Assembly (NCBI RefSeq): GCF_003336875.1
Contig: NZ_QGNJ01000018.1
Coordinates: 1-64,000, forward strand
DNA length: 64,000 bases
Reading direction: 5' to 3'
From: Oleisolibacter albus
Lineage (GTDB): Bacteria; Pseudomonadota; Alphaproteobacteria; Azospirillales; Azospirillaceae
A program made the translations under genes and the position numbers. Shown here piece by piece: positions 1 through 64,000 of this stretch (position 1 is the first letter of the stretch; each line of letters opens with the position of its first letter). Below the pieces are notes generated by a model. The model made no database searches, was not told where the DNA came from, and worked only from the letters and a program-made list of their open reading frames with translations.

Positions 1-288
1 CTGGCGCTGAAGAAGGCCGGCTGGGGTGTCGGCGATCTCGACCTGATCGAGGCCAACGAGGCCTTCGCCGCCCAGGCCCTGGCCGTCAACAAGGATCTGG
101 GCTGGGACCCGGCCAGGGTCAATGTCAATGGCGGCGCCATCGCGCTCGGCCACCCCATCGGCGCCTCCGGCGCCCGCGTGCTGACCACCCTGCTGTTCGA
201 AATGCAGAAGCGCGGCGCCAGAAAGGGCCTCACAACCCTCTGCATCGGCGGCGGCATGGGCGTCGCCCTCTGCGTCGAACGCGGCTGA
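1..288 (+). CDS. Acetyl-CoA acetyltransferase (thiolase), C-terminal part
   Basis: The reading frame is open from the first base and ends in TGA at 286-288, giving the last 95 residues of a thiolase. Visible family motifs are the NEAFA segment, the active-site His in [17 protein letters not shown], and the C-terminal catalytic Cys region [10 protein letters not shown]. Degradative and biosynthetic thiolases both carry these motifs, so the enzyme could be an acetoacetyl-CoA thiolase of polyhydroxybutyrate synthesis (PhaA) or of fatty-acid or ketone metabolism; the missing N-terminus prevents a decision. The family is cytoplasmic. It converges with sbcC, and two hairpins lie between them. Confidence 0.93.
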
Positions 289-309
289 TCCCGCCTGCTT
301 CGAGACATC

Positions 310-330
310 CGGGCGGGGGCATCCCGCCCG
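310..330. terminator. GC-rich hairpin after the thiolase gene
   Basis: A perfect 8-bp inverted repeat (CGGGCGGG / CCCGCCCG) with a 5-nt loop starts 22 nt after the thiolase stop. No T-tract follows, so it is a possible rather than a typical intrinsic terminator. Confidence 0.45.
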
Positions 331-407
331 GTTCCCGACCCGTCTGACACCGGCTCCAGCCTAGGCCGCGGACCGGGAAACCCACGCCCCGGTCCAGGTC
401 GGACGGT

Positions 408-447
408 GGCGGAAGGGCCAGTCCGCCGCACGGCTGGCCCTTCCGCC
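408..447. terminator. 14-bp stem hairpin between convergent thiolase and sbcC
   Basis: The arms at 408-421 and 434-447 (GGCGGAAGGGCCAG and its complement) are perfectly paired around a 12-nt loop. It lies between two convergent genes, 30 nt beyond the sbcC stop, so a bidirectional terminator role is likely although no T-run is present. Confidence 0.6.
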
Positions 448-476
448 CCTACCCCGTCACCCTCACACGGGCAGGA

Positions 477-3400
477 TCACGGCGCCGCCAGGAGATCGGC
501 GGGCGAGCGCAGCCGCAGACAGGAGCGTCCGCCCCCCGTCCGCTGCACCTGCACCTGGACACCCAGCCGTTCGGTCAGGGCATCCACATGGCTGATGACG
601 CCGATCTGGCGGCCCGAAGCCTGCAACGTCTCCAGGCAGCCGATGGCCAGATCCAGGCTGGCCGGATCGAGCGCCCCGAACCCCTCGTCGATGAACAGGG
701 TGCCGATGGAGGCCCCGCCGCCGACCAGACCCGAGAGGCCCAGCGCCAGGGCCAGCGACACCAGGAAACTCTCGCCGCCCGACAGGCTGTGGACGCTGCG
801 CACCTCCAGCGCCATGTCGCGGTCCACCACCTGGATCTCCAGCGCACCGGGATCGTTGCCGACGCGGGTGCGCTCCAGCCGGTAGCGCGGGGCCAGCATG
901 GCCAGATGGTGGTTGGCCTCCTGCAGCAGCACGTCCAGGCTGAGGGCCTGGGCATAGTTCTGGAAGCGGGCGCCGTTGGCACTGCCGATGACCTCCGCCA
1001 GCCCGCCCCAGAGCTGCACCCGCTCCTGCTGCGCCAGCAGACGCTGTCCGACACGGGCGGCCTGGGCCCTGGCGTCCTCATGCCGCTGCTGTTGCAGCCG
1101 CAGCGTCTGGGTCCGATCCTGGGCCGCGGCCAGGGTCTGGCGATCCTGTTCCAGCGCCGCCAGCACCGCCGCACGGTCCTGGGCCGGCCGGCCGGCAGCC
1201 GCGTGGGCCTCCATCTGGCGCTGCCGGTCCTCCAGCACCGAGCCCGCCTCCTCCACCCGGCGGCGCGCCTGGTCCAGCCGCGCGCGCTGCCCGGCGGCCC
1301 AGTCCGGCCCCAGCGCCAGCAGCGCCGCCACCTCCGCCCGCGACCGCCCGGCCAGTGCCAGCAGCGGCCTGAAGCTCTCCTCTGCCGCTGCCAGCGCAGC
1401 GGCGGCGGCAGTATCGGCCTGGGCCGCGGCGGCGGCATTGCCCTCGGCCTGGGCCAGCGCCTCCCGCGTGCGGGCCAAGGCCGCGTCAGCCGCTTCCCGC
1501 CGGCGGCGGGCCGTCTCCACCCGGTCGCGGGCGGTGGCCTCCAGGGCGTCGGGATCGTCGGCGCCGATCAGGTCGTGCCGCTGCCGGCGCAGGGCCTCGA
1601 TCTCGGCCGCCAGCTGCGCCGCGCGCTCGCCGGCATCGGCATGGTCCGCCGCCAGGGCCGCGATCCGCCGCGTCTGCTCCTCCATCCCGGCCCGGGCCAG
1701 TGACAGGCGTCCGGCCAGATCGGACTGGGCCTGCCGCCGGGCGGCATATTGCTCCACCCAGCCGTCGAGCTCGGCCGCCAGGGCCGTGGGGTCGGCAGCC
1801 AGCCGGGCCTCCCAGCCGCTGACCGGGGCCAGCCCCCCGGCCAGATCGCGGCCCTGTTCCGCCGCTTCGGCCCGCAGCCGCTCCATCTCCGCCTGCAACC
1901 CGTCGACCCGCGCCGCGGCGGCCATGTGCTTCGCCTCCGCCGCCGCCAGTCCGGCCAGGGCCTTGCCATGGGCGGTCCCGGCCTCCGCCAGGGCCGCCAC
2001 CAGAGCCGCCCGCTGCCGGTCCGCGGCCAGCGCCGCCGCCTCCCGCTCCTGGCCGCGGGCCAGATCGTGGGTAGCCACCGTAACGGCCTGCGCCAGCCGG
2101 TCGAGCAGCGCCGCCGTGATGTCGCCCGCATCGGCGGCGCAGTCGCGGGGAAGCCGGGGCCGCAGCGCCGCCCAGCGCGGGCCGGCCTCGGCCCGCAGCT
2201 GCTGTGCCCGCGCCCGGTCCGCCGCCAGACGTCGACGGTCCTCGCCCGCGGCACGGTCGGCGGCCTCGATCCCGGCGCGCTCCGTCAGCAGTGCCGCGAT
2301 GCGGCCGTCCAGATGCTCCTGCTCCCGGCCCAGGGCGTCGCGGCGCGGGTCGCGCGGCGGCTGCGGCTGGCGGTAGGGATGATCCAGACTGCCGCAGACG
2401 GGACAGGGCGCGCCCTCGGCCAGGGTGGCGCGCAGATCCGCGGCATCGCGCCCGTCCGCCGCGGCGAACACATCCAGCAGGCGCCGCAGGCCGCGCAGTT
2501 CCCCCTGCGCACCGGCCAGGTCCAGCGCCAGGGCCGGCAGGCGTGCGGCCCGGTCCGCCGCCTGCCGGTCGAGGGCGGCCTCGGCGGCGTCCACGGCGGC
2601 CAGGGTGTCGGCGGCGCCGGCCAGCGCCTTGGCCGTCTCCTGCGCCTGCCGCAGATCCTCCAGCCGGCCGGCGGCGGCGAGCCGGGCCGCGGTGGCCGTG
2701 GCGGCATCGGGGGCCGGCGGCAGCGATGCCAGGGTCCGGTCCGCCTGCTGCCGCGCCAGGTCTGCCTCCAGCGCGGTGCTGCGCCAGTCCAGCACCGGCC
2801 GGGCGGCCTCGTCGCGGGCGGCCTGGGCCTGTTCCCGCTCCAGCTCCGTGCGCCGCAGGGCCTGGCGCGTGCGCGCGGCCCGGCCCAGCAGTTCCGACCA
2901 GCGGGGCCAGCCATCGGCCAGGGCACGGCGGGGCGCCGCCGCATCGAGCCAGCCCGCCACCGCGGCCAGGGCGGCCTCGTCCCGGCTCAGGACCGTGCGG
3001 CGCTGTTCCAGATCGTCCCGCGCCTCGGCCAGCGCGCGGGACAGGCGGTCGAGCCCCTGCCCGGCGCGCTGCTGCTGGTCGGCCAGGGCGGACAGGCGCA
3101 CATCCAGCGCCCGCGCCGCGGTCAGGGCCGGCAGACGCGCGGCCTGATCCGTCTCGGCCGCGGCCAGGACGGCCGCTGCCGCTCCGGCCTGCGCCGCCGC
3201 TTCGCCAGCCGCCTGCCGGGCGGCGGCCACGGCGTCCCGGTCGTGCTGCACCTGGCGCGCCGCCGCGGCGCCGGCCGCCTCCGCCCGGTCCAGCGCCGCC
3301 AGCGGCACCGACAGGGGCTGCACCTGGTCAAAGGCCGCCAGCTGCGCCGCCTCGGGGGCCAGGGCCGTCAGCGCCGCCCGGGAATCGGCCAGGATCTGCG

Positions 3401-4232
3401 TCTGCGCCGCCACCCGCGCCGCCAGGGCCGCCGCCTGATCGTGCCAGGCGAGGTCGCGGCCCAACGCCTGCACCGCCTGCTCCAGCGCCGCCGTCCCGGC
3501 CCGGGCCGCCGCCAGGGCCGACGCGATCTCCGCCTCCTGCTCGGGGGTCGGCAGGGTGATCTGGCCCAGCCCCTCCTCGATCTGGCGCAGGCGCTCGCGC
3601 TCGGCCGACGCCCGCTGGTAGGCCAGACGGGAGATGCGGGCATAGATGCCGGTGCCGGTCAGCCGGGCCAGGATCTCGGCCCGCTCATTGCCCTTGGCCT
3701 TGAGGAAGCCGGCGAAATCGCCCTGGGCCAGCAGCACCGTGCGGCGGAACTGGGCGAAGTTCAGGCCCAGCTTCTCCTCCACCGCCGCCAGCACCGCCGT
3801 CGTGCCTTCGGCCAGGACCAGACCGTCCGCCGCCTGCATCAGCGCCATGCGTACCGGCTGCAAGCGGCCGTCGGCCCGGTCGCGCGCCCGGCGCACCGAC
3901 CAGCGCGCCCGGTAGCGCCCCCCGTCGATGCCGAGGAAATCCACCTCGGCGAAGCCGGCGGCGGCGCCGCGGCGCAGGATGCCGCGGGGATCGGCGATGC
4001 TGATCTGGTCGGGGTCGCCGTCGCGGCCGAAGACCGCCGTCCCCGCCGGCAGCCGCGGCATGGCGTTGAACAGCGGCAGGCAGAGCGCATCCAGCAGCGT
4101 GCTTTTGCCGGCGCCGGTGGGGCCGGTGATGGCGAAGAGACCGGCCGTGGCCAGCGGCCCGGCGGCCAGATCCAGGGCGAAGGGACCGGCCAGACTGGCC
4201 AGATTCTCCCCGCGGACAGCCAGAATCCTCAT
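477..4232 (-). CDS. sbcC: Exonuclease SbcC, ATPase subunit (Rad50-like)
   Basis: This 1251-residue SMC-type ATPase pairs with SbcD to open and degrade DNA hairpins and double-strand ends. The N-terminus has a Walker A (GPTGAGKST, residues 37-45). A very long Ala/Arg/Glu-rich coiled coil follows, broken near residue 610 by a zinc hook CPVC. The C-terminus carries the ABC signature LSGGESFL and Walker B LFIDEGFGALD. The length is typical or slightly long for alphaproteobacterial SbcC. Its ATG overlaps the sbcD stop by 4 bp (ATGA), so the pair is translationally coupled with sbcD first. The Ala-rich middle is ordinary high-GC coiled coil. Confidence 0.96.
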   Translation of the reverse strand: MRILAVRGENLASLAGPFALDLAAGPLATAGLFAITGPTGAGKSTLLDALCLPLFNAMPRLPAGTAVFGRDGDPDQISIADPRGILRRGAAAGFAEVDFLGIDGGRYRARWSVRRARDRADGRLQPVRMALMQAADGLVLAEGTTAVLAAVEEKLGLNFAQFRRTVLLAQGDFAGFLKAKGNERAEILARLTGTGIYARISRLAYQRASAERERLRQIEEGLGQITLPTPEQEAEIASALAAARAGTAALEQAVQALGRDLAWHDQAAALAARVAAQTQILADSRAALTALAPEAAQLAAFDQVQPLSVPLAALDRAEAAGAAAARQVQHDRDAVAAARQAAGEAAAQAGAAAAVLAAAETDQAARLPALTAARALDVRLSALADQQQRAGQGLDRLSRALAEARDDLEQRRTVLSRDEAALAAVAGWLDAAAPRRALADGWPRWSELLGRAARTRQALRRTELEREQAQAARDEAARPVLDWRSTALEADLARQQADRTLASLPPAPDAATATAARLAAAGRLEDLRQAQETAKALAGAADTLAAVDAAEAALDRQAADRAARLPALALDLAGAQGELRGLRRLLDVFAAADGRDAADLRATLAEGAPCPVCGSLDHPYRQPQPPRDPRRDALGREQEHLDGRIAALLTERAGIEAADRAAGEDRRRLAADRARAQQLRAEAGPRWAALRPRLPRDCAADAGDITAALLDRLAQAVTVATHDLARGQEREAAALAADRQRAALVAALAEAGTAHGKALAGLAAAEAKHMAAAARVDGLQAEMERLRAEAAEQGRDLAGGLAPVSGWEARLAADPTALAAELDGWVEQYAARRQAQSDLAGRLSLARAGMEEQTRRIAALAADHADAGERAAQLAAEIEALRRQRHDLIGADDPDALEATARDRVETARRRREAADAALARTREALAQAEGNAAAAAQADTAAAAALAAAEESFRPLLALAGRSRAEVAALLALGPDWAAGQRARLDQARRRVEEAGSVLEDRQRQMEAHAAAGRPAQDRAAVLAALEQDRQTLAAAQDRTQTLRLQQQRHEDARAQAARVGQRLLAQQERVQLWGGLAEVIGSANGARFQNYAQALSLDVLLQEANHHLAMLAPRYRLERTRVGNDPGALEIQVVDRDMALEVRSVHSLSGGESFLVSLALALGLSGLVGGGASIGTLFIDEGFGALDPASLDLAIGCLETLQASGRQIGVISHVDALTERLGVQVQVQRTGGGRSCLRLRSPADLLAAP

Positions 4233-5599
4233 ACCCCCACCCCGCTCAGCAGATCGGCCGGCCGGGCGGCGGCCCCCTGCGTTGCTCCATCCGCCGCCCC
4301 GTCGGCCCCGGTACCGGACGAGGGGGCGGCGCCGGCCTCCCCGTCCTCCTCCCCGTGCCGGGCCGCCTCTTCCAGCTGGTGGAAGGCGGCCAGCAGGGCC
4401 GGATCGGGGTCGCGGCCGGCATAGCGGTCGGCATAGAGCCGGCGGAACACCTGCTCCGCCCGCAGCTGGGTCAGCGCCGTGGGCACCGCCCCGGCGGCGC
4501 CCAGATCCCCGTCGGCGGCGGCCTGTTCGGTCTGCAGCACCACCAGACGGTGGTTGCGCCCCTCCAGCGCCTGGTCGATCCGCTGGCGCAGCAGCGGTTC
4601 CGGCCGGTCGATGCGGACCTTGACCGCCAGGAAGGGCTGCTGTTCCGCCGGCCCGTCGAAGGGATCGAGCCGGCGCAGCCGGTCCAGCACGGCGTCCAGC
4701 GGCTCCGCGGCGCCGCTGCCGGGCAGCCGCACCACCGCAACCGAGCGCGGCACCGGCAGCACGGTCAGCCGCGGCGGCTGCCCGGCGGCGAGATCGGCCA
4801 GCACCACCTGATGGCGGTAGCCGGCCTCGTCCGTGGCCAGCGGCAGCGGCGAGCCGGCATAGCGCACCCCCTCCTGTCCGCCCACGGCCTGGGCCCGGTG
4901 CAGATGGCCCAGCGCCACATAGTCGAACCGGCCCAGCAGCACCTCCGCCGGCACATGCTCCTGCCCGCCGACGAAGACCCGCCGCTCGCTGTTGGCCGAG
5001 GGCAGGCAGCCGGCGGCGTAGAGATGGCCGGTGGCCAGCACCGGCACGCCGGGACAGTCGGCCGCCAGCCGCGCCCGCGCCAGATCATGGGCCTGGTCAT
5101 AGACGGCGCGCATGGAAGCCAGCCAGGGGTCCTCCCCCGCCGTGCCGGCACTCAGCAGGTCGGCCGGACGCAGGAAGGGCACGGCGGCGCACAGGCCCAG
5201 CATCTCGGCCCCGCGGCGCACCGGCACCAGCATGTGGGCTGCCGACAGGCGTCCGTCCGCGTCGCGGCGCACATGCCCGACCACATGCACATCGAGCGCC
5301 CGCAGGATCTCGGCCGGGGCCTGCAGGCGCTGGGCACCGTCATGGTTGCCGGCGACGACGACCACGGTGAGGCCGGGCCGGCGGCGGCCGATGCCGGCCA
5401 GGAAGCGGTAGAAGGCCGCCTGCGCCTCCGCCGCCGGATTCTGGTGGTCGAAGATGTCGCCGGCGATGACCAGCGCGTCGGGCCGCGTCTCCTCGACCCG
5501 GTCGCCCAGCCAGTCCAGGAAGCGGCCATGCTCATAGGCCCGGGAGAAACCGGCCAGGGAATGGCCGAGATGCCAATCGGCCGTGTGCAGAACCCGCAT
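4229..5599 (-). CDS. sbcD: Exonuclease SbcD, nuclease subunit (Mre11-like)
   Basis: This 456-residue calcineurin-fold nuclease partners SbcC in a complex that cleaves hairpins and protein-blocked DNA ends. The metal-binding motifs are visible: HTADWHLG (Asp8, His10), VIAGDIFDH, VAGNHDG and, further on, GHLH (residues AYVALGHLHRAQ region). The C-terminal third (after about residue 380) is Ala/Gly/Asp-rich and poorly conserved. It is the first gene of a two-gene operon with sbcC and overlaps it by ATGA. The region upstream holds unusual phased GGYGAC repeats. Confidence 0.95.
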   Translation of the reverse strand: MRVLHTADWHLGHSLAGFSRAYEHGRFLDWLGDRVEETRPDALVIAGDIFDHQNPAAEAQAAFYRFLAGIGRRRPGLTVVVVAGNHDGAQRLQAPAEILRALDVHVVGHVRRDADGRLSAAHMLVPVRRGAEMLGLCAAVPFLRPADLLSAGTAGEDPWLASMRAVYDQAHDLARARLAADCPGVPVLATGHLYAAGCLPSANSERRVFVGGQEHVPAEVLLGRFDYVALGHLHRAQAVGGQEGVRYAGSPLPLATDEAGYRHQVVLADLAAGQPPRLTVLPVPRSVAVVRLPGSGAAEPLDAVLDRLRRLDPFDGPAEQQPFLAVKVRIDRPEPLLRQRIDQALEGRNHRLVVLQTEQAAADGDLGAAGAVPTALTQLRAEQVFRRLYADRYAGRDPDPALLAAFHQLEEAARHGEEDGEAGAAPSSGTGADGAADGATQGAAARPADLLSGVGV

Positions 5600-6066
5600 G
5601 CGCTTCCCCTGCCCTTCTCATGCCCGTGCCCCGGGAGCCGCCGAGCATAGAGGCTTCCGCGCCAGGGGCAAGGCCGCGGCCGGAGGCTGGATAACGGGGA
5701 CCGGTCAGCGCGCGGCAAACGCAACCGCAGGCGACGCCAAGGCGACCAAAGGCGACGTTAAGGTGACCAAAGGTGACGTTAAGGCGACATCCGCGCGGGG
5801 GCATGTCGCGACTCAGGCCCTTGATGCAAAAAGGTTTTTATTCCTTACCGCGACAAAGGCGACACAAAGCCGTGTTGGGGATCAGGTTGCGTCACCGTCG
5901 CCGATCCAGGCCGGACAGGACACACGATTCCATAGCTATTCTCCGTTTCCGCCGCAGTGCAGACCTTTCGCATTCACCCTGTCCAAGACCCGCCCCCGGT
6001 CAGAGAGGCCCTGCCAGCAGAGCACAAAACAGGAATTTTGTCATCAGTCCACGAGACTGCGGCCGA
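5600..6066. other. Intergenic region upstream of sbcD with GGYGAC repeats
   Basis: No convincing gene is seen here. Frames across it translate the short repeats into artificial-looking peptides. It contains the phased repeat block (5730-5790), a further GCGACAAAGGCGACACAAA stretch near 5850-5870, an A/T-rich patch at about 5826-5845, and a weak ACAAAA/TTTTGT inverted repeat at 6024-6041 that could end transcription of the DUF2892 gene. Confidence 0.6.
5731..5790. repeat. Helically phased GGYGAC direct repeats (10-11 bp period)
   Basis: Six GGYGAC units occur head to tail with spacing of alternately 11 and 10 bp, from GGCGACGCCAA through GGCGACAT. The core is a 21-bp unit (5741-5761) repeated once with C-to-T changes (5762-5782). 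A 10.5-bp average period places every GGYGAC on one face of the helix. The block is about 140-190 bp upstream of the sbcD start. What it binds is unknown. Confidence 0.7.
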
Positions 6067-6285
6067 TCAATCCCCCAGCGCCGCCCTGACGGCGCAATGG
6101 CCGTGATAGCCGGCCAGGGCCAGATAGGCACCGCCGGCCAGGGCCAGCAGATTCAGCAGCGGATTCGGCCGCGGCAGGGCGCCGGCAGCGGCCAGCCCCA
6201 ACCCGCCGGCCAGATACAGGCCGCGCTGGACGGTGGACAGGTTCTGTTCGCCGGCAAAGATCGGCAGCAGGGCGGCATCGCTCAT
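6067..6285 (-). CDS. Small DUF2892-type inner-membrane protein
   Basis: This 72-residue protein starts at an ATG preceded by AAGGAG with 7-nt spacing; longer in-frame extensions lack a ribosome site and read as GC-rich noise. Residues 15-40 and 44-66 form two hydrophobic helices, with the family-like NLSTVQRGLYLAGGLGL and the end GYHGHCAVRAALG. DUF2892 (YgaP membrane-domain-like) proteins are small membrane proteins of mostly unknown function, often near rhodaneses or redox genes; no such neighbour is seen here. It diverges from the PL14-like gene across a 313-bp gap holding a 22-bp palindrome. Confidence 0.75.
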   Translation of the reverse strand: MSDAALLPIFAGEQNLSTVQRGLYLAGGLGLAAAGALPRPNPLLNLLALAGGAYLALAGYHGHCAVRAALGD

Positions 6286-6598
6286 GGCAAGGCTCCTTGT
6301 GGATGGCGCGATGGAAGCGGGATGGCCGGGTCGGCATAGGCCCGGAGGGCGGCGGGGGCCGCACCAGGAACCAACGCCAGGACCGGGCCGACGGTTCCCG
6401 GCAGTCCGGGCAGACCACCCCGATCGGGGTGGTCCGCATGGGCCGGCCCTGCCACGGCCGGGCGGGCCCCTACCGCCGCCGGCCAGCTTGGCCGCCAGCG
6501 GTGGCGTCACCACACTCTCCAGCGGTTCCGGCCTGTCGGGACCGCCGTTCCAGGCCACCGGTCCCGGCTGTGCCGGGGCCGCTGTTCAGGAGGACCCG
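6286..6598. other. Divergent promoter region, DUF2892 / PL14-like gene
   Basis: There is no gene here: the frames continuing upstream of both neighbours have no ribosome site and no family-like sequence. The notable element is the perfect 22-bp palindrome at 6413-6434. I see no clear -35/-10 pair. Confidence 0.55.
6413..6434. promoter_or_regulatory. Perfect 22-bp palindrome, candidate operator
   Basis: GACCACCCCGA is followed directly by its exact complement TCGGGGTGGTC with no loop, which suits a dimeric DNA-binding protein better than a terminator. It lies midway between two divergent genes. No regulator gene is adjacent, so the binding factor is unknown. The unit length and symmetry recall MerR-family sites, but no -35/-10 pair is visible around it. 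Confidence 0.5.
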
Positions 6599-7513
6599 GT
6601 GCCGACGATCCTGCATGCCCTGCGGCTGTCCCTGGTGCTGGCCGCCCTGCTGCCCGCGCCCGCCAGCCTTGCCGCCACAGCCGCCACGACCGACCCGTCC
6701 GCCATGACGGCCGGGGCACCCTGGCCGGACACATGCCTGACGCCGGTCTGGAGCCCGGACGAGGACAAGGTCGCCCGCTGGTTCGCCAGCCCCCGGGTCC
6801 GGCCCGGCACCGCGCCGGACGGCAGCCGCGCCGTGGAGATCACGGCCCAGGGGGGCCAGCCCAACCCCATCGCCCAGATCCTGGCCCCGGCCGGCAGCCT
6901 CAAGGCCGAGGCCGCCCGCATCAGCGTGGAGATGCTGCTGGAGCCGGACTACGCCTTCAATCCCCAGGGCTCGGCCAAATTTCCCCTGGGACTGTGGGGC
7001 GGGGAGAAGGGCTGTCTCAGCGGCGGCTGCGGCGCCGCCCGGCAGACCGGGTTCTCGGTGCGGCTGACCCACCGCCAGGGCGGCGACCGCGCCGCCCCCT
7101 CGCTCTATTCCTATCACCTCAACCGGGCCGGGGACCGCGGCGACCAGGCCTATGGCAAGGGCCTGCCGCTGGACGGTCTGTCCGGTGCCCCGGTCCAGGT
7201 GCCCACCGGCCGCTGGGTCCGGTTCGTGCTGGATGTCGTCCTGAACCATCCCGACCGGGAGGATGGCTGGATGCGGGCGCTGATGCTGGTGGATGGCCGG
7301 CCCGTCGCCGCCCGCCAGACCGGGGGCCTGCGCTTCCGCGACCGGGCCGAGTGGCAGATCCGCGGCCCCATCCTGACCGACATGTGGGGGGGCGACATCA
7401 AACGTCCGGCCAACTTCCCGCCGCGGACCGAGCGGGCCTGGTATCGCGGCTTCCGCATCGCCGTCCCGGGACAGCGCTGCCCCGGCACACCGGGTTTCTT
7501 ACAAAAAGATTAA
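6599..7513 (+). CDS. Secreted polysaccharide-lyase-family-14-like protein
   Basis: This 304-residue protein begins at a GTG with AGGAGG five nt upstream. Residues 1-26 form a Sec signal peptide ending PASLA-A. The mature part has the PL14/jelly-roll pattern: KFPLGLWGGEKGC (residues about 131-143), a PTGRWVRFVLDVVLN strand and GWMRALMLVDGRPV. The next stretches are LTDMWGGDIKRP and a closing AWYRGFRIAVPG strand. PL14 enzymes cleave alginate or glucuronan by beta-elimination; activity here is inferred from pattern only. Two Cys pairs could form disulfides in the periplasm. It stands alone between divergent and downstream unrelated genes. Confidence 0.65.
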   Translation: MPTILHALRLSLVLAALLPAPASLAATAATTDPSAMTAGAPWPDTCLTPVWSPDEDKVARWFASPRVRPGTAPDGSRAVEITAQGGQPNPIAQILAPAGSLKAEAARISVEMLLEPDYAFNPQGSAKFPLGLWGGEKGCLSGGCGAARQTGFSVRLTHRQGGDRAAPSLYSYHLNRAGDRGDQAYGKGLPLDGLSGAPVQVPTGRWVRFVLDVVLNHPDREDGWMRALMLVDGRPVAARQTGGLRFRDRAEWQIRGPILTDMWGGDIKRPANFPPRTERAWYRGFRIAVPGQRCPGTPGFLQKD

Positions 7514-7518
7514 CATAC

Positions 7519-7532
7519 TTGATATAGGTCAT
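7519..7532. promoter_or_regulatory. FNR/CRP-like box upstream of the diguanylate cyclase
   Basis: TTGATATAGGTCAT keeps the TGA-N6-TCA core of FNR/CRP-family sites in a locally A/T-rich stretch, about 150 bp upstream of the diguanylate cyclase start. It matches the left TTGAT arm fully and the right arm partly. The functional assignment is speculative. Confidence 0.3.
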
Positions 7533-7584
7533 CGCCGACACCTGCCCGCCGGTGCGTTTCTTGACCATACTGGGGGGCTACGCC

Positions 7585-7686
7585 ATGACCAAGGTCGTCA
7601 AGACCGGTTGTTCCAAACGCCGGAGCGGGGCGGTCAAGGGATCAGGGCGGCTCCCCGCCTCATCGCTGACCGGATCTTGCCGATGA
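7585..7686 (+). CDS. Possible 33-residue leader ORF before the diguanylate cyclase
   Basis: An ATG at 7585, preceded by a GGGGGG run about 6 nt upstream, opens a 33-codon frame rich in Lys, Arg and Ser. Its TGA overlaps the ATG of the diguanylate cyclase (ATGA at 7683-7686), the arrangement used for translational coupling. No homology is recognised. It may be a regulatory leader peptide or chance. Confidence 0.25.
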   Translation: MTKVVKTGCSKRRSGAVKGSGRLPASSLTGSCR

Positions 7687-8909
7687 CGCCACTGTCCTGC
7701 TCTCCGGACGCCGAAAAGGGCCAGAACGCCCTGGTGCGGATCACCGACCACCTGTTCGCACCGGTGAGGATCCGCGGGGAGCAGCTGGCCGAACTGCTGG
7801 TGCCGTTCGGCCATCCCGCCCATATCCGCCGGCATTCGGCCGCCGTCATCATTTCCCGGGTGCAGCTGGTGGCGGCCCTGTTCGCCGTGCTGGTGCCGCT
7901 GTGGTCGGCCATCGACTGGCTGGTGTTCCCCTGGCCGCAATGGGCGCAGATGAGCCTGATGCGGCTGGGCTCGGGACTGGTGTTCCTGCTGCTGGCCTGG
8001 CCATGGCCCTGGCCGGCCTCACGCCTGCATGCCGATCTGATGCTGCTGGTGCTGCTGCTGGTGCCGCCGCTGTTCTTCCTCGGCTCGCTGTCGATCCTGG
8101 ACGGGCTGCCGCTGACCGGCAGCGCGGCGCTGGTGGCCAAGCTCTATGGACTGCTGCCCAATGTGGTGCTGGCCGGACTGGCCATCTTTCCCCTGACCGC
8201 GCTGGAAGTGCTGTTCTTCTCCATTCCGGCCTTCCTGTTCACCATGATCGGCATCGTGCTGAGCGGCGATCTGCCCTCGCTGATGGAGCACGGGCCGATG
8301 CTGTGGCTGATGGTGCTGGTGATGGGGTCGGCCATGTTCTCGGGCATGAGCCAGCTGCATTACATGGCGGCCCTGGTCAACCGGGCCATGATCGACCCGC
8401 TGACCGGGCTTTATTCCCGGCGCTCCGGCGGCGAGACGCTGGACCTGTTCTTCCGCCTGTCGACCCAGCAGGACATGCCGCTGGCCGTGGCCTTCATCGA
8501 TATCGACCATTTCAAGTCGATCAATGACGGGTTCGGGCATGATGTGGGGGACCGCACGCTGAAGATGGTCGCCGACAATCTCCGCCTGGGTCTGCGCGGC
8601 GGCGATATCCTGATCCGCTGGGGCGGCGAGGAATTCCTGGCCATCCTCAACAACACCGATGTGGAGGGGGCGCGGGCGGTGATCCAGCGCCTGCGCGAGC
8701 TGGGCCTTGGCAACCGCCCGGACGGACGCCCCATCACCGTTTCCATCGGCATCGCCGAACGCGGCTGCGACGGGGTGCGGGACTGGCCGGATCTGGTGGA
8801 ACTGGCCGACAGCCGCATGTACGAGGCCAAGCGCCAGGGGCGGAACCGGGCCGTTCTGCCCGGCATGGACGGCTGCATCCCCTTCCGTCTGCGGGCGGCG
8901 CAGTCCTGA
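7683..8909 (+). CDS. Membrane diguanylate cyclase (GGDEF domain)
   Basis: This 408-residue protein makes cyclic di-GMP from two GTP. About six hydrophobic helices span residues 55-225, forming an unassigned N-terminal membrane sensor. The GGDEF domain follows from about 235: DPLTGLYSRR, FIDIDHFKSINDGFGHDVGD and the catalytic GGEEF at 314-318. An RGGD motif exactly five residues before it is the product-inhibition I-site. Both activity and feedback control should therefore be intact. I start it at the ATG at 7683, which overlaps a short leader ORF; an upstream in-frame start at 7608 exists but has no ribosome site. There is no EAL domain. Confidence 0.9.
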   Translation: MTPLSCSPDAEKGQNALVRITDHLFAPVRIRGEQLAELLVPFGHPAHIRRHSAAVIISRVQLVAALFAVLVPLWSAIDWLVFPWPQWAQMSLMRLGSGLVFLLLAWPWPWPASRLHADLMLLVLLLVPPLFFLGSLSILDGLPLTGSAALVAKLYGLLPNVVLAGLAIFPLTALEVLFFSIPAFLFTMIGIVLSGDLPSLMEHGPMLWLMVLVMGSAMFSGMSQLHYMAALVNRAMIDPLTGLYSRRSGGETLDLFFRLSTQQDMPLAVAFIDIDHFKSINDGFGHDVGDRTLKMVADNLRLGLRGGDILIRWGGEEFLAILNNTDVEGARAVIQRLRELGLGNRPDGRPITVSIGIAERGCDGVRDWPDLVELADSRMYEAKRQGRNRAVLPGMDGCIPFRLRAAQS

Positions 8910-8991
8910 TCCGCGCCGGCGCTTCGGGCTGGCACCGTGGCGCGGCCTGTGGCTACCCTTGGCCCCCCCTTGTGTCTGTATGTGGCCGGCC

Positions 8992-9990
8992 ATGAAGGAT
9001 TTCCTGCGTTCCGTCATCGATCCGTTCCTGGTGATGCTGCTGGCGACCGTCGGCCTTGCCGCCCTGCTGCCGGTGCAGGGGCCGGCCGCCGCCTGGGTGG
9101 ACCGGCTGACCGACATCGCCATCGTCCTGCTGTTCTTCCTGCATGGCGCCAAACTGTCACGTGAGGCCATCTGGGCCGGCATCGGCCATTGGCGCCTGCA
9201 CCTGATGGTGCTGGCCTTCACCTTCCTGGTCTTCCCGCTGATGGGGTTGGGCGTGACGCTGCTGCCGCCGGCGCTGGTGTCCCCCACCATCGCCGCCGGT
9301 CTCCTCTATCTCTGCCTGCTGCCGTCGACGGTGCAGAGTTCGATCGCCTTCACCTCGGTCGCCGGCGGCAATGTCCCCGCCGCCATCTGCAGCGCATCGG
9401 CCTCGAACCTGCTGGGCATCGTGCTGACCCCGGTCCTGGTCGGGCTGCTGATGCATCCGGAATCCACCGGCAACAGCGGCATCTCCCTGGATGCCATCGA
9501 ATCCATCATGCTGCAGCTGCTGGTGCCCTTCGTCGCCGGGCACCTGATGCGGCCCTGGATCGGCCCGTTCCTGCAGCGCAACAAGCAGTGGATGACCTAC
9601 ACCGACCGCAGCTCGATCCTGCTGGTCGTCTATGGCGCCTTCAGCGCCGCCGTGGTCGAGGGGCTGTGGCACAAGGTGGCCCCGTCCGACCTGCTGGTGA
9701 TCGCCGGGCTGTCGGCGCTGCTGCTGGGCGCCGCCCTGTCCCTGGCCACCCTGGCCGGGCATCTGCTGGGGTTCGAGCGGGCCGACCGCATCGCCCTGCT
9801 GTTCTGCGGCTCGAAGAAGAGCCTGGTGTCCGGCGTGCCGATCGCCAGCGTGCTGTTCCCCGCCCCGCAGATCGGCGCCCTGATCCTGCCGCTGATGATC
9901 TTCCACCAGTTGCAGCTGATCGTCTGCACCTGGCTGGCGGCCCGATACCGGCAAGCGGGAGAGCGCACGGCCACGGCCGCGGCCGACTGA
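8992..9990 (+). CDS. Bile acid:sodium symporter (SBF/YfeH)-family transporter
   Basis: This 332-residue protein has about ten hydrophobic helices and the SBF-like hallmarks: MKDFLRSVIDPFLVMLL at the start, FFLHGAKLS, LLPSTVQSSIAFTSVAGGNV and LLFCGSKKSLVSGVPIA. These match the YfeH branch (SBF_like), whose substrates are mostly unknown; transport of organic anions with sodium is the family role. An in-frame ATG four codons upstream (8980) is an alternative start, and neither has a good Shine-Dalgarno site. It is 82 bp downstream of the diguanylate cyclase and converges with the 163-residue protein gene across a strong hairpin. Confidence 0.82.
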   Translation: MKDFLRSVIDPFLVMLLATVGLAALLPVQGPAAAWVDRLTDIAIVLLFFLHGAKLSREAIWAGIGHWRLHLMVLAFTFLVFPLMGLGVTLLPPALVSPTIAAGLLYLCLLPSTVQSSIAFTSVAGGNVPAAICSASASNLLGIVLTPVLVGLLMHPESTGNSGISLDAIESIMLQLLVPFVAGHLMRPWIGPFLQRNKQWMTYTDRSSILLVVYGAFSAAVVEGLWHKVAPSDLLVIAGLSALLLGAALSLATLAGHLLGFERADRIALLFCGSKKSLVSGVPIASVLFPAPQIGALILPLMIFHQLQLIVCTWLAARYRQAGERTATAAAD

Positions 9991-10005
9991 GGCCGCGCCC
10001 GGGTG

Positions 10006-10034
10006 TCGCGCCCGGGTGTCGCTGCCGGGCGCGA
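10006..10034. terminator. Hairpin between convergent genes
   Basis: TCGCGCCCGG (10006-10015) pairs perfectly with CCGGGCGCGA (10025-10034) around a 9-nt loop, 15 nt after the transporter stop and 4 nt before the stop of the opposing gene. It is probably a bidirectional terminator without a T-tract. Confidence 0.6.
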
Positions 10035-10038
10035 GCCG

Positions 10039-10530
10039 TCAGCGGCCGGGTGGTTCCGGGCAGCGGGGGATGGTGGCGGGCCGGGCCACCAGGGCCTTGC
10101 CGCGCAGGCTGTCATAGGGATAGCCGCCGGGATAGGCGATGCCGCGGCGCAGATCGAAACCGTACAGCTTGCCCAACTCGATCAGGGCCCCGGCATGCTC
10201 GACATAGGGATCATGGTTGGCATAGGCGACGAACAGGATCTCGCCCGGCTCCATCCCCCGCGGCAACCGCCCGGACACCAGCCGCTCCCCCTGGGGACCG
10301 CGCAGGCTGAAGAACAGGGCGCGGCGGCGACGGACATAAAGCTCTTCCGCATGCATCGTGCGAAAGTCGCGGTGGGTCTGCTCCCGGTACTGGCGGACCA
10401 GACGCCCGCTCTCCTGCATGTAATCCAGGCCGGTCGAGTTGGCCATGACCAACCCCTCTTCGCTGGCCTCCTCCTGGCTGTCGAGGAGGTACCAGGTCTT
10501 GCCATCATCCAATGACAGGACATCCTGCAT
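10039..10530 (-). CDS. Uncharacterised 163-residue protein downstream of the quorum-sensing genes
   Basis: Starts at an ATG with GGAG 7 nt upstream; earlier in-frame starts reach into intergenic sequence. I recognise no family. The protein is soluble and mixed-charge, with an acidic N-terminus (DVLSLDDGKTWYLLDSQEEA), a basic YVRRRRALFFSLRG segment, and a FVAYANHDPYVEHAGALIELGKLYGFDLRRG region. It shows no signal peptide, membrane helix or metal motif. It has the same direction as, and lies 372 bp beyond, the CqsR/LqsR-like regulator gene. It could belong to the same regulon, but the gap and a palindrome in it suggest its own promoter. Confidence 0.7.
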   Translation of the reverse strand: MQDVLSLDDGKTWYLLDSQEEASEEGLVMANSTGLDYMQESGRLVRQYREQTHRDFRTMHAEELYVRRRRALFFSLRGPQGERLVSGRLPRGMEPGEILFVAYANHDPYVEHAGALIELGKLYGFDLRRGIAYPGGYPYDSLRGKALVARPATIPRCPEPPGR

Positions 10531-10902
10531 CTGAGACTCCGTCGGGGCGGCAGCCGGCGGAATGCCGGACTTGGCCGCGCTCACCCGGCCGTCAGCATGG
10601 GAGCAGAGCGTTAACAGGCGTTGAAGGTCCTGCCGTGTCCACAGCCGGACCGGGCCTGCGCCCGGAGGATTGACACAGGCGGCTGGTATGGTCGTATTTC
10701 CCATATATTTCAGTCATATAGACTGAAAGTCCGGCTCTTGCGCCTGCCCTGGCCGGACGCGATGGGCGTCCCCACGACCGCAGGGGGAGTGCAGGACTAT
10801 GCGGAAGATCCTGAACACCGCCGTGGCGCTGCTCGGCACCATGAGACTGCCGTCACGGCTGCCGACGCCGCACCGGGCCTGTTCCGCCCGGCCGGCGGCG
10901 CG
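10531..10902. other. Intergenic region with a 21-bp palindrome
   Basis: No gene is supported here. A plus-strand 36-codon frame at 10799-10909 overlaps the end of the response-regulator gene and was rejected. The A/T-rich core at about 10690-10730 contains a perfect palindrome and is the likely promoter area of the 163-residue protein gene. Confidence 0.55.
10708..10728. promoter_or_regulatory. Perfect inverted repeat TTTCAGTC-ATATA-GACTGAAA
   Basis: Eight-bp arms flank a 5-bp A/T spacer, giving a 21-bp palindrome about 180 bp upstream of the 163-residue protein gene. The A/T-rich centre and low stem stability argue for a protein operator rather than a terminator. The proximity of a quorum-sensing response regulator makes it a candidate target, by inference only. 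Confidence 0.45.
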
Positions 10903-11871
10903 TCAGTGATGGCGATGGAACCGCCCGGCCGGCACACGCTTCAGCCCCTCCAGCAACAGGGCGGGCGCGGGAATGAAGCTGCAGTTCCAGCCGCTGGTCA
11001 GCCGCTCGCAGGGCAGGATCTCCCGCTGGACGAACTCGCCGAGGCGGGATTCGAACAACTCGAAGGGCTGGATGCCGTGGGAGAGCGGCTCATCGGGACG
11101 GTCCGGCCAGGAGCCAGCCTCGAACAGCCCTTCGACCTCTTCCAGCGATTGCACCAGCAGCAGCCAGCCATCGCCGTCCCGGTCGAAGCAGAGCAGGCCG
11201 GAGGGACGGTGCAGCAGATAATGCTCGATCACCCGGTGCTGCCGGAACAGGCCCCGGGCATAGTCGGCGAAGCAGGGATCACACAGGAAGGATTCGGACG
11301 TGAAGAAGGGGATCAGCGGTTCGGTCACCCGCTGGAAATAATCGGCCGGCGCATTGGTGATCACGTCGTGCAGGCGCAGCCGGATATCGGGATCGTGCTT
11401 CTGCAGGAACAGGTCGATCAGCCCGTCATTGAAGGCGGCGACCGCGATGCGCTCATCCGCCTTCCCGGTCAGCAGGATACGCTTGGCCTTCGATGGATGC
11501 AGCGCGCGGAAGAAGCTGACACCGTCCATCCCCGGCATGTCGTAATCGGCGATCACGGCACAGACGTCGAGCTGCCGCGCCGGATTGCGGGCGACCTGGA
11601 CGATCTGCGAACAGCGCAAGCGGACGCCCCGGTCCGTCCAGTCCCCCGGCAGATCGGCCAGATCGGTGGCATCCAGCGGCGCGATCAACCTGCCGGCCCG
11701 CCGGCTGCCGTCGCGGTCCCGCAGCGCCTCCAGAGCCGTCGCCGGATGCTCGAAGGCCTCACAGCGCACGCCCCGTCCCAGCGAAAAGGCCAGACTTTCG
11801 AGAAAATGCGGGTCATCGTCCACGGTGGCGACCGTGGTCGGGTAGCTGTAGGGCGGGAGATGAAAGGTCAT
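10903..11871 (-). CDS. Response regulator of the CqsS/LqsS-type kinase, with insertion and novel C-terminus
   Basis: This 322-residue protein has a receiver domain with the acidic pair DDD (18-20), phosphoacceptor Asp109 in ADYDMPGMDG, Thr135 and Lys158. About 50 extra residues (roughly 52-100) interrupt the domain between its first helix and the strand carrying Asp109. After residue 165 comes a domain of about 155 residues that I do not recognise: no HTH, GGDEF, EAL or HD motif. It lies 18 bp after the sensor kinase in the same operon, so it is very probably its phosphorylation partner. The genetic position matches Legionella LqsR, but homology of the output domain cannot be judged. The start codon lacks a clear ribosome site, suggesting coupling. 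Confidence 0.82.
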   Translation of the reverse strand: MTFHLPPYSYPTTVATVDDDPHFLESLAFSLGRGVRCEAFEHPATALEALRDRDGSRRAGRLIAPLDATDLADLPGDWTDRGVRLRCSQIVQVARNPARQLDVCAVIADYDMPGMDGVSFFRALHPSKAKRILLTGKADERIAVAAFNDGLIDLFLQKHDPDIRLRLHDVITNAPADYFQRVTEPLIPFFTSESFLCDPCFADYARGLFRQHRVIEHYLLHRPSGLLCFDRDGDGWLLLVQSLEEVEGLFEAGSWPDRPDEPLSHGIQPFELFESRLGEFVQREILPCERLTSGWNCSFIPAPALLLEGLKRVPAGRFHRHH

Positions 11872-11889
11872 GATGCAAAATGCTTGATA

Positions 11890-13209
11890 TCAATCCGGCA
11901 GCGCCGGAAAGCGTATCGTAAATTGTGTGAATGTTCCAGATCTCGACGTCACGGTAATTCTGCCCCCCATATCTTCGACAGCCTTCTTGCAGAAGGACAG
12001 GCCCAGCCCCACACCCTTGCTGCCCGCCCACATGGTGGTGAAGGGTTGGAACAGGTCGCGCAGCCGGTGCGCCGGAATCCCCAAACCGGTGTCATGGACG
12101 ATCAGACGGCTTTCCAGCCGCCCCCGCTCCAGCCGGATGCTGATCTCGCCGTGACGGGCCTCGGCAACGGCCCGCAAGGCATTGCGCAGCAGATTATGAA
12201 TCACCTGGGTCAGCAGGATCGGCGCGGCCCGAACCGCGAAGTCCTGACGGACATCCACGCTCACCTTGGCCCGTTCCAGGCCACGGAACGGGAAACGGTC
12301 GAGGGCAGCAGCCACCAGATCGGCCATGCGCAGATCCTCGAAGATTTCAGCCGGCCGCGGGCCGGCCAGATTGGCCAGCATGAGGTTCAGCGCCGTCTCG
12401 GCGTAGAGGCTGTGGGATTCGATGCGGCGGAAGGCGGCGGCCAGTGCCTCCCCCTCCGCCCGCATCGCCGCGGTCAGGGCGGGATCGTCCCGCAGCAGGC
12501 CGTCCAGCCGCTCCCCCCCGCCACCGGCATCCAGGCGAATGCCGAGCAGCGGCGTGCGCATCTCGTGGGCGATGGTGCCGCCGACGGCGCGGGCGGCACG
12601 AATCCGGTCCTCGGCCCGGTTCAGCGCCTCGGCATAGTTGAAGATCCCGCCGGCGGAGAGGGCGAAGAGGTAGATCGGCCAGGCGTCGAGGAAGGCGTCC
12701 GGCACCGGCAGCGAACTGGTCAGCAGATAGACACCAAGACCGAAGCCCATGCCGGCAACGACGGACAGGATGAAGTACAGTGCGTCGAGGATCAGCGCCA
12801 AGTAGAGGAACGACGCGATCAACGACGTCTGCCAGACCATGTTGGCGCCGTTCATCAGCGACATGAACGTGAAGAACCCCGGCAGGGCCAGGGTGCAGAA
12901 GACGAAGCCATAGGTCGGCATCAGCGCCTTGAGACGCGGCGGCAGCCACCGCTCGATGATGAACGGAATGGCGGCGGCGGCGCCCAGCAGACGCAGCGTC
13001 AGATTCTCGTAGGGCTGCGGGTAAAACTGTGTCCACACAACCCAATAGGCAGGAAAACCGAACAGGCCAATGATCCCCAGAAGCTGCAACTTGGTCTGGA
13101 CATAGGCGTATTGCGCGCTGCGCTGGTATGCCGCCCGCCGCCGGAGCAGCCGCGATGAACCCTTCGTTTCAACGCGGCTTTCGTCCGTGTCTTTCAGTCG
13201 GTGAAGCAT
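11890..13209 (-). CDS. CqsS/LqsS-type alpha-hydroxyketone sensor histidine kinase
   Basis: This 439-residue kinase has six hydrophobic helices (about residues 42-190). A HisKA box follows with GGTIAHEMRTPLLGI (His215), then an HATPase domain with N-box HNLLRNALRA, G1 VHDTGLGIP and G2 GVGLGLSF. The six-TM input followed directly by HisKA is the CqsS/LqsS layout. Unlike Vibrio CqsS it lacks a C-terminal receiver, resembling Legionella LqsS. It is divergent from the autoinducer synthase by 61 bp, with AGGAAG before its ATG. It should sense the ketone made by the neighbour and pass phosphate to the downstream regulator; ligand and output are inferred. Confidence 0.88.
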   Translation of the reverse strand: MLHRLKDTDESRVETKGSSRLLRRRAAYQRSAQYAYVQTKLQLLGIIGLFGFPAYWVVWTQFYPQPYENLTLRLLGAAAAIPFIIERWLPPRLKALMPTYGFVFCTLALPGFFTFMSLMNGANMVWQTSLIASFLYLALILDALYFILSVVAGMGFGLGVYLLTSSLPVPDAFLDAWPIYLFALSAGGIFNYAEALNRAEDRIRAARAVGGTIAHEMRTPLLGIRLDAGGGGERLDGLLRDDPALTAAMRAEGEALAAAFRRIESHSLYAETALNLMLANLAGPRPAEIFEDLRMADLVAAALDRFPFRGLERAKVSVDVRQDFAVRAAPILLTQVIHNLLRNALRAVAEARHGEISIRLERGRLESRLIVHDTGLGIPAHRLRDLFQPFTTMWAGSKGVGLGLSFCKKAVEDMGGRITVTSRSGTFTQFTIRFPALPD

Positions 13210-13216
13210 AGACTTC

Positions 13217-13249
13217 CTAACGCGGCAGTTAGTGAGAGCGCCCGCTCTC
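13217..13249. promoter_or_regulatory. Two inverted repeats in the synthase/kinase divergent promoter
   Basis: CTAAC-N6-GTTAG (13217-13232) is followed at once by GAGAGCG-CC-CGCTCTC (13234-13249). Both sit in the 61-bp gap shared by the synthase and kinase genes, so a factor bound here could control both directions. The binding protein is unknown. Confidence 0.45.
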
Positions 13250-13270
13250 CCCGCAAAACGGGAGTCTATC

Positions 13271-14536
13271 ATGGATTGTTTGCATTCTTCAGTGTCCACC
13301 AGCCGCCGTCCGCTGCTCCAGGTGCCGGTCGATCCGCCCATCCTGGCCGAGCATATCAGGCGCGCCTATGCCAACCGTGAAAATCTGCATCGGCTGGATC
13401 ATCTGCTGAACGGCAGCGTCCCAGGGCCGGACAGCATCCAGATGCGGACCAACGACTATCTGGGCCTGGCCGCGCATCCCCGCATCATCGGGGCCGAGAT
13501 CGAGGCGCTGGAGGAAGGCGGGCACGGCGACAGCCTGTCCCGCATCTTCGCCCACCGGCGGGAGGACCGGCACCGGGCCTTCGAGCGCCGGCTGGCCAAC
13601 CTGATGGGCGCGGAGGATTCCGTGCTCTGCAACTCCGGCTACTGCGCCAATGTCGGGCTGATCCAGGCCATCGCCGGCCCCGGATCGGTGGTGCATATCG
13701 ACATGCTGGCCCATGCCTCGCTGTGGGAGGGCATCAAGAGTGCCGGCGCCACCGCCCGCGCCTTCCGGCACAACGACCCGGCCCATCTGGAACGCCAGAT
13801 CCAGACCTACGGGCCGGGCGTCATCGCCATCGACGCCCTGTACAGCACCTCCGGCCACAAGGCGCCGCTGGCCGCGTTCGTGGAGGTGGCCGAGCGGCAC
13901 GGCTGCGTGCTGGTGGTGGATGAAACCCACTCCTTCGGCGCCCATGGCACCGACGGAGCCGGGCTGGTGGACGCGGCGGGCCTGACCGGGCGCGTGCATT
14001 TCCGCACGCTCGGCCTGTCCAAGGCCGTGTCCAGCCGTGGCGGCGCCATCGTCTGCTCGGCCCGCAACGCCGATTTCTACCGGTACGAGGCCATGCCGAT
14101 GATCTTCAGCACCACGGTGCTGGCCCACGAGGTGGCGGGATTCGAGGCGGCGCTGGATATCATCCGCGACGAGCCCTGGCGGCGGCAGCGGCTGCATGCC
14201 AACCACACCCGGCTGCGCGACGGGCTGGACGCCATCGGCTACAATGTGGACATCAGCGACAGCCAGATCATCGGCCTGGAGGCCGGCAGCGACGACGCCA
14301 TCATCGCCTTCCGCGACGCGGTGGAGCGGCATGGCATCTTCGGGTCGGTCTTCTGTGCCCCGGCCACGCCGAAGAACCGCGCCATCCTGCGGTTCACCGT
14401 CCATTGCAACCTGAGCGAGGCCGACATCGCCACGGTGCTGGCGGCGCTGGACTCCGTCTGGTTCGAGGTCGGGGCCGGAGACTGGACCTCCTCACGCCGC
14501 CGCCGCGGCCGCACGACCCTGTCCCTGGCCGCCTGA
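13271..14536 (+). CDS. cqsA: Alpha-hydroxyketone autoinducer synthase (CqsA/LqsA type)
   Basis: This 421-residue PLP enzyme of the alpha-oxoamine synthase family would condense an acyl-CoA with an amino-acid-derived substrate to form a hydroxyketone signal. Visible features: RTNDYLGLAAHPRI near residue 60, NSGYCANVGLIQ, DETHSFGAHG and the PLP lysine in LGLSKAVSSRGG (Lys251). Family relatives (KBL, BioF, HemA) look similar, but the quorum kinase 61 bp away and the SRIFAHRREDRHRAFE segment favour CqsA/LqsA. GGGAG precedes the chosen ATG. The C-terminal tail (TSSRRRRGRTTLSLAA) is basic. A strong hairpin follows the stop. Confidence 0.87.
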   Translation: MDCLHSSVSTSRRPLLQVPVDPPILAEHIRRAYANRENLHRLDHLLNGSVPGPDSIQMRTNDYLGLAAHPRIIGAEIEALEEGGHGDSLSRIFAHRREDRHRAFERRLANLMGAEDSVLCNSGYCANVGLIQAIAGPGSVVHIDMLAHASLWEGIKSAGATARAFRHNDPAHLERQIQTYGPGVIAIDALYSTSGHKAPLAAFVEVAERHGCVLVVDETHSFGAHGTDGAGLVDAAGLTGRVHFRTLGLSKAVSSRGGAIVCSARNADFYRYEAMPMIFSTTVLAHEVAGFEAALDIIRDEPWRRQRLHANHTRLRDGLDAIGYNVDISDSQIIGLEAGSDDAIIAFRDAVERHGIFGSVFCAPATPKNRAILRFTVHCNLSEADIATVLAALDSVWFEVGAGDWTSSRRRRGRTTLSLAA

Positions 14537-14547
14537 GGCCGGGCAAC

Positions 14548-14574
14548 GGAGGAGGAGCGGCCGGCTCCTCCTCC
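14548..14574 (+). terminator. 11-bp stem hairpin after the autoinducer synthase
   Basis: GGAGGAGGAGC (14548-14558) pairs perfectly with GCTCCTCCTCC (14564-14574), starting 11 nt after the stop. It has a short loop and no T-tract, and is a likely terminator between convergent genes. Confidence 0.6.
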
Positions 14575-14627
14575 CGACACAGCGGGGACCAAGACCCGCA
14601 GCCGGGGCCCACCGCGCGACAGGTGGG

Positions 14628-14987
14628 TCAACGGGACCAGCCGCCGGGACGATGATGCCAATGATCGTCCCGTCCGGCCTCGCGCCAAGCCTCGCGCCAG
14701 GCCTCGCGCAGGTCGCGCCTGGCCTCCCGCACATCCCGCCATTCCTCGCGGATGCGGCGCTCGGCGCGGGCGGCGCCGTGATAATCGCCAGACCAGAGGG
14801 CACGGTCGCGCTAGGCATAGGCGCGACCGAGCTCCGCCCGCTGACGTTGCAGGTCGTGATACTCACGGGCGATGCGGCGTTGATCGTGCCGGTCATCGTC
14901 GCGGTCACGGGCGGATGCCGGCACGGCGGCCGCCAGGGCCACCGCGGCAACGGCAATAGTCGACAGAAGTCCGGTCCAGCGGCGCAT
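14628..14987 (-). pseudogene. Small secreted Arg-rich protein interrupted by an in-frame TAG
   Basis: An ATG with GGAGGA five nt upstream opens a frame with a clear signal peptide (hydrophobic residues 5-25, ending VPASA-R). A charged Arg/Asp/His-rich helix follows. After 58 residues the frame meets TAG at 14811-14813, but the same frame continues for 60 more codons of matching composition (RAERRIREEWRDVREARRDL, then REAWREAWREAG) to a TGA at 14628. The two halves read as one periplasmic charged-helix protein of about 119 residues. Either it is a nonsense-mutated pseudogene, or the 58-residue product is functional, or the amber codon is read through. The family is not recognised beyond small alphaproteobacterial secreted proteins. 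Confidence 0.65.
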
Positions 14988-15116
14988 GGGATCCTCCACC
15001 CTGGAAACGGGCCGGCGACGAAACCGGAACCGGCCCAGGAGCAAACCCTGCCCCCGCAATCCGGCAGCCTGTCGCCGCGATCGAGGCACCGTGATGACCG
15101 GTTTGCGGACGCCCGT

Positions 15117-15956
15117 CTAAATCATCGGGAGATAGCGGGGCCTGGGGCCGCGCGGGAAGGCGGCATCGATGCGGGCCAGCTCGTCCGCGGACAGCACCAG
15201 CGATCCGGCCGCGGCATTGTCGGCGGCATGCCCGGCCCGGCCGGTCTTGGGAATGGCGAAGACCGCGGGTGTCCGGGTCAGGGCCGCCAGGGCCACCTGG
15301 CGCGGGCTGACGCCGTGGGCGGCGGCGATCCCGGCCAGCACCCGGCCGCCAGCACTGCCGGCATCGGGGAAATCGCCGCTGCCGAAGGGGCTGTAGGCGA
15401 CGACGGCCACGCCGTGGCGCTGGCACCACGGGATGACGGCATGCTCGATTGCCCGCTCCTGCAGATGATACAGCACCTGGTTGCAGGCGATGCGGCCCGG
15501 CCCGGCGAGGGACAGCGCCTCGGCCAGGTCGCCCTCGTCGAAGTTGCTGACGCCCCAGGACAGGATCTTGCCCTGTGTCCGCAGATCCTCCAAGGCGGCG
15601 ATGGTCTCCGCCAGCGGATAGGCGCCGCGCCAGTGCAGCAGGTAACAATCCAGCCGGTCGGTGCGCAGCCGGGCCAGGGAGCGCTCGCAGGCGGCCATGG
15701 TGCCGCGGCGCGAGGCATTGGTGGGCAGGACCTTGGACACCAGGAACACCTCGTCCCGGCGGCCGGCGATGGCCTCGGCCACCAGCGGCTCGGCCTCGCC
15801 ATACATCTCGGCCGTGTCGATGTGGGTCATGCCGCAGTCCAGGCCCTTGCGCAGGGCGGCGACCGCCGCCGCCCGGTCATCCTCATCCAGATGCCAGGTG
15901 CCCTGGCCGATGACGGGAACGGCACGGCCGGTCGGACCGAAGGGAGCATGGCGCAT
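15117..15956 (-). CDS. Aldo/keto reductase
   Basis: This 279-residue NADPH-dependent reductase of the single-domain AKR family is likely cytoplasmic. The catalytic set is visible: Asp and Tyr in HIDTAEMYG, Lys in VSKVLP and His in LLHWRG. The cofactor-end motifs GVSNF and AIPKTGRAGHAADNA are also present. The length suits the COG0656-type bacterial enzymes that reduce aldehydes or ketoacids such as methylglyoxal or diketogluconate; the substrate is unknown. I start it at the ATG at 15956. It is divergent from the GAF-PAS kinase gene by 237 bp, in which I see no strong regulatory element. Confidence 0.9.
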   Translation of the reverse strand: MRHAPFGPTGRAVPVIGQGTWHLDEDDRAAAVAALRKGLDCGMTHIDTAEMYGEAEPLVAEAIAGRRDEVFLVSKVLPTNASRRGTMAACERSLARLRTDRLDCYLLHWRGAYPLAETIAALEDLRTQGKILSWGVSNFDEGDLAEALSLAGPGRIACNQVLYHLQERAIEHAVIPWCQRHGVAVVAYSPFGSGDFPDAGSAGGRVLAGIAAAHGVSPRQVALAALTRTPAVFAIPKTGRAGHAADNAAAGSLVLSADELARIDAAFPRGPRPRYLPMI

Positions 15957-16193
15957 GGGACAATTCTCCAGGATTCGGGAAGGGTGAGGCCAAGATATGC
16001 CCGGCCAGGGCCGCCGAGGCCACGCCGCACTTCGTCCCGTGGCCACACCGGCCGATCCGGGTCATGAAGCCGGACACGGCCGGAACTCTGGGGCCAACAG
16101 ACGCCACAGGACAAGGCGTGCCCATGCCCCTATAGTCATGGGACGGCAGCGACGCTCCGCCGGCCCGGTGAGCTTGGTAAGGGAAAATGCGCA

Positions 16194-17780
16194 GTGACCA
16201 GTGCGCTCCGCAAGGACGGCCAGGATGACAGCCGGGCGCAACGCTCGGCCCGCCTCCTTGCATCGCAGAAACAGGCCCTGGAACAGGCCGTCAGCGGGGT
16301 TCCCCTGGCCGACGTGCTGACGCTTCTTGCCGAGGCCGCGGCCACACATCTGGGCGGACGCGCGGCCATCCTGCTGTCCGATGCGCCGGGAAAGAAGCTG
16401 TGGCTGCGGGCTGCCGCCGGGCTGCCGCCCACCTATACCGAGGCCATTGACGGGTTCCCCATCGGCCTGCACGTCCCCTCCTGCGGGACCGCCGCCCATA
16501 CCGGGATGCAGGTCATCATTCCCGATGTCCATGCCGACCCGCTGTGCGCGCCCTATCTGGACCTTCTGGCCGCCCATGGCATCCGGGCCTGCTGGGCGAC
16601 GCCGCTGCGCGGCAGCGGTGACCGCACCCTGGGCGTGCTGACGACCTACTTCGATGCGCCGCGGACCGCGGACCCGGACGAGCGCGATGCGCTCGACCTG
16701 CTGGCGCACACGGCGGCTCTGCTGGTCGCCCGTTACAAGGCGGAGGAAGAACGCGAGGAACGCGAACATCTTCTGACCACCGTCATCGACAGCCTGCCGG
16801 TGGGCGTGGCGGTCATCGGGAAGGATGGCCGGCTGATCCGGACCAACACCGCCATGCACCGCTACATCAGCGACAACATCCCCTCCACCGATCCGCGCGT
16901 GGCACCGCGCTGGCAGGCCATGGACGCCGATGGGTCCAGGCTGGAGGCCACGGACTTCCCCGGCGCCCGCGCCTTGCGGGGGGAGCATGTGGTCCCCGGC
17001 ATCGATTTCCGCTTCCAGCGCAGCGCCGATGAGGAGGTCTGGACCCGGGTCATGGCCGTGCCGCTGCACAGCCGCAATGGCCAGATCACCGGGGCCATCA
17101 GCGCCATCATCGATATCGACGCGGAGAAGCGCGCCGAACAGGATCTGCGCACCGCCCTGGAACAGGCGCGCCGCAACGCCCTGGTCGCCCATGAGATGGG
17201 GCACCGGGTCATGAACAGCTTCCAGCTGCTGCAAGGGCTGCTGACCCTGCAGGCCCGCACCATCGCGGACAGCCAGGCGAGAGCCGTGGTCGAGACGACC
17301 GTGGATCGCATCCAGTCCATGGCCCTGGTCCATCGCCGCCTGTTCGAGGCCACGCGAAACGATCTCGGACCGGTGGATCTGGGGCTCTATCTGCGCGTGC
17401 TTACCGAGGATCTGCTGGCGGCCGTGGCGCCGGACGGGACCTGCCGGGCGTCGGTTGTCGCTGCCGAGGGCCTGCGGCTGGAAGCGGGCCGTGCCTCCGC
17501 CATCGGTCTGCTGACCACGGAACTGCTGCTGAACGCCCTGAAACACGCCTTCCCGGATGGGCGGACGGGCCAGCTGTCGGTCCGGCTGGAGGCGGTTCCC
17601 GCCGGACTCCGGCTGACCGTGGCCGATGACGGCATCGGACTGCCGGACGCCCGGGGCTCCGGCGTCCGCACCGGGATGGGCATGACCCTGGTGCGCGGCC
17701 TGACGGCCCAGGTGCAGGGCACGCTGGAGACCGAGGATGCCGTGCCGGGAACCCGCTTCATCCTGACCTTCCCCGCCTGA
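16194..17780 (+). CDS. GAF-PAS sensor histidine kinase (HisKA_2/HWE type)
   Basis: This 528-residue soluble kinase begins at a GTG about 9 nt after AAGGG. Residues about 35-185 form a GAF domain (SGVPLADVLTLLAEAAATHLGG ... GVLTTYFDAPR). A short coiled coil and a PAS domain follow (LLTTVIDSLPVGVAVIGKDGRLIRTN). The HisKA_2-like box HEMGHRVMNSFQLLQGLLTLQ replaces the usual H-box. The HATPase part has ELLLNALKHAFPDG and VADDGIGLPD. There are no membrane helices. Such kinases often act in light, redox or general stress pathways; no partner regulator is adjacent. It converges with the MFS transporter gene. Confidence 0.88.
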   Translation: MTSALRKDGQDDSRAQRSARLLASQKQALEQAVSGVPLADVLTLLAEAAATHLGGRAAILLSDAPGKKLWLRAAAGLPPTYTEAIDGFPIGLHVPSCGTAAHTGMQVIIPDVHADPLCAPYLDLLAAHGIRACWATPLRGSGDRTLGVLTTYFDAPRTADPDERDALDLLAHTAALLVARYKAEEEREEREHLLTTVIDSLPVGVAVIGKDGRLIRTNTAMHRYISDNIPSTDPRVAPRWQAMDADGSRLEATDFPGARALRGEHVVPGIDFRFQRSADEEVWTRVMAVPLHSRNGQITGAISAIIDIDAEKRAEQDLRTALEQARRNALVAHEMGHRVMNSFQLLQGLLTLQARTIADSQARAVVETTVDRIQSMALVHRRLFEATRNDLGPVDLGLYLRVLTEDLLAAVAPDGTCRASVVAAEGLRLEAGRASAIGLLTTELLLNALKHAFPDGRTGQLSVRLEAVPAGLRLTVADDGIGLPDARGSGVRTGMGMTLVRGLTAQVQGTLETEDAVPGTRFILTFPA

Positions 17781-17840
17781 ACGCCGGCGCAGGCCCGCCG
17801 GCGCCGCGGGGAAGACGGGATCGGGCACAGCGGGCCACGG

Positions 17841-19130
17841 CTATTTCCGCGCCAGATCAACCGGGGCATAGCGGGGCGTCAGCAGATGCACCGCCAGCAG
17901 GGCGATGAGATAGGCCGATGCGGCGACGACGAAGATCGGCGTGTAGGTCCCGATCCGGTCCAGCACCCAGCCGGCATATTTGGCCATGACCATGCCGCCG
18001 ATGGCCCCGACCATGCCGCCGATGCCGGCGACCGACCCGACCGCGGCACGCGGGAACACGTCGGACGGCAGGGTGTAGAGATTGGCGGAAAAGCCCTGAT
18101 GCGCCGCCGTGGCCAGACCGATGATGGCCACCGCCACCCAGAGCTGGTCGGCGAAGGCCGCGAACCCCACCGGAACGGCACAGAGGGCGCAGACGAACAT
18201 GGCCGATTTGCGCGCCCTGTTCAGGCCCATGCCCCGCTTCATCAAGCGGGAGGACAGCCAGCCCCCGGCGATGCTGCCCACATCGGACAGCAGATAGATG
18301 ATGACCAGCGGAATGCCGAAGGTCTTGAGATCGAGACCATGCCGCTTGCCCAGGAAATCCGGCAGCCAGAACAGGAACATCCACCAGATCGGATCGATCA
18401 TGAACTTGCCGATGGCATAGGCCCAGGTCTCTCGCCTGCGCAGCAGCACCCACCAGCTGATGTGCTGGACCGGATCGGGGGGATCGCTCTCGATGTAGCG
18501 CAGCTCCCCGGCCCCGACGCGGGGATGCTCCTGTGGCGTGCGGTAGACCAGCAGCCACACGGGCAGCCAGACGAGGCTGGCAAGACCGGTGATGATGAAC
18601 GCCATCTCCCAGCCATAGGCCAGGGTGATGGCGGGAACGATCAGCGGGGTGGCGATGGCGCCGATATTGGTGCCGGCATTGAACAGGCCCGTGGCATAGG
18701 CACGCTCCTTCTTGGGGAACCACTCGGCCACGGCCTTCAGCCCGCCGGGGAATCCCCCGCCCTCCCCGATGCCGAGGATCATGCGGGCGGCGATGAAACC
18801 GGTCAGCGACCGCGCCCCCGCATGCAGGAAATGGCCCACGGTCCAGATGGTGAAGGCCAGGGCGTAGCCCCACTTGGCACCGATCCGGTCCACGACCCGG
18901 CCGAAGGCCACATAGGCCAGCGCATAGGAGGCCTGGAACCAGAAGATGATGTTGGCATAGTCGGTTTCCGTCCAGCCGAACTCCCGCGACAGGGTGGGCT
19001 TCAACACCCCGATCATCTGCCGATCGACATAGTTGATGCCCATCGCCACGAACAGAAGCGCGACGATGATCCAACGAAACCGCCCGATGCGGGCGGTGTC
19101 CGGGCGTGATTGCTCTGCGGCCGCCGTCAT
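17841..19130 (-). CDS. MFS transporter, ExuT-like anion:cation symporter family
   Basis: This 429-residue transporter has about twelve membrane helices. It opens with FRWIIVALLFVAMGINYVDRQMIGVLKPTL and carries the family motif RMILGIGEGGGFPGGLKAVAEWFPKKERAYATG, typical of hexuronate/galactarate/glucarate-type carriers (ACS family). A GGGGAGG ribosome site precedes the chosen ATG. A sugar-acid substrate is inferred, since no catabolic genes sit beside it. The promoter upstream carries two ACCGGT-core operators, one between -35 and -10, so repression by a LacI-family regulator encoded elsewhere is likely. Confidence 0.88.
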   Translation of the reverse strand: MTAAAEQSRPDTARIGRFRWIIVALLFVAMGINYVDRQMIGVLKPTLSREFGWTETDYANIIFWFQASYALAYVAFGRVVDRIGAKWGYALAFTIWTVGHFLHAGARSLTGFIAARMILGIGEGGGFPGGLKAVAEWFPKKERAYATGLFNAGTNIGAIATPLIVPAITLAYGWEMAFIITGLASLVWLPVWLLVYRTPQEHPRVGAGELRYIESDPPDPVQHISWWVLLRRRETWAYAIGKFMIDPIWWMFLFWLPDFLGKRHGLDLKTFGIPLVIIYLLSDVGSIAGGWLSSRLMKRGMGLNRARKSAMFVCALCAVPVGFAAFADQLWVAVAIIGLATAAHQGFSANLYTLPSDVFPRAAVGSVAGIGGMVGAIGGMVMAKYAGWVLDRIGTYTPIFVVAASAYLIALLAVHLLTPRYAPVDLARK

Positions 19131-19234
19131 GTCCTCCCCATGTCTTTCGCGTTGGTTGGTCCAACGTGCTGTGCCGGCGCGCCAGCGCGGCCCCGGCCTT
19201 GGCCGGCGCCTCGACCCCGTCCATGCGGCAGGGA

Positions 19235-19280
19235 ATGACACCGGTGGACAGACGCTATAGGTAACCGGTGTCATCGTCAA
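19235..19280 (-). promoter_or_regulatory. MFS transporter promoter with two ACCGGT-core operators
   Basis: ATGACACCGGT (19235-19245) and its exact complement ACCGGTGTCAT (19264-19274) are 18 bp apart. Each also reads as an imperfect LacI-type palindrome around ACCGGT. On the minus strand TTGACG (19280-19275) and TATAGC (19259-19254) could be -35 and -10 with a short 15-bp spacer that contains the second operator. A further CGTTGG-N5-CCAACG repeat is at 19150-19166. This architecture predicts repression. Confidence 0.55.
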
Positions 19281-19405
19281 CGCCCGAGAGAGGGGCGCGG
19301 CTGTTGCAATCCGGGATCGGCTTGGCCGGTCCTTGCCGAGGGGGCGGCGAAGCTGGTACAGCAGCCGCGGTTTTCATCCGCCTCTGCCGGGAAAGGCTGC
19401 CCTCC

Positions 19406-19987
19406 GTGATCCGCCCGCTCTATGACTGGACCATGCGTATGGCCGCGCATCCGCGCGCCGTCTGGGTTCTTGCGGCCATCAGCTTCGCCGAGAGCAGCTT
19501 CTTCCCGATTCCGCCGGATGTGATGCTGATCCCGCTGATCATGGCCTGCCGGCAGCGCGCCTTCATGCTGGCCCTGGTCTGTACGCTGTCCTCGGTCATC
19601 GGCGGCTTTGCCGGCTATGCCATCGGCTATTTCCTGTTCGACGGCATCGGCCGGGCCGTGTTCGAGGCCTATGGGCTGATGCCGACCTATGACAGCATGC
19701 GCAGCTATTTCGACCAGTACGGGGCCTGGGTCATCATGATCAAGGGCATGACCCCGATCCCGTTCAAGCTGCTGACCATCGCCAGCGGGGCGCTGCATTT
19801 CGACCTGCTGGAATTCGCCGGCGCCGCGATCATCTCACGCAGTGTCCGCTTCTTCCTGGTGGCGGCGCTGCTGTGGAAGTTCGGCGCGCCGATCCGGGCC
19901 TTCGTCGAGGAACGGCTGACCCTGGTCACCACCGTGTTCGTGCTGCTGCTGGTCGGCGGCTTCGTCGCGGTGAAGTTCATCCACTGA
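19406..19987 (+). CDS. YqaA/DedA-family inner-membrane protein
   Basis: This 193-residue membrane protein has the family pattern SFAESSFFPIPPDVMLIPLIMA, a Gly-rich GGFAGYAIGYFLFDGIG helix, and KGMTPIPFKLLTIASGA. DedA-superfamily proteins are implicated in lipid-carrier flipping and envelope homeostasis; the YqaA branch is less studied. I chose the GTG at 19406 because the family normally starts with a PLYDWTLRLA-like segment, found here as RPLYDWTMRMA just before the internal ATG; a GGAAAGG lies upstream. It is divergent from the MFS gene and followed by a 679-bp gap. Confidence 0.85.
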   Translation: MIRPLYDWTMRMAAHPRAVWVLAAISFAESSFFPIPPDVMLIPLIMACRQRAFMLALVCTLSSVIGGFAGYAIGYFLFDGIGRAVFEAYGLMPTYDSMRSYFDQYGAWVIMIKGMTPIPFKLLTIASGALHFDLLEFAGAAIISRSVRFFLVAALLWKFGAPIRAFVEERLTLVTTVFVLLLVGGFVAVKFIH

Positions 19988-20666
19988 CCGCCCGCTGCCG
20001 CGCCGGCCCACATCCCGCATCGCCCCCCGGCCCCCAGGGTCCGGGCCGCCCAGGCACGGCGCCCGCCGGCTGCCGCTGGACTCCCGCGTTCCACCTGCGG
20101 CAAACTATCGCGCCAATAGGGCCGGCCGTCATGCCGACGGCGGGAAACGCCCGCATCTGCGCCGTTTCCGCCGCACACCGGGCCACGAAAATCGTGTAAT
20201 TGCGTTTCAGGAATGCCTGGGACCATAGCGCTGCGCCACCGGGTCCGGCCGGCGGAAAACCAGCGGAAAAGCCAGAAAATACAGGACCTCCAGCCCAGAC
20301 ACCCCATTTGTTCGGTCGCAAAAGCACCCTGCATTCCGATATAAGAACTGACCTGTATCAGTGTTAGCGCTGCGAGACCGATGGTAAGGAGGGCGCTGGC
20401 CGGCTGTTGAGAACCCGATCCGGGCCGGGGCGAGGATCGCCCCCGACGGAGCGAGGTGCCACGGTCGGGCCGGTTTTCCGCACCCAGGGCGGCGGACCAG
20501 AGGGTCCCGGCGGGGCACGCCCCGACGGCAACGGATTGGCTGGCGTCAGAACCAGCGCTTGAACGGCAGGCCCCGTACAGGTCGGGGACTGCCCGCGTAA
20601 ACGGGCCGGGTGCGGCAGTCGGGCCGGGCCTTCAGGACAGACAAGCAGGCGCAAGGAGCAGGAACT
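19988..20666. other. Long intergenic region and structured leader of fba
   Basis: No credible gene was found in 679 bp. The A/T-richer part (about 20150-20370) holds an FNR/CRP-like site and probably the promoter. Downstream of it the presumed leader is strongly structured: GGGGCGA-GGA-TCGCCCC at 20427-20443, and a GACTGCC/GGCAGTC stem (20587-20593 / 20614-20620) with a nested CCCG/CGGG hairpin. It ends with AAGGAG before the fba ATG. Confidence 0.55.
20348..20361. promoter_or_regulatory. FNR/CRP-like site upstream of fba-adhE
   Basis: CTGACCTGTATCAG has the TGA-N6-TCA core of FNR/CRP-family operators in an A/T-rich stretch, about 305 bp upstream of fba. The gene pair downstream is glycolytic/fermentative, which would suit anaerobic control; this is inference from motif and context. 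Confidence 0.4.
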
Positions 20667-21740
20667 ATGGCAACACTGAAGCCGGGCGTGGTTACGGGCG
20701 AGGAATACCGGACCCTGGTTGCCGCGTGCCAGGAGGGCGGCTACGCCCTGCCGGCCGTCAACGTGGTCGGCACCAACACCATCAACGCCGTCCTGGAGGC
20801 GGCCGCCAAGAACCAGTCCGACGTCATCATCCAGCTGTCCAATGGCGGTGCCAAGTTCTACGCCGGCGAAGGGCTGAAGGACGGGCTGAACGCCCGCATC
20901 CTGGGCGCCGTGTCGGCCGCCCAGCATGTGCATCTGCTGGCCAAGCAGTATGGCGTCTGCGTCATCATGCACACCGACCACGCCGCCAAGACCCTGATCC
21001 CCTGGGTCGAGGGCATGATCGGGCACAGCGAGGAGCATTTCCGCGCCACCGGCCGCCCCCTGTTCAGCTCGCACATGCTGGACCTGTCGGAGGAGCCGCT
21101 GGAGGAGAACCTGCACGAATCCGCCCGCATCCTGAAGCGGCTGGCGCCCATGGGCATGAGCCTGGAGATCGAACTGGGCGTCACCGGCGGCGAGGAGGAC
21201 GGGGTCGGCAGCGAGGATCTGGACAGCGCCGAGAACGCCTCCCTCTACACCCAGCCCGAGGATGTGCTGCGCGCCTATGAGATGCTGGCGCCGATCGGCC
21301 ATTTCTCCGTCGCGGCCTCCTTCGGCAATGTCCATGGCGTCTACGCGCCGGGCAATGTCAAGCTGCGGCCGGAGATCCTGAAGGCCTCGCAGGCGCTGGT
21401 GTCGAAGACCCATGGCGGCGGCGAGAAGCCCCTGGCCCTGGTGTTCCATGGCGGTTCCGGCTCGGAGAAGGACAAGATCGCCGCGGCCGTGAGCTATGGC
21501 GTGTTCAAGATGAACATCGACACCGACACGCAGTTCGCCTTCGCCTCGGCCATCGGTGCCGCCGTGTTCAAGAACCCGGACGCCTTCAAGCACCAGATCT
21601 GCCCGCAGACCGGCAAGCCGTTCAAGAAGATCTACGACCCCCGCAAATGGCTGCGCGACGGCGAGCTGGGCATCATCACCCGCATGGATGAAGCCTTCGC
21701 CGACCTCGGCTCGGCCGGAAAATCCCTGGCTGCCCGGTAA
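20667..21740 (+). CDS. fba: Fructose-bisphosphate aldolase, class II
   Basis: This 357-residue zinc aldolase interconverts fructose 1,6-bisphosphate with dihydroxyacetone phosphate and glyceraldehyde 3-phosphate. The long class IIA form is recognisable from NVVGTNTINAVLEAA, the zinc-site HTDHAAK, the SSHMLDLSEEPLEENL loop, ELGVTGGEEDGV, FGNVHGVYAPGNVKL and VFHGGSGS. AAGGAG lies 8 nt before the ATG. It is 101 bp upstream of adhE in the same direction, and a fructose PTS operon lies 4.4 kb further on, so the region links fructose uptake to fermentation. Confidence 0.96.
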   Translation: MATLKPGVVTGEEYRTLVAACQEGGYALPAVNVVGTNTINAVLEAAAKNQSDVIIQLSNGGAKFYAGEGLKDGLNARILGAVSAAQHVHLLAKQYGVCVIMHTDHAAKTLIPWVEGMIGHSEEHFRATGRPLFSSHMLDLSEEPLEENLHESARILKRLAPMGMSLEIELGVTGGEEDGVGSEDLDSAENASLYTQPEDVLRAYEMLAPIGHFSVAASFGNVHGVYAPGNVKLRPEILKASQALVSKTHGGGEKPLALVFHGGSGSEKDKIAAAVSYGVFKMNIDTDTQFAFASAIGAAVFKNPDAFKHQICPQTGKPFKKIYDPRKWLRDGELGIITRMDEAFADLGSAGKSLAAR

Positions 21741-21841
21741 GCCACGACCGGACATCCCCCTCTGCCGCGGGCGCCCGGCGCCCGCGGATCTCGGCACCGG
21801 ATGCGCCCCCAGGGCCATCCCCGACTGAAAGGACCACACAC

Positions 21842-24490
21842 ATGACCGTGTCCACGCCCGCGGCGCTGAACGAGCTGATCGCACGGGTCAAGGAGGCGCA
21901 GCGGATCTATGCTGGCTTCTCCCAGGAACAGGTGGACCTGATCTTCCGCAACGCCGCCCTGGCGGCGGCCAACGCCCGCATTCCCCTGGCCAAGCTGGCC
22001 GTGGCGGAAACCGGCATGGGCGTGATGGAAGACAAGGTGATCAAGAACCACTTCGCGTCCGAGTACATCTACAACAAGTACAAGGACGAGAAGACCTGTG
22101 GCGTGCTGGAGGTGGATGACGAGGCCGGCATCGTCACCATCGCCGAGCCGGTGGGGCTGATCTGCGCCATCGTGCCGACCACCAACCCGACCTCCACCGC
22201 CATCTTCAAGGCGCTGATCGCCCTGAAGACCCGCAACGGCCTGGTGATCTCCCCGCACCCGCGCGCCCGCAAGGCCACCTGCGAGGCGGCACGCCTGGTG
22301 CTGCAGGCCGCCGTCGATGCCGGCGCCCCGGCCGACATCATCGGCTGGATCGACCAGCCGTCGGTGGAACTGTCCAACGCCGTCATGCGGCACCCGGACA
22401 TCAACCTGATCCTGGCCACCGGCGGTCCGGGCATGGTCAAGGCCGCCTATTCCTCGGGCAAGCCGGCCATCGGCGTCGGCGCCGGCAACACCCCGGCCGT
22501 CATCGACGAATACGCCGACATCAAGCGGGCCGTGGCCTCCATCCTGATGTCGAAGACCTTCGACAACGGCGTGGTCTGCGCCTCGGAGCAGTCGGCGGTG
22601 GTCGTGGACTCGGTCTATGAGGCCGTGCGCGACCGCTTCTCCAAGCATGGCGGCTACATCCTGTCGGCCGACGAGGCCGCGGCCGTGCGCAAGGTGCTGA
22701 TGATCAACGGGCATCTGAACGCCGACATCGTCGGCCAGTCCGCCTGTGGCATCGCCGCCCTGGCCGGCATCACCGTGCCGGGCTACACCAAGGTGCTGAT
22801 CGGCGAAGTCGAGCATATCGACGATACCGAGGCCTTCGCCCACGAGAAGCTGTCGCCGACCCTGGCGCTCTACCGCGCCAAGGATTTCAAGGAAGCCTGC
22901 GAGAAGGCGGCGGCGCTGGTGGCGCTGGGCGGCATCGGCCACACCTCGGCCCTCTACACCGACCAGGACCAGCGGGACGATCGCGTCCGCCACTTCGGCG
23001 CCATGATGAAGACGGCGCGCATCCTCATCAACACGCCCTCGTCCCAGGGCGGCATCGGCGATCTCTACAATTTCCGCCTGGCGCCGTCGCTGACCCTGGG
23101 CTGCGGCTCGTGGGGCGGCAACTCGATCTCCGAGAATGTCGGCCCGCAGCACCTGATCAACCGCAAGACCGTGGCGAAGCGAGCCGAGAACATGCTCTGG
23201 CACAAGCTCCCGAAATCCATCTATTTCCGCCGGGGCTGCCTGCCCTTCGCCCTGGAGGATCTGCGCGGCAAGAAGCGCTGCCTGATCGTCACCGACCGCT
23301 TCCTCTACGACAACGGCCACGTCAATGAGACGGTGGCGGTGCTGAAGGGGCTGGGCATGGAGGTGGAGACCTTCTTCGAGGTCAATGCCGACCCGACCCT
23401 GGCGGTGGTGCGCAAGGGTGTGGCCCTGGCCAACGCCTTCAAGCCCGACGTCATCCTGGCCCTGGGCGGCGGCTCGCCGATGGACGCGGCCAAGATCATG
23501 TGGGTCATGTACGAGGCGCCGGATGTGGCGTTCGAGGATCTGGCCCTGCGCTTCATGGATATCCGCAAGCGCATCTACAAGTTCCCGAAGCTGGGGGTGA
23601 AGGCGTCCTTCGTGGCCGTGCCGACCACCTCGGGCACCGGGTCGGAAGTGACCCCGTTCGCCGTGGTCACCGACGAGACGACGGGCATCAAGTACCCGAT
23701 CGCCGACTATGCCCTGACCCCGGACATGGCCATCATCGACGCCAATCTGGTGATGAACATGCCGAAGTCGCTGACCGCCGCCGGCGGCATCGACGCCGTG
23801 ACCCATGCGCTGGAGGCCTATGTCTCGGTGCTGGCCAACGAGTACACCGACGGCCAGGCCCTGCAGGCCCTGAAGCTGCTGAAGGAGAACCTGCCCTCCG
23901 CCTATGAGAACGGCGCCAAGGACCCCAAGGCCCGCGAGCTGGTCCACAATGCCGCCGCCATGGCCGGCATCGCCTTCGCCAACGCCTTCCTGGGCGTGTG
24001 CCATTCCATGGCGCACAAGCTGGGGGCCGAGTTCCACCTGCCGCACGGTGTGGCCAACGCCCTGCTGATCTCCAATGTCATCCGCTACAACGCGGTGGAC
24101 ATCCCGACCAAGCAGACCGCCTTCAGCCAGTATGACCGGCCGAAGAGCGTTGCCCGCTATGCCCAGGTCGCCCGTCACCTCAATCTGGGCGGCAGCCGCG
24201 ACCATGAGCGGGTGGAGAAGCTGATCGAGTGGGTGGACGACCTGAAGCGCACGCTGGACATCCCGGCGTCGATCCAGGCGGCCGGCGTGCCGGAGGCGGC
24301 CTTCCTGGCCAAGCTCGACACCCTGGCCGAAGCCGCCTTCGACGACCAGTGCACCGGCGCCAACCCGCGCTATCCGCTGGTCAGCGAGATCAAGCAGCTG
24401 CTGCTCGACAGCTACTATGGCCGCGCCTATGTGGAGCAGCCCGGCAGCGTGGAGCCGACCGGCCCGACGCTGGTTGTCCCGGCCGCCTGA
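21842..24490 (+). CDS. adhE: Bifunctional acetaldehyde-CoA/alcohol dehydrogenase AdhE
   Basis: This 882-residue fusion reduces acetyl-CoA to acetaldehyde and then ethanol, regenerating NAD under anaerobiosis. The N-terminal CoA-acylating half includes PTTNPTSTAIFKALIALKTRN and the catalytic Cys in TFDNGVVCASEQSAVV. The C-terminal iron-dependent half includes ALGGGSPMDAAKIMWVMYE, PTTSGTGSEVTPF and the metal ligands in FLGVCHSMAHKLGAEFHLPHG. The length is standard for AdhE, which forms spirosomes. GAAAGGA precedes the ATG. A perfect 14-bp hairpin follows. It is distinct from the microcompartment aldehyde and alcohol dehydrogenases at 52.8 and 59.9 kb. Confidence 0.97.
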   Translation: MTVSTPAALNELIARVKEAQRIYAGFSQEQVDLIFRNAALAAANARIPLAKLAVAETGMGVMEDKVIKNHFASEYIYNKYKDEKTCGVLEVDDEAGIVTIAEPVGLICAIVPTTNPTSTAIFKALIALKTRNGLVISPHPRARKATCEAARLVLQAAVDAGAPADIIGWIDQPSVELSNAVMRHPDINLILATGGPGMVKAAYSSGKPAIGVGAGNTPAVIDEYADIKRAVASILMSKTFDNGVVCASEQSAVVVDSVYEAVRDRFSKHGGYILSADEAAAVRKVLMINGHLNADIVGQSACGIAALAGITVPGYTKVLIGEVEHIDDTEAFAHEKLSPTLALYRAKDFKEACEKAAALVALGGIGHTSALYTDQDQRDDRVRHFGAMMKTARILINTPSSQGGIGDLYNFRLAPSLTLGCGSWGGNSISENVGPQHLINRKTVAKRAENMLWHKLPKSIYFRRGCLPFALEDLRGKKRCLIVTDRFLYDNGHVNETVAVLKGLGMEVETFFEVNADPTLAVVRKGVALANAFKPDVILALGGGSPMDAAKIMWVMYEAPDVAFEDLALRFMDIRKRIYKFPKLGVKASFVAVPTTSGTGSEVTPFAVVTDETTGIKYPIADYALTPDMAIIDANLVMNMPKSLTAAGGIDAVTHALEAYVSVLANEYTDGQALQALKLLKENLPSAYENGAKDPKARELVHNAAAMAGIAFANAFLGVCHSMAHKLGAEFHLPHGVANALLISNVIRYNAVDIPTKQTAFSQYDRPKSVARYAQVARHLNLGGSRDHERVEKLIEWVDDLKRTLDIPASIQAAGVPEAAFLAKLDTLAEAAFDDQCTGANPRYPLVSEIKQLLLDSYYGRAYVEQPGSVEPTGPTLVVPAA

Positions 24491-24502
24491 TCCCCGCCTC
24501 CC

Positions 24503-24532
24503 GTCTCCGGGTGCCGCACGGCACCCGGAGAC
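24503..24532 (+). terminator. 14-bp stem hairpin after adhE
   Basis: GTCTCCGGGTGCCG and its exact complement are separated by only CA, 13 nt after the adhE stop. It is a very stable stem without a clear T-tract and likely terminates the fba-adhE transcript. Confidence 0.7.
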
Positions 24533-24582
24533 TGCTTCGCCGATGCGCCCCGACCAACGGCGCGCCCCAACGGAGTGCCCCC

Positions 24583-24828
24583 ATGAGCAAGACCGTGATG
24601 TGGAGCGAGATCGACGCCAAAGGCTTCGAATCCACCTGCTTCTTCAATGAGGACCCGCGCAGCTACGAAGTCATGGTCTGCGCCACCGGCCAGCGCCTCT
24701 GCCGCTCGGACTCCTTCCCCGCCAACACCGAACCGCACCAGGGCATGGCGCAGGATGACCTGCACCAGTCCATCACCGTGGCCGGCCGCCTGGTCACCGA
24801 GATCGAGCATCTTCTGGGCGATCACTGA
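24583..24828 (+). CDS. Small hypothetical protein downstream of adhE
   Basis: This 81-residue soluble protein begins at ATG with CGGAG about 7 nt upstream. It has a balanced composition with two Cys (CFFNEDPRSYEVMVCATGQRLC contains three) and a C-terminal helix LHQSITVAGRLVTEIEHLL. No family is recognised and no signal or membrane segment is present. It follows adhE by 92 bp across a terminator-like hairpin, so it may be read from its own promoter or by readthrough. It converges with fruR. The natural-looking composition and start make it more likely real than not. Confidence 0.6.
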   Translation: MSKTVMWSEIDAKGFESTCFFNEDPRSYEVMVCATGQRLCRSDSFPANTEPHQGMAQDDLHQSITVAGRLVTEIEHLLGDH

Positions 24829-24934
24829 GGGGGATCAACATCCACCCCTCCCGCCGCCCCCGGACCTTGACCGGCCGGGCGGAATGACGCGGAAATTCCG
24901 GTGTCTGCCGGACTGTCCCCGGCGTCGCAGTGGC

Positions 24935-25957
24935 CTATGACGCCGATGCAGCCACCGCCGATGCAGTCACCGCCGATCGCGCCGCCGTCGAGTCCCGCAG
25001 GACGCAGCGGCCGCTGAGCACCACGGTGCGGACGGCGGCGTCGGGCTGGTGCAGCCGGTCGAACAGCAGCTGCATGGCCTGGCGCCCCATCTCTTCCGTC
25101 GGCTGCTCGATGACGGTCAGGCCCGGATCGACCAGACCGGTCCAGGGTTCGTTGTCGAAGCCGGCCAGGGCCAGATCGGCGGGGATGCGCAGCCCCAGCC
25201 CGCGCGCGACCCGCACCGCCCCGGCCAGCAACAGGCTGTTGCTGGTGACCAGCGCCTCCGGCCGGTCCGCCTGCCCCAGCCAGTCCCGCACCGCCGGCTC
25301 CGACACTTCCGCCTGGGGCGGCACGAACCGGACGGCGGGCGTCAGCCCGTGGCGGGCCATGGCCGCCAGATACCCCTCCTGCCGTTCCAGGCCGGTGCTG
25401 CTGGTGGCACCGAACAGGCCGCCGATGCGGCGATAACCGCGTTCGACCAGATGGTCGACCAGAGCCTGGGCCGCGCCACGATTGTCCAACACCACGGCAT
25501 CGAACAGACCGGCCGGGCCGGTGCGGTCGATCAGCACCGCCGGCACGTCCACCGGCTGCCGCCGCAGGGTGTCGGCGCCGACACGGGTGGGGGCGAAGAT
25601 CAGGCCGGTGACCCGCTCCTCCTGCATCAGGCGCAGATACATGGCCTCCCGTGCCGGGTCCTCGTCGGTGTTGCAGAGGATGACCCGCATGCCGGCGTCA
25701 TAGGCCACCGTTTCCACCGCCCGCGCCACCGAGGTGAAAAAGGGGTTGCGGATATCGGCCACCACCAGTCCAATGGTCTGGCTGTGCTGTGAGCGCAGCC
25801 GGCGGGCGGAAAGATTCGGGCGGTAGCCGGTGGCCCGGATGGCCGCCTCCACCTGTTCGCGCAGCGCCGCACTGACCGGGCCGTTGCCCAGAACGCGCGA
25901 CACGGTGGCCGGCGATACCCCGGCGGCACGGGCGACATCCTTGATGCTGACGGTCAT
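24935..25957 (-). CDS. fruR: LacI-family fructose operon repressor (FruR-like)
   Basis: This 340-residue repressor has an N-terminal HTH, SIKDVARAAGVSPATVSRVLGNG, with the hinge YRPNLSARRLRSQHSQTIGLVV. A periplasmic-binding-protein-like effector domain follows to the end. It is divergent from fruBKA, and two palindromes of the LacI type (GGAAAACGTTTCC and ACTGAAAACGTTTTCAGT) lie between them, which makes it the obvious regulator. By analogy with Cra/FruR the inducer would be fructose 1-phosphate or fructose 1,6-bisphosphate. The C-terminal 20 residues are Ala/Ser/Val-rich and probably disordered. Confidence 0.88.
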   Translation of the reverse strand: MTVSIKDVARAAGVSPATVSRVLGNGPVSAALREQVEAAIRATGYRPNLSARRLRSQHSQTIGLVVADIRNPFFTSVARAVETVAYDAGMRVILCNTDEDPAREAMYLRLMQEERVTGLIFAPTRVGADTLRRQPVDVPAVLIDRTGPAGLFDAVVLDNRGAAQALVDHLVERGYRRIGGLFGATSSTGLERQEGYLAAMARHGLTPAVRFVPPQAEVSEPAVRDWLGQADRPEALVTSNSLLLAGAVRVARGLGLRIPADLALAGFDNEPWTGLVDPGLTVIEQPTEEMGRQAMQLLFDRLHQPDAAVRTVVLSGRCVLRDSTAARSAVTASAVAASAS

Positions 25958-25984
25958 GGGCGGGCAATCATGGGCAGGGGTCCA

Positions 25985-25997
25985 GGAAAACGTTTCC
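25985..25997. promoter_or_regulatory. FruR-like operator 1 (near fruR)
   Basis: GGAAAACGTTTCC, a near-perfect palindrome centred on ACGT, is 28 bp upstream of the fruR start. It probably mediates autoregulation and, together with operator 2, a possible repression loop. Confidence 0.6.
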
Positions 25998-26094
25998 AGC
26001 AGCCTTGACGGCTCCTTTCACCACCTTCCTCCAGCTTTCATGCCGGTTGCAAGCCTCCCTTGCTGATAGATTGCCGCAGGTTCCGAAAAAAACT

Positions 26095-26123
26095 TTGACA
26101 GGAAGACTGAAAACGTTTTCAGT
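26095..26123 (+). promoter_or_regulatory. fruBKA promoter with FruR-like operator 2
   Basis: A consensus TTGACA (26095-26100) is followed by the perfect 18-bp palindrome ACTGAAAACGTTTTCAGT (26106-26123), which covers the spacer and the expected -10 position. Bound repressor would block RNA polymerase directly. The start codon of fruB is 35 bp downstream. Confidence 0.75.
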
Positions 26124-26158
26124 TCCTTCAACAAGAGACTGTCCGGGAGACGTCTGCC

Positions 26159-28675
26159 ATGTGCGCCGCTGCAGCCAGCGACCTGCTGACCCGAGAGCTG
26201 ATCCGCCTGCGGGTCACCCCGACCGATAAAGAGGACGCCATCCGTCAGGCGGCCCAGATGCTGATTGCCGGCGGCTGTGTCGAGCCCGGCTATGAAGACA
26301 GCATGCGCCGCCGCGAAGCCGTGGCCAACACCTTCCTGGGCCATGGCGTCGTCATCCCCCACGGCCTCGGCGAGGATCGCGGCCTGGTCCGCCGCAACGG
26401 CATCGCCGTGCTGCAGGTGCCAGACGGGCTGGAATGGAACCCCGGCCAGGTGGCCCGGCTGGTGGTGGCCATCGCCGCCCAGTCCGACGCCCACATCACC
26501 CTGCTGCGCCGTCTGACCCGCCTGCTGCAGGACGACGCCACACTGGAGCAGCTGTTCACCACCGACGACCCCGACCGACTGATCGCCGCCCTGACCGAGG
26601 ATGGCAGCGCCGCCCCGGCGCCGGGCACGCCGGCCGGTGATCTGGCCCAGCGCTTCGACTGGACCGTGGACTATCCGGCCGGGCTGCATGCCCGCCCGGC
26701 CTCGGCCTGGGTCGAGGCCGCGCGCGGCTTCTCCGCCCGCATCCGCCTGCGCCACGGCGACCAGGCGGCGGACGCCAAGAATCTGGTGTCGCTGCTGCAG
26801 CTGGGCCTGCGCGCCGGCGATGTGGTCACCCTGTCCGCCGAGGGCAGCGATGCCGCCGCAGCCCTGGCCAAGCTGAAGACGGTCATGACCGGGCTGTCGG
26901 CCCAGGAACAGCGGGACGCGGCCCTGGCCGCCCAGCGCAGCAAGCCGGCCGCGGGCGGCTGGTCGCCCCCCGGCGCGCCGGTGGCCATCGCCGGCATCGG
27001 CGCGGCACCGGGCGTCGCCATCGGCACCGTCCGCGTGCTGACACCGGCGGAAACGCGGGTGCCGGACCATCCCGTGCCTCTGACCGAGGGGGGCGTCCAG
27101 CTGGATCAGGCGCTGACGGCCACGCGGCTGCAGCTGAAGGCCCTGGCCGACGACACCGCGCGCCGGCTGGGTCCGTCGGAGGCCGGGATCTTCAAGGCCC
27201 AGGCCGAGCTGCTGAACGATACCGACCTGATCACCCTGGCCTGTCAGCTGATGGTCGAGGGCCACGGCGTCGCCTGGTCCTGGAACGAAAGCATCGAGCG
27301 CATGGCGGCCCAGCTCTCGGCCCTGGGCAACCCGGTGCTGGCGGCGCGCGCCGCCGATCTGCGCGATGTGGGGCGCCGGGTCCTGGCCCAGATCGACCCG
27401 AGCCTGCGCAGCGGCGGATTGCAGGACCTGCCGGACGAGCCGACCATCCTGGTGGCGACCGACCTGTCGCCGTCGGATACGGCGGCGCTGGACCTGTCGC
27501 GCGTGGTCGGGCTGGCCACGGCGCAGGGCGGCCCGACCTCGCACACCGCCATCCTGGCGCGCACGCTGGGCCTGCCGGCCCTGGTGGCCGGCGGGGCGGC
27601 CCTGCTGGACCTGGAGAACGGGACGCCTGCCATCCTGGACGGCCAGGGCGGCCGCCTCTATCCCGGCCCGACCGCGGAGGCCGTGACCGCTGCCCGGCGC
27701 TGGGTCGAGGAGCAGCAGCAGGTCCGCGCCCGCGAGGCGGAGCAGCGCAGCCTGCCGGCGCGCACGGCCGATGGTCATACGGTCGCCATCGGCGCCAACA
27801 TCAACCTGCCGGATCAGGCGGCCTTCGCCCTGTCGCAGGGCGCCGAGGGCGTCGGGCTGATGCGCACCGAGTTCCTGTTCCTGGAGCGGGGCGAAACGCC
27901 GGACGAGGATGAGCAGTACGCCACCTATGGCGCCATGCTGCACGCCCTGGACGGACGCCCGCTGATCGTGCGGGCGCTCGACATCGGCGGCGACAAGCAG
28001 GTGGCGCATCTGAACCTGCCGCAGGAGCAGAACCCGTTCCTGGGCGTGCGCGGCGCCCGCCTGCTGCTGCGGCGCAACGACCTGCTGGAGCCGCAGCTGC
28101 GCGCCCTCTACCGCACCGCCCGCGATGTCGGTGGCGAGCTGTCGATCATGTTCCCCATGATCACCTCGGTCCCGGAGGTGCTGGCCCTGCGTGCGACCTG
28201 CGAGCGCATCCGCACCGAGCTGGGGGCGCCGGCCGTGCCGCTGGGCATCATGATCGAGGTGCCCGCGGCCGCCATCCAGGCCGACATCCTGGCCCGGCAT
28301 GTGGATTTCTTCTCCATCGGCACCAACGACCTGACCCAGTACGCCCTGGCCATCGACCGGCAGAATCCGGAGCTGGCGCCGGAGGCGGACAGCCTGCACC
28401 CGGCCGTGCTGCGCCTGATCCGGCAGACCGTGGACGGCGCCGCCCGCCACCAGCGCTGGGTCGGCGTCTGCGGCGGCATCGCCGGCGATCCGTTCGGCGC
28501 GGCCCTGCTGACCGGCCTGGGTGTGCAAGAGCTGTCGATGACGCCGCGCGACGTGCCGGCGGTGAAGGCGCGGCTGCGCGGCGCCGATCTGGCCACGTTG
28601 CAGGATCTGGCCCGGCGCGCCCTGGAGCTGGAAACCGCCGCCGACGTGCGCGCCCTGGATGGAGCGACCCCATGA
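26159..28675 (+). CDS. fruB: Fructose PTS multiphosphoryl transfer protein (EIIA-HPr-EI)
   Basis: This 838-residue cytoplasmic fusion carries the whole soluble phosphorelay from phosphoenolpyruvate to FruA. EIIA-Fru occupies residues about 5-150, with His68 in VVIPHGLGED. HPr occupies about 167-255, with His177 in YPAGLHARPAS. Enzyme I occupies about 280-838, with the phospho-His462 in GGPTSHTAILAR, GVGLMRTEFLF, and the PEP-site GVCGGIAGDP. Such fusions make the fructose PTS independent of general EI and HPr. It overlaps fruK by 4 bp (ATGA). Confidence 0.95.
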   Translation: MCAAAASDLLTRELIRLRVTPTDKEDAIRQAAQMLIAGGCVEPGYEDSMRRREAVANTFLGHGVVIPHGLGEDRGLVRRNGIAVLQVPDGLEWNPGQVARLVVAIAAQSDAHITLLRRLTRLLQDDATLEQLFTTDDPDRLIAALTEDGSAAPAPGTPAGDLAQRFDWTVDYPAGLHARPASAWVEAARGFSARIRLRHGDQAADAKNLVSLLQLGLRAGDVVTLSAEGSDAAAALAKLKTVMTGLSAQEQRDAALAAQRSKPAAGGWSPPGAPVAIAGIGAAPGVAIGTVRVLTPAETRVPDHPVPLTEGGVQLDQALTATRLQLKALADDTARRLGPSEAGIFKAQAELLNDTDLITLACQLMVEGHGVAWSWNESIERMAAQLSALGNPVLAARAADLRDVGRRVLAQIDPSLRSGGLQDLPDEPTILVATDLSPSDTAALDLSRVVGLATAQGGPTSHTAILARTLGLPALVAGGAALLDLENGTPAILDGQGGRLYPGPTAEAVTAARRWVEEQQQVRAREAEQRSLPARTADGHTVAIGANINLPDQAAFALSQGAEGVGLMRTEFLFLERGETPDEDEQYATYGAMLHALDGRPLIVRALDIGGDKQVAHLNLPQEQNPFLGVRGARLLLRRNDLLEPQLRALYRTARDVGGELSIMFPMITSVPEVLALRATCERIRTELGAPAVPLGIMIEVPAAAIQADILARHVDFFSIGTNDLTQYALAIDRQNPELAPEADSLHPAVLRLIRQTVDGAARHQRWVGVCGGIAGDPFGAALLTGLGVQELSMTPRDVPAVKARLRGADLATLQDLARRALELETAADVRALDGATP

Positions 28676-29649
28676 CCCGCGCCGTCGTCACCCTGACCCT
28701 GAACCCGGCCATCGACCAGACCATCAGCCTGGAGCGGCTGACGCACGGCAGCGTGAACCGGGCACTGGGCGTGCAGCAGAATGCCGGCGGCAAGGGCGTC
28801 AACGTCGCCAGCTGTCTGGCCGACTGGGGTGTGCCCGTCGTCGCCACCGGCGTCCTGGGCGCAGACAATGCGGGTCCGTTCGAGGCCCTGTTCGCCGCCA
28901 AAGGCATCGGCGACCGCTTCCTGCGCCAGGGCGGCAGCACCCGCACCAACATCAAGCTGGTGGACGCCGATGGCACCACCACCGACATCAACCTGCCCGG
29001 CCTGACGCTGGACGACGCCACCCTGGACACGCTGCGGCGGCAGATGGCCGCCCTCACGGCACCCGACAGCCTGGTGGTGCTGGCCGGCAGCCTTCCGGCC
29101 GGGGTGGCGGACGGGATCTATGCCGAGCTGGTGGCGGCACTGGCCGCCGCCGGTGCGCGGGTGGTGCTGGATGCCAGCGGGCAGCCCCTGGCCACGGCCC
29201 TGGCCGCCCCCACGCTGCCGACCTGCGTCAAACCCAACCGGCACGAGCTGGAGGCCTGGATCGGCCGGCCGCTGACCGGCCGCGCCGACCTGCTGGATGC
29301 CGCCGCCCGCCTGCGCGCACGGGGCATCGGGCTGGTGGTGGTCTCGCTGGGCGCGGGCGGCGCCCTGTTCCTGACCGGGGCCGGAGCGGTGCATGCCGGC
29401 CTGCCGCCGACGCAGGCCCCCAGCACCGTCGGCGCCGGTGACGCCATGGTGGCGGGTCTGGTGGCCGGGCTGGGCGCCGGCCTGTCCCTGCCGGACACGG
29501 CGCGGCTGGCCACGGCCTTCGCCGCCGGCAAGCTGGGGCGGATCGGTCCGCACCTGCCGGACAAGCCGCGGCTGCTGGCGCTGGCCGGCCAGGTCACCGT
29601 GACCGATGCGAAACTCTGGGCGGCCGGTGCCGCCGACGTCGAGGCGTGA
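28672..29649 (+). CDS. fruK: 1-phosphofructokinase
   Basis: This 325-residue PfkB-family kinase phosphorylates fructose 1-phosphate, the product of FruA transport, to fructose 1,6-bisphosphate. The N-terminus [13 protein letters not shown] and the Gly-rich [17 protein letters not shown] are typical of FruK. The C-terminal catalytic motif is [17 protein letters not shown], with the base Asp in GAGD. It is translationally coupled to fruB (ATGA overlap) and followed 32 bp later by fruA. Its product feeds the class II aldolase encoded upstream. Confidence 0.96.
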
Positions 29650-29681
29650 AGAACAGGGACCTGACCCTGCGGGAGGAAGCA

Positions 29682-31466
29682 ATGACAGATGTGGTGGCGG
29701 TCATCGGCGCCGGCGAATACAGCACCCAGGGGGTGCTGGCGGCGGAAGCCCTGCGCAAGGCCGCGAAACAGCGCGGAATCGGCATCGCCGTCGAGGTCCG
29801 CCTCGACCAGGGCGTGCTGGGAGAGGTCAACGCGGCCGACATCCCGCCGTCGGCCCGCATCCTGCTGGTCGGCAGCTCCACGGGGACAGCCAGCAGCCCG
29901 CTGCCGGCCGAACGCTTCGGCGGACGGGCCCAGTTCCGGGCCTCGCTGGAACAGGTCCTGGCCGACGCCGACGCCGTGCTGGCAAGGACGCTGGGTCCCG
30001 CCGCCGGGACCGCTGCCCCCCCGGCCACGGCCCAAGGAACGGCACAGGAGCCAGCCGGGGATGCGCCGCTGCGCATCGTCGCCATCACCTCCTGCCCCAC
30101 CGGCATCGCCCATACCTTCATGGCGGCCGAGGGTCTGCAACAGGCGGCCCGGGCCCTGGGCCATGATATCCGGGTGGAGACCCAGGGGTCCGTCGGTGCC
30201 CGCGACACGCTGACCCCGGCAGAGATCGCGGCTGCCGATCTGGTGATCATCGCCGCCGACACCCAGGTCGATCTGGCCCGCTTCGGCGGCAAGCGCGTGT
30301 TCCTCAGCGGCACCAAGCCCGCCATCAATGACGGCAAGGCGCTGATCCGGCGGGCCGAGACCGAGGCACAGCCGCATGGCACCGCCCCGGCTGCGGCTGC
30401 CGCTGCGGCTGGGAGCGCGGCCAAGCCGGCCCGCGGCGAGCGCACCGGCCCCTACAAGCATCTGATGACCGGCGTGTCCTTCATGCTGCCCTTCGTGGTG
30501 GCGGGCGGCCTGCTGATCGCCGTGGCCTTCGCCCTGGGCGGCATCTACGCCTATGACGACGCCCACAAGGGCACCCTGGCCTATGCCCTGTTCCAGATCG
30601 GGGCCAAGGGCGGCTTCGCCCTGATGATCCCGGCCCTGGCCGGCTATATCGCCTTCTCCATCGCCGACCGGCCGGGCATCGCCCCCGGCATGATCGGCGG
30701 CATGGTGGCGGCCAATCTCAGTTCCGGCTTCCTGGGCGGCATCGCCGCCGGCTTCATCGCCGGCTATGGCGTCGCCTTCCTGAACCGCACGATCCAGTTG
30801 CCACGCACGCTGGAAGGCCTGAAGCCGGTGCTGATCCTGCCGGTGCTGGGCACGCTGCTGACGGGCCTGCTGATGACCTATGTGGTCGGCGTGCCCGTGG
30901 CCGAGCTGCTGACCGCCCTGACCACCTGGCTGAAGAGCATGCAGGGCAGCAGCGCCATCCTGCTGGGCCTGCTGATCGGCGCCATGATGGCCTTCGACAT
31001 GGGCGGCCCGGTGAACAAGGCGGCCTATGCCTTCTCCACCGGCCTGATCGCCAGCCAGGTCTATACCCCCATGGCCGCGGCCATGGTGGCCGGCATGACC
31101 CCGCCGCTGGGGCTGGCGCTGGCCACCCGGCTGTTCGCCAAGCACTTCACCCCGGAGGAGCGTGAGGCCGGCAATGCCGCCGCCGTGCTGGGCCTGGCCT
31201 TCGTCACCGAAGGCGCCATCCCCTTCGCCGCCCGCGACCCGCTGCGGGTGATCCCGGCCCTGGTCGCCGGCTCCGCCGTGGCCGGTGCCATCTCCATGGC
31301 CGTCGCCGCCGAGCTCAAGGTTCCCCATGGCGGCATCTTCGTGCTGCCCATCCCCAATGCCGTCACCCATCTGGGCGGCTATGTGGCGGCGCTGGTGGCC
31401 GGAACGGTGGTGACGGCCCTGGTGCTGCGGCTGCTGATGCGCCCGGTGGCACGCCCGGCGGCATGA
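29682..31466 (+). CDS. fruA: Fructose PTS permease EIIB'BC
   Basis: This 594-residue membrane permease phosphorylates fructose during uptake. Residues 1-105 are a degenerate IIB' domain lacking the phospho-Cys. IIB follows with Cys138 in [15 protein letters not shown], then an Ala-rich linker and the IIC membrane domain from about 250 with some nine or ten helices. IIC begins [21 protein letters not shown] and includes [14 protein letters not shown] near the end. I start it at the ATG at 29682, which has GGGAGGAAG upstream, rather than a GTG 36 bp earlier. It is the last gene of fruBKA, and a hairpin follows. Confidence 0.95.
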
Positions 31467-31529
31467 CCGCACCGACGGCCGCGGCAGACACCTGACCCCG
31501 ACTGTCGTCCAATCTTCATTTGACGGAGA

Positions 31530-31561
31530 CATGGCGCGGAGGGCATTCCCCCCGCGCCATG
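31530..31561 (+). terminator. Hairpin downstream of fruA
   Basis: CATGGCGCGG (31530-31539) pairs perfectly with CCGCGCCATG (31552-31561) around a 12-nt loop that can itself close through GGG/CCC. It is 64 nt after the fruA stop and no T-tract follows. Confidence 0.55.
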
Positions 31562-31741
31562 CGATATTCGACCAACCTCCCCACCGACATGTCCGCCCCG
31601 GACCGGCCCCGCACGCCCGGGACCCGCCGACACCGCCAGGGTGCATTTGCGCGCAGCCCCCTCCACCCGGCGCACATTGCTTGCAATTGACGGCAACCGC
31701 TGGTCAACTTCGGATCACGACCCACCGGAAGCACCTGTCGG

Positions 31742-32590
31742 ATGAGTAGAGACGGCGCCACGCGAGAGATCGGCCATCTGGGGCAGAGCGCCACCGGACG
31801 TTTCGGGCATGGCCTGGCGCAGCGGTCGGTGAATCAGTCCCTGGACGGGCCACGCATCGGCCGCCGCGCCCTGTTGGCCGGCGGCGGCGCTTTGGCGGCC
31901 GCGGCGGCACTGGGGTTGACGGGGCGCTATCTGGGGCGCGAACGGCATGAAACGGCCAGGGGCGAGGTGCGGCACCTGTCCCTGCCCGATGGATCGTTGG
32001 TCACGCTGAACACGGACAGCGCCCTCAGCGTCCAGTTCGGGGAGACGGAACGCCTGATCGATCTCAACCGCGGCGAGGCCCTGTTCACCGTGGCGCGCCA
32101 GACCCGGCCTTTCATCGTCACGGCGGGATCGACACATATCCACTGCCTGGACAGCGCTTTCGCCGTCCGCCATCTCAGCCCGCAGGTGGACATCCTTGTC
32201 ACCGCCGGCGCTGTGCGCACCTGGGAAGCCGGTCTGATCGGGACGACACCACCGACCCTGGTTCAGTCTGGACAGCATCTCTCCCGTCAGGCGGGACAGG
32301 CGCCGGCCGTGGCCCCGCTGCCGGCCCACGAGGCCGAGCGGCGGCTGGCCTGGCGCACCGGCATGATCATCCTGGAGGGGGAGAGCCTCGGCAGCGCCGC
32401 CAGCGATTTCAACCGTTACAACCGGCGGCGACTGGTCGTGTCCGACCCGGCCCTGGCCCGCGAAAAGGTGTTCGGCGCCTTCCGGGCCGAGGACCCCGAA
32501 GCCTTCGCCCGCGCAGCCGCCATCGCTTTGGGCGCGCCCCTGACCCTGAGCGAACGGGAAATCCGCATCGGCTATGACCGCCGCACCTAG
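31742..32590 (+). CDS. FecR-like regulator, apparently without its sigma-binding domain
   Basis: This 282-residue protein has the FecR core: a membrane helix (about residues 40-62, RRALLAGGGALAAAAALGL) and the periplasmic domain GEVRHLSLPDGSLVTLNTDSALSVQF ... RGEALFTVA ... FIVTAGSTHIHCLDSAFAVR. It ends with a secretin/TonB short-N-like segment (DFNRYNRRRLVVSDPAL). FecR proteins relay a signal from a TonB receptor to an ECF sigma factor. Here the usual N-terminal DUF4880 segment is not visible, and no sigma factor gene is adjacent. No good ribosome site precedes the ATG. It is 51 bp upstream of the TonB receptor gene, its presumed partner. Confidence 0.8.
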   Translation: MSRDGATREIGHLGQSATGRFGHGLAQRSVNQSLDGPRIGRRALLAGGGALAAAAALGLTGRYLGRERHETARGEVRHLSLPDGSLVTLNTDSALSVQFGETERLIDLNRGEALFTVARQTRPFIVTAGSTHIHCLDSAFAVRHLSPQVDILVTAGAVRTWEAGLIGTTPPTLVQSGQHLSRQAGQAPAVAPLPAHEAERRLAWRTGMIILEGESLGSAASDFNRYNRRRLVVSDPALAREKVFGAFRAEDPEAFARAAAIALGAPLTLSEREIRIGYDRRT

Positions 32591-32641
32591 GCGCACCGCT
32601 CTGCCGCGCCCCCGCGTCAGCCCCCGGACCTGAGCCGGACC

Positions 32642-35485
32642 ATGCGTCTGCGCTGTGCATCGACCGTGATGATGGCGATCGGCCTGTGCATGGCCGGCGC
32701 GCGGGCGGAGGACGCCGCGCAGCCGCATGAGTTCGATATCGACACCCAGCCGGTGCGCACCGGCATCCTGGAACTCAGCCGCCAGTCCGGGACACAGATC
32801 CTGGTCACCGACGCCGCCGCCGGCGACCAGTGGGGTGCGGCGGTCAAGGGCCGATTGGCCACGCGCGAGGCTATCGACCGGCTGTTGGCCGGCACCACCC
32901 TGGAGGTCAAGGCCGACGATGGCCGAACCCTGATCCTGGGCCGCCGCCCGCCCGAGTCCCCCCCATTCGAGTCCCGGCCACGCGAGCCCCATCCGCCCGT
33001 GCTGGAAGAGATCGTCGTCACCGGCCAGCGCCTGGCCCAGATGCGGGCCCTGCAGGAGAAGCGGGACGCCATCGGTGTCCGCGACGTGGTCTCCGCCGAC
33101 GAGATCGGCCGTCTGCCCGACAAGAATGCGGCCGAGAGCGCCGAGAGGCTGCCTGGCGTCAGCCTGCATTACGACCAGGGCGAGGGCCGCTACGTCACCA
33201 TCCGCGGCATCGATGCCAGCCTGAACAATGTCACCGTCAACGGCGTCGGGCTGGGCACCCCGGATGGCGACAGCCGTGCCATGCCGCTGGACGTCATCAG
33301 CGCCCAGCTGGTGTCCCGCATCGAGGTGGTGAAGGCGGTCACGCCGGACATGGATGCCCAGGCCCTGGGCGGCACCATCAATCTGGTGACCCAAAGCCCC
33401 TTCGACCAGAACCGGGCTTTCTTCGGCCGAGCCTTCGTCCAGGCCGGACACGAGCAGCTGAACGACGGGACGCCGGTGGCCGGGTCCCTGACCCTGGGAG
33501 GCCTGTTCGGTCCGGACCGGTCCTGGGGTCTGCTGCTGGGCGGGAACTATTCGGCCCGCGACTACCGCACCTATGGCGTCTACCCCGACGACTGGCGGGC
33601 GGTTCCCGGTTTCGACCGGGGCCTGCCGGTGACGCTGAAGGACACGATCTATGACGTGGACCGCCGCCGCCTGGGCCTGAACGCTGCCCTGGAGGTCGAG
33701 CCGACGGACCGAGACAGGTTTTATCTTCGCGGGCTGTTCAGCCGCTTCCGCGAGGATGAACGCCGGCAGCGCTACCGGCTGGATTTCGCCACGTCCAGCC
33801 TGATCGGGAACGGTCAGGTCACACCCGGCGATGGCGAAACCGGCACGTCTGTCGGGGCGGAGGCCCGCGTCGATCTGCGTCTGGAGCAGAAGGAAAAGCA
33901 GGTCGCCACCGTCGGCATCGGCGGCGAGCACCGCCGCGGCGGCTGGGAGGTCAGCTACGATCTGTCCTGGGTGGAGAACCGGCTGAAAGAACCGAACCAG
34001 GTCTGGAGCTTCCGCGGCGGTGCCGTCACGGCTGATTTCGACATGGGGCCGCTGCTGTTCGCCCTGACGCCGCGCGCCGATGCCCCACCCGGCGCGCTGG
34101 GCTTCAACCAGTATTCGACCCAGGACAATCATGGAAAACAGCGGGCCGGCGTCGCCCGCCTGGATCTCAAGCGTGCCCTGCCCGTGGGAGATGAGGGGTC
34201 GTACCTGAAGGTCGGCGCCAAGTACCGCAGCGACCGCAAGCAGGAGGACGACACCATCGCCACCTATGGCCCCGGAAAAGGCGCCTTCGCCTTCACCCTG
34301 GCCGATTTCGACCTGGCCGGCCCGCGGGCCGATGTGGCGGTGGATGGACAGACCTATACGGTCTTCCCCACCATCAACCAGGAGGCGATCCGCGCCTTTA
34401 CGGCCGGCTTCCTGGGGACGGGCCATTTCGTTCCGAACGAGGCGGCGACCCTGGCGGCCTCCCTGCGCTCCGACTACCGTTTCGACGAGGACATCGCGGC
34501 CGGATACGCCATGGCCAATCTGGTGGTCGGTCAGATCACGCTGACCGGCGGGCTGCGGCTGGAGCACACCGCCATCACGGCCGCCGGGACCCAGGTAACC
34601 AATCACAGCGTGGTGACGCCGGTGAAGGGGACCACCGCCTATACCGATCTGCTGCCCAACCTTCACCTGCGCTACGACCCGACGGAGGAGGTGGTGCTGC
34701 GGGCCTCCGTCACCCGGACGCTCGGCCGGCCGGCCTACAGCACCCTGGCCCCGGCCGCCGCCCTGACCTTCGAGACCCTGCCCGGCGGCAGCGTCGAAGG
34801 GGAGCTGTTCACCGGCAATCCGGAGCTGCGCCCGTACAAGGCCAGCAACTATGATCTGGCCGGCGAATACTATTTCGCCAAGGGCGGGCTGCTGTCGGCG
34901 GCACTGTTCCACAAACGCATCCGCGATCCGGTCTTCACCTACCGCGACACGCGGACCGACACGGTCTATGGCGGTGTCCATTTCGACCGGCTGGAATTCC
35001 AACAGGCACGCAATGGCGGCCACGCCTGGATCACGGGCCTGGAACTGGCGGTGCAGCAGCAATTCACCGGTCTGCCCGGCTTCTGGGCCGGCTTCGGCCT
35101 TGCGGCCAACCTCACCCTCACCGATTCCGTGCTGACGCTGCCGGACGGCGGCCGGGTGCCCTTCCCGCGGCAGGCCGACCGGCTGTACGGCGCCCAGCTG
35201 TTCTACCAGAGAGCCGGAATCGAAGCGGCGCTGTCCTATCACCATGGCGGCGCCTATCTCAACGCCGTGTCCGACAGCCGGGCCACTGACTTCTACGTCA
35301 ACCGCTACCGCCGCCTGGATGCCAAGATCAGCTATGCCCTGACGGAGTCCGCCAGCCTGTCGCTGGAACTCCAGAACCTGCTGGATGAAAGCCAGTGGGA
35401 CTATCAGGGAGGGCGCCCGGACTGGGTGATCGGCCATGAGCGCTATGGCCGCACCGCCTATCTCGGCCTCGGCCTGACCTGGTGA
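32642..35485 (+). CDS. TonB-dependent receptor with N-terminal signalling (STN) domain
   Basis: This 947-residue outer-membrane transporter has a signal peptide (residues 1-22) and a secretin/TonB N-terminal domain (about 28-98, FDIDTQPVRTGILELSRQSG). A Pro-rich linker, the TonB box region LEEIVVTGQR and a plug domain (ADEIGRLPDKNAAESAERLPGVSL) follow, then a 22-strand-type barrel ending YLGLGLTW. The plug sequence resembles Caulobacter/Xanthomonas-type receptors (TIGR01782-like) used for carbohydrates or related nutrients. The STN domain implies signalling through the FecR-like protein encoded just upstream. The substrate is unknown. Confidence 0.92.
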   Translation: MRLRCASTVMMAIGLCMAGARAEDAAQPHEFDIDTQPVRTGILELSRQSGTQILVTDAAAGDQWGAAVKGRLATREAIDRLLAGTTLEVKADDGRTLILGRRPPESPPFESRPREPHPPVLEEIVVTGQRLAQMRALQEKRDAIGVRDVVSADEIGRLPDKNAAESAERLPGVSLHYDQGEGRYVTIRGIDASLNNVTVNGVGLGTPDGDSRAMPLDVISAQLVSRIEVVKAVTPDMDAQALGGTINLVTQSPFDQNRAFFGRAFVQAGHEQLNDGTPVAGSLTLGGLFGPDRSWGLLLGGNYSARDYRTYGVYPDDWRAVPGFDRGLPVTLKDTIYDVDRRRLGLNAALEVEPTDRDRFYLRGLFSRFREDERRQRYRLDFATSSLIGNGQVTPGDGETGTSVGAEARVDLRLEQKEKQVATVGIGGEHRRGGWEVSYDLSWVENRLKEPNQVWSFRGGAVTADFDMGPLLFALTPRADAPPGALGFNQYSTQDNHGKQRAGVARLDLKRALPVGDEGSYLKVGAKYRSDRKQEDDTIATYGPGKGAFAFTLADFDLAGPRADVAVDGQTYTVFPTINQEAIRAFTAGFLGTGHFVPNEAATLAASLRSDYRFDEDIAAGYAMANLVVGQITLTGGLRLEHTAITAAGTQVTNHSVVTPVKGTTAYTDLLPNLHLRYDPTEEVVLRASVTRTLGRPAYSTLAPAAALTFETLPGGSVEGELFTGNPELRPYKASNYDLAGEYYFAKGGLLSAALFHKRIRDPVFTYRDTRTDTVYGGVHFDRLEFQQARNGGHAWITGLELAVQQQFTGLPGFWAGFGLAANLTLTDSVLTLPDGGRVPFPRQADRLYGAQLFYQRAGIEAALSYHHGGAYLNAVSDSRATDFYVNRYRRLDAKISYALTESASLSLELQNLLDESQWDYQGGRPDWVIGHERYGRTAYLGLGLTW

Positions 35486-35677
35486 GCGGTCAACGTCGCC
35501 CTCCGGCGTCGGTGGCGCGCTTCAACGGCAGACGGTTGATGTCAGGTCGCGGTGTTCCTGCGCGGCGCCAGAGCGGCGGAAGGCGACGCATGGCGGGGGC
35601 GGCCGATGCCGCGGAAATCCGGAGAAGACGGGGCTGGGCGGTCCCGCCCCTGTCAGGGGTTCCGACGGGGGCCGAGA

Positions 35678-36118
35678 TCAGCGGTCATGCCAATGATGAT
35701 GGCGTGGCGGGGGCGGGGTCCAGCGCGGTGGCGGCGGCCCCCAATGACGGCCATGATCCCAGCGCGGCCCCTCATGCCAGCCGCGCGGCGGCGGGGGCGG
35801 ATAATAGGTCCGGGGCGGCGGATAGTAAGCGCGGGGCGGTCCCGGACGGTCGTGATGGCGGTCGACATAGATGGTCCGCCGGTCGTCATGGTCCGGCGCC
35901 ACGGCCAGCCCGACGATGCCGCCCAGGGCGGCCCCGCCAAGGATGCCGGCCAGATCGCCATCGCTGACGATGGCGCCGCCCAGGGCACCGATGCCGGCAC
36001 CGATGGCGGCGCTGTCGCCCCGATCCCCCGCCCGGGCCGGCGCCGCCATGAGCAAGCCCGAGGTCAGCAGCGACAGGGCCAGAGCCCCTGCAGCAAGACG
36101 CGTCGACCGTGGTTGCAT
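35678..36118 (-). CDS. Secreted glycine-zipper protein with Pro/His/Tyr-rich tail
   Basis: This 146-residue protein has a signal peptide (residues 1-30, ending APARA-G). A glycine-zipper segment follows (AAIGAGIGALGGAIVSDGDLAGILGGAALGGIVGLAV), able to form a membrane-embedded hairpin. The tail is rich in Pro, Tyr, Trp and His (PPRAYYPPPRTYYPPPPP ... HHHWHDR). Such proteins are common envelope proteins of unknown function in alphaproteobacteria. I start at the ATG at 36118 with AGGAG upstream; the longer frame is noise. It converges with the TonB receptor gene and is the same direction as the ABC operon, which ends 143 bp upstream. Confidence 0.8.
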   Translation of the reverse strand: MQPRSTRLAAGALALSLLTSGLLMAAPARAGDRGDSAAIGAGIGALGGAIVSDGDLAGILGGAALGGIVGLAVAPDHDDRRTIYVDRHHDRPGPPRAYYPPPRTYYPPPPPRGWHEGPRWDHGRHWGPPPPRWTPPPPRHHHWHDR

Positions 36119-36261
36119 GATCCCATCTCCTGTCCGGGACCCGCCAGCCCATGGCGGGTTCCCCATGACAACAGGCTGGACGCCGATCATGACAGGATCT
36201 GGACGCGGCGGTGACGGTGGCGGGACCATTGCGGGGCGATGACCTGCGCGACCGCCCGCCG

Positions 36262-37404
36262 TCAGCCGCCGGCCATGGCCTTGCGGAAGCGCACCAGGGC
36301 GATGGCAAAGAAGAGGATACCGGACCCGGCCAGGGCCAGCAGATCGCGCCAGAGCAGCGACAGCCCGGCGCCGCGGAAGACAATGGCCGTGGCCGCATCG
36401 ACGTAATAGGTCAGCGGCGACACCACCATCAGCCAGCGCACGGCCTGCGGCATGCTCTCGGCCGGGGTATAGGCGCCGGACAGGAAGATCATCGGCGACA
36501 GAACCAGCGCCACCAGCAACCCCAGCTGCGGCACGTTGCTGGCAATGGTTGCCAGCACCATGGACAGGCCGGAGGTGGTGACCAGGAACAGGGCGGTCAC
36601 CAGCAGGAACAGCGCCACCGAGCCGACGATGGGGGCCCCGAACCAGCCATGCACCACCAGCAGCAGGCCGATGACCGACCCCACCAGCACGATGACGCCA
36701 TTGGCCAGGATCTTCGACAGCATGATCTCCGCCGGCGAGACCGGCATGACCAGAAGATGCTCCACCGTGCCGTGTTCCTTCTCGCGCAGGAGCGCGATGG
36801 CCGGCAGCAGCAGCGACATCACCGCCACCATCTGCAACAGCTCGGTCAGGCCGGAATACCAGGTGTCGGTGCGGTTCGGGTTGAACAGCACGCGGATGCG
36901 GGCATCGATGGGCAGGCTGCTGGTCAGGTCCGGGCTGCCGCCGGCATGCTCCGCCACCTTGCGCAGGATGATCTGCTGGATGTAGCTGGCCCCCACATAG
37001 GCCTGGGTCACGGCGGTGGCATCCACATTGACCTGGATGCCGGGCACACGGCCGGCCACCAGATCGGCCTCCAGATCCTTGGGCAGGATCACGGCGAAGG
37101 TGAAGCGGCCGCTGTCCAGCCCCGACGCCACCTCGCCATAGCTGATGCGCTGCGGCGGCTGGAAGAAGGGCATCTGGAATCCGTCGATGATGCTGCGCGA
37201 CAGCGGCGTGTCATCCTCGTCCACCACGGCGATGGCGCCGTTGCGCACCTCCAGCGAGATACCCTCCCCCGCCACCTGCACGTCGCCGGTGAAGGCGTAG
37301 ACGATGAAGAGCAGCAGCCCCAGGTCGCGCACCACCGACAGGATTTCCTTGAATCCCAGCCGGGCGATCCGCCCCAAAGCCCCGCCTGTCCCGCTGCGGT
37401 CCAT
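36262..37404 (-). CDS. ABC-2-type export permease (YhhJ-like), second subunit
   Basis: This 380-residue ABC-2 permease has one N-terminal helix (about 28-45), a large extracytoplasmic domain, and five helices in the C-terminal half. The C-terminal part contains LLREKEHGTVEHLLVMPVSPAEIMLSKI, the family's conserved amphipathic region. It is the last gene of a four-gene operon (HlyD, double ATPase, two permeases), starting 3 bp after the preceding permease. The set matches the E. coli YhiI-RbbA-YhhJ type, whose substrates (drugs, lipids or peptides) remain poorly defined. Confidence 0.9.
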   Translation of the reverse strand: MDRSGTGGALGRIARLGFKEILSVVRDLGLLLFIVYAFTGDVQVAGEGISLEVRNGAIAVVDEDDTPLSRSIIDGFQMPFFQPPQRISYGEVASGLDSGRFTFAVILPKDLEADLVAGRVPGIQVNVDATAVTQAYVGASYIQQIILRKVAEHAGGSPDLTSSLPIDARIRVLFNPNRTDTWYSGLTELLQMVAVMSLLLPAIALLREKEHGTVEHLLVMPVSPAEIMLSKILANGVIVLVGSVIGLLLVVHGWFGAPIVGSVALFLLVTALFLVTTSGLSMVLATIASNVPQLGLLVALVLSPMIFLSGAYTPAESMPQAVRWLMVVSPLTYYVDAATAIVFRGAGLSLLWRDLLALAGSGILFFAIALVRFRKAMAGG

Positions 37405-37407
37405 GAT

Positions 37408-38535
37408 TCAGGCCCCCTGCTTCTTGACCAGCACGGTGCTGACCGCGGTCAGGCCGACGAAGAACAGGGCCAGCGCCCCGAGATTTGGCGCCAGATCCGC
37501 CAGCGCCAGCCCCTTGGAGAAGGCCCCGACCGTGATGTTGAGGAAATACATGGTCGGCGTGCCATAGGCGAAGGCCGTGCCGCCCGGCCCCAGGCCCGAC
37601 ACCGGGGTCAGCAGCCCGGAATAGAGGAAGCTGGGCACCAGCGTCAGGATCATGGTGATCAGCAGCGCCGCCGCCTGGCTGCGGGTGAAGGCGGAAATCA
37701 GCATGCCGATGCCGGTGCTGCACAGCACGGCCAGCGCCGCCCCCAGGGCCAGGGCGGCCACACTGCCCTTCAGCGGCACGCCGAACAGAAGCACGGCCGC
37801 CACCGCCAGCAGGATGAAGTTGAGATAGCTGATGACGGCATAGGGCAACTGCTTGCCCAACAGGAACTCCAGCCGCGTCACCGGGGTGGCATACAGGTTG
37901 GTGATGCTGCCCAGCTCCTTCTCCCGCACCACGGCCACGGCGGTCAGCATGGCCGGAACGATCGTCAGGATGACGGCGATGAGGCCGGGCACGAAGGTCA
38001 CCCGGCTTTTCAGGGCCTGATTGTACCAGTAGCGCGTTTCCACCGATGCGGGCATCAGCGCCGTGTCCGCACCGGCCTTTTCCTGCGCCAGCCGCTGGAT
38101 CAGCGCCAGATGCATGGCCTCGGCATAGCTGCGCACGGTCTCGGCCCGGAAGGGCATGGTCCCGTCGGCCAGGATGGCCACCTGCGGCACGCGGCCGGCG
38201 GTCAGGTCGCGGCCGAAGCCCGGCGGGATCTCCAGCGCCATTTTCAGCTCGCCCGTGCGCAGCCGCTCCGTCAGCTCGGCACGGGACCGGGCCACGCCCT
38301 GGTCGGCGAAATAGCGGTTGCGGGCGAAATGGTCGATATAGTCCCGGCTGGCCGGGGTGCGGTCCTGATCGAGCGCGGCGAACGGCACCTGTTCGATATC
38401 CACCGACAGGCCGAAGCCGAAGATCAGCATCATCACGCCCGGCACGATGAAGGCGGCCGACAGGCGGAAGGGATCGCGCAGGATCTCCAGCACTTCCCGT
38501 TTCAGCAGGGCGGAAAGACGTCGCAGGGCGTTCAT
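37408..38535 (-). CDS. ABC-2-type export permease (YhhJ-like), first subunit
   Basis: This 375-residue paralogue of the following permease has the same layout: an N-terminal helix ([37 protein letters not shown] region), a periplasmic domain and five C-terminal helices with [31 protein letters not shown]. It overlaps the ATPase gene by 4 bp (ATGA). Two permeases would form a heterodimeric pore driven by the tandem ATPase. Confidence 0.9.
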
Positions 38536-40172
38536 GCCGCCGCCTCCCGCCGCCCGCGGGCGGCCATGTCGGCCTCGATGAAATGGATGAAGGCGTCCTG
38601 AAGGCTGGCGGCACCGGCCGCCCGCACCAGCGCATCGGGTGCGTCCTGGCCCAGCAGGCGGCCGTCGCGCATCAGGGCGATGCGGTCGCAGCGCTCGGCC
38701 TCGTTCATATAATGGGTGCTGACGAAGACGGTGACGCCATCCTGACGCGACAGTTCCAGGATCAGGCGCCAGAAGCCGTCGCGCGCCACCGGGTCCACGC
38801 CCGAGGTAGGCTCGTCCAGGATCAGCACCTCCGGCCGGTGGATCACGGCCACGGCCAGGGACAGGCGCTGGCGGATGCCCAGCGGCAGTCCGTCGGCCCG
38901 GTTGTCCAGGATGTCGCCCAGGGCGAAGCGCTGCACCAGTTCCCGCATGCGCCCGGCCGTCTCGGCGGCGGACAGACCATAGAGCCGGCCATGCAGGCGC
39001 AGATTCTCCGCCACCGTCAGCTCGCCATAGAGGCTGAAGCTCTGGGCCATGTAGCCGGTGCGGCGGCGCACCTCCATGTCACCGGCGGCCACGGTGCGGC
39101 CGAACAGCAGGGCCTTGCCCTCCGTCGCCGGCAGCAGGCCGGTCAGCATCTTCATGGTGGTGGTCTTGCCGCAGCCGTTGGGGCCGAGGAAGCCGAAGAT
39201 CTCCCCCTTGCCGATGCGGAAATTGACGGCATCGACGGCGGTGAAGGCGCCGAAGCGCCGGGTCAGGTCCGTGGCCTCGATGGCGATGGCGTCGCTGGCC
39301 GGCCGGGCGGTCTTGTGAAACGGCTCGCTGCCCACGCGCCGTTCCGGCGGCAGCAGCGCCACATAGGCGGCCTCCAGATCGGCGGCCCCGGCCCGGCGCA
39401 TGAGATCGGCCGGCGAGCCGTCGGCCAGGATGCGCCCGGCCTCCATCATCACCAGATGATCGAAATCCGCCGCCTCCTCCATATAGGCTGTGGCCACCAG
39501 CACGGTCATGCCGGGCACGGTGGTCTTCATCTCCCGCACCAGACGCCAGAAATCGCGCCGCGACAGCGGATCGACCCCGGTGGTCGGCTCATCCAGCACC
39601 AGCAGATCGGGATTGTGGACCAGCGCGCAGCACAGCCCCAGCTTCTGCTTCATGCCACCGGACAACTGCCCGGCCCGGCGGGCACGGAACCGGGCCAGGT
39701 CGGTGGCTTCCAGCAGCCGGTCGAGCCGTGCCCGGCGTTCCGCCCCGGTGACGCCGAACAGGTCGGCGAAGAAACCCACATTCTCCTCCACCGACAGCTC
39801 GCGGTAGAGATTGCCGCCCAGCCCCTGCGGCATATAGGCGATGCGCCGGTTGAGATCGGCCCGGTGCCGGCGGCTGCGCAGGTCCCCGCCCAGCACCCGC
39901 ACCTCCCCCTGCTGCAGCTTGCGCACGCCGGAGACCAGGGCCAGCAGGGTGGATTTGCCGACCCCGTCCGGGCCGATGACGCCGACCATGCCGCCAGCCG
40001 GGATGTCCAGGCTCAGCCCGTCCAGCGCCCGCACCGGGCCGTAGCGGTGGCTGACACCGGTCAGGCTGGCGACCGCATCCGGGAGCGCATCCGGGGGAAC
40101 CGCGCCGGCCAGGGGGCCACCGGCGGACGGCTCACCGGCCATGGGCACGGCGGCGCCGGACCCGGCTGTCAT
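38532..40172 (-). CDS. Tandem ABC transporter ATPase (RbbA-like, without membrane domain)
   Basis: This 546-residue protein contains two nucleotide-binding domains. The first has Walker [10 protein letters not shown], signature LSGGMKQKL and Walker [14 protein letters not shown]. The second, from about residue 300, has [12 protein letters not shown] and [12 protein letters not shown], but its signature is [10 protein letters not shown] rather than LSGGQ, as in RbbA. The membrane domain fused to E. coli RbbA is absent here and supplied by the two separate permeases. It overlaps both the HlyD gene and the first permease gene by 4 bp, indicating tight translational coupling. Confidence 0.93.
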
Positions 40173-41125
40173 GGCAGCGTCTCCGGCCAGACGGCGCCCG
40201 GCAGGGTGCGCACATAGCCGGTGCCGGGCATGCCGGGCTTCACCCGCTCGTCCGCCGTTTCCGGCAGGTCGAGCTTGACGCGGAACACCAGATTCTGGCG
40301 CTCCTCCCGCGTCTCCACCTCCTTGGGCGTGAACTCGGCCTCCGGGGCCACGAAGCTGACGCGCGCGGGGATGATGGCGCCCGGCAGGGCATCGACACGG
40401 ACCTTGGCCTCGTCGCCGAGCTTGACCTGTCCGGCCGTGCCCATGGGCACATAGACCTGCATGTAGAGGCTGCGCAGATCGACCAGGGTCAGCAGCCGGG
40501 CCCCGGCGGCCACCACCTCGCCCGGTTCGGCCGTGCGGTACTGTACGCGGCCGTCAATGGGGGCATAGATCACCGTGTCGGCCAGGGTGGACTCGATCTC
40601 CTCGACCTGGGCCAGGGCCGCCTGCACGGCGGCATCGGCCTGGTTGAGCTGGGCACGGGCCGCGGCCAGTTCGGCGGCCGCCACGGCCTCCCGGGTGGTA
40701 TCGGCATCGACCGTGGCATCGGAGATGTTGCCCCGGCGCGCCAGCTCCCGCGTGCGTTTCAGGGTGACCTGGGCCAGGGACAGCTGGCGCTCACGGCCGG
40801 CCAGGGCGGCCTCGGCCGCGGCCCGCTCCTCCCGCCGCAGGGCGACCTGGGCGATGGCGGCGTTGCGCTGGGCTTCCAGGGTCCGGCGGTCCAGCGTCAC
40901 CAGGATGTCGCCGGCATGGACCAGATCCCCCTCATCGGCGCGGATGCCGGTGATGCGGCCGGCGAACTTGGCCGCCACATGCACCTCGATCCCCTCCACC
41001 CGGCCATTGGCGGTTTCGATTCCCGGTGGCGACTGCGGTGACAGCCCGGTCAGGGCGGTCCAGCCGACGGCGCCGGCAGCGACAAGGACAAGGGCGATGG
41101 CGATCGGGCGACCGGCGGATGCCAT
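40169..41125 (-). CDS. HlyD-family periplasmic adaptor
   Basis: This 318-residue adaptor has an N-terminal membrane anchor (residues 7-25), a lipoyl-like half ([39 protein letters not shown]), a coiled-coil hairpin (about 95-180), and the second half with [22 protein letters not shown]. Such adaptors link the inner-membrane ABC pump to an outer-membrane channel encoded elsewhere. It is the first gene of the export operon. I start at the ATG at 41125, with GGAGAG five nt upstream. A FixK/FNR-like box lies 60 bp upstream, between this operon and the divergent small gene. Confidence 0.92.
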
Positions 41126-41184
41126 GGTTCTCTCCGCTTCTTCTGCTGTTCCAGGCACTAGACCAGCCGCAATCCCGGCGTGCG

Positions 41185-41198
41185 TTGATTCAGCGCAA
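41185..41198. promoter_or_regulatory. FixK/FNR-like box (TTGATTCAGCGCAA)
   Basis: On the minus strand this reads TTGCGC-TGA-ATCAA, very close to the FixK/FnrL box form common in alphaproteobacteria. It is 60 bp upstream of the HlyD gene and about 118 bp upstream of the divergent 96-residue gene. The role is inferred from sequence alone. Confidence 0.45.
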
Positions 41199-41315
41199 AT
41201 CGTTCTGTCGCTGCATCGATGGCGGATCTGCGATGTTGGCAGGGTCGCCCCCCTTTTCTTTCGACCGCGACGACAGGGGGCGGTAGGCTTGCCCGCACAT
41301 CCGGGGAGACGGCGC

Positions 41316-41606
41316 ATGATCGAGGCGGGCGAACAGGCGGTGTGGGATCTGGGGCCGGCCCTGGTGCTGGCGGAGCGGCCCGGCAGCGGCACGGTCGTCA
41401 GCGTGGCCGTGATCGACCGTGACTGGGACGGACGGGAACGCAGCCAGCACTACCGTATCGTGGCCGAGGGGACCGGCTGGCGGGTCGAGGGCGGAGACGA
41501 GGACGGGCGGCAGGGCGACACGCTGCTGGATCTGCTGCCCGTGATCTGCCAGGGCGTGGCGCCGACCAGCATCGGGTCCGTCGGCGGCGCATCGCCTGCA
41601 TTCTGA
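41316..41606 (+). CDS. Hypothetical 96-residue protein
   Basis: ATG at 41316 follows GGGGAG by 7 nt. The product is a small acidic soluble protein (QAVWDLGPALVLAERPGSGTVVSVAVIDRD ... TLLDLLPVICQGV) with no recognised family, signal or membrane helix. Alternating hydrophobic stretches suggest a small beta-rich fold. It is divergent from the ABC export operon and followed by the best intrinsic terminator in the window, which supports it being a real, single-gene transcription unit. Confidence 0.65.
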   Translation: MIEAGEQAVWDLGPALVLAERPGSGTVVSVAVIDRDWDGRERSQHYRIVAEGTGWRVEGGDEDGRQGDTLLDLLPVICQGVAPTSIGSVGGASPAF

Positions 41607-41642
41607 GGCCCTGGGACCGGCCCCGGTCCGGTGCCGGAATCG

Positions 41643-41672
41643 AAAGGGCTCCACCGCGGGGTGGAGCCCTTT
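41643..41672. terminator. Bidirectional intrinsic terminator
   Basis: AAAGGGCTCCACC (41643-41655) pairs perfectly with GGTGGAGCCCTTT (41660-41672) around a GCGG loop. A/T ends on both sides make it suitable for terminating both the 96-residue gene and the opposing phnC-like transcript. Confidence 0.85.
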
Positions 41673-41808
41673 ATGGGTGCGGCCCTCTCAGGCGAGGCGG
41701 CGGGTCACAGTCCCGCCGGGGTTTCCCTCATCCGCGCTGGGCAAATACTACAATACGTTTTCTGAAAGTTCGGTAAACGACGCATACCCCTTTTGCATAG
41801 AGCGTAAA

Positions 41809-42570
41809 TCAGCCCGCAGGCGGGGCGAACAGGGTGCGCAGATGCCCCTCTTCCAGGCCCGCCGGCGGCAGGTCGAACAGCACGCGGCCCCGGCCCAGCC
41901 CGACCACCCGGTCGGCGAAGCCGCGGGCATAATCCAGCTGGTGCAGGCTGACCAGCACGGCAATGCGGCGTTCCCGCGCAATCTCCCGCAGCAGCCCCAG
42001 CACCCCCGCCGCCGTTTCCGGGTCCAGACTGGCCACCGGCTCGTCGGCCAGCAGCAGCGACACGTTCTGCACCAGCACCCGGGCCAGGGCGACCCGCTGC
42101 TGCTGTCCGCCGGACAGGCGGTCGGCCCGGACCAGGGCCTGCGACAGCAGCCCCACCCGGTCGAGCGCGGCCAGGGCCGCCTGACGCTCGGCCTCGGGAA
42201 AGCGGCGCAGGGCGGCGCGCCACAAGGGCAATCCGTGCAGACGCCCGGTCAGCACATTGTCCAGGGCCGACAGCCGGCGCATCAGGTTGAACTGCTGGAA
42301 CACCAGCCCGACACGCCGGCGTGCCGCCACCAGGGCCGCGCCCTCCAGACGGGCGAGATCGGGAGCGGACTCTGCGCCGCCCAGCCGGATCCGGCCGGCA
42401 TCGGGGCGGACCAGACGGGCGACACAGCGGAACAGCGTGGTCTTGCCGGCACCGCTGGGACCGAGCAGGGCCACCAGTTCCCCCGGACGCACAGCCAGAT
42501 CGACGCCGCGCAGGACCGGCTGGCCGGCCAGGGCCTTTTCCAGGCCGCGGATATCAAGACCGCCGCTCAT
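41809..42570 (-). CDS. phnC: PhnC-like ABC transporter ATPase
   Basis: This 253-residue ATPase of the phosphonate/organophosphate import family has Walker A GPSGAGKTT, the Q-loop VFQQFNLMRRLSALDNVLTGRL characteristic of PhnC, signature LSGGQQQRVALAR and Walker B LLLADEPVASLDP. It is the last gene of a three-gene importer operon (phnD-, phnE-, phnC-like) and overlaps phnE by 4 bp. No C-P lyase or phosphonatase genes are near, so the substrate could be a phosphonate, phosphite or another oxyanion; related systems are annotated as selenate importers. A G/C-rich then A/T-rich tail leads to the bidirectional terminator. Confidence 0.87.
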   Translation of the reverse strand: MSGGLDIRGLEKALAGQPVLRGVDLAVRPGELVALLGPSGAGKTTLFRCVARLVRPDAGRIRLGGAESAPDLARLEGAALVAARRRVGLVFQQFNLMRRLSALDNVLTGRLHGLPLWRAALRRFPEAERQAALAALDRVGLLSQALVRADRLSGGQQQRVALARVLVQNVSLLLADEPVASLDPETAAGVLGLLREIARERRIAVLVSLHQLDYARGFADRVVGLGRGRVLFDLPPAGLEEGHLRTLFAPPAG

Positions 42571-43382
42571 GCCAGCCGCCGCCGGATCAGGGCGCTGAGC
42601 CGGTCGATGCCGGTGACCAGCAGGACGACCAGGATCAGGATGGCGAAGACCCGGTCGAACTGCAGCAGATCGGTGGCCGCCTTCAACTCCTGGCCCAGAC
42701 CGCCGGCCCCGACCACGCCCAGCACCGTGCTGGCCCGCACATTGAACTCCCAGATGTAGAGCAAGGTGCTGGTCATGGCCGGCAGACGGTCCGGCAGCAC
42801 GGCGAACAGGGCGATGCGCGCCCGCCCGGCCCCGGTCATGGCGACCGCCTCCAGCGGGCCGGGATCGGCGCTTTCGATCTCCTCCGACCACAGCTTGGCG
42901 ATGCTGCCGGCCGAATGCAGCAGCACGCCCAGCATGCCGGCGAACGGCCCCAGCCCGACGGCGGCCACGAACAGCAGGGCGAAGACGAATCCATCCACCC
43001 CGCGCAGGCCATCCAGAAGCAGGCGCACGGGCTGGCGCAGCAGCGGCGACGGCGTCAGCGGCCGCGCCGCCAGGATCGAGAGCGGCAGGGCCAGCACCCC
43101 GGCGAAGGCCGTTCCCAGCGTGCCAATGGCCAGGGTCTCCCCCGCCCGCAGCAGCAGGGCATCCCACTCGCTGAAATCCGGGGGCCAGCCACGGGCGGTC
43201 CAGGCCGCCAACCGCGGCAGACCAGCCGCCAGCCGGGCCGGGCTGGCATCCACCAGCCAGAGACAGGTGCCGAGGAAACCGGCCAGCCCCAGCAGCAGCA
43301 GCCAGCCCATCGGTCCCAGGCGCCGCGACGGAAGCACGTAGCGCCCGCTGGCCGGGTCCCGATGGGGACGGGATGGAGGCAT
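42567..43382 (-). CDS. phnE: PhnE-like ABC transporter permease
   Basis: This 271-residue inner-membrane permease has about six helices. The binding-protein-dependent transport motif VAMTGAGRARIALFAVLPDRLPAMTS is followed by YIWEFNVRASTVLGVVGAGGLGQEL, typical of PhnE. It starts 3 bp after the phnD-like stop and overlaps phnC by ATGA, so the three importer genes are one transcript. Confidence 0.9.
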   Translation of the reverse strand: MPPSRPHRDPASGRYVLPSRRLGPMGWLLLLGLAGFLGTCLWLVDASPARLAAGLPRLAAWTARGWPPDFSEWDALLLRAGETLAIGTLGTAFAGVLALPLSILAARPLTPSPLLRQPVRLLLDGLRGVDGFVFALLFVAAVGLGPFAGMLGVLLHSAGSIAKLWSEEIESADPGPLEAVAMTGAGRARIALFAVLPDRLPAMTSTLLYIWEFNVRASTVLGVVGAGGLGQELKAATDLLQFDRVFAILILVVLLVTGIDRLSALIRRRLA

Positions 43383-43385
43383 TCC

Positions 43386-44234
43386 CTACTTCACCCGGCC
43401 GACGGCACGGCCCGCCGCCTCGATCATGGCGTAGCTGGCATGGTCGGCGGCGACCCAGCCGGTATAATGCGGCGGCATCAGGGTCCTGGCCTGTTCCTCC
43501 GAGATGCCGGTGGCGGCCTGCTGCAGCCCCTTGACCAGGGCCGGGTCCAGGCCCTTGCGCACGGCCAGCGCATCATTGGGCAGCGGCTCGCTGGTCCAGA
43601 CGATCTTCACCTGGTCGGGCCTGACCAGACCCTTGTCCAGCATGGCGCGGAGATTGCGGTCATAGTCGGTGGCCAGATCGACCTGGCCGTTGGCCACGGC
43701 GGTGACATTGGCGGCGTGGCTGGCGCCTTCCCGGTATTGGAAGAAGCTCTTGGGGTCGATCTTCTGCGTCATGAACCAGTGCGTCGGGATCAGCCAGCCG
43801 CTGGTGGACCCCAGATCGGCGAAGCTGATGCTGCGTCCCTTGGCATCCGCGGGCCAGTTGACAATGGGCAGGTCCGGGCGGGCCAGCATGATGGCGTGGT
43901 AGGTGGGCTTGCCGTCATACTTCACCGTGGCGATCGCCTCCGCCCCGCCCTCGGCATGGGCCAGCACATAGCCCCACGGTCCCATCCAGGCCGCATCCAC
44001 GGTGCCGCTGGACAGGGCGACGCTGATGCCGGCCCAGTCGGTGGTCACGGTCAGCTCGTAGGGCCGGCCCACGGCCTCGGCCAGATGCCTGAAGAACGGT
44101 TCGAACAGGCGGCGCGTGTCGGACGGACTGGCCTGGAACGGGGCCACGGCGAAGCGCAGCGGCTCGGCCGCCTGAACGCTCCAGGACAACAGGCCCAGCA
44201 GGGCCGTCAACAGAGTGAGAAGGCGCAGGCGCAT
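43386..44234 (-). CDS. phnD: PhnD-like periplasmic binding protein
   Basis: This 282-residue phosphate/phosphonate-type solute-binding protein has a signal peptide (residues 1-23, ending VQA-A). The PhnD family pattern follows: FAVAPFQASPSDTRRLFEPFF, TDWAGISVALSSGTVDAAWMGPWGYV, FADLGSTSGWLIPTHWFM, and VANGQVDLATDYDRNL. It captures the substrate in the periplasm for PhnEC. The actual ligand is unknown. The AAGGA upstream is somewhat distant (about 10 nt) from the ATG. The gene is divergent from a metallophosphoesterase-like gene, 132 bp away. Confidence 0.88.
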   Translation of the reverse strand: MRLRLLTLLTALLGLLSWSVQAAEPLRFAVAPFQASPSDTRRLFEPFFRHLAEAVGRPYELTVTTDWAGISVALSSGTVDAAWMGPWGYVLAHAEGGAEAIATVKYDGKPTYHAIMLARPDLPIVNWPADAKGRSISFADLGSTSGWLIPTHWFMTQKIDPKSFFQYREGASHAANVTAVANGQVDLATDYDRNLRAMLDKGLVRPDQVKIVWTSEPLPNDALAVRKGLDPALVKGLQQAATGISEEQARTLMPPHYTGWVAADHASYAMIEAAGRAVGRVK

Positions 44235-44366
44235 GGCGGAGCATTCCTTGCGGTGGAGACTGGCCGGCACTATGGGCGGGGGAAACGCACCGGCAAAAGT
44301 CACAAGGGCGTTAGCGCCGGCACAAGGGGGCATGACAAAGGAGCCGCGCCGGCCCATGGTCTGGCC

Positions 44367-45269
44367 ATGAAATCCCGTCCGCCCCCCGCCCCGATCCGGA
44401 TCGAAGGGCCGCTGCTGGTGTTCGGCGGCCCCTATTCCAACCTCCAGGCCACCCGTGCCCTGCGTGCCGAGGCGGAGCGGCTGGGTATTCCGCCGCGGCA
44501 CATCCTCTGCACCGGCGACGTGGTGGCCTATGGCGCCGATCCCGCCGCCACCGTGGCCCTGGTCCGCGACTGGGGCATCGCCGTCGTCGCCGGCAATGTG
44601 GAGGAGCAGCTGGGCCGCGGGGCCGGCGATTGCGGCTGCGGCTTCGGCAGCGGAACGGCCTGCGATCTGGCTTCGGCCCAATGGTACCGCTACGCCGATG
44701 CCCGCATCGACGACGAGGCCCGGGCCTGGATGCGGTCGCTGCCGGCCCGCCTGACGGTGGAACTCGCCGGCCTGCGTCTGGCCGTGCTGCACGGCGGAGC
44801 CACGGCCAGCAACCGCTTCCATTTCCCCTCCGCCGCCGACGCCGACCTGACGGCGGAGATCGCCCTCACCGGGGCCGATGGCGTGCTGTGCGGCCACAGC
44901 GGCCTTCCCTTCACCCGGCTGGCCGACGGCCGTTTATGGCACAATGCCGGGGTCATCGGCCTGCCGGCCGACGACGGCACGCCGCGCGTCTGGTACGGGC
45001 TGCTGACCCCGACGGCCGAGGGACTGCGCCTGGAGCACCGGGCGTTGGATTACGACTGGCGGGCGGCGCAGGCGGCCATGCAGTCCGCCGGACTGCCCCG
45101 CGGCTATGCCGCGGCGCTGGGCAGCGGCCTCTGGCCCAGCGACGATATCCTTCCGGCTGCGGAACGGTTACGGCGGGGGCAAAGGCTTGATCCGCCGGCT
45201 GTGACCGTCGTCGTTTCCGCCGGCGGAAAGGTCTGTCAAGCCGCACTGTCAATGGATGCAGCACGCTGA
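44367..45269 (+). CDS. Metallophosphoesterase-fold protein with altered metal site
   Basis: This 300-residue calcineurin-like fold protein resembles the YfcE/ApaH-type family. TGDVVAYG, GNVEEQL and a late LHGG / CGHSGLPF pair mark the usual GD, GNHE, H and GHTH blocks. The first block, normally D-x-H-x-N, reads GGPYSN: the metal-ligand Asp is Gly and the His is Tyr, and the last block has GHSG rather than GHTH. A CGCGFGSGTAC segment adds two Cys pairs. Catalysis may be altered or lost; comparison with close homologues is needed. It is 10 bp upstream of the OYE gene, probably in one operon, and divergent from phnD. Confidence 0.75.
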   Translation: MKSRPPPAPIRIEGPLLVFGGPYSNLQATRALRAEAERLGIPPRHILCTGDVVAYGADPAATVALVRDWGIAVVAGNVEEQLGRGAGDCGCGFGSGTACDLASAQWYRYADARIDDEARAWMRSLPARLTVELAGLRLAVLHGGATASNRFHFPSAADADLTAEIALTGADGVLCGHSGLPFTRLADGRLWHNAGVIGLPADDGTPRVWYGLLTPTAEGLRLEHRALDYDWRAAQAAMQSAGLPRGYAAALGSGLWPSDDILPAAERLRRGQRLDPPAVTVVVSAGGKVCQAALSMDAAR

Positions 45270-45279
45270 AGGAGGCCGC

Positions 45280-46389
45280 ATGTCCGCCCTGTTCTCCCCG
45301 CTCCGCCTTGCCGGGCAGGAACTGCCCAACCGCATCGTCATTTCCCCCATGTGCCAGTACAGCGCCGAGGAGGGACGGGCCACCGACTGGCACATGATGC
45401 ATCTGGGCATGCTGGCTACATCCGGCGCCGGGCTGGTGATGCTGGAAGCCACGGCGGTGGAACCGGAGGGCCGCATCTCCGCCGCCGATCTCGGGCTTTA
45501 TGATGACGGCACCGAAGCGGCGCTGGCACGCGTGGTCGCGGCCTGTCACCGTTATGGCAGCGCCCGCCTGGGAATCCAGATCGCCCATGCCGGCCGCAAG
45601 GCGGGCGTCGCCGCCCCCTGGCAGGGCGGGGGACCCCTGGGGCCGGAGCAGCCCTGGCGCCGGGTCGGACCATCGGCCCTGTCCTTCGCCGAGGGCTGGC
45701 CGGTGCCGGAGGCGCTGAGCGACGGGGAGATGCGGCATCTGGCCCAGGCCTTCGCCGACACGGCGGCGCGGGCCGCCCGCATCGGCCTGGACGTGGCGGA
45801 GATCCACGCCGCCCACGGCTATCTGCTGCACCAGTTCCTGTCACCCATCGCCAACCGGCGCACGGACGATCATGGCGGGCCGCTGGAGAACCGCATGCGG
45901 TTCCCGCTGCGGGTGACGGAGGCGGTGCGTGCGGCCTGGCCCAAGGACCGGCCGCTGGGCGTGCGTCTGACCGGGTCCGACTGGCTGGAGGGCGGCATCA
46001 CCGTGGAGGAGGCCGCAATCTTCGGCGAAGCGCTGCGCCAGCGCGGCGTCGATTTCCTGGATGTGACCAGTGGGGGCATCGCCCGTGCCTCCATCCCGGT
46101 GGGGCCGGGCTATCAGGTTCCCTTCGCCGCGGCGCTGCGCCAGCGCGTGGAGATCCCGGTCATGGCCGTGGGGCTGATCGTGGCGCCGGAGCAGGCGGAG
46201 CGCATCGTCGCCGACGGCCAGGCCGACCTGGTGGCGTTGGGCCGCACGGCGCTGGACGATCCGCGCTGGGCCTGGCATGCGGCACGGACGCTGGGGGCCA
46301 CGGTGGCTTACGCCCCGCAATATGAGCGGGCGGCACCACAGGTCTGGCCGGGGCACACCTATCGCTTCGGCACCGATGCCATGAACTGA
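45280..46389 (+). CDS. NADH:flavin oxidoreductase, old yellow enzyme (YqjM/NamA-like)
   Basis: This 369-residue FMN enzyme reduces activated C=C bonds using NAD(P)H. It begins with SALFSPLRLAGQELPNRIVISPMCQYSAEEG, in which Cys near residue 26 tunes the flavin in the YqjM class. Other features are the substrate-binding pair in EIHAAHGYLLHQFLSP and the phosphate-binding GLIVAPEQAERIVADGQADLVALGR. AAGGAGG lies five nt before the ATG. It is probably co-transcribed with the metallophosphoesterase-like gene, though no functional link is apparent. The substrate is unknown; roles in detoxifying enones or nitro-compounds are typical. Confidence 0.93.
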   Translation: MSALFSPLRLAGQELPNRIVISPMCQYSAEEGRATDWHMMHLGMLATSGAGLVMLEATAVEPEGRISAADLGLYDDGTEAALARVVAACHRYGSARLGIQIAHAGRKAGVAAPWQGGGPLGPEQPWRRVGPSALSFAEGWPVPEALSDGEMRHLAQAFADTAARAARIGLDVAEIHAAHGYLLHQFLSPIANRRTDDHGGPLENRMRFPLRVTEAVRAAWPKDRPLGVRLTGSDWLEGGITVEEAAIFGEALRQRGVDFLDVTSGGIARASIPVGPGYQVPFAAALRQRVEIPVMAVGLIVAPEQAERIVADGQADLVALGRTALDDPRWAWHAARTLGATVAYAPQYERAAPQVWPGHTYRFGTDAMN

Positions 46390-46425
46390 CCGTGCCGGCG
46401 GGGTGTCGAGCGTCGGCGGCGCGGG

Positions 46426-46752
46426 TCACCGCATCGGGCGGGTCCATGGGGGCAGGTCGTCGCCAGGCGCAGCGGCATCGCCGGCCGCGGGCCGCAGGAC
46501 GACGCCGGAGCCGATCCCCGGCACCTCGACAAAGACGACCCCCACCCGTTCCAGCGCGGCCTGCAGGGCCAGATGGTTGGCCCGCATCAGCGCATGCCGC
46601 CCCTGCTCGAAACTGCGGATGGTGCTGCAGCCGACACCGGACTGCCGCGCCAGATCCGCCTGGGACCAGTCGACCAGCGCCCGGGCCGCGCGGCATTGCG
46701 CAGCGGTAAGGCCGCCGGGTTGCTGGAAGGTGAAAGAAATGTCCGTTTCCAT
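46426..46752 (-). CDS. Small XRE/Cro-type transcriptional regulator
   Basis: This 108-residue protein has a helix-turn-helix in LVDWSQADLARQSGVGCSTIRSFEQGRHALM (about residues 27-57) and a short LQAALERVGVVFVEVPGIGSGVVL strand segment common in alphaproteobacterial single-domain XRE proteins. The C-terminal 25 residues are Pro/Ala/Asp-rich. It is divergent from the Kef-type antiporter gene, with inverted repeats in the 103-bp gap, so it probably represses itself and perhaps the transporter. Confidence 0.82.
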   Translation of the reverse strand: METDISFTFQQPGGLTAAQCRAARALVDWSQADLARQSGVGCSTIRSFEQGRHALMRANHLALQAALERVGVVFVEVPGIGSGVVLRPAAGDAAAPGDDLPPWTRPMR

Positions 46753-46762
46753 GGATGAAAAC

Positions 46763-46776
46763 CGTTCACATGAACG
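46763..46776. promoter_or_regulatory. Inverted repeat CGTTCA-CA-TGAACG, candidate XRE operator
   Basis: Six-bp perfect arms sit just upstream of the XRE regulator start, in the gap shared with the antiporter gene. A second, looser CCATG/CATGTGG repeat lies at 46786-46799. Autoregulation is a reasonable inference. Confidence 0.5.
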
Positions 46777-46855
46777 TCTTTAATCACCATGTCATGTGGC
46801 GATCCCTCGCCGCGGATCCACCCCCATCACCATCATTCCAGGAGGCCTCCGCCCG

Positions 46856-48670
46856 ATGCACCATTCGCCGCCCCTGATCGCCACCATCGCCATCGGTCTG
46901 GTCTTCGCCTTCGCGTTCGGCCTTGCCGCCAAACGCATCGGGCTGCCGCCGCTGGTGGGCTATCTGCTGGCGGGCGTGGCGGTTGGTCCCTACACGCCCG
47001 GCGTGGTGGCGGATTCCGATCTGGCGGCGCAGCTGTCGGAGTTCGGCGTCATCCTGCTGATGTTCGGGGTGGGCCTGCATTTCTCGGTCGGGGATCTATG
47101 GTCGGTGCGGCGCGTCGCCCTGCCCGGGGCCGTGGTACAGATCCTGGCGGCAACATTGGTGGGTGTCGGCGTGTCCGCCCTGTGGGGCTGGGACCTCAGC
47201 GCCGGGATCGTCTTCGGACTCTGCCTGTCGGTGGCCAGCACCGTGGTGCTGCTGCGGGCTCTGGAGGAGCGCGGGATGCTGGACAGCCCGGACGGCCGCA
47301 TCGCCGTGGGCTGGCTGGTGGTGGAGGATCTGGCCATGGTGCTGGCGCTGGTGCTGCTGCCCGCCCTGGCCGACGCCGGCGCCGGTGGCGATACCGGGTC
47401 CGCCATCCCGTGGGCGGAGCTGGGCTTGACCATCGGCAAGGTGGCCCTGTTCGCCGCGGTCATGCTGGTGGCCGGACGCAAGGCCGTGCCCTGGCTGCTG
47501 GCCCACGTGGCCCGCACCGGCTCGCGCGAGCTGTTCACCCTGGCGGTGCTGGCTATCGCGCTGGGCATCGCCTTCGGATCCGCCGAACTGTTCGGTGTCA
47601 GCTTCGCCCTGGGTGCCTTCTTCGCCGGCGTGGTGCTGAGCGAAAGCGACATGTCCTATCAGGCCGCCGCCGACAGCCTGCCGCTGCAGGACGCCTTCGC
47701 CGTGCTGTTCTTCGTCTCGGTCGGCATGCTGTTCGATCCCATGGTGCTGCTGCACAGCCCCTTCTCGGTGCTGGCGGCCCTGGGCATCGTCATCCTGGCC
47801 AAGTCCGCCGCGGCCTACGGGCTGGTGCGGCTGCTGGGCCACGGCCCCCGCACGGCGCTGACCATCTCCGCCAGTCTGGCCCAGATCGGTGAATTCTCCT
47901 TCATCCTGGCCGGGCTCGGCATCTCGCTGGGCATGCTGCCGGAACAGGGGCGCGATCTGGTGCTGGCCGCCGCCATCCTGTCCATCACCCTCAACCCGCT
48001 GGTCTTCACCCTGGCCGACCGGCTGGCCGTGCGGCTGGAGGGCCGCCGCTCCGACGCGGCGGCGGCCGAAGCCGCGGCCGCGACCGAACCGGTCCCCGCC
48101 AGCATCAGCGGCCATGCCGTGGTCGTCGGCCATGGCCGTGTCGGGGCCCTGGTCTGCCGCCTGCTGGCGGAGCGCGGCCGCCCCTTCGTGGTCATCGAGC
48201 TGGACCGCCGCCGGGCCGAGGATCTGCGCACCAAGGGGCTTGAGGTGGTCTGGGGCGATGCCGGTGCCCCGGATGTGCTGGAGGCCGCCGGCGTCGCCCG
48301 TGCCCGGCTGCTGGTGATGACCGCCCCCGGTGCCGCCCAGGCCCGGCGGGTGGTGGCGGCGGCCAAGGCCGCCAATCCACGGGTCGATACGGTGGTCCGC
48401 GCCCAGGGCGAAGGCGAAATGGCCTGGCTGGAGCGCCACGGTGTCGGCATGGCCGCCACCGGCGAGCGCGAGTTGTCGCTGGCCATGTCCGGCTATGCGC
48501 TGGTGCGGCTGGGCGTGCCCGAGGCCGAGGTACGGGCCATCATCCAGCGGCTGCGCGGCGAATTGCGCGTCGGCGCCGGCCTGGACGGGGCCGGCGCCCC
48601 GACCCGGGCGCCGGAACTGCGGCCACACCGGGACGGAGAGGCCGTGGACGCCGGAATCGGCAAGGGATGA
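46856..48670 (+). CDS. Kef/YbaL-type cation:proton antiporter with TrkA-N domain
   Basis: This 604-residue CPA2 antiporter has about twelve to thirteen helices in residues 1-400 (RIGLPPLVGYLLAGVAVGPYTPG; GVGLHFSVGDL; LAQIGEFSFILAGLG). A cytoplasmic TrkA-N Rossmann domain follows (GHAVVVGHGRVGALVCRLLAERG, from about residue 430) that binds nucleotide. The layout matches YbaL/KefB, which exchange K+ or Na+ for protons. No KefF/KefG partner is seen. I start at ATG 46856, with GGAGG 10 nt upstream. It is divergent from the XRE regulator and ends against the microcompartment response-regulator gene. Confidence 0.92.
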   Translation: MHHSPPLIATIAIGLVFAFAFGLAAKRIGLPPLVGYLLAGVAVGPYTPGVVADSDLAAQLSEFGVILLMFGVGLHFSVGDLWSVRRVALPGAVVQILAATLVGVGVSALWGWDLSAGIVFGLCLSVASTVVLLRALEERGMLDSPDGRIAVGWLVVEDLAMVLALVLLPALADAGAGGDTGSAIPWAELGLTIGKVALFAAVMLVAGRKAVPWLLAHVARTGSRELFTLAVLAIALGIAFGSAELFGVSFALGAFFAGVVLSESDMSYQAAADSLPLQDAFAVLFFVSVGMLFDPMVLLHSPFSVLAALGIVILAKSAAAYGLVRLLGHGPRTALTISASLAQIGEFSFILAGLGISLGMLPEQGRDLVLAAAILSITLNPLVFTLADRLAVRLEGRRSDAAAAEAAAATEPVPASISGHAVVVGHGRVGALVCRLLAERGRPFVVIELDRRRAEDLRTKGLEVVWGDAGAPDVLEAAGVARARLLVMTAPGAAQARRVVAAAKAANPRVDTVVRAQGEGEMAWLERHGVGMAATGERELSLAMSGYALVRLGVPEAEVRAIIQRLRGELRVGAGLDGAGAPTRAPELRPHRDGEAVDAGIGKG

Positions 48671-48676
48671 GCAGAG

Positions 48677-48698
48677 CCGCCGCCCGCAAGCGCGGCGG
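48677..48698. terminator. Hairpin between convergent antiporter and response-regulator genes
   Basis: CCGCCGC (48677-48683) pairs with GCGGCGG (48692-48698) around an 8-nt loop. It is in the 36-bp gap between convergent stops, and is a possible bidirectional terminator. Confidence 0.5.
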
Positions 48699-48706
48699 AC
48701 ACTCGC

Positions 48707-49741
48707 TCAGGCCGACTGGCGGCGGTATTCCGCCGGCGAGACGCCGACCTCCTTCTTGAACGATTTACAGAAATAATTGACGTCGTTGTAGGACAGCTCC
48801 GCCGCGATGGCGGTGATGGAGCGGTCGGTCTCGCGCAGCATTTCCTTGGCGATCTCGATGCGGCGGCCGGTGAGATAAGTGACGAAGTTGATGTTCAGCG
48901 CCTTCTTGAACATGCGGCTGAGATAGGAGGGGCTGATATCCGCATATTCGGCCGCATCCTCCAGCGTCACGCGGCGCATCATGTTGCGCTCGATATAGTC
49001 GAGCACCTTCTTCACCGTGGTGGAACTGCCGCCGAAGCGCTCACCGTCCCGATCGAACAGCAGATCGACCAGACCGAGGAAGACATCCAGCACCACCTTG
49101 GCACTCTGGTCGTCGGCCGGCAGCGATTGCAGCCCCATGATCTGACGGCTGAGCCCGTCCGGGATGGTCAGCCCCTTCTCCCGTACCAGACCGACCACGG
49201 CGGAGGAGAAGCCCAGCAGCAGGCTGCGCGGGTCCTCCCCCTGCTGCGTCCCCTGCTGGGCATAGATCCATTCCACATGCCGGCGCACCAGGGCGATGCT
49301 GTCCTGATAGGCGTTCTGGCCCAAAAGCTCGGCCAGCCGCTCGGCCAGGACCCGGCAGTGCCGGGCCGTGCCCAACTGCAGGATGCAGGACTGGATGGTC
49401 GCCACCAGGGCCGGCGTGCGGATCGGCTTCAGCAGATACTCGTCCACCTTCAGCTGAATGGCCGTGTGGGTCATCTCGAAGAAATCGTAGGCCGTGGTGA
49501 TGATGACCTTGGTGTCGGCGCGCTTGCGGCGGAGATGACGCACCACCTCCAGCCCGCTCATCAGCGGGATGTTGATGTCCACCAGCATGATGTCGATCTC
49601 ATGCTGATCGATCAGCTGAACCGCCTCCAGCCCGGTCCGCGCCTCCCCCAGGATGCGGATGCCATCCACATGCTCGGTCAGGATGGTCCGGAGCGCCTGG
49701 CGTTCCAGTTCCTCGTCCTCGACGATCACCACGCCGTACAT
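48707..49741 (-). CDS. AraC-type response regulator of the microcompartment locus
   Basis: This 344-residue protein has a receiver domain (IVEDEELERQALRTIL; phospho-Asp in IDIMLVDINIPLMSGLE; Lys in YLLKPI), a central linker domain (about 130-235) and a C-terminal AraC HTH pair (VTLEDAAEYADISPSYLSRMFKKALNINFVTYLTGRRIEIAKEML ... AAELSYNDVNYFCKSFKKEVGVSPAEYRR). The layout is YesN-like. GGAGGA lies five nt before the chosen ATG, and the longer frame is noise. It follows the PocR-domain kinase by 19 bp and should activate the microcompartment operon when phosphorylated. It is the last gene before the antiporter. Confidence 0.92.
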   Translation of the reverse strand: MYGVVIVEDEELERQALRTILTEHVDGIRILGEARTGLEAVQLIDQHEIDIMLVDINIPLMSGLEVVRHLRRKRADTKVIITTAYDFFEMTHTAIQLKVDEYLLKPIRTPALVATIQSCILQLGTARHCRVLAERLAELLGQNAYQDSIALVRRHVEWIYAQQGTQQGEDPRSLLLGFSSAVVGLVREKGLTIPDGLSRQIMGLQSLPADDQSAKVVLDVFLGLVDLLFDRDGERFGGSSTTVKKVLDYIERNMMRRVTLEDAAEYADISPSYLSRMFKKALNINFVTYLTGRRIEIAKEMLRETDRSITAIAAELSYNDVNYFCKSFKKEVGVSPAEYRRQSA

Positions 49742-49760
49742 CAGTTCCTCCGGCCCCGGT

Positions 49761-51005
49761 TCACCCGTTGCAGGGGTCATACTGCAGCGGGAAGCGCATG
49801 CGCACGCGCGTACCACCACCCGGGATATGGGGGCTTTCGATCTGGAGTCCGTATGCGTCACCGAAGAAGTGGCGCAGACGGCTGTCGACATTGTGCAGGC
49901 CGATGCTGGTGCGGCCATGCTGGTCGGCGGTGCCGGCCAATGCCGTGCGCACGGTTTCCGCATCGACACCGTCGCCGTTGTCCAGTACCTCCAGGATCAG
50001 GTCGCGCCCGTCGTCCCGCGCGGTGATCCGGATCTCGCCACCGGCTTCCCGCGGCTCGATGGCATAGTTGATGCTGTTCTCCACAATGGGCTGCAACACC
50101 ATGAAGGGGCAGAGCACATAATCGTAGCGGCGGTCCACATCGAGGGCGAAAGTGAAGCGGTCGCCCATGCGGATCTTCTGGATGTTCAGATAGTTGCGCA
50201 CATGCTCCATCTCGTTCTGGAAGGGCACGATCTGCGACCGGCTCTTCTTCAGGATGTAGCGCATCATGTCGGAGAAGGCGTAGAGGATCTCCTCGGTCTG
50301 GTGGGCCCGTTCCTTCAATGCCAGCCGGCCGATGGTGTTCAGCACATTGAACAGGAAGTGGGGATTGACCTGATAGGCCAGCGCCTGCAGCTGCGCCTCA
50401 CGCAGCGACTTCTCCAGCTCAAGCCGGCGCTTGGATTCCTCCATCACCCGCAGATCCTGGGCGCTGCGCTCCTGGCTCTCGGCGTTGGAATAGCTCTCCT
50501 CCACCAGATAGGCCGCCATGTGGAACAGGGCATAGGCCGCCGAACGCAGCTTCTGATAGGGTATCTCCTGGACCTTCTCGCGCAGGGCGCGCAGATGCGG
50601 GTCCTGCTTCCAGCTGTCGTCCGGCGGACTGATGAAGGCCAGCGGCAGATCACGCCCCTCGCGCAGCAGCACCTGGCCGGAGATCACCGCCCCCAGATAC
50701 TGGTCGCGGACGATGATCGGCGCGGCGAAGTCCACCAGGCCGGAATGACACTGGTAGATGCTGGGCTCGCCCGTCAGCAGGGCCCGGCGCCCGCCATCAT
50801 CATCGCAGCGGAAGCAGAGATCGCGACGGTCTGCCGAGGTCCGGATGGCGTGGCAGAAGGCGGAAAAATTGCTGGGTGTTGTCAGCGGCGTGCCATGGTC
50901 GTCGACAATGATCATGGCGATGCCGGTGGCGCCGCTGAAATTGTCCTGGACCTTCTGCAGCATCTCGACGCTGATCAGATCCTGGAGACGCAAAGACTGA
51001 CCCAT
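49761..51005 (-). CDS. PocR-domain sensor histidine kinase (LytS/YesM type)
   Basis: This 414-residue soluble kinase has an N-terminal PocR ligand-binding domain (residues about 8-165: DLISVEMLQKVQDNFSGATGIAMIIVD, with Cys in SAFCHAIRTS, DLCFRCDDDGG and YQCHSGLVDFAAPI). A coiled coil follows, then a His_kinase box with QVNPHFLFNVLNTIGRLA and an HATPase with ENSINYAIEP and NGDGV. In Salmonella PocR this domain senses 1,2-propanediol; here the same role is inferred. The three-Cys arrangement could bind a metal or Fe-S cluster. I start at the ATG at 51005 (GGGGA upstream); 51098 is an alternative. Paired with the AraC-type regulator 19 bp downstream. Confidence 0.9.
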   Translation of the reverse strand: MGQSLRLQDLISVEMLQKVQDNFSGATGIAMIIVDDHGTPLTTPSNFSAFCHAIRTSADRRDLCFRCDDDGGRRALLTGEPSIYQCHSGLVDFAAPIIVRDQYLGAVISGQVLLREGRDLPLAFISPPDDSWKQDPHLRALREKVQEIPYQKLRSAAYALFHMAAYLVEESYSNAESQERSAQDLRVMEESKRRLELEKSLREAQLQALAYQVNPHFLFNVLNTIGRLALKERAHQTEEILYAFSDMMRYILKKSRSQIVPFQNEMEHVRNYLNIQKIRMGDRFTFALDVDRRYDYVLCPFMVLQPIVENSINYAIEPREAGGEIRITARDDGRDLILEVLDNGDGVDAETVRTALAGTADQHGRTSIGLHNVDSRLRHFFGDAYGLQIESPHIPGGGTRVRMRFPLQYDPCNG

Positions 51006-51163
51006 GCCGAATCCCCAACTGGCATGGCCGCCCGCGGCCCCCGGGGTGATCCCGTGCAAAGGGCGCGCCGCGCGTCCACGCGATTCGTGCGCTCCCATTG
51101 AAATCCCTCGTTCTCCCTGCCGAAATGCCCATAGGCCGCCATCCGGCGGATTATGGTCCGGTT

Positions 51164-51184
51164 GGGATCGGAGCCTCCGATCCC
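51164..51184. promoter_or_regulatory. Inverted repeat GGGATCGGA-GCC-TCCGATCCC
   Basis: Perfect 9-bp arms with a 3-nt loop lie about 160 bp upstream of the kinase start. It could be a leader hairpin (attenuator) or a protein-binding site. Confidence 0.5.
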
Positions 51185-51259
51185 ACCGCATACGGACAAG
51201 GGAAAGACTTGCCGCACTGCCGCACTTGACCGATCGATGTCGGCGGTTTCCGTCCCGAA

Positions 51260-51275
51260 GGTATCAATGGATACC
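51260..51275. promoter_or_regulatory. Inverted repeat GGTATC-AATG-GATACC
   Basis: Six-bp perfect arms with a 4-bp spacer lie about 255 bp upstream of the kinase gene, in a less G/C-rich stretch. The symmetry and low stem stability favour a regulator-binding site. Confidence 0.45.
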
Positions 51276-51488
51276 GTTTGGCGGGAGTTTGGCCGATGAC
51301 GAGGGCAAGTGCAACCATGGATCTTGTCGCAAGCCCCCGGACACACATTAGTTCTGATAGCATACCATTATGTGTGCGCTCGGATGCCTACATGCCACCC
51401 CTCCCCGGCACGGACGGGCGTCACGGCCGGAGCCGCCCGCCCGCAACGGGTGTCCGGCCGCCGCCGGGATGGCCGCCGGACGCCCCGC

Positions 51489-52406
51489 TCAGCCGCCGAT
51501 GATGCAGCGCAGGCCCAGCCCTTCGACCACGCCCTTCAGTTCATCGACCGTGGTCTTGGGCAGGGTCGGGGTATTGCCCATGGGATAGGGCCGGCCCAGC
51601 AGATCGTACTTGTTCTCCCCATAGGTGTGATAGGGCAGCAGATGCACGGTATCGACATTGTGCATCAGCTTGGCGAACCGGCCGATGGCCTCCACCGCCG
51701 GGCGGTTGGCATTGACGCCGGGCACCAGCGGCACCCGCACCACGGCCTTGGTGATGGTGGAGATGCGGATGGCGTTCTCCAGGATCTGCCGGTTGTCGAC
51801 ACCGGTATTCTCCTTGTGAACGGCCGGATCGATGGACTTCAGATCGACCAGGGCCTGGTCGACGAAGGGCATCACATCCTCCACCACCTCCTTGCTGGCA
51901 TGGCCGGTGGTCTCCATGGCCGTGTGCCAGCCCTTCTCCTTGCAGGCCTTCAGCAGCTCGCGGGCGAAGTCGGATTGCACCAGGGGCTCGCCGCCGGACA
52001 GGGTGATGCCGCCGTTGGAACGGCGATAGGTGGTGGCGTCCTTCTGCAGTTCCTGCACCACCTGCCACACGGTCATGCGCCGGCCCTTCATCACCAGGGC
52101 GTTGGGCAGGCAGACCTCGGCGCAGGCCCCGCAGGAGATGCAGCGGCTGCGGTCGATGAAGGTGGGGTTGGCGAAGGAGATCGCGCCCTGCTTGCACACC
52201 TCGATGCAGCGGTTGCACTGGGTGCAGGCCGACTTCTGGTACATCAGGATGGGCTGCGGACGCTGGGATTCCGGGTTGCTGCACCAGCGGCAGGACAGGG
52301 GGCAGCCTTTCAGGAAGACGATGGTGCGGATACCCGGCCCGTCATGGACCGAATAGCGCTGGATGTCGAAAACCGTGCCTTCCTGTTCATATCGGGTCGG
52401 GGTCAT
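51489..52406 (-). CDS. Glycyl radical enzyme activating enzyme (radical SAM)
   Basis: This 305-residue activase installs the glycyl radical on the diol dehydratase using S-adenosylmethionine. The radical-SAM cluster motif is GCPLSCRWC near residue 35. Two ferredoxin-like 4Fe-4S motifs follow (CTQCNRCIEVC and CISCGACAEVC), as in activases of glycerol/propanediol dehydratases and CutD. ITLSGGEPLVQ and the METTGHAS strand complete the barrel. GAGGAG precedes the ATG. It is the most distal gene of the microcompartment cluster, beyond a strong hairpin at 52794, so it may be made at lower level than the shell and cargo. Confidence 0.95.
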   Translation of the reverse strand: MTPTRYEQEGTVFDIQRYSVHDGPGIRTIVFLKGCPLSCRWCSNPESQRPQPILMYQKSACTQCNRCIEVCKQGAISFANPTFIDRSRCISCGACAEVCLPNALVMKGRRMTVWQVVQELQKDATTYRRSNGGITLSGGEPLVQSDFARELLKACKEKGWHTAMETTGHASKEVVEDVMPFVDQALVDLKSIDPAVHKENTGVDNRQILENAIRISTITKAVVRVPLVPGVNANRPAVEAIGRFAKLMHNVDTVHLLPYHTYGENKYDLLGRPYPMGNTPTLPKTTVDELKGVVEGLGLRCIIGG

Positions 52407-52466
52407 GGGTGTCTCCTCGGGCTCTGGGCTGCGCGTTCGCGCCGCGTCTGGGGCGCCATTTTGCGT

Positions 52467-52766
52467 TCAGAAGGCGCTCATTTCCCTCTGGATGGCCTCC
52501 ATGGCGGCATGGACCGCGGAGGTCTCCCCGAAGAAAGCCAGGGTTGAAACATGCTGGGGACAGCTGCCGTACAGCTCCACCGTGTGGACATTGGAGGATT
52601 TGCCGGCGATATCCGCGAAGAAGAAGAGATCCGTCACGCTGGTCTGGACCAGCCCGACGGCGTCGTAGCGATGCCGCCGCAGAAAATCGCGGGATTCCGG
52701 GCGCATCCGCCGTTCCAGCATCTCCACCACTTCGGGGGTCGGCGCGCTGATGATCCGTGCAGTCAT
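52467..52766 (-). CDS. Divergent BMC-domain protein
   Basis: This 99-residue protein has an N-terminal extension of about 35 residues, rich in Arg and Glu (PEVVEMLERRMRPESRDFLRRHRY), and then a single BMC-like domain: AVGLVQTSVTDLFFFADIAGKSSNV ... LAFFGETSAVHAAMEAI. The KSSNV and closing helix match the canonical KSANV and [13 protein letters not shown] of shell hexamers. Between them the sequence VELYGSCPQHVS is unlike the pore loop of PduA-type proteins. It may be a minor shell component or a non-structural BMC protein. It is encoded between the aldehyde dehydrogenase and the activase. Confidence 0.75.
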   Translation of the reverse strand: MTARIISAPTPEVVEMLERRMRPESRDFLRRHRYDAVGLVQTSVTDLFFFADIAGKSSNVHTVELYGSCPQHVSTLAFFGETSAVHAAMEAIQREMSAF

Positions 52767-52793
52767 AATGGGATCTCCTGGGTCCGGAACCTC

Positions 52794-52820
52794 ATCCCCC
52801 CGGGGCGGCCCCGGGGGGAT
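52794..52820 (-). terminator. 12-bp GC hairpin between aldehyde dehydrogenase and distal genes
   Basis: ATCCCCCCGGGG (52794-52805) pairs perfectly with CCCCGGGGGGAT (52809-52820) around a CGG loop, 13 nt after the aldehyde dehydrogenase stop. It has no T-run. It could act as a partial terminator or an mRNA 3' stabiliser inside the operon. Confidence 0.65.
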
Positions 52821-52833
52821 CGGCCATTCATCC

Positions 52834-54495
52834 TCAGCGGACGTTCAGCGCCTCGACCATCACGCACTTGCGGCGGCGGGCGAAGGACTTGGCCGAGGTC
52901 AGCCCCTCCCCCGTGGGGCCGGCGATGGTGAAGGTGGAATAGCCCTCGCCGCCAGCGCCGAGGCCGGCATAGGACGGGCCGTTCTTCACGAAGATCGTGG
53001 TCTGGATCAGCTTCGCCATCTTGGTGAGCTTGCGCACATTGGTGGAATGCATGATGGCGGTGTGGCGATTGCCATGCTCCACCTCGACGGCCACGTCGAT
53101 GGCCTCGTCCACGTCCTTGACCCGGACCAGCGGCAGGATCGGCATCATCAGCTCCTCCTGCACGAACGGATGCTCCTTCGGCACATCCATGACGATGATC
53201 TTGATGCTGGCATCGGCCGCGATGCCGATCTTGTCCAGCAGCCACACCGCGCTCTTGCCCACGCAGGAGGTCTGCGGGCCGCCCTTGTCCGTCAGCACCA
53301 CCTTCTGCAACGCCGCGATCTGGGCCGGGTCGGTCAGTTCGTAGGCGCCGTTCTTCTTCAGGTTGAACAGCAGATAGTCGGCGATCTGATCGACCGCGAT
53401 GATCTCCTTCTCGGCGACACAGGGCACGTTGTTGTCGAAGCTGCAGCCATTGACGATGTCCTTGGCCGCCTTCTCGATGTCGGCGGTCTCGTCCACCACC
53501 ACGGGCGGATTGCCGGCACCGGCACCGATGGCCTTCTTGCCCGTGGACATCACCGCCTTGACGATGGCGGGGCCGCCGGTGGCCACCAGCATCCGCACCT
53601 TGGGATGGGCCATCAGGGCGTTGGTGTTCTCGATCGACGGCTTGGACACCGTCACCACCAGATTGGCCGGTGCCCCGAGATCGGCCAGCTTGCGATTGAT
53701 CAGCTGCACCAGCAGCAGCGACACCTTGCGGGCGCGCGGATGCGGGCTGAACACCACGCTGTTGCCGGCGGCCAGCATGCCGATGGAGTTGCAGATGATG
53801 GTCTCGGTCGGGTTGGTGGTCGGGGTGATGGCCCCGATGACGCCGTAGGGCGAGTATTCCACCAGGGTCAGGCCATTGTCGCCGCTCTGCGCGTCGGTGG
53901 TCAGATCCTCGGTGCCCGGCGTCTTCTCCGCGGCCAGCCGGTTCTTGATCAGCTTGTGCTCGACATTGCCGATGCCGGTTTCCTCCACCGCCATGCGTGC
54001 CAGGGTCTCCAGCGTCGCCGGGCAGAGCACCACATCGCGGATGCCCTGCACGAAGCGCTCGCGGTCGGCCATGGTACACAGCAGATACTGCCGCTGGGCC
54101 AGGGCCGAAGCCTCCACCGCCTCGTCCATGGTGGCGAAGACGCCATCGCCGCAATCGGTCGGGGCCGCCACCGTGGCTGCCGGCGCGGCCGGCGTCAGGC
54201 TCTGCTCCCCCACCACCTTGGCGATGATGCGGGCGATGGGATCATCGGCAGCCGTCTTGCCGGCGCCGGCTTTCCAGCCGCAACCGGCCGGATCGGGCAC
54301 ATGCGGAGCCGGCTGGCCGCCGGCCAGGGCCTTGGCGATGGCCTGTTCGATCAATCCTGCTGCCGATTGGCCCGTCGCCAGTGGCCTCGTCACGGCGGCC
54401 GGCTCCGCGGATGGGGGCGGCGGCGCATCGGCAGCCGCGCCATAGGCTTCGAGCACCTTGGCCACCGCGGCGGCGATCTGTCCGTCATTCATCAT
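52834..54495 (-). CDS. CoA-acylating propionaldehyde dehydrogenase (PduP/EutE type)
   Basis: This 553-residue enzyme would oxidise propanal to propionyl-CoA within the microcompartment. The catalytic domain begins near residue 115 (GVFATMDEAVEASALAQRQYL), with PTTNPTETIICNSIGMLAAGN, GAGAGNPPVVVDETAD and the catalytic Cys in SFDNNVPCVAEKE. The N-terminal 100 residues carry three short amphipathic helices of encapsulation-peptide type: residues 4-19, 45-59 and 84-97, joined by Pro/Ala-rich linkers. One such peptide is usual. The C-terminus KCVMVEALNVR is typical of EutE/PduP. AAGGAG lies 7 nt before the first of two ATGs. Confidence 0.94.
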   Translation of the reverse strand: MMNDGQIAAAVAKVLEAYGAAADAPPPPSAEPAAVTRPLATGQSAAGLIEQAIAKALAGGQPAPHVPDPAGCGWKAGAGKTAADDPIARIIAKVVGEQSLTPAAPAATVAAPTDCGDGVFATMDEAVEASALAQRQYLLCTMADRERFVQGIRDVVLCPATLETLARMAVEETGIGNVEHKLIKNRLAAEKTPGTEDLTTDAQSGDNGLTLVEYSPYGVIGAITPTTNPTETIICNSIGMLAAGNSVVFSPHPRARKVSLLLVQLINRKLADLGAPANLVVTVSKPSIENTNALMAHPKVRMLVATGGPAIVKAVMSTGKKAIGAGAGNPPVVVDETADIEKAAKDIVNGCSFDNNVPCVAEKEIIAVDQIADYLLFNLKKNGAYELTDPAQIAALQKVVLTDKGGPQTSCVGKSAVWLLDKIGIAADASIKIIVMDVPKEHPFVQEELMMPILPLVRVKDVDEAIDVAVEVEHGNRHTAIMHSTNVRKLTKMAKLIQTTIFVKNGPSYAGLGAGGEGYSTFTIAGPTGEGLTSAKSFARRRKCVMVEALNVR

Positions 54496-54523
54496 CGTTC
54501 ACTCCTTCAGGCCGGTTCCCTGA

Positions 54524-55006
54524 TCATTCCGAAAAAGTCTGCAGCGCCTGGGCGGCGATACGCACATCCTGCTCCGCCGTCCCGCCGCTGATGCCGATAG
54601 CGCCCACCACCACCCCGCCGCTGCGGCAGGGAAGGCCGCCGCCGAACAGCACGACGCGGCCCTGGTTGGTGGTCTGGATGCCGTAGAGGGGCTGGCCCGG
54701 TTGGGCCAGACGCCCCAGTTCGTCGGTCGGCAGCCGGAAGGCCGCCGCCGTGAATGCCTTGTTGATGGCGATGTCGGTGCTGCCCGGCAGGGTGCCGTCC
54801 ATGCGCTGCAGCAGCATCAGGCTGCCGGCGGCATCGGCGATGGCGACGACCACCGGCACAGCCAGATCCTGGGCCGCCCGCTCCGCCGCTGCGGCCAGCC
54901 TCTTGGCCTGCTCCAGCCCGAAGGCCGGGCGGTCGGCCAGGGCCGCGACCGTGGCACGGACCAGCGCGGCAAGCGTTTCCTTGTCTGTGGCGGGATGGGT
55001 GGACAT
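54524..55006 (-). CDS. GlcG/HbpS (DUF336, PduO C-terminal-like) protein
   Basis: This 160-residue protein of the GlcG/HbpS family has the pattern AERAAQDLAVPVVVAIADAAGSLMLLQRMDG, ... SIDIAINKAFTAAAFRLPTDELG (here STDIAINKAFTAAAF) and the end VVVGAIGISGGTAEQDVRIAAQAL. Related domains form the C-terminus of PduO and bind haem or cobalamin-like ligands; the role in glycyl radical microcompartments is not established. GGGAGG precedes the ATG at 55006; an apparent GTG start one codon earlier is disfavoured. Its start overlaps the BMC-P stop (TGATG-type), giving translational coupling. Confidence 0.88.
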   Translation of the reverse strand: MSTHPATDKETLAALVRATVAALADRPAFGLEQAKRLAAAAERAAQDLAVPVVVAIADAAGSLMLLQRMDGTLPGSTDIAINKAFTAAAFRLPTDELGRLAQPGQPLYGIQTTNQGRVVLFGGGLPCRSGGVVVGAIGISGGTAEQDVRIAAQALQTFSE

Positions 55007-55287
55007 CACAACCTCCCCCCGCCCACGGTCTCCACCGTGTCGACGATGCCGACGATGGCGGAGTCGACCACGGAATGGTCGTGGCCGCTGGCCCGGCGGG
55101 CGGCGCTGCCCTGGGCGACGATGACGGTCTCGCCATTGCCGGCGCCCACCGTGTCCACCGCGATCTCCGTCGATCCCTCGGGCTCCAGCATCTCCGTCAG
55201 CCGCGCCACGATCAGCAGCTTGCAGCCGGAGAGCGAGGAGTCCTTGCTGGTGGAGACCACCGTGCCGATGACTTTGCCCAGATACAT
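55006..55287 (-). CDS. BMC-P vertex protein (EutN/CcmL family)
   Basis: This 93-residue pentamer-forming shell protein closes the vertices of the microcompartment. The family pattern is clear: MYLGKVIGTVVSTSKDSSLSGCKLLIV at the start and VDTVGAGNGETVIVAQGSAARRA, then DSAIVGIVDTVE. GGAGGAG precedes the ATG. It overlaps the downstream GlcG-like gene. It is the only BMC-P gene visible in the locus. Confidence 0.95.
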   Translation of the reverse strand: MYLGKVIGTVVSTSKDSSLSGCKLLIVARLTEMLEPEGSTEIAVDTVGAGNGETVIVAQGSAARRASGHDHSVVDSAIVGIVDTVETVGGGRL

Positions 55288-55300
55288 GAGACTCCTCCGT

Positions 55301-56113
55301 CTATCCCTGGATGAGACGAATGTTGCGGGTGCGCAGCAGATCCGCCGCCGCCGGGGTCACCAGCACACCGGCGGGCAGCCGGATGTCGGGACCGGCGCAC
55401 AGGGCGGCATCGCTGCGGCTGAAGATTCTGGCGGTACGCGGCGGCGCGGAGAGGGTCGGCTTGGAGGCGGCCGCATCGGACGGCGGGACCTGCCGCCCCG
55501 CCGGCTGTCCCGCCGCCGTGCCGGTCAGCGTCGCGGCGAGCTTGCCGGCCAGTTTGTCGGCCGTGGTCAGACGCACGCCGTAGCCGCGCAACACCTCGAG
55601 ATTGGCGCGCAGGCGCGCCCTGTAGCTGTCGGCCACCTGGAAGCCGCGGGCGGCCCGCTGGGGATTGTCGGGGCAGCAGCCATCGACGGCGGCGATCACG
55701 CCCTTGCCCGTCTCCAGCGCCCGCGCCAGCAGGTACGACGCCAGGCTGTCGCGCAGCACACCGGCCACCTTGGCCGCCGTGGTCACGGTCAGCGTCGGCA
55801 CCACCACCAGGCCGCTGCCATCGAGCAGGCGGTCCAGCGCGGCGGCGTCGGCCGGGACGGCGACGTCGCCCAGCGCCCGCAGCCGCGCGGCGGGGACCAG
55901 CCCCTCGGCCCGCGGCGACAGCACGGCGGTGAAGACCCAGCCGTCGCGGCGCAGCGCCTCCAGCCCGGCCAGAGCCGGCTCCAGCCCCAGATCGGTGCCG
56001 GTGAACAGCAGCAGGGCCGTGCGGCGGCGGGCCTGCAGGGCGGCGACTACACGGTCGGACAGGCAGTCCACCAGAGCCTGCACGATGAGGAGGTCGAGGT
56101 CGGTCGGGGTCAT
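55301..56113 (-). CDS. Microcompartment-associated flavoprotein
   Basis: This 270-residue protein has a flavoprotein (UbiX/Dfp-like) fold pattern. ALLLFTGTDLGLEPALAGLEAL is followed by VVVPTLTVTTAAKVAGVLRDSLASYLLARALETGKGVIAAVDGC, which resembles the flavin-binding core. A low-complexity linker (about 200-235) and a C-terminal domain ending GVLVTPAAADLLRTRNIRLIQG follow. Flavoproteins of this kind occur in several Eut and glycyl radical microcompartment loci, where they may handle redox cofactors or reactivation; the function is not established. It overlaps the EutJ-like gene by 4 bp. Confidence 0.75.
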   Translation of the reverse strand: MTPTDLDLLIVQALVDCLSDRVVAALQARRRTALLLFTGTDLGLEPALAGLEALRRDGWVFTAVLSPRAEGLVPAARLRALGDVAVPADAAALDRLLDGSGLVVVPTLTVTTAAKVAGVLRDSLASYLLARALETGKGVIAAVDGCCPDNPQRAARGFQVADSYRARLRANLEVLRGYGVRLTTADKLAGKLAATLTGTAAGQPAGRQVPPSDAAASKPTLSAPPRTARIFSRSDAALCAGPDIRLPAGVLVTPAAADLLRTRNIRLIQG

Positions 56114-56970
56114 GCCGCACCTCCGGCCGGTCCGGCCTCGTAGAGGGCGATGCCCAGCGGAGTCACCAGCAGCGGCTCGGCCGGCTTCACCACCGTGCGG
56201 CCGGTGGCCTTGCGCAGGACCTGCTCGAACTGGTCGAAGCTGCAGGCGCCACCAACGATGTAGATGGTGTCCACCGCATGGCCCTGCAGGCAGCGGTTCA
56301 CGATGGCGGCCATCTTCTCCACCACCGGCTGGACCACCGGGAAGACCTCCCGGTCCAGGGCCGGGTCGGTCTTGCGGGCCTCGGCCTCGGGGATGGACAG
56401 GCCATAGGCGCCGGCCAGGACCAGAGTCATATGGGTGCCGCCGGTGGCCTCGTCGTCGGTGAAGACCACCTTGCCGTCGCGCAGGATGCTGATGCCGGTG
56501 GTCCCGCCGCCCACATCGACCACAGCGCCATCGCGCACCCCCAGCAGCCGGGCGGCGGCCGACGGTTCGTCGATGATCTCCGCCACCTCGAAGCCGGCGG
56601 CCTCGACCACATTGGCGATGGCTTTGACATTGCCGTGATGGATGCCCGGCGGGATGGCGGTGGCGGCGTGGAGCAGATCGCAGCCGAGGCGCTGCTCCAG
56701 CTCGGCCTTCAAGGCCCGGACCGCCGAAACCGCCCCCACATAGTCCACGACGATACCATCGCGGACCACGGTCGAGGGGAAGGTCGCGCCCGTCACCGGG
56801 CGGTTGGCCGCGTCCACCACGGACAGCACGATGTTGGCCGTGCCCAGATCGACGCCGACCTTCAGCGGACCGCCGCTGCGCTCCTCCACCGGCAGGCAGG
56901 CAGCCTCCCGGATCAGGCGGGCGAAGTCCCGCAGGGTCGTATCCACATCGATGTCAGGCAGGGCGGGCAT
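56110..56970 (-). CDS. EutJ-like actin/Hsp70-fold protein
   Basis: This 286-residue protein has the sugar-kinase/Hsp70/actin fold of EutJ. KVGVDLGTANIVLSVVD is phosphate loop 1, DVGGGTTGISILRDGKVVF is phosphate loop 2, and IYIVGGACSFDQFEQVL is the adenosine motif. EutJ is thought to act as a chaperone or reactivase for encapsulated enzymes; here a client could be the dehydratase. GGGAGA precedes the ATG at 56970. It is 34 bp after pduL and overlaps the flavoprotein gene. Confidence 0.92.
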   Translation of the reverse strand: MPALPDIDVDTTLRDFARLIREAACLPVEERSGGPLKVGVDLGTANIVLSVVDAANRPVTGATFPSTVVRDGIVVDYVGAVSAVRALKAELEQRLGCDLLHAATAIPPGIHHGNVKAIANVVEAAGFEVAEIIDEPSAAARLLGVRDGAVVDVGGGTTGISILRDGKVVFTDDEATGGTHMTLVLAGAYGLSIPEAEARKTDPALDREVFPVVQPVVEKMAAIVNRCLQGHAVDTIYIVGGACSFDQFEQVLRKATGRTVVKPAEPLLVTPLGIALYEAGPAGGAA

Positions 56971-57004
56971 GGCGCTGTCTCCCGTGAAACCGCGGGTGCG
57001 GTCC

Positions 57005-57667
57005 TCAGAGCGGACGGATGCGGACGAGGTCGTCGTTCTTGAGGCCGAGGGCGTTGGCCTCCTCCACGTCGATGTGCATTTCCAGGGCCGACGCCTCGGC
57101 CGCGCGGACCGCCACATGGCGCAGGATGCCGCCACGGGCGCCGGTGATCTCCACATCCACCTCCTGGCCGTTGCGCAGGCCCAGACGGGCGGCCGTGGCC
57201 GGGGTCATGTGGATATGGCGCAGGGCGACGATGACGCCGTTCTGCTTCTGCACGCGGCCCTGCGGCCCGATGATCTCCAGCCCCGGCGTATCGTCGAGCT
57301 GGCCGGACATGCGCAGCGGCGCCCGCAGGCCGAGGGTGAAGCCGTCGGCCACCGAAATCTCGATCTGGGTCTCGGCCCGCACCGGCCCGAGCACACGGAC
57401 CTTGGACAGGCTGCCCTTCGGCCCCTTCAGCGTCACCGTCTCCTCGGCGGCGTACTGGCCCGGCTGCTTCATCGCCTTCATGCGATGCAGTTCCGCGCCC
57501 GGACCGAACAGGATCTCCATGTCGGCGCGGGAAAGGTGGATGTGCCGGTTGGACACGCCGACCGGAACCAGGAACGGGTCCTGCGCCCCACCGGGGGTGG
57601 TCTGCGGGTTCATCTCGCCCAGGATCTGGCGGATGACCCGCTCAATGGTGTCTTGCTGCAGTTCCAT
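57005..57667 (-). CDS. pduL: Phosphate propanoyltransferase PduL
   Basis: This 220-residue acyltransferase converts propionyl-CoA plus phosphate to propionyl-phosphate and recycles CoA inside the shell. It has an N-terminal encapsulation helix (DTIERVIRQILGEM, residues 6-19). Two PduL domains follow, with the zinc-ligand motifs VSNRHIHLSRADMEILFG and VIVALRHIHMTPATAARLGL. The C-terminus ALEMHIDVEEANALGLKNDDLVRI is typical. The ribosome site is weak and the gene follows the Pro-tail/BMC-H pair across a hairpin, which may tune its level. Confidence 0.95.
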   Translation of the reverse strand: MELQQDTIERVIRQILGEMNPQTTPGGAQDPFLVPVGVSNRHIHLSRADMEILFGPGAELHRMKAMKQPGQYAAEETVTLKGPKGSLSKVRVLGPVRAETQIEISVADGFTLGLRAPLRMSGQLDDTPGLEIIGPQGRVQKQNGVIVALRHIHMTPATAARLGLRNGQEVDVEITGARGGILRHVAVRAAEASALEMHIDVEEANALGLKNDDLVRIRPL

Positions 57668-57714
57668 GATGTCTGGCGCCGAAGCGTCCCAATGACGGAA
57701 GGGCTTGGATGGAA

Positions 57715-57744
57715 GGGCGGACGGCCCGCATTACCGGGCCGCCC
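57715..57744 (-). terminator. Intercistronic hairpin between BMC-H and pduL
   Basis: GGCCCG/CGGGCC (57723-57728 / 57735-57740) with an outer GGGC/GCCC pair and a 4-nt bulge forms a stable stem 14 nt after the BMC-H stop. It is a plausible partial terminator or RNA stabiliser separating highly expressed shell genes from pduL. Confidence 0.45.
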
Positions 57745-57757
57745 GGCCCCGAAGATC

Positions 57758-58039
57758 TCAGCCGGCGCGCGGCAGGATCTTCTCCACGTCCGCATGCGGA
57801 CGCGGGATGATGTGCTTGGACACCACCGAACCGACCTTCTCGGCCGCGGCGGCACCGGCATCGACGGCGGCCTTCACGGCGCCGACATCGCCCCGGACCA
57901 GGACCGTCACCAGACCCGACCCGATCTTCTCGTACCCGACCAGCGTCACGTTCGCGGACTTGGTCATGGCATCGGCCGCTTCGATCGAGCCCACCAGGCC
58001 CTTCGTCTCGACCATTCCCAATGCTTCGCCAATCATCAT
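57758..58039 (-). CDS. BMC-H shell protein (PduA/PduJ type)
   Basis: This 93-residue canonical single-domain shell hexamer runs [58 protein letters not shown]. The pore loop is KIGSG, and a C-terminal helix ends [18 protein letters not shown] precedes the first of two ATGs. It is about 80 percent identical by eye to the other canonical BMC-H at 59556, so recent duplication is likely. It follows the Pro-tailed BMC-H gene by 10 bp. Confidence 0.95.
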
Positions 58040-58049
58040 CGTTCTCCTC

Positions 58050-58709
58050 TCAGGCATCGCGCCTGTTCTTGGGTTTTCCGGACTTCCCGACCGGAGGCCG
58101 GGGACCGGGCGGCGTCGGCCGCGGAGGCTGCGGGACCGGCGGCGCCGCCAGCGGGCCGGCCGGCGGAGCCGGCGGGGGATCGACCAGCGGCGGAGCCGGC
58201 GGAGGATCGGCCAGGGGCAGGGCCACCGGTGTCTCGACCGGCGGTGAAGCCGTCAGGGCCGCCACCGGCTTCGGCGCGGGCTGTGCCGGCGGTGTCACCG
58301 CAGGCGCAGCCGGTGCCGGTGCAGCAGCCGGTGCTGCGGTCGGTTCAGAGGGCGGGGCCGGCGGGGGGACCGGTGGCGACGGCGGGGCGGGCGGAGCCGG
58401 AGGAGGTGGAGCCGGCGTGGCCCCGACGGTGGCCGCATTGACGACCAGAGCGTCGATGCCGGCCGCCGGCCGGGCGATCACCCGGGTGGACACGACCCGG
58501 TTGATCTTCGCCGCGGCCGCCGCAGCGGCTGCCACCGCCGCGTTGACCGCCCCCACTTCCCCCTGCACCTTGACGACCGCCATGCCGTCGCCGCGGGTCA
58601 GCTCGTAACCCACCAGGGCGACGTTGGCCGACTTGACGGCCGCATCCGCCGCTTCGAAGGCAGCGGCCAGACCAACCGTCTCGATGAGGCCAAGGCTGAG
58701 TTGCGCCAT
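58050..58709 (-). CDS. BMC-H protein with long Pro-rich C-terminal extension
   Basis: This 219-residue protein starts with a complete BMC-H domain (residues 3-90: [56 protein letters not shown]). Its pore-loop region TRGDG differs from the KIGSG of the two canonical paralogues. From about residue 97 a 120-residue low-complexity tail is almost entirely Pro, Ala, Val and Thr, with repeated PPPAPP and DPPPAPP units. It ends in a basic [12 protein letters not shown]. The tail has no known domain and should be extended and disordered. It may face the lumen or cytosol and bind cargo or cellular partners. The gene lies between BMC-T and BMC-H. Confidence 0.9.
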
Positions 58710-58730
58710 GATGGAACCTCCCCGACGCCG

Positions 58731-59525
58731 TTAGATGTACGGCGTCGTGCTGGACTTGATCTCCGCCGGGTCCAGGGTGCCCAGGACCTTCTTGCCGACT
58801 TCCCGCGCGGCGATGATCGCCTGGCGGACGGCACCGGAGTCGCCGCTGAACATGAAGATCACTTCGTTGCTGAAGCTGGTCCCGTTGCCCGGCGAGGCAT
58901 AGCCGACGGCATTGACCGTGGCCGCCTTGGCCGCGGTGTCGGCCAGCAGCACGCCGATGGCGGCCGGCGCACCGACGGTGATGCCGAAGGCCTGGCCCAT
59001 GGGAGCACCGAAGGCCTTGTTCAGGGCATAGCTGGCGCGGGCGGAGTACTGGAACTCCAGGTGGCCGGCCGGCGAGCCGTAGACATCGCCGAAGGTGCGG
59101 TCCAGTTCCTTCAGGGTGACCTCGACGGCCCGGCGGGCGTCGGAGACATCCTCGGCACCGAACAGGATCAGGCAGCCATGGCCCGCCCCGCCCTCGGTGT
59201 CGCGGGCCAGCTCGATCAGCACCACCTCGCTGTTGGTGGCCTTCACCGCCTCGTCAGCGGCGAAGATGTGCGGACCGGCACCGGTGCGCCCGCCGATGAT
59301 GCCGATGGACCGGTACTTCGGGTTGATCTTCATCTTCTCGTGGAGCAGCGGGTCCACGTTGGCGATGACCAGACCCACGGTGTGGCCGATGGCCGTACCC
59401 ACGAACTCCGTCAGGCCGCACCCGGCCAAGGCACCGAAGGGCTTGGCGGAGCTGGTCTGGGGCTCGGTGGTGCCCATCTTGCGCACGACCTCGCCGATGA
59501 TCTTGTCGACCAGTTCGTCTTTCAT
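58731..59525 (-). CDS. BMC-T trimeric shell protein (PduB-like)
   Basis: This 264-residue tandem BMC protein forms pseudohexameric trimers with gated pores. Two BMC repeats are seen: FVGTAIGHTVGLVIANVDPLL ... GGRTGAGPHIFAADEAVKATNSEVVLIELARDTEGGAGHG, and AFGITVGAPAAIGVLLADTAAKAATVNAVGYASPGNG. The N-terminus MKDELVDKIIGEVVRKMG looks like an encapsulation helix, as in the PduB N-terminus that links shell and core. It lies between the two groups of BMC-H genes. Confidence 0.94.
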   Translation of the reverse strand: MKDELVDKIIGEVVRKMGTTEPQTSSAKPFGALAGCGLTEFVGTAIGHTVGLVIANVDPLLHEKMKINPKYRSIGIIGGRTGAGPHIFAADEAVKATNSEVVLIELARDTEGGAGHGCLILFGAEDVSDARRAVEVTLKELDRTFGDVYGSPAGHLEFQYSARASYALNKAFGAPMGQAFGITVGAPAAIGVLLADTAAKAATVNAVGYASPGNGTSFSNEVIFMFSGDSGAVRQAIIAAREVGKKVLGTLDPAEIKSSTTPYI

Positions 59526-59555
59526 GGCAGATCCCTCTTCTTCAAATCCCGGTGA

Positions 59556-59852
59556 CTACTCGGCCGCGGCCTTGCTGGTGCCGCGCGGCAGGATCTTCTC
59601 CAGCTCGGTATGCGGGCGCGGGATGACGTGGATGGAGATGACCTCGCCCACCTTGCCGGCGGCGACGGCACCGGCATCGGTGGCCGCCTTCACGGCGCCC
59701 ACATCGCCCCGGACCATCACGGTCACCAGGCCCGAGCCGATCTTCTCGTAGCCCACCAGGGCCACATTGGCGGACTTGACCATGGCGTCGGCCGCTTCGA
59801 TCGCGCCGACCAGCCCTTTGGTTTCCACCATGCCCAAAGCTTCCTGTTGCAT
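59556..59852 (-). CDS. BMC-H shell protein (PduA/PduJ type)
   Basis: This 98-residue canonical shell hexamer runs [38 protein letters not shown], with the same KIGSG pore loop as its paralogue at 57758. A short C-terminal tail ([11 protein letters not shown]) is longer than in that paralogue. It is the first shell gene after the alcohol dehydrogenase and is probably the major facet protein. Confidence 0.95.
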
Positions 59853-59900
59853 CGCTTGCTCCCTCGTTTCGCTCGTTGAAACTCACTTCATGGTGTCGGC

Positions 59901-61043
59901 TCAGCCGGCGACCGCCCGGATCAGCTGCCGCACCTCGTCCGCCGTGGGACGACGCGGGTTGCTGGCCGTGCAGGCATCCGCCAGGGCGGCGTTGACCAGA
60001 TCCTGTTCGATGGAGGTGCAGGAGGCGGGGTCGATGCCCGCCGCCCGCAGGGTTACCGGAATGCCCAGCCGCTCGTTGAGGCGCGACAGGGCCTTGGCCA
60101 GGCTGGCGGCGCCGGCCCGCGGGGTCGAAGCCTCCAGCCCCAGCCGGGCGGCGATGGCGGCATAGCGCCCCGCCGCCGGCAGGCAGCTGCCGAAATCGGC
60201 CGAGAGGCCGGCATTGTACGCGACCACCAGCGGCAGCAGCATGGCGTTGATGCGTCCATGCGGGATGTGCAGCTGGCCGCCGATGGCATGGGCCAGACCA
60301 TGGTTCAGGCCCAGACCGGCGGCATTGAAGGCCATGCCGGCCATGCAGGAGGCGTTGTGCAGCGCCGTGCGGGCCGCCAGATCGGACCCGTCATCGAACA
60401 CCCGCGTCAGGTTCGCGAAGGCCAGGCTGACCGCCTTCTCCGCGAACGCGTCGCTGAAGTCCGAGGCACCGACGGCGACATAGGCTTCCAGGGCGTGGGT
60501 GATGACATCCATGCCCGTGTCCGCCGTGACCTTGGCCGGCACGCTCAGCACCAGCTCCGGGTCCAGCACGGCGATGTCCGGCACCAGCCCGTCCCCGCGC
60601 AGCGGGTGCTTCAGCCCCCGCTCCGGTTCGGAGATCACGGCGTAGCAGGTCACCTCCGAGCCGGTGCCGCTGGTGGTCGGCACGGCCGCCAGCTGGATCG
60701 GCCAGACAGTGGCCGCCGCCTCGCGCAGGGTGGCCAGGATGGCCTTGGCCGCGTCGATGGCGGACCCGCCACCGATGGCCAGCAGCACATCCGGACGGAA
60801 TTCGGCCATGCGGCCGGCCCCCTTGACCACGTCCTGCAGGGGCGGCTCCGGCACCACCTGGCTGAACACCTCCACCTCACAGGGTGGCAGTTTGGCCCGA
60901 ATCCGGTCCACCACCCCCGACTTCACCATGAAGGCGTCGGTGATGATGCCCACCCGTTTGCCGGCGAACGCGCCGAACCGTCCGTACATGCCGGGGCCGG
61001 ACACGATCTCGGTTTTCAGGAAGAAACGCTGGAATCCGGTCAT
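59901..61043 (-). CDS. Iron-dependent 1-propanol dehydrogenase (PduQ-like)
   Basis: This 380-residue group III alcohol dehydrogenase reduces propanal to 1-propanol and recycles NAD for the aldehyde dehydrogenase within the shell. The nucleotide motif is LLAIGGGSAIDAAKAILATL. PTTSGTGSEVTCYAV follows, then the metal ligands in GLGLNHGLAHAIGGQLHIPHG. It has no obvious encapsulation peptide at either end. It is 86 bp after the dehydratase gene, a gap holding a strong hairpin. It differs from the C-terminal half of AdhE encoded at 21.8-24.5 kb. Confidence 0.93.
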   Translation of the reverse strand: MTGFQRFFLKTEIVSGPGMYGRFGAFAGKRVGIITDAFMVKSGVVDRIRAKLPPCEVEVFSQVVPEPPLQDVVKGAGRMAEFRPDVLLAIGGGSAIDAAKAILATLREAAATVWPIQLAAVPTTSGTGSEVTCYAVISEPERGLKHPLRGDGLVPDIAVLDPELVLSVPAKVTADTGMDVITHALEAYVAVGASDFSDAFAEKAVSLAFANLTRVFDDGSDLAARTALHNASCMAGMAFNAAGLGLNHGLAHAIGGQLHIPHGRINAMLLPLVVAYNAGLSADFGSCLPAAGRYAAIAARLGLEASTPRAGAASLAKALSRLNERLGIPVTLRAAGIDPASCTSIEQDLVNAALADACTASNPRRPTADEVRQLIRAVAG

Positions 61044-61076
61044 AACCGCCTGTCCTTATTCATCGTTTGCCGGGTT

Positions 61077-61111
61077 CCCGCAGGGGAGGAGGAAACCACC
61101 TCCCCCACGGG
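61077..61111 (-). terminator. Composite hairpin between dehydratase and alcohol dehydrogenase
   Basis: Outer CCCG/CGGG, a symmetric CA/CA internal loop and inner GGGGAGG/CCTCCCC form a stable stem 18 nt after the dehydratase stop. No T-tract is seen. It probably lowers or stabilises expression across the junction rather than ending it. Confidence 0.55.
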
Positions 61112-61129
61112 GTACGTCCCGATCCCCGC

Positions 61130-63682
61130 TCAGAACGTCTGCTCCGTGCGGCTGATGATGTCGTCCTGCACTTCCTTGGCGAGGACGACGAACTGGGCGC
61201 TGTAGCCGGCGACGCGGACCACCAGATCCCGGTACTTCTCCGGCTCACGCTGGGCGGCCAGCAACGTCTCACGGTCGATGACGTTGAACTGGACATGCAT
61301 GCCCTTGTGGTCGAAGTAGCTGCGGACCATGCCGGCGAAGTTGCGCAGGCCGTTCTCGCCGGCCAGAGCGGTCGGCAGGAACTTCTGGTTGTACAGCGTC
61401 CCGTTCGACGCGATGAAGTGGTCGAGCTTGGCCACCGAGTTGGCCGCCGCGGTCGGGCCGTTGACGTCCTTGCCCTGGCGGGGCGACACGCCGTCGGCCA
61501 GCGGGGCCTTGGCCAGACGGCCATCGGGCAGGGCACCGACATCCTTGCCGAACAACACGTTGGCCGACACCGGGTAGATACCGGCCTGGAACTGGCCGCC
61601 ACGCGGGTTCTTGTACTTCTCGACCTCGCGGCAGTAGATCTGGGCGCACTTGCGAGCGACCATGTCCACTTCGTCGATGTCGTTGCCGAAGCTGGGAGTG
61701 TTGTCCAGCAGACGGCGGATGTTGTCGAAGTCGGCGGAACCGCTGCCGGTGCTGGCCGGCGTGCCGCCGGACAGGGTGCGGTAGACCTCGCCCTTCAGCG
61801 CCGACACATCCAGCGAGCCGGCGCTGGCCAGAACCTTCTTCACCGCGGCATAGACCTGCTCCTCGGAGAAGGCACCGGTGCCGGCCGTGGTAGTGGCCGG
61901 GGCGCCGCCGCCGACGGCATAGCCGAAGTTGGCGTCCAGGGCCTTCTTCAGGTCGCCCAGCGACAGCTTCTTGTCGTCGAAGATGTGCTTCTTCATGGCG
62001 TACACGGAGTCACCCGTGTCGGCCACGCCGAAGGCCTGCGGACCCGTGAAGTTGTAGATGGCGCCGCCTTCCTGGACCGACTTGCCGCGGCCGATGCAGT
62101 CGTCCACCAGGGCCGACAGGAAGGGCAGCGGGCAGCGCTCGGCATGGGCAAGGTCAACGCAGTTGTCAGCCTCGGCCAGATAGTAGACGAAGTATTCCAT
62201 CTGCTTCTGGAAGGCGGCGTAGAACTCGTCGATGCTGCGGAAGGCGGTCAGCTCGCCAGTGACCGGCCCCAGCTGCTTGCCGTTGGCGCGGCCGTTGTTC
62301 AGGGTGATTTCCAGAACCTTGGCCACGTTGAAGAAGGCGGCGTCGTGCCAGCCCTCGGTACGGTGGATGGCCTGGGGCTCCACGCAGCCGACGATGCCGT
62401 AGTCGCGGGCGTCCTTCAGGGCCACGCCGCGGTTCTGCAGCGCCGGGATGATGACCTCGTCATTGTACATGGCGGGGACACCGAGGCCGAGGCGTGTCAC
62501 CTCGCAGGCCCGGTACAGGAACTCGTCCGGCGTACCCTGCCAGACGCGGATGGAGAAGGACGGCGCCGGCAGACGCACATGGGCCGTGGCTTCCATGCAC
62601 ATGTAGGAGACGTCGTTGGTGGCATCCAGACCGTCCTCGGTCTGACCGCCGACGCAGAGGTTCTGGAACACGGCGTAGCCGGCGAAGGCCTGGGCCGAAA
62701 CCTCGTCGCGGGTCTTGTTGACGTCGTTCAGCTTGATCCAGATGCAGTCGACCAGCTCCTGGGCGAACTCCTGGCTGATGGACTTGTCCGCAACCAGGTA
62801 CGGGTACATGTACTGGTCGAACCGGCCCGGCGAGATGGAATGGCCGCTGGATTCGATCTGCAGCAGGATCTGCACGAACCAGAAGGCCTGGCAGGCCTCG
62901 TAGAAGGTGGTGGCGCCGCATTCCGGCACCCGGGCGCAGTTCTTGGCGATCTGCAGCAGCTCGGCCTTGCGGGCCGGGTTGCTCTCGGTCTGGGCCAGTT
63001 CCTGGGCCTTGGCGGAATAACGGTGCGCGAAGTTGATCGCCGCGGTGTAGGCGATGATGACGCCGTTATAGAACTGCTGCTTCTTGATGTAGTCCGGGTC
63101 GGTGCGGTCCATCTTCTCCATGGCCTGCACCGCCTCGGCGATGACGCCCCGGAAGCCGATCTTCAGGACCTTGCCGTAATCCACGCAGACGTGGCCGACG
63201 CCGCCATAGAAGTAGTTGCCGACGGTGAAGACGCCGTTGGCGATGCAGTCCTTGGCTTCCTGCGACATGTAGGAGGACGCCAGGTCACTGGTGGTCCGGC
63301 CAGGCCAGTACTTGAAGGCCTCGTGCAGCTGGGCTGCCGTTTCCTTGGGGATCTGGAACGGGTCCGCCAGGCGGGTGCCCATGGTATCGAATTCCTTTTC
63401 GACCCAGTCGAAGGAGAATTCGGGGCAGATCTCGGTGGAGCGCGGGTTGCGGGTGATGGCACCGACGATCAGCTCGTCGTCGCGGATGGTCACCGGCAGA
63501 TTGTTGAAAATCTTCTCCGCCACCTTGGCGCGGCGCAGGATCGGGGGCAGCCCTTCCGTTTCCTTATAGGCTTCGGTCACCAGAACCGCCCGGTCCGCCT
63601 CGACATAGGGCGTTGCATTGAGAATCTGGTTCTTCAGCCGCAGCACTCGATCGGTCGGTTTGGAAAAACCCTTCTCGATCAT
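61130..63682 (-). CDS. Glycyl radical diol dehydratase (1,2-propanediol dehydratase, B12-independent)
   Basis: This 850-residue glycyl radical enzyme would dehydrate 1,2-propanediol to propanal anaerobically. The radical Gly826 sits in VRVAGYSAQ. Active-site residues His164 (GVGHVCVDY), Ser282 (ESSGHSISPG), Cys433 and Glu435 (GCVEPQ) and Asp447 (GWHDAAFF) fall at the numbers I recall for Clostridium butyricum glycerol dehydratase. The position of its Tyr339 is Phe here. A 63-residue insertion near 588-650 holds FSEEQVYAAVKKVLASAG between Gly/Thr/Ser linkers, probably an internal encapsulation peptide. I start at ATG 63682 with GGAGG upstream rather than a GTG four codons earlier. Glycerol or choline remain less likely substrates. 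Confidence 0.9.
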   Translation of the reverse strand: MIEKGFSKPTDRVLRLKNQILNATPYVEADRAVLVTEAYKETEGLPPILRRAKVAEKIFNNLPVTIRDDELIVGAITRNPRSTEICPEFSFDWVEKEFDTMGTRLADPFQIPKETAAQLHEAFKYWPGRTTSDLASSYMSQEAKDCIANGVFTVGNYFYGGVGHVCVDYGKVLKIGFRGVIAEAVQAMEKMDRTDPDYIKKQQFYNGVIIAYTAAINFAHRYSAKAQELAQTESNPARKAELLQIAKNCARVPECGATTFYEACQAFWFVQILLQIESSGHSISPGRFDQYMYPYLVADKSISQEFAQELVDCIWIKLNDVNKTRDEVSAQAFAGYAVFQNLCVGGQTEDGLDATNDVSYMCMEATAHVRLPAPSFSIRVWQGTPDEFLYRACEVTRLGLGVPAMYNDEVIIPALQNRGVALKDARDYGIVGCVEPQAIHRTEGWHDAAFFNVAKVLEITLNNGRANGKQLGPVTGELTAFRSIDEFYAAFQKQMEYFVYYLAEADNCVDLAHAERCPLPFLSALVDDCIGRGKSVQEGGAIYNFTGPQAFGVADTGDSVYAMKKHIFDDKKLSLGDLKKALDANFGYAVGGGAPATTTAGTGAFSEEQVYAAVKKVLASAGSLDVSALKGEVYRTLSGGTPASTGSGSADFDNIRRLLDNTPSFGNDIDEVDMVARKCAQIYCREVEKYKNPRGGQFQAGIYPVSANVLFGKDVGALPDGRLAKAPLADGVSPRQGKDVNGPTAAANSVAKLDHFIASNGTLYNQKFLPTALAGENGLRNFAGMVRSYFDHKGMHVQFNVIDRETLLAAQREPEKYRDLVVRVAGYSAQFVVLAKEVQDDIISRTEQTF

Positions 63683-63752
63683 GACATCCTCCACATAGGG
63701 GTTCTTCGGATTTGCTTGTTCGCCACCAGGTCCTGACGCCGGGATACGGGTC

Positions 63753-64000
63753 TCAGTGCAGGACGCTCACGCCAAGAAGGCGCAGGAATTCGCGCAGCAG
63801 GGCCGGATGGGCCGGCCAGGCCGGCGCGGTTGCCAGATTGCGGTCGACCAGGGCTTCGTGCGGTTGCAGCGCTGCGAAAACCCCGCCGGCCAAAGCCACC
63901 TCGGGTGCCACGGCCGGATACGCGGTCAGCCGGCGCCCGCGGACCACATCGGCCGCCGTCAGGATCTGGATGCCGTGGCAGATGGCCGCCACTGGCAGGT
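63753..64000 (-). CDS. DJ-1/PfpI-family protein, C-terminal part (cut by window end)
   Basis: The frame runs off the right edge. The visible 82 residues contain the nucleophile elbow [39 protein letters not shown], with Cys in AICHG, typical of DJ-1/PfpI proteins. These act as glyoxalase/deglycase-like or stress proteins. The C-terminal 40 residues form an expected helical end. It has the same direction as the dehydratase gene and ends 70 bp upstream of its ATG, so it could be the first gene of the operon or the end of another transcript. A role in aldehyde defence would fit but is inference. Confidence 0.88.

Follow-up and report, generated by a model that had tools for sequence, protein, structure and literature searches.

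The insertion in the dehydratase of a microcompartment locus

The canonical encapsulation peptide sits at the N- or C-terminus of its cargo protein (PMC8217296). In the window, the 64,000-nucleotide stretch of Oleisolibacter albus DNA analysed here, a glycyl radical dehydratase encoded among shell protein genes carries additional residues at positions 588-650 of 850, which is not a terminal location. The question raised by this locus is whether such an internal segment can act as an encapsulation peptide. Internal address tags would allow packaging into a bacterial organelle without a free chain end, and this matters for the engineering of cargo.

By its gene content, the window is a GRM3-type propanediol locus. 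Genes for a glycyl radical enzyme and its activating enzyme are found on the same strand with BMC shell genes, an aldehyde dehydrogenase and PduL (Table 1). The pore motif carried by the shell protein at 52467-52766 is that of GrpU, which is defined by G-X-C-P-Q-N/H and is typical of the GRM3b subtype by the counts of a review (PMC6325248). This protein is probably an iron-sulphur shell protein and, because of its motif, the locus would stand near the GRM3b subtype. Tandem DNA repeats at 58116-58218 fall inside the Pro/Ala-rich tail of one of the BMC-H proteins (58050-58709).

Table 1. Features of the dehydratase locus and of the insertion in the window.
Feature	Position	Strand	Basis
Glycyl radical enzyme activating protein	51489..52406	-	NCBIfam TIGR02494, 370.9 bits (cut-off 174.35)
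BMC-domain shell protein, GrpU pore motif G-S-C-P-Q-H	52467..52766	-	PF00936, 30.1 bits (cut-off 24.5; weak)
Acylating aldehyde dehydrogenase with N-terminal encapsulation-type helices	52834..54495	-	NCBIfam NF011927 from residue 87; helices by eye
EutN/CcmL vertex shell protein	55006..55287	-	PF03319
PduL-type phosphate propanoyltransferase	57005..57667	-	NF011652, above cut-off
BMC-H shell protein	57758..58057	-	PF00936, 106.3 bits
BMC-H shell protein, long Pro/Ala-rich tail	58050..58709	-	PF00936, 78.1 bits, residues 5-81 of 219
PduB shell protein	58731..59525	-	TIGR04501, above cut-off
BMC-H (PduA-like) shell protein	59556..59852	-	PF00936, 100.4 bits
Iron-containing alcohol dehydrogenase, PduQ-like by context	59901..61043	-	NCBIfam iron-ADH matches, none above cut-off; role inferred from annotated related loci
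GRM3-type glycyl radical 1,2-propanediol dehydratase (GrpM-like), 850 residues	61130..63682	-	Open reading frame, Pfam, structure match
Radical glycine codon, Gly826	61205..61207	-	Position of RVAGYSA motif; invariant in alignment A1
63-residue insertion, residues 588-650	61733..61921	-	Alignment with 1r8w and 9rco; family alignments
First linker, residues 588-606	61865..61921	-	pLDDT below 50 at 592-604; majority-residue fraction 0.29 over 589-604
Predicted helix 1, residues 607-621, likely the encapsulation peptide proper	61820..61864	-	AlphaFold2 helix; E607, Y611 and V614 conserved
Predicted helix 2, residues 626-637	61772..61807	-	AlphaFold2 helix; kept in proteobacterial rows
Second linker, residues 638-650	61733..61771	-	pLDDT below 50 at 639-647; majority-residue fraction 0.34 over 641-652

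The dehydratase frame begins with ATG and spans 63682 to 61133 on the minus strand; its stop codon occupies 61130-61132. An alternative GTG start four codons upstream would give a protein of 854 residues. The Pfam domains are PFL-like (residues 10-712) and Gly_radical (residues 729-832). Structure alignment with 9rco, an entry titled 1,2-propanediol dehydratase, gives 73% identity, and E. coli relatives of the protein are annotated as GrpM. Judged from relatives (the title of 9rco and the enzyme described in PMC5311937), its substrate would be 1,2-propanediol.

The position of the insertion was determined by phmmer alignment with PDB sequences. Residues 1-586 and 653-848 of the dehydratase align to residues 1-586 and 590-785 of the C. 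butyricum glycerol dehydratase (1r8w, 787 residues), so that 66 residues stand where the latter has 3, a net excess of 63. In the same alignment Gly826 pairs with residue 763. The first-pass annotation had pointed to an excess of 63 residues and to a shift of the radical glycine from 763 to 826; both figures turned out to be exact, which rules out chance or a mistaken reference value behind the two differences. The coordinates it had proposed, 61735-61920, deviate by at most two bases from those of residues 588-650 (61733-61921). Its description of Gly/Ala/Thr/Ser linkers and a second short helix likewise agrees with the composition of the insertion, where Gly, Ala, Ser and Thr make up 60% of the residues (29% in the whole dehydratase), and with the two helices predicted by AlphaFold2. 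The stretch FSEEQVYAAVKKVLASAG represents residues 605-622. Amphipathicity was gauged by the hydrophobic moment: among 15-residue stretches of the dehydratase, the two helices rank at the 63rd and 60th percentile, which is unremarkable.

Predicted structure of the insertion

An AlphaFold2 model of the dehydratase was built from a 59-row alignment and has a mean pLDDT of 89.2 and a pTM of 0.87, with most of the core above a pLDDT of 90. Stretches of three or more residues with pLDDT below 50 occur only at 592-604 and 639-647, in the two linkers. Between these unordered and poorly conserved linkers, the model places two helices (607-621 and 626-637; about 15 residues each) joined by a short loop; the helices are of low confidence, as they lie in blocks of mean pLDDT 46-62. 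The core of the model superimposes on the crystal structures 9rco and 1r8w with rmsd of 0.8 and 0.9, respectively. The sequences of both lack the insertion in the alignment, and its absence from 9rco is read by us as owing to the construct. From the confidence and secondary structure of this single-chain model, the GRM3 helices would sit outside the core. An insertion folded into the core would have spoken against the earlier reading of the segment; such folding is not indicated, either by the model with its linkers below 50 or by the matching structures that lack the insertion.

A GRM5-type relative (L086) was modelled as well. Its helices were predicted at 584-600 and 607-618 with block means of 67-81 and no residue below 50. 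This segment is more ordered in the AlphaFold2 prediction than the GRM3 segment of the window.

Conservation of the insertion among relatives

Non-identical relatives of at least 760 residues, more than 50% identity and a measurable span were compared (n = 121), the span being the number of residues between the NF and GND landmarks; one protein in which a landmark was missing (L156) was given a span of 15 by hand. The relatives are not a random sample: they come from the best 80 of at least 589 confirmed relatives together with 36 of the 206 genomes of one clostridial family, whose proteins were counted once where they repeated earlier loci. PflD-like rows of 34-38% identity were kept out of the count, as was L037, whose enzyme is split over two frames. 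In the latter gene, from Candidatus Symbiopectobacterium, the insertion can still be read; the split would fit gene decay or a fault of assembly.

Among the sampled relatives the span is bimodal: at least 58 residues in 95/121, 15-36 residues in 25/121 and 50 residues in one (L161). As 95 non-identical relatives have a span of at least 58, the insertion is not a local accident. The alignments of these relatives place an insertion of about 60 residues at the same site of the glycyl radical enzyme. Absence from close homologues, which would also have weakened the first reading, did not occur. Of the 41 relatives that share more than 64% identity and have 10 kb or more of context, 40 carry the insertion; the lone exception, from Erwinia, comes from a 22 kb locus that holds no shell gene. 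A comparison of GRM3 homologues, suggested at the first pass, thus indicates a conserved insertion at the level of sequence.

Conservation within the insertion is uneven. In 38 GRM3 rows the mean majority-residue fraction is 0.29 and 0.34 for the linkers, 0.55 for helix 1, 0.51 for the loop with helix 2 and 0.83-0.87 for the core; the helices are better kept than the linkers, the length of which varies among relatives. Positions that stand out are E607 (97%), V614 (92%), Y611 (87%) and S623 (84%). Proteobacterial rows retain helix 2 well, and many clostridial rows diverge there. The near-invariant helix positions extend across Alphaproteobacteria, Gammaproteobacteria and Bacillota. An unconserved insertion is ruled out by the family alignments and by the conservation in the 38 GRM3 rows.

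Association of the insertion with shell genes

To look for shell genes near the relatives, profiles grown from the BMC-H and EutN proteins of the window were used. Counting was restricted to relatives of clear state that had 10 kb or more of context (114 of 121). Six were set aside for shorter context (L001, which is the window's own, L047, L066, L073, L079 and L089), and L161 was set aside as intermediate and scored as lacking the segment in the tree. Shell genes are nearby in 72/89 of the sampled relatives with the segment and in 0/25 of those without it (Fisher p = 2.6e-14, a value that ignores relatedness). The 17 relatives with the segment and no nearby shell gene all have BMC-domain genes elsewhere in the genome (17/17). 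The same is true of 20 of the 25 relatives without the segment; hence the presence of BMC genes in the genome does not discriminate, and their position does.

In a quick FastTree tree, from the alignment of which the segment was left out, the state of the segment changes about four times. Three independent pairs were obtained on well-supported branches, of which a mean of 2.9 were in the expected direction and none opposite (sign test, median p = 0.25). With only about four changes on the tree, relatedness alone could explain the association. In this sample no relative without the segment has shell genes nearby (0/25), with few independent changes behind that result (p = 0.25); the association is consistent and is not statistically independent proof. 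One locus counts against it: L066 has the segment and comes from a metagenome bin without any BMC match. Eight loci (L051, L060, L061, L070, L077, L082, L086 and L087) have the segment, and no shell gene was detected in the roughly 10 kb to each side of the dehydratase. Their genomes hold BMC genes elsewhere, which suggests split GRM loci.

Natural contrasts were found among the relatives. The dehydratase of Erwinia mallotivora (L045, 10001-12424) shares about 71% identity with the window protein, has a span of 36 residues and lacks both helices. It is nested in the enterobacterial GRM3 clade with a local support of 98 (FastTree). An activating-enzyme homologue (58%) is encoded in its locus, and no shell genes were found in a profile search of the 22 kb. 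The open frames beside it are, by eye, those of a heme-binding-type protein, a response regulator and rhamnose genes. The BMC matches of this genome are on another contig, which by eye is a GRM2-like locus with a 1129-residue CutC-like enzyme and an activase. The Erwinia case was not found in the literature searched on the subject, a search that did not go by that name. In genome G445 there are two copies of the dehydratase, one with a span of 75 residues and shell genes nearby, the other with a span of 26 and none. In the clostridial genome G492, the protein with the 50-residue span (L161) has no recognisable helix 1, and the genome has no BMC match. Such contrasts make the function of the segment testable with existing sequences.

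Likeness to the terminal peptides of the locus

The insertion was compared with the N-termini of other cargo and shell proteins. Against the N-terminus of the window's own aldehyde dehydrogenase it scores 36 (p = 0.007 by full shuffle and 0.004 by class-preserving shuffle). Over the loci, this pairwise likeness is significant in 10/48 by full shuffle and 7/48 by class-preserving shuffle, and in only 2/30 GRM3 loci by either. A profile of the GRM3 segments matched the aldehyde dehydrogenase N-termini of the loci with a probability of 72% over 22 columns (reversed control, 0.3%). This resemblance is suggestive at best, and common origin with the aldehyde dehydrogenase peptide is not claimed, since the pairwise test was positive in only 2 of 30 GRM3 loci. 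For the N-termini of PduB and PduL, profile and pairwise comparisons with the insertion gave no convincing match, and a reversed PduB control outscored the true comparison.

The terminal peptides of the aldehyde dehydrogenase, PduL and PduB of the locus are likewise a short helix-like stretch on a variable linker. They are N-terminal, whereas the candidate peptide of the dehydratase is internal. In the aldehyde dehydrogenase (52834-54495), about 100 residues precede the catalytic domain and three encapsulation-type helix-like stretches are seen there by eye; two such stretches are described for the R. palustris enzyme (PMC5311937).

Function of the insertion

The insertion is very probably an intramolecular encapsulation peptide, and we infer from the above both its contact with the shell and its targeting in the cell. 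The internal encapsulation-type helix put forward at the first pass is thereby supported by the predicted anatomy, the conservation, the association with shell genes and the precedent in print. Counting against it are the unexceptional amphipathicity of the helices, their low confidence in the model and the pairwise likeness to terminal peptides that holds in few loci. In the proposed mechanism, two flexible linkers would hold a pair of short helices on the dehydratase core. Helix 1 (607-621) would most likely contact shell proteins or other cargo peptides during the assembly of the GRM3 propanediol organelle, and the dehydratase would thereby be packaged with its activating enzyme bound.

A reading in which the insertion is mainly an interface between cargo proteins, which oligomerises or condenses the dehydratase into the organelle core and leaves its packaging to other cargo rather than to shell contact, appears unlikely. 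The full-length R. palustris enzyme precipitates and the GRM5 insertion of R. inulinivorans is part of an oligomer interface (both PMC5311937), and the more ordered prediction for the GRM5-type L086 segment would fit an interface of this kind; however, the long arms of the GRM3 segment are predicted to be disordered, and for encapsulation peptides condensation does not preclude binding to the shell (PMC6325248). It is less probable still that the insertion is a docking site for the activating enzyme or a redox partner and so serves activation of the glycyl radical. In the chain the insertion does precede the glycyl radical domain, and the dehydratase is bound by its activating enzyme (PMC5311937), but the R. 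palustris enzyme without the helices was reported there still to bind the activating enzyme and to be activated, and clostridial relatives that lack the segment (L056, L068) have an activating-enzyme homologue in their locus.

The notion of a neutral, disordered expansion with no function is the least credible of these readings. The low-complexity Gly/Ala/Ser/Thr linkers of variable length are what such an expansion might leave. The two helices with positions near-invariant over three bacterial groups and the association with shell genes count against it. With the encapsulation peptide as the preferred reading, a wider proposal can be put forward only tentatively: the two-helix loop might be one inherited module, a shell tether on long floppy arms in GRM3 and a docked enzyme-enzyme assembler on short arms in GRM5, which erodes where the shell genes are gone and the enzyme is intact (Erwinia mallotivora, clostridial G492).

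Comparison with known systems

An intramolecular encapsulation peptide has been described in the GRM3 enzyme of R. palustris BisB18 (Zarzycki et al. 2017, PMC5311937). There the insertion comprises a pair of helices, each about 15 residues long, with a short loop and with unordered linkers that likewise measure about 15 residues, and is absent from the C. butyricum glycerol dehydratase. The enzyme without the helices is reported to be more soluble and to make propionaldehyde. The dehydratase of the window belongs to the same family, with the same kind of locus and type of insertion, a likeness drawn from the published description and not residue by residue. An insertion of about 60 residues in the dehydratases of GRM3, GRM4 and GRM5 has been predicted to be an encapsulation peptide (PMC6325248). 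As the peptide is described in these two sources, the window adds a further example and not a new kind; no reporter test of the peptide was found in the text available from either.

The principle of an internal tag is thus already in print for this dehydratase family. The comparative test of the segment against shell genes is an addition beyond the published work. The set of natural contrasts, namely the Erwinia enzyme, the two copies in one genome and the ordered versus floppy predictions, is also added here.

Another close counterpart is GrpM of E. coli (L098, RefSeq), which is 78% identical to the window protein, has the insertion with both helices and is encoded in a similar operon; its helix residues differ from those of the window protein (NEQDIYAVVKRIIEQHGALD and SEEQVYAAVKKVLASAGSLD, respectively). 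The GRM5 diol dehydratase of R. inulinivorans (5i2a, 5i2g; 843 residues) has its insertion at the same place and is 52-53% identical by structure alignment. Profiles of the GRM5-type and GRM3 segments match each other weakly, with a probability of 15%. The GRM3 profile matches a third group with 77%, and that group matches GRM5 with 48%; on these figures a common origin of the GRM3 and GRM5 segments is no more than possible. The glycerol dehydratase of C. butyricum (1r8w, 1r9d) has the same fold with 56% identity by structure alignment; it lacks the insertion, and it is described as not being associated with a microcompartment (PMC5311937).
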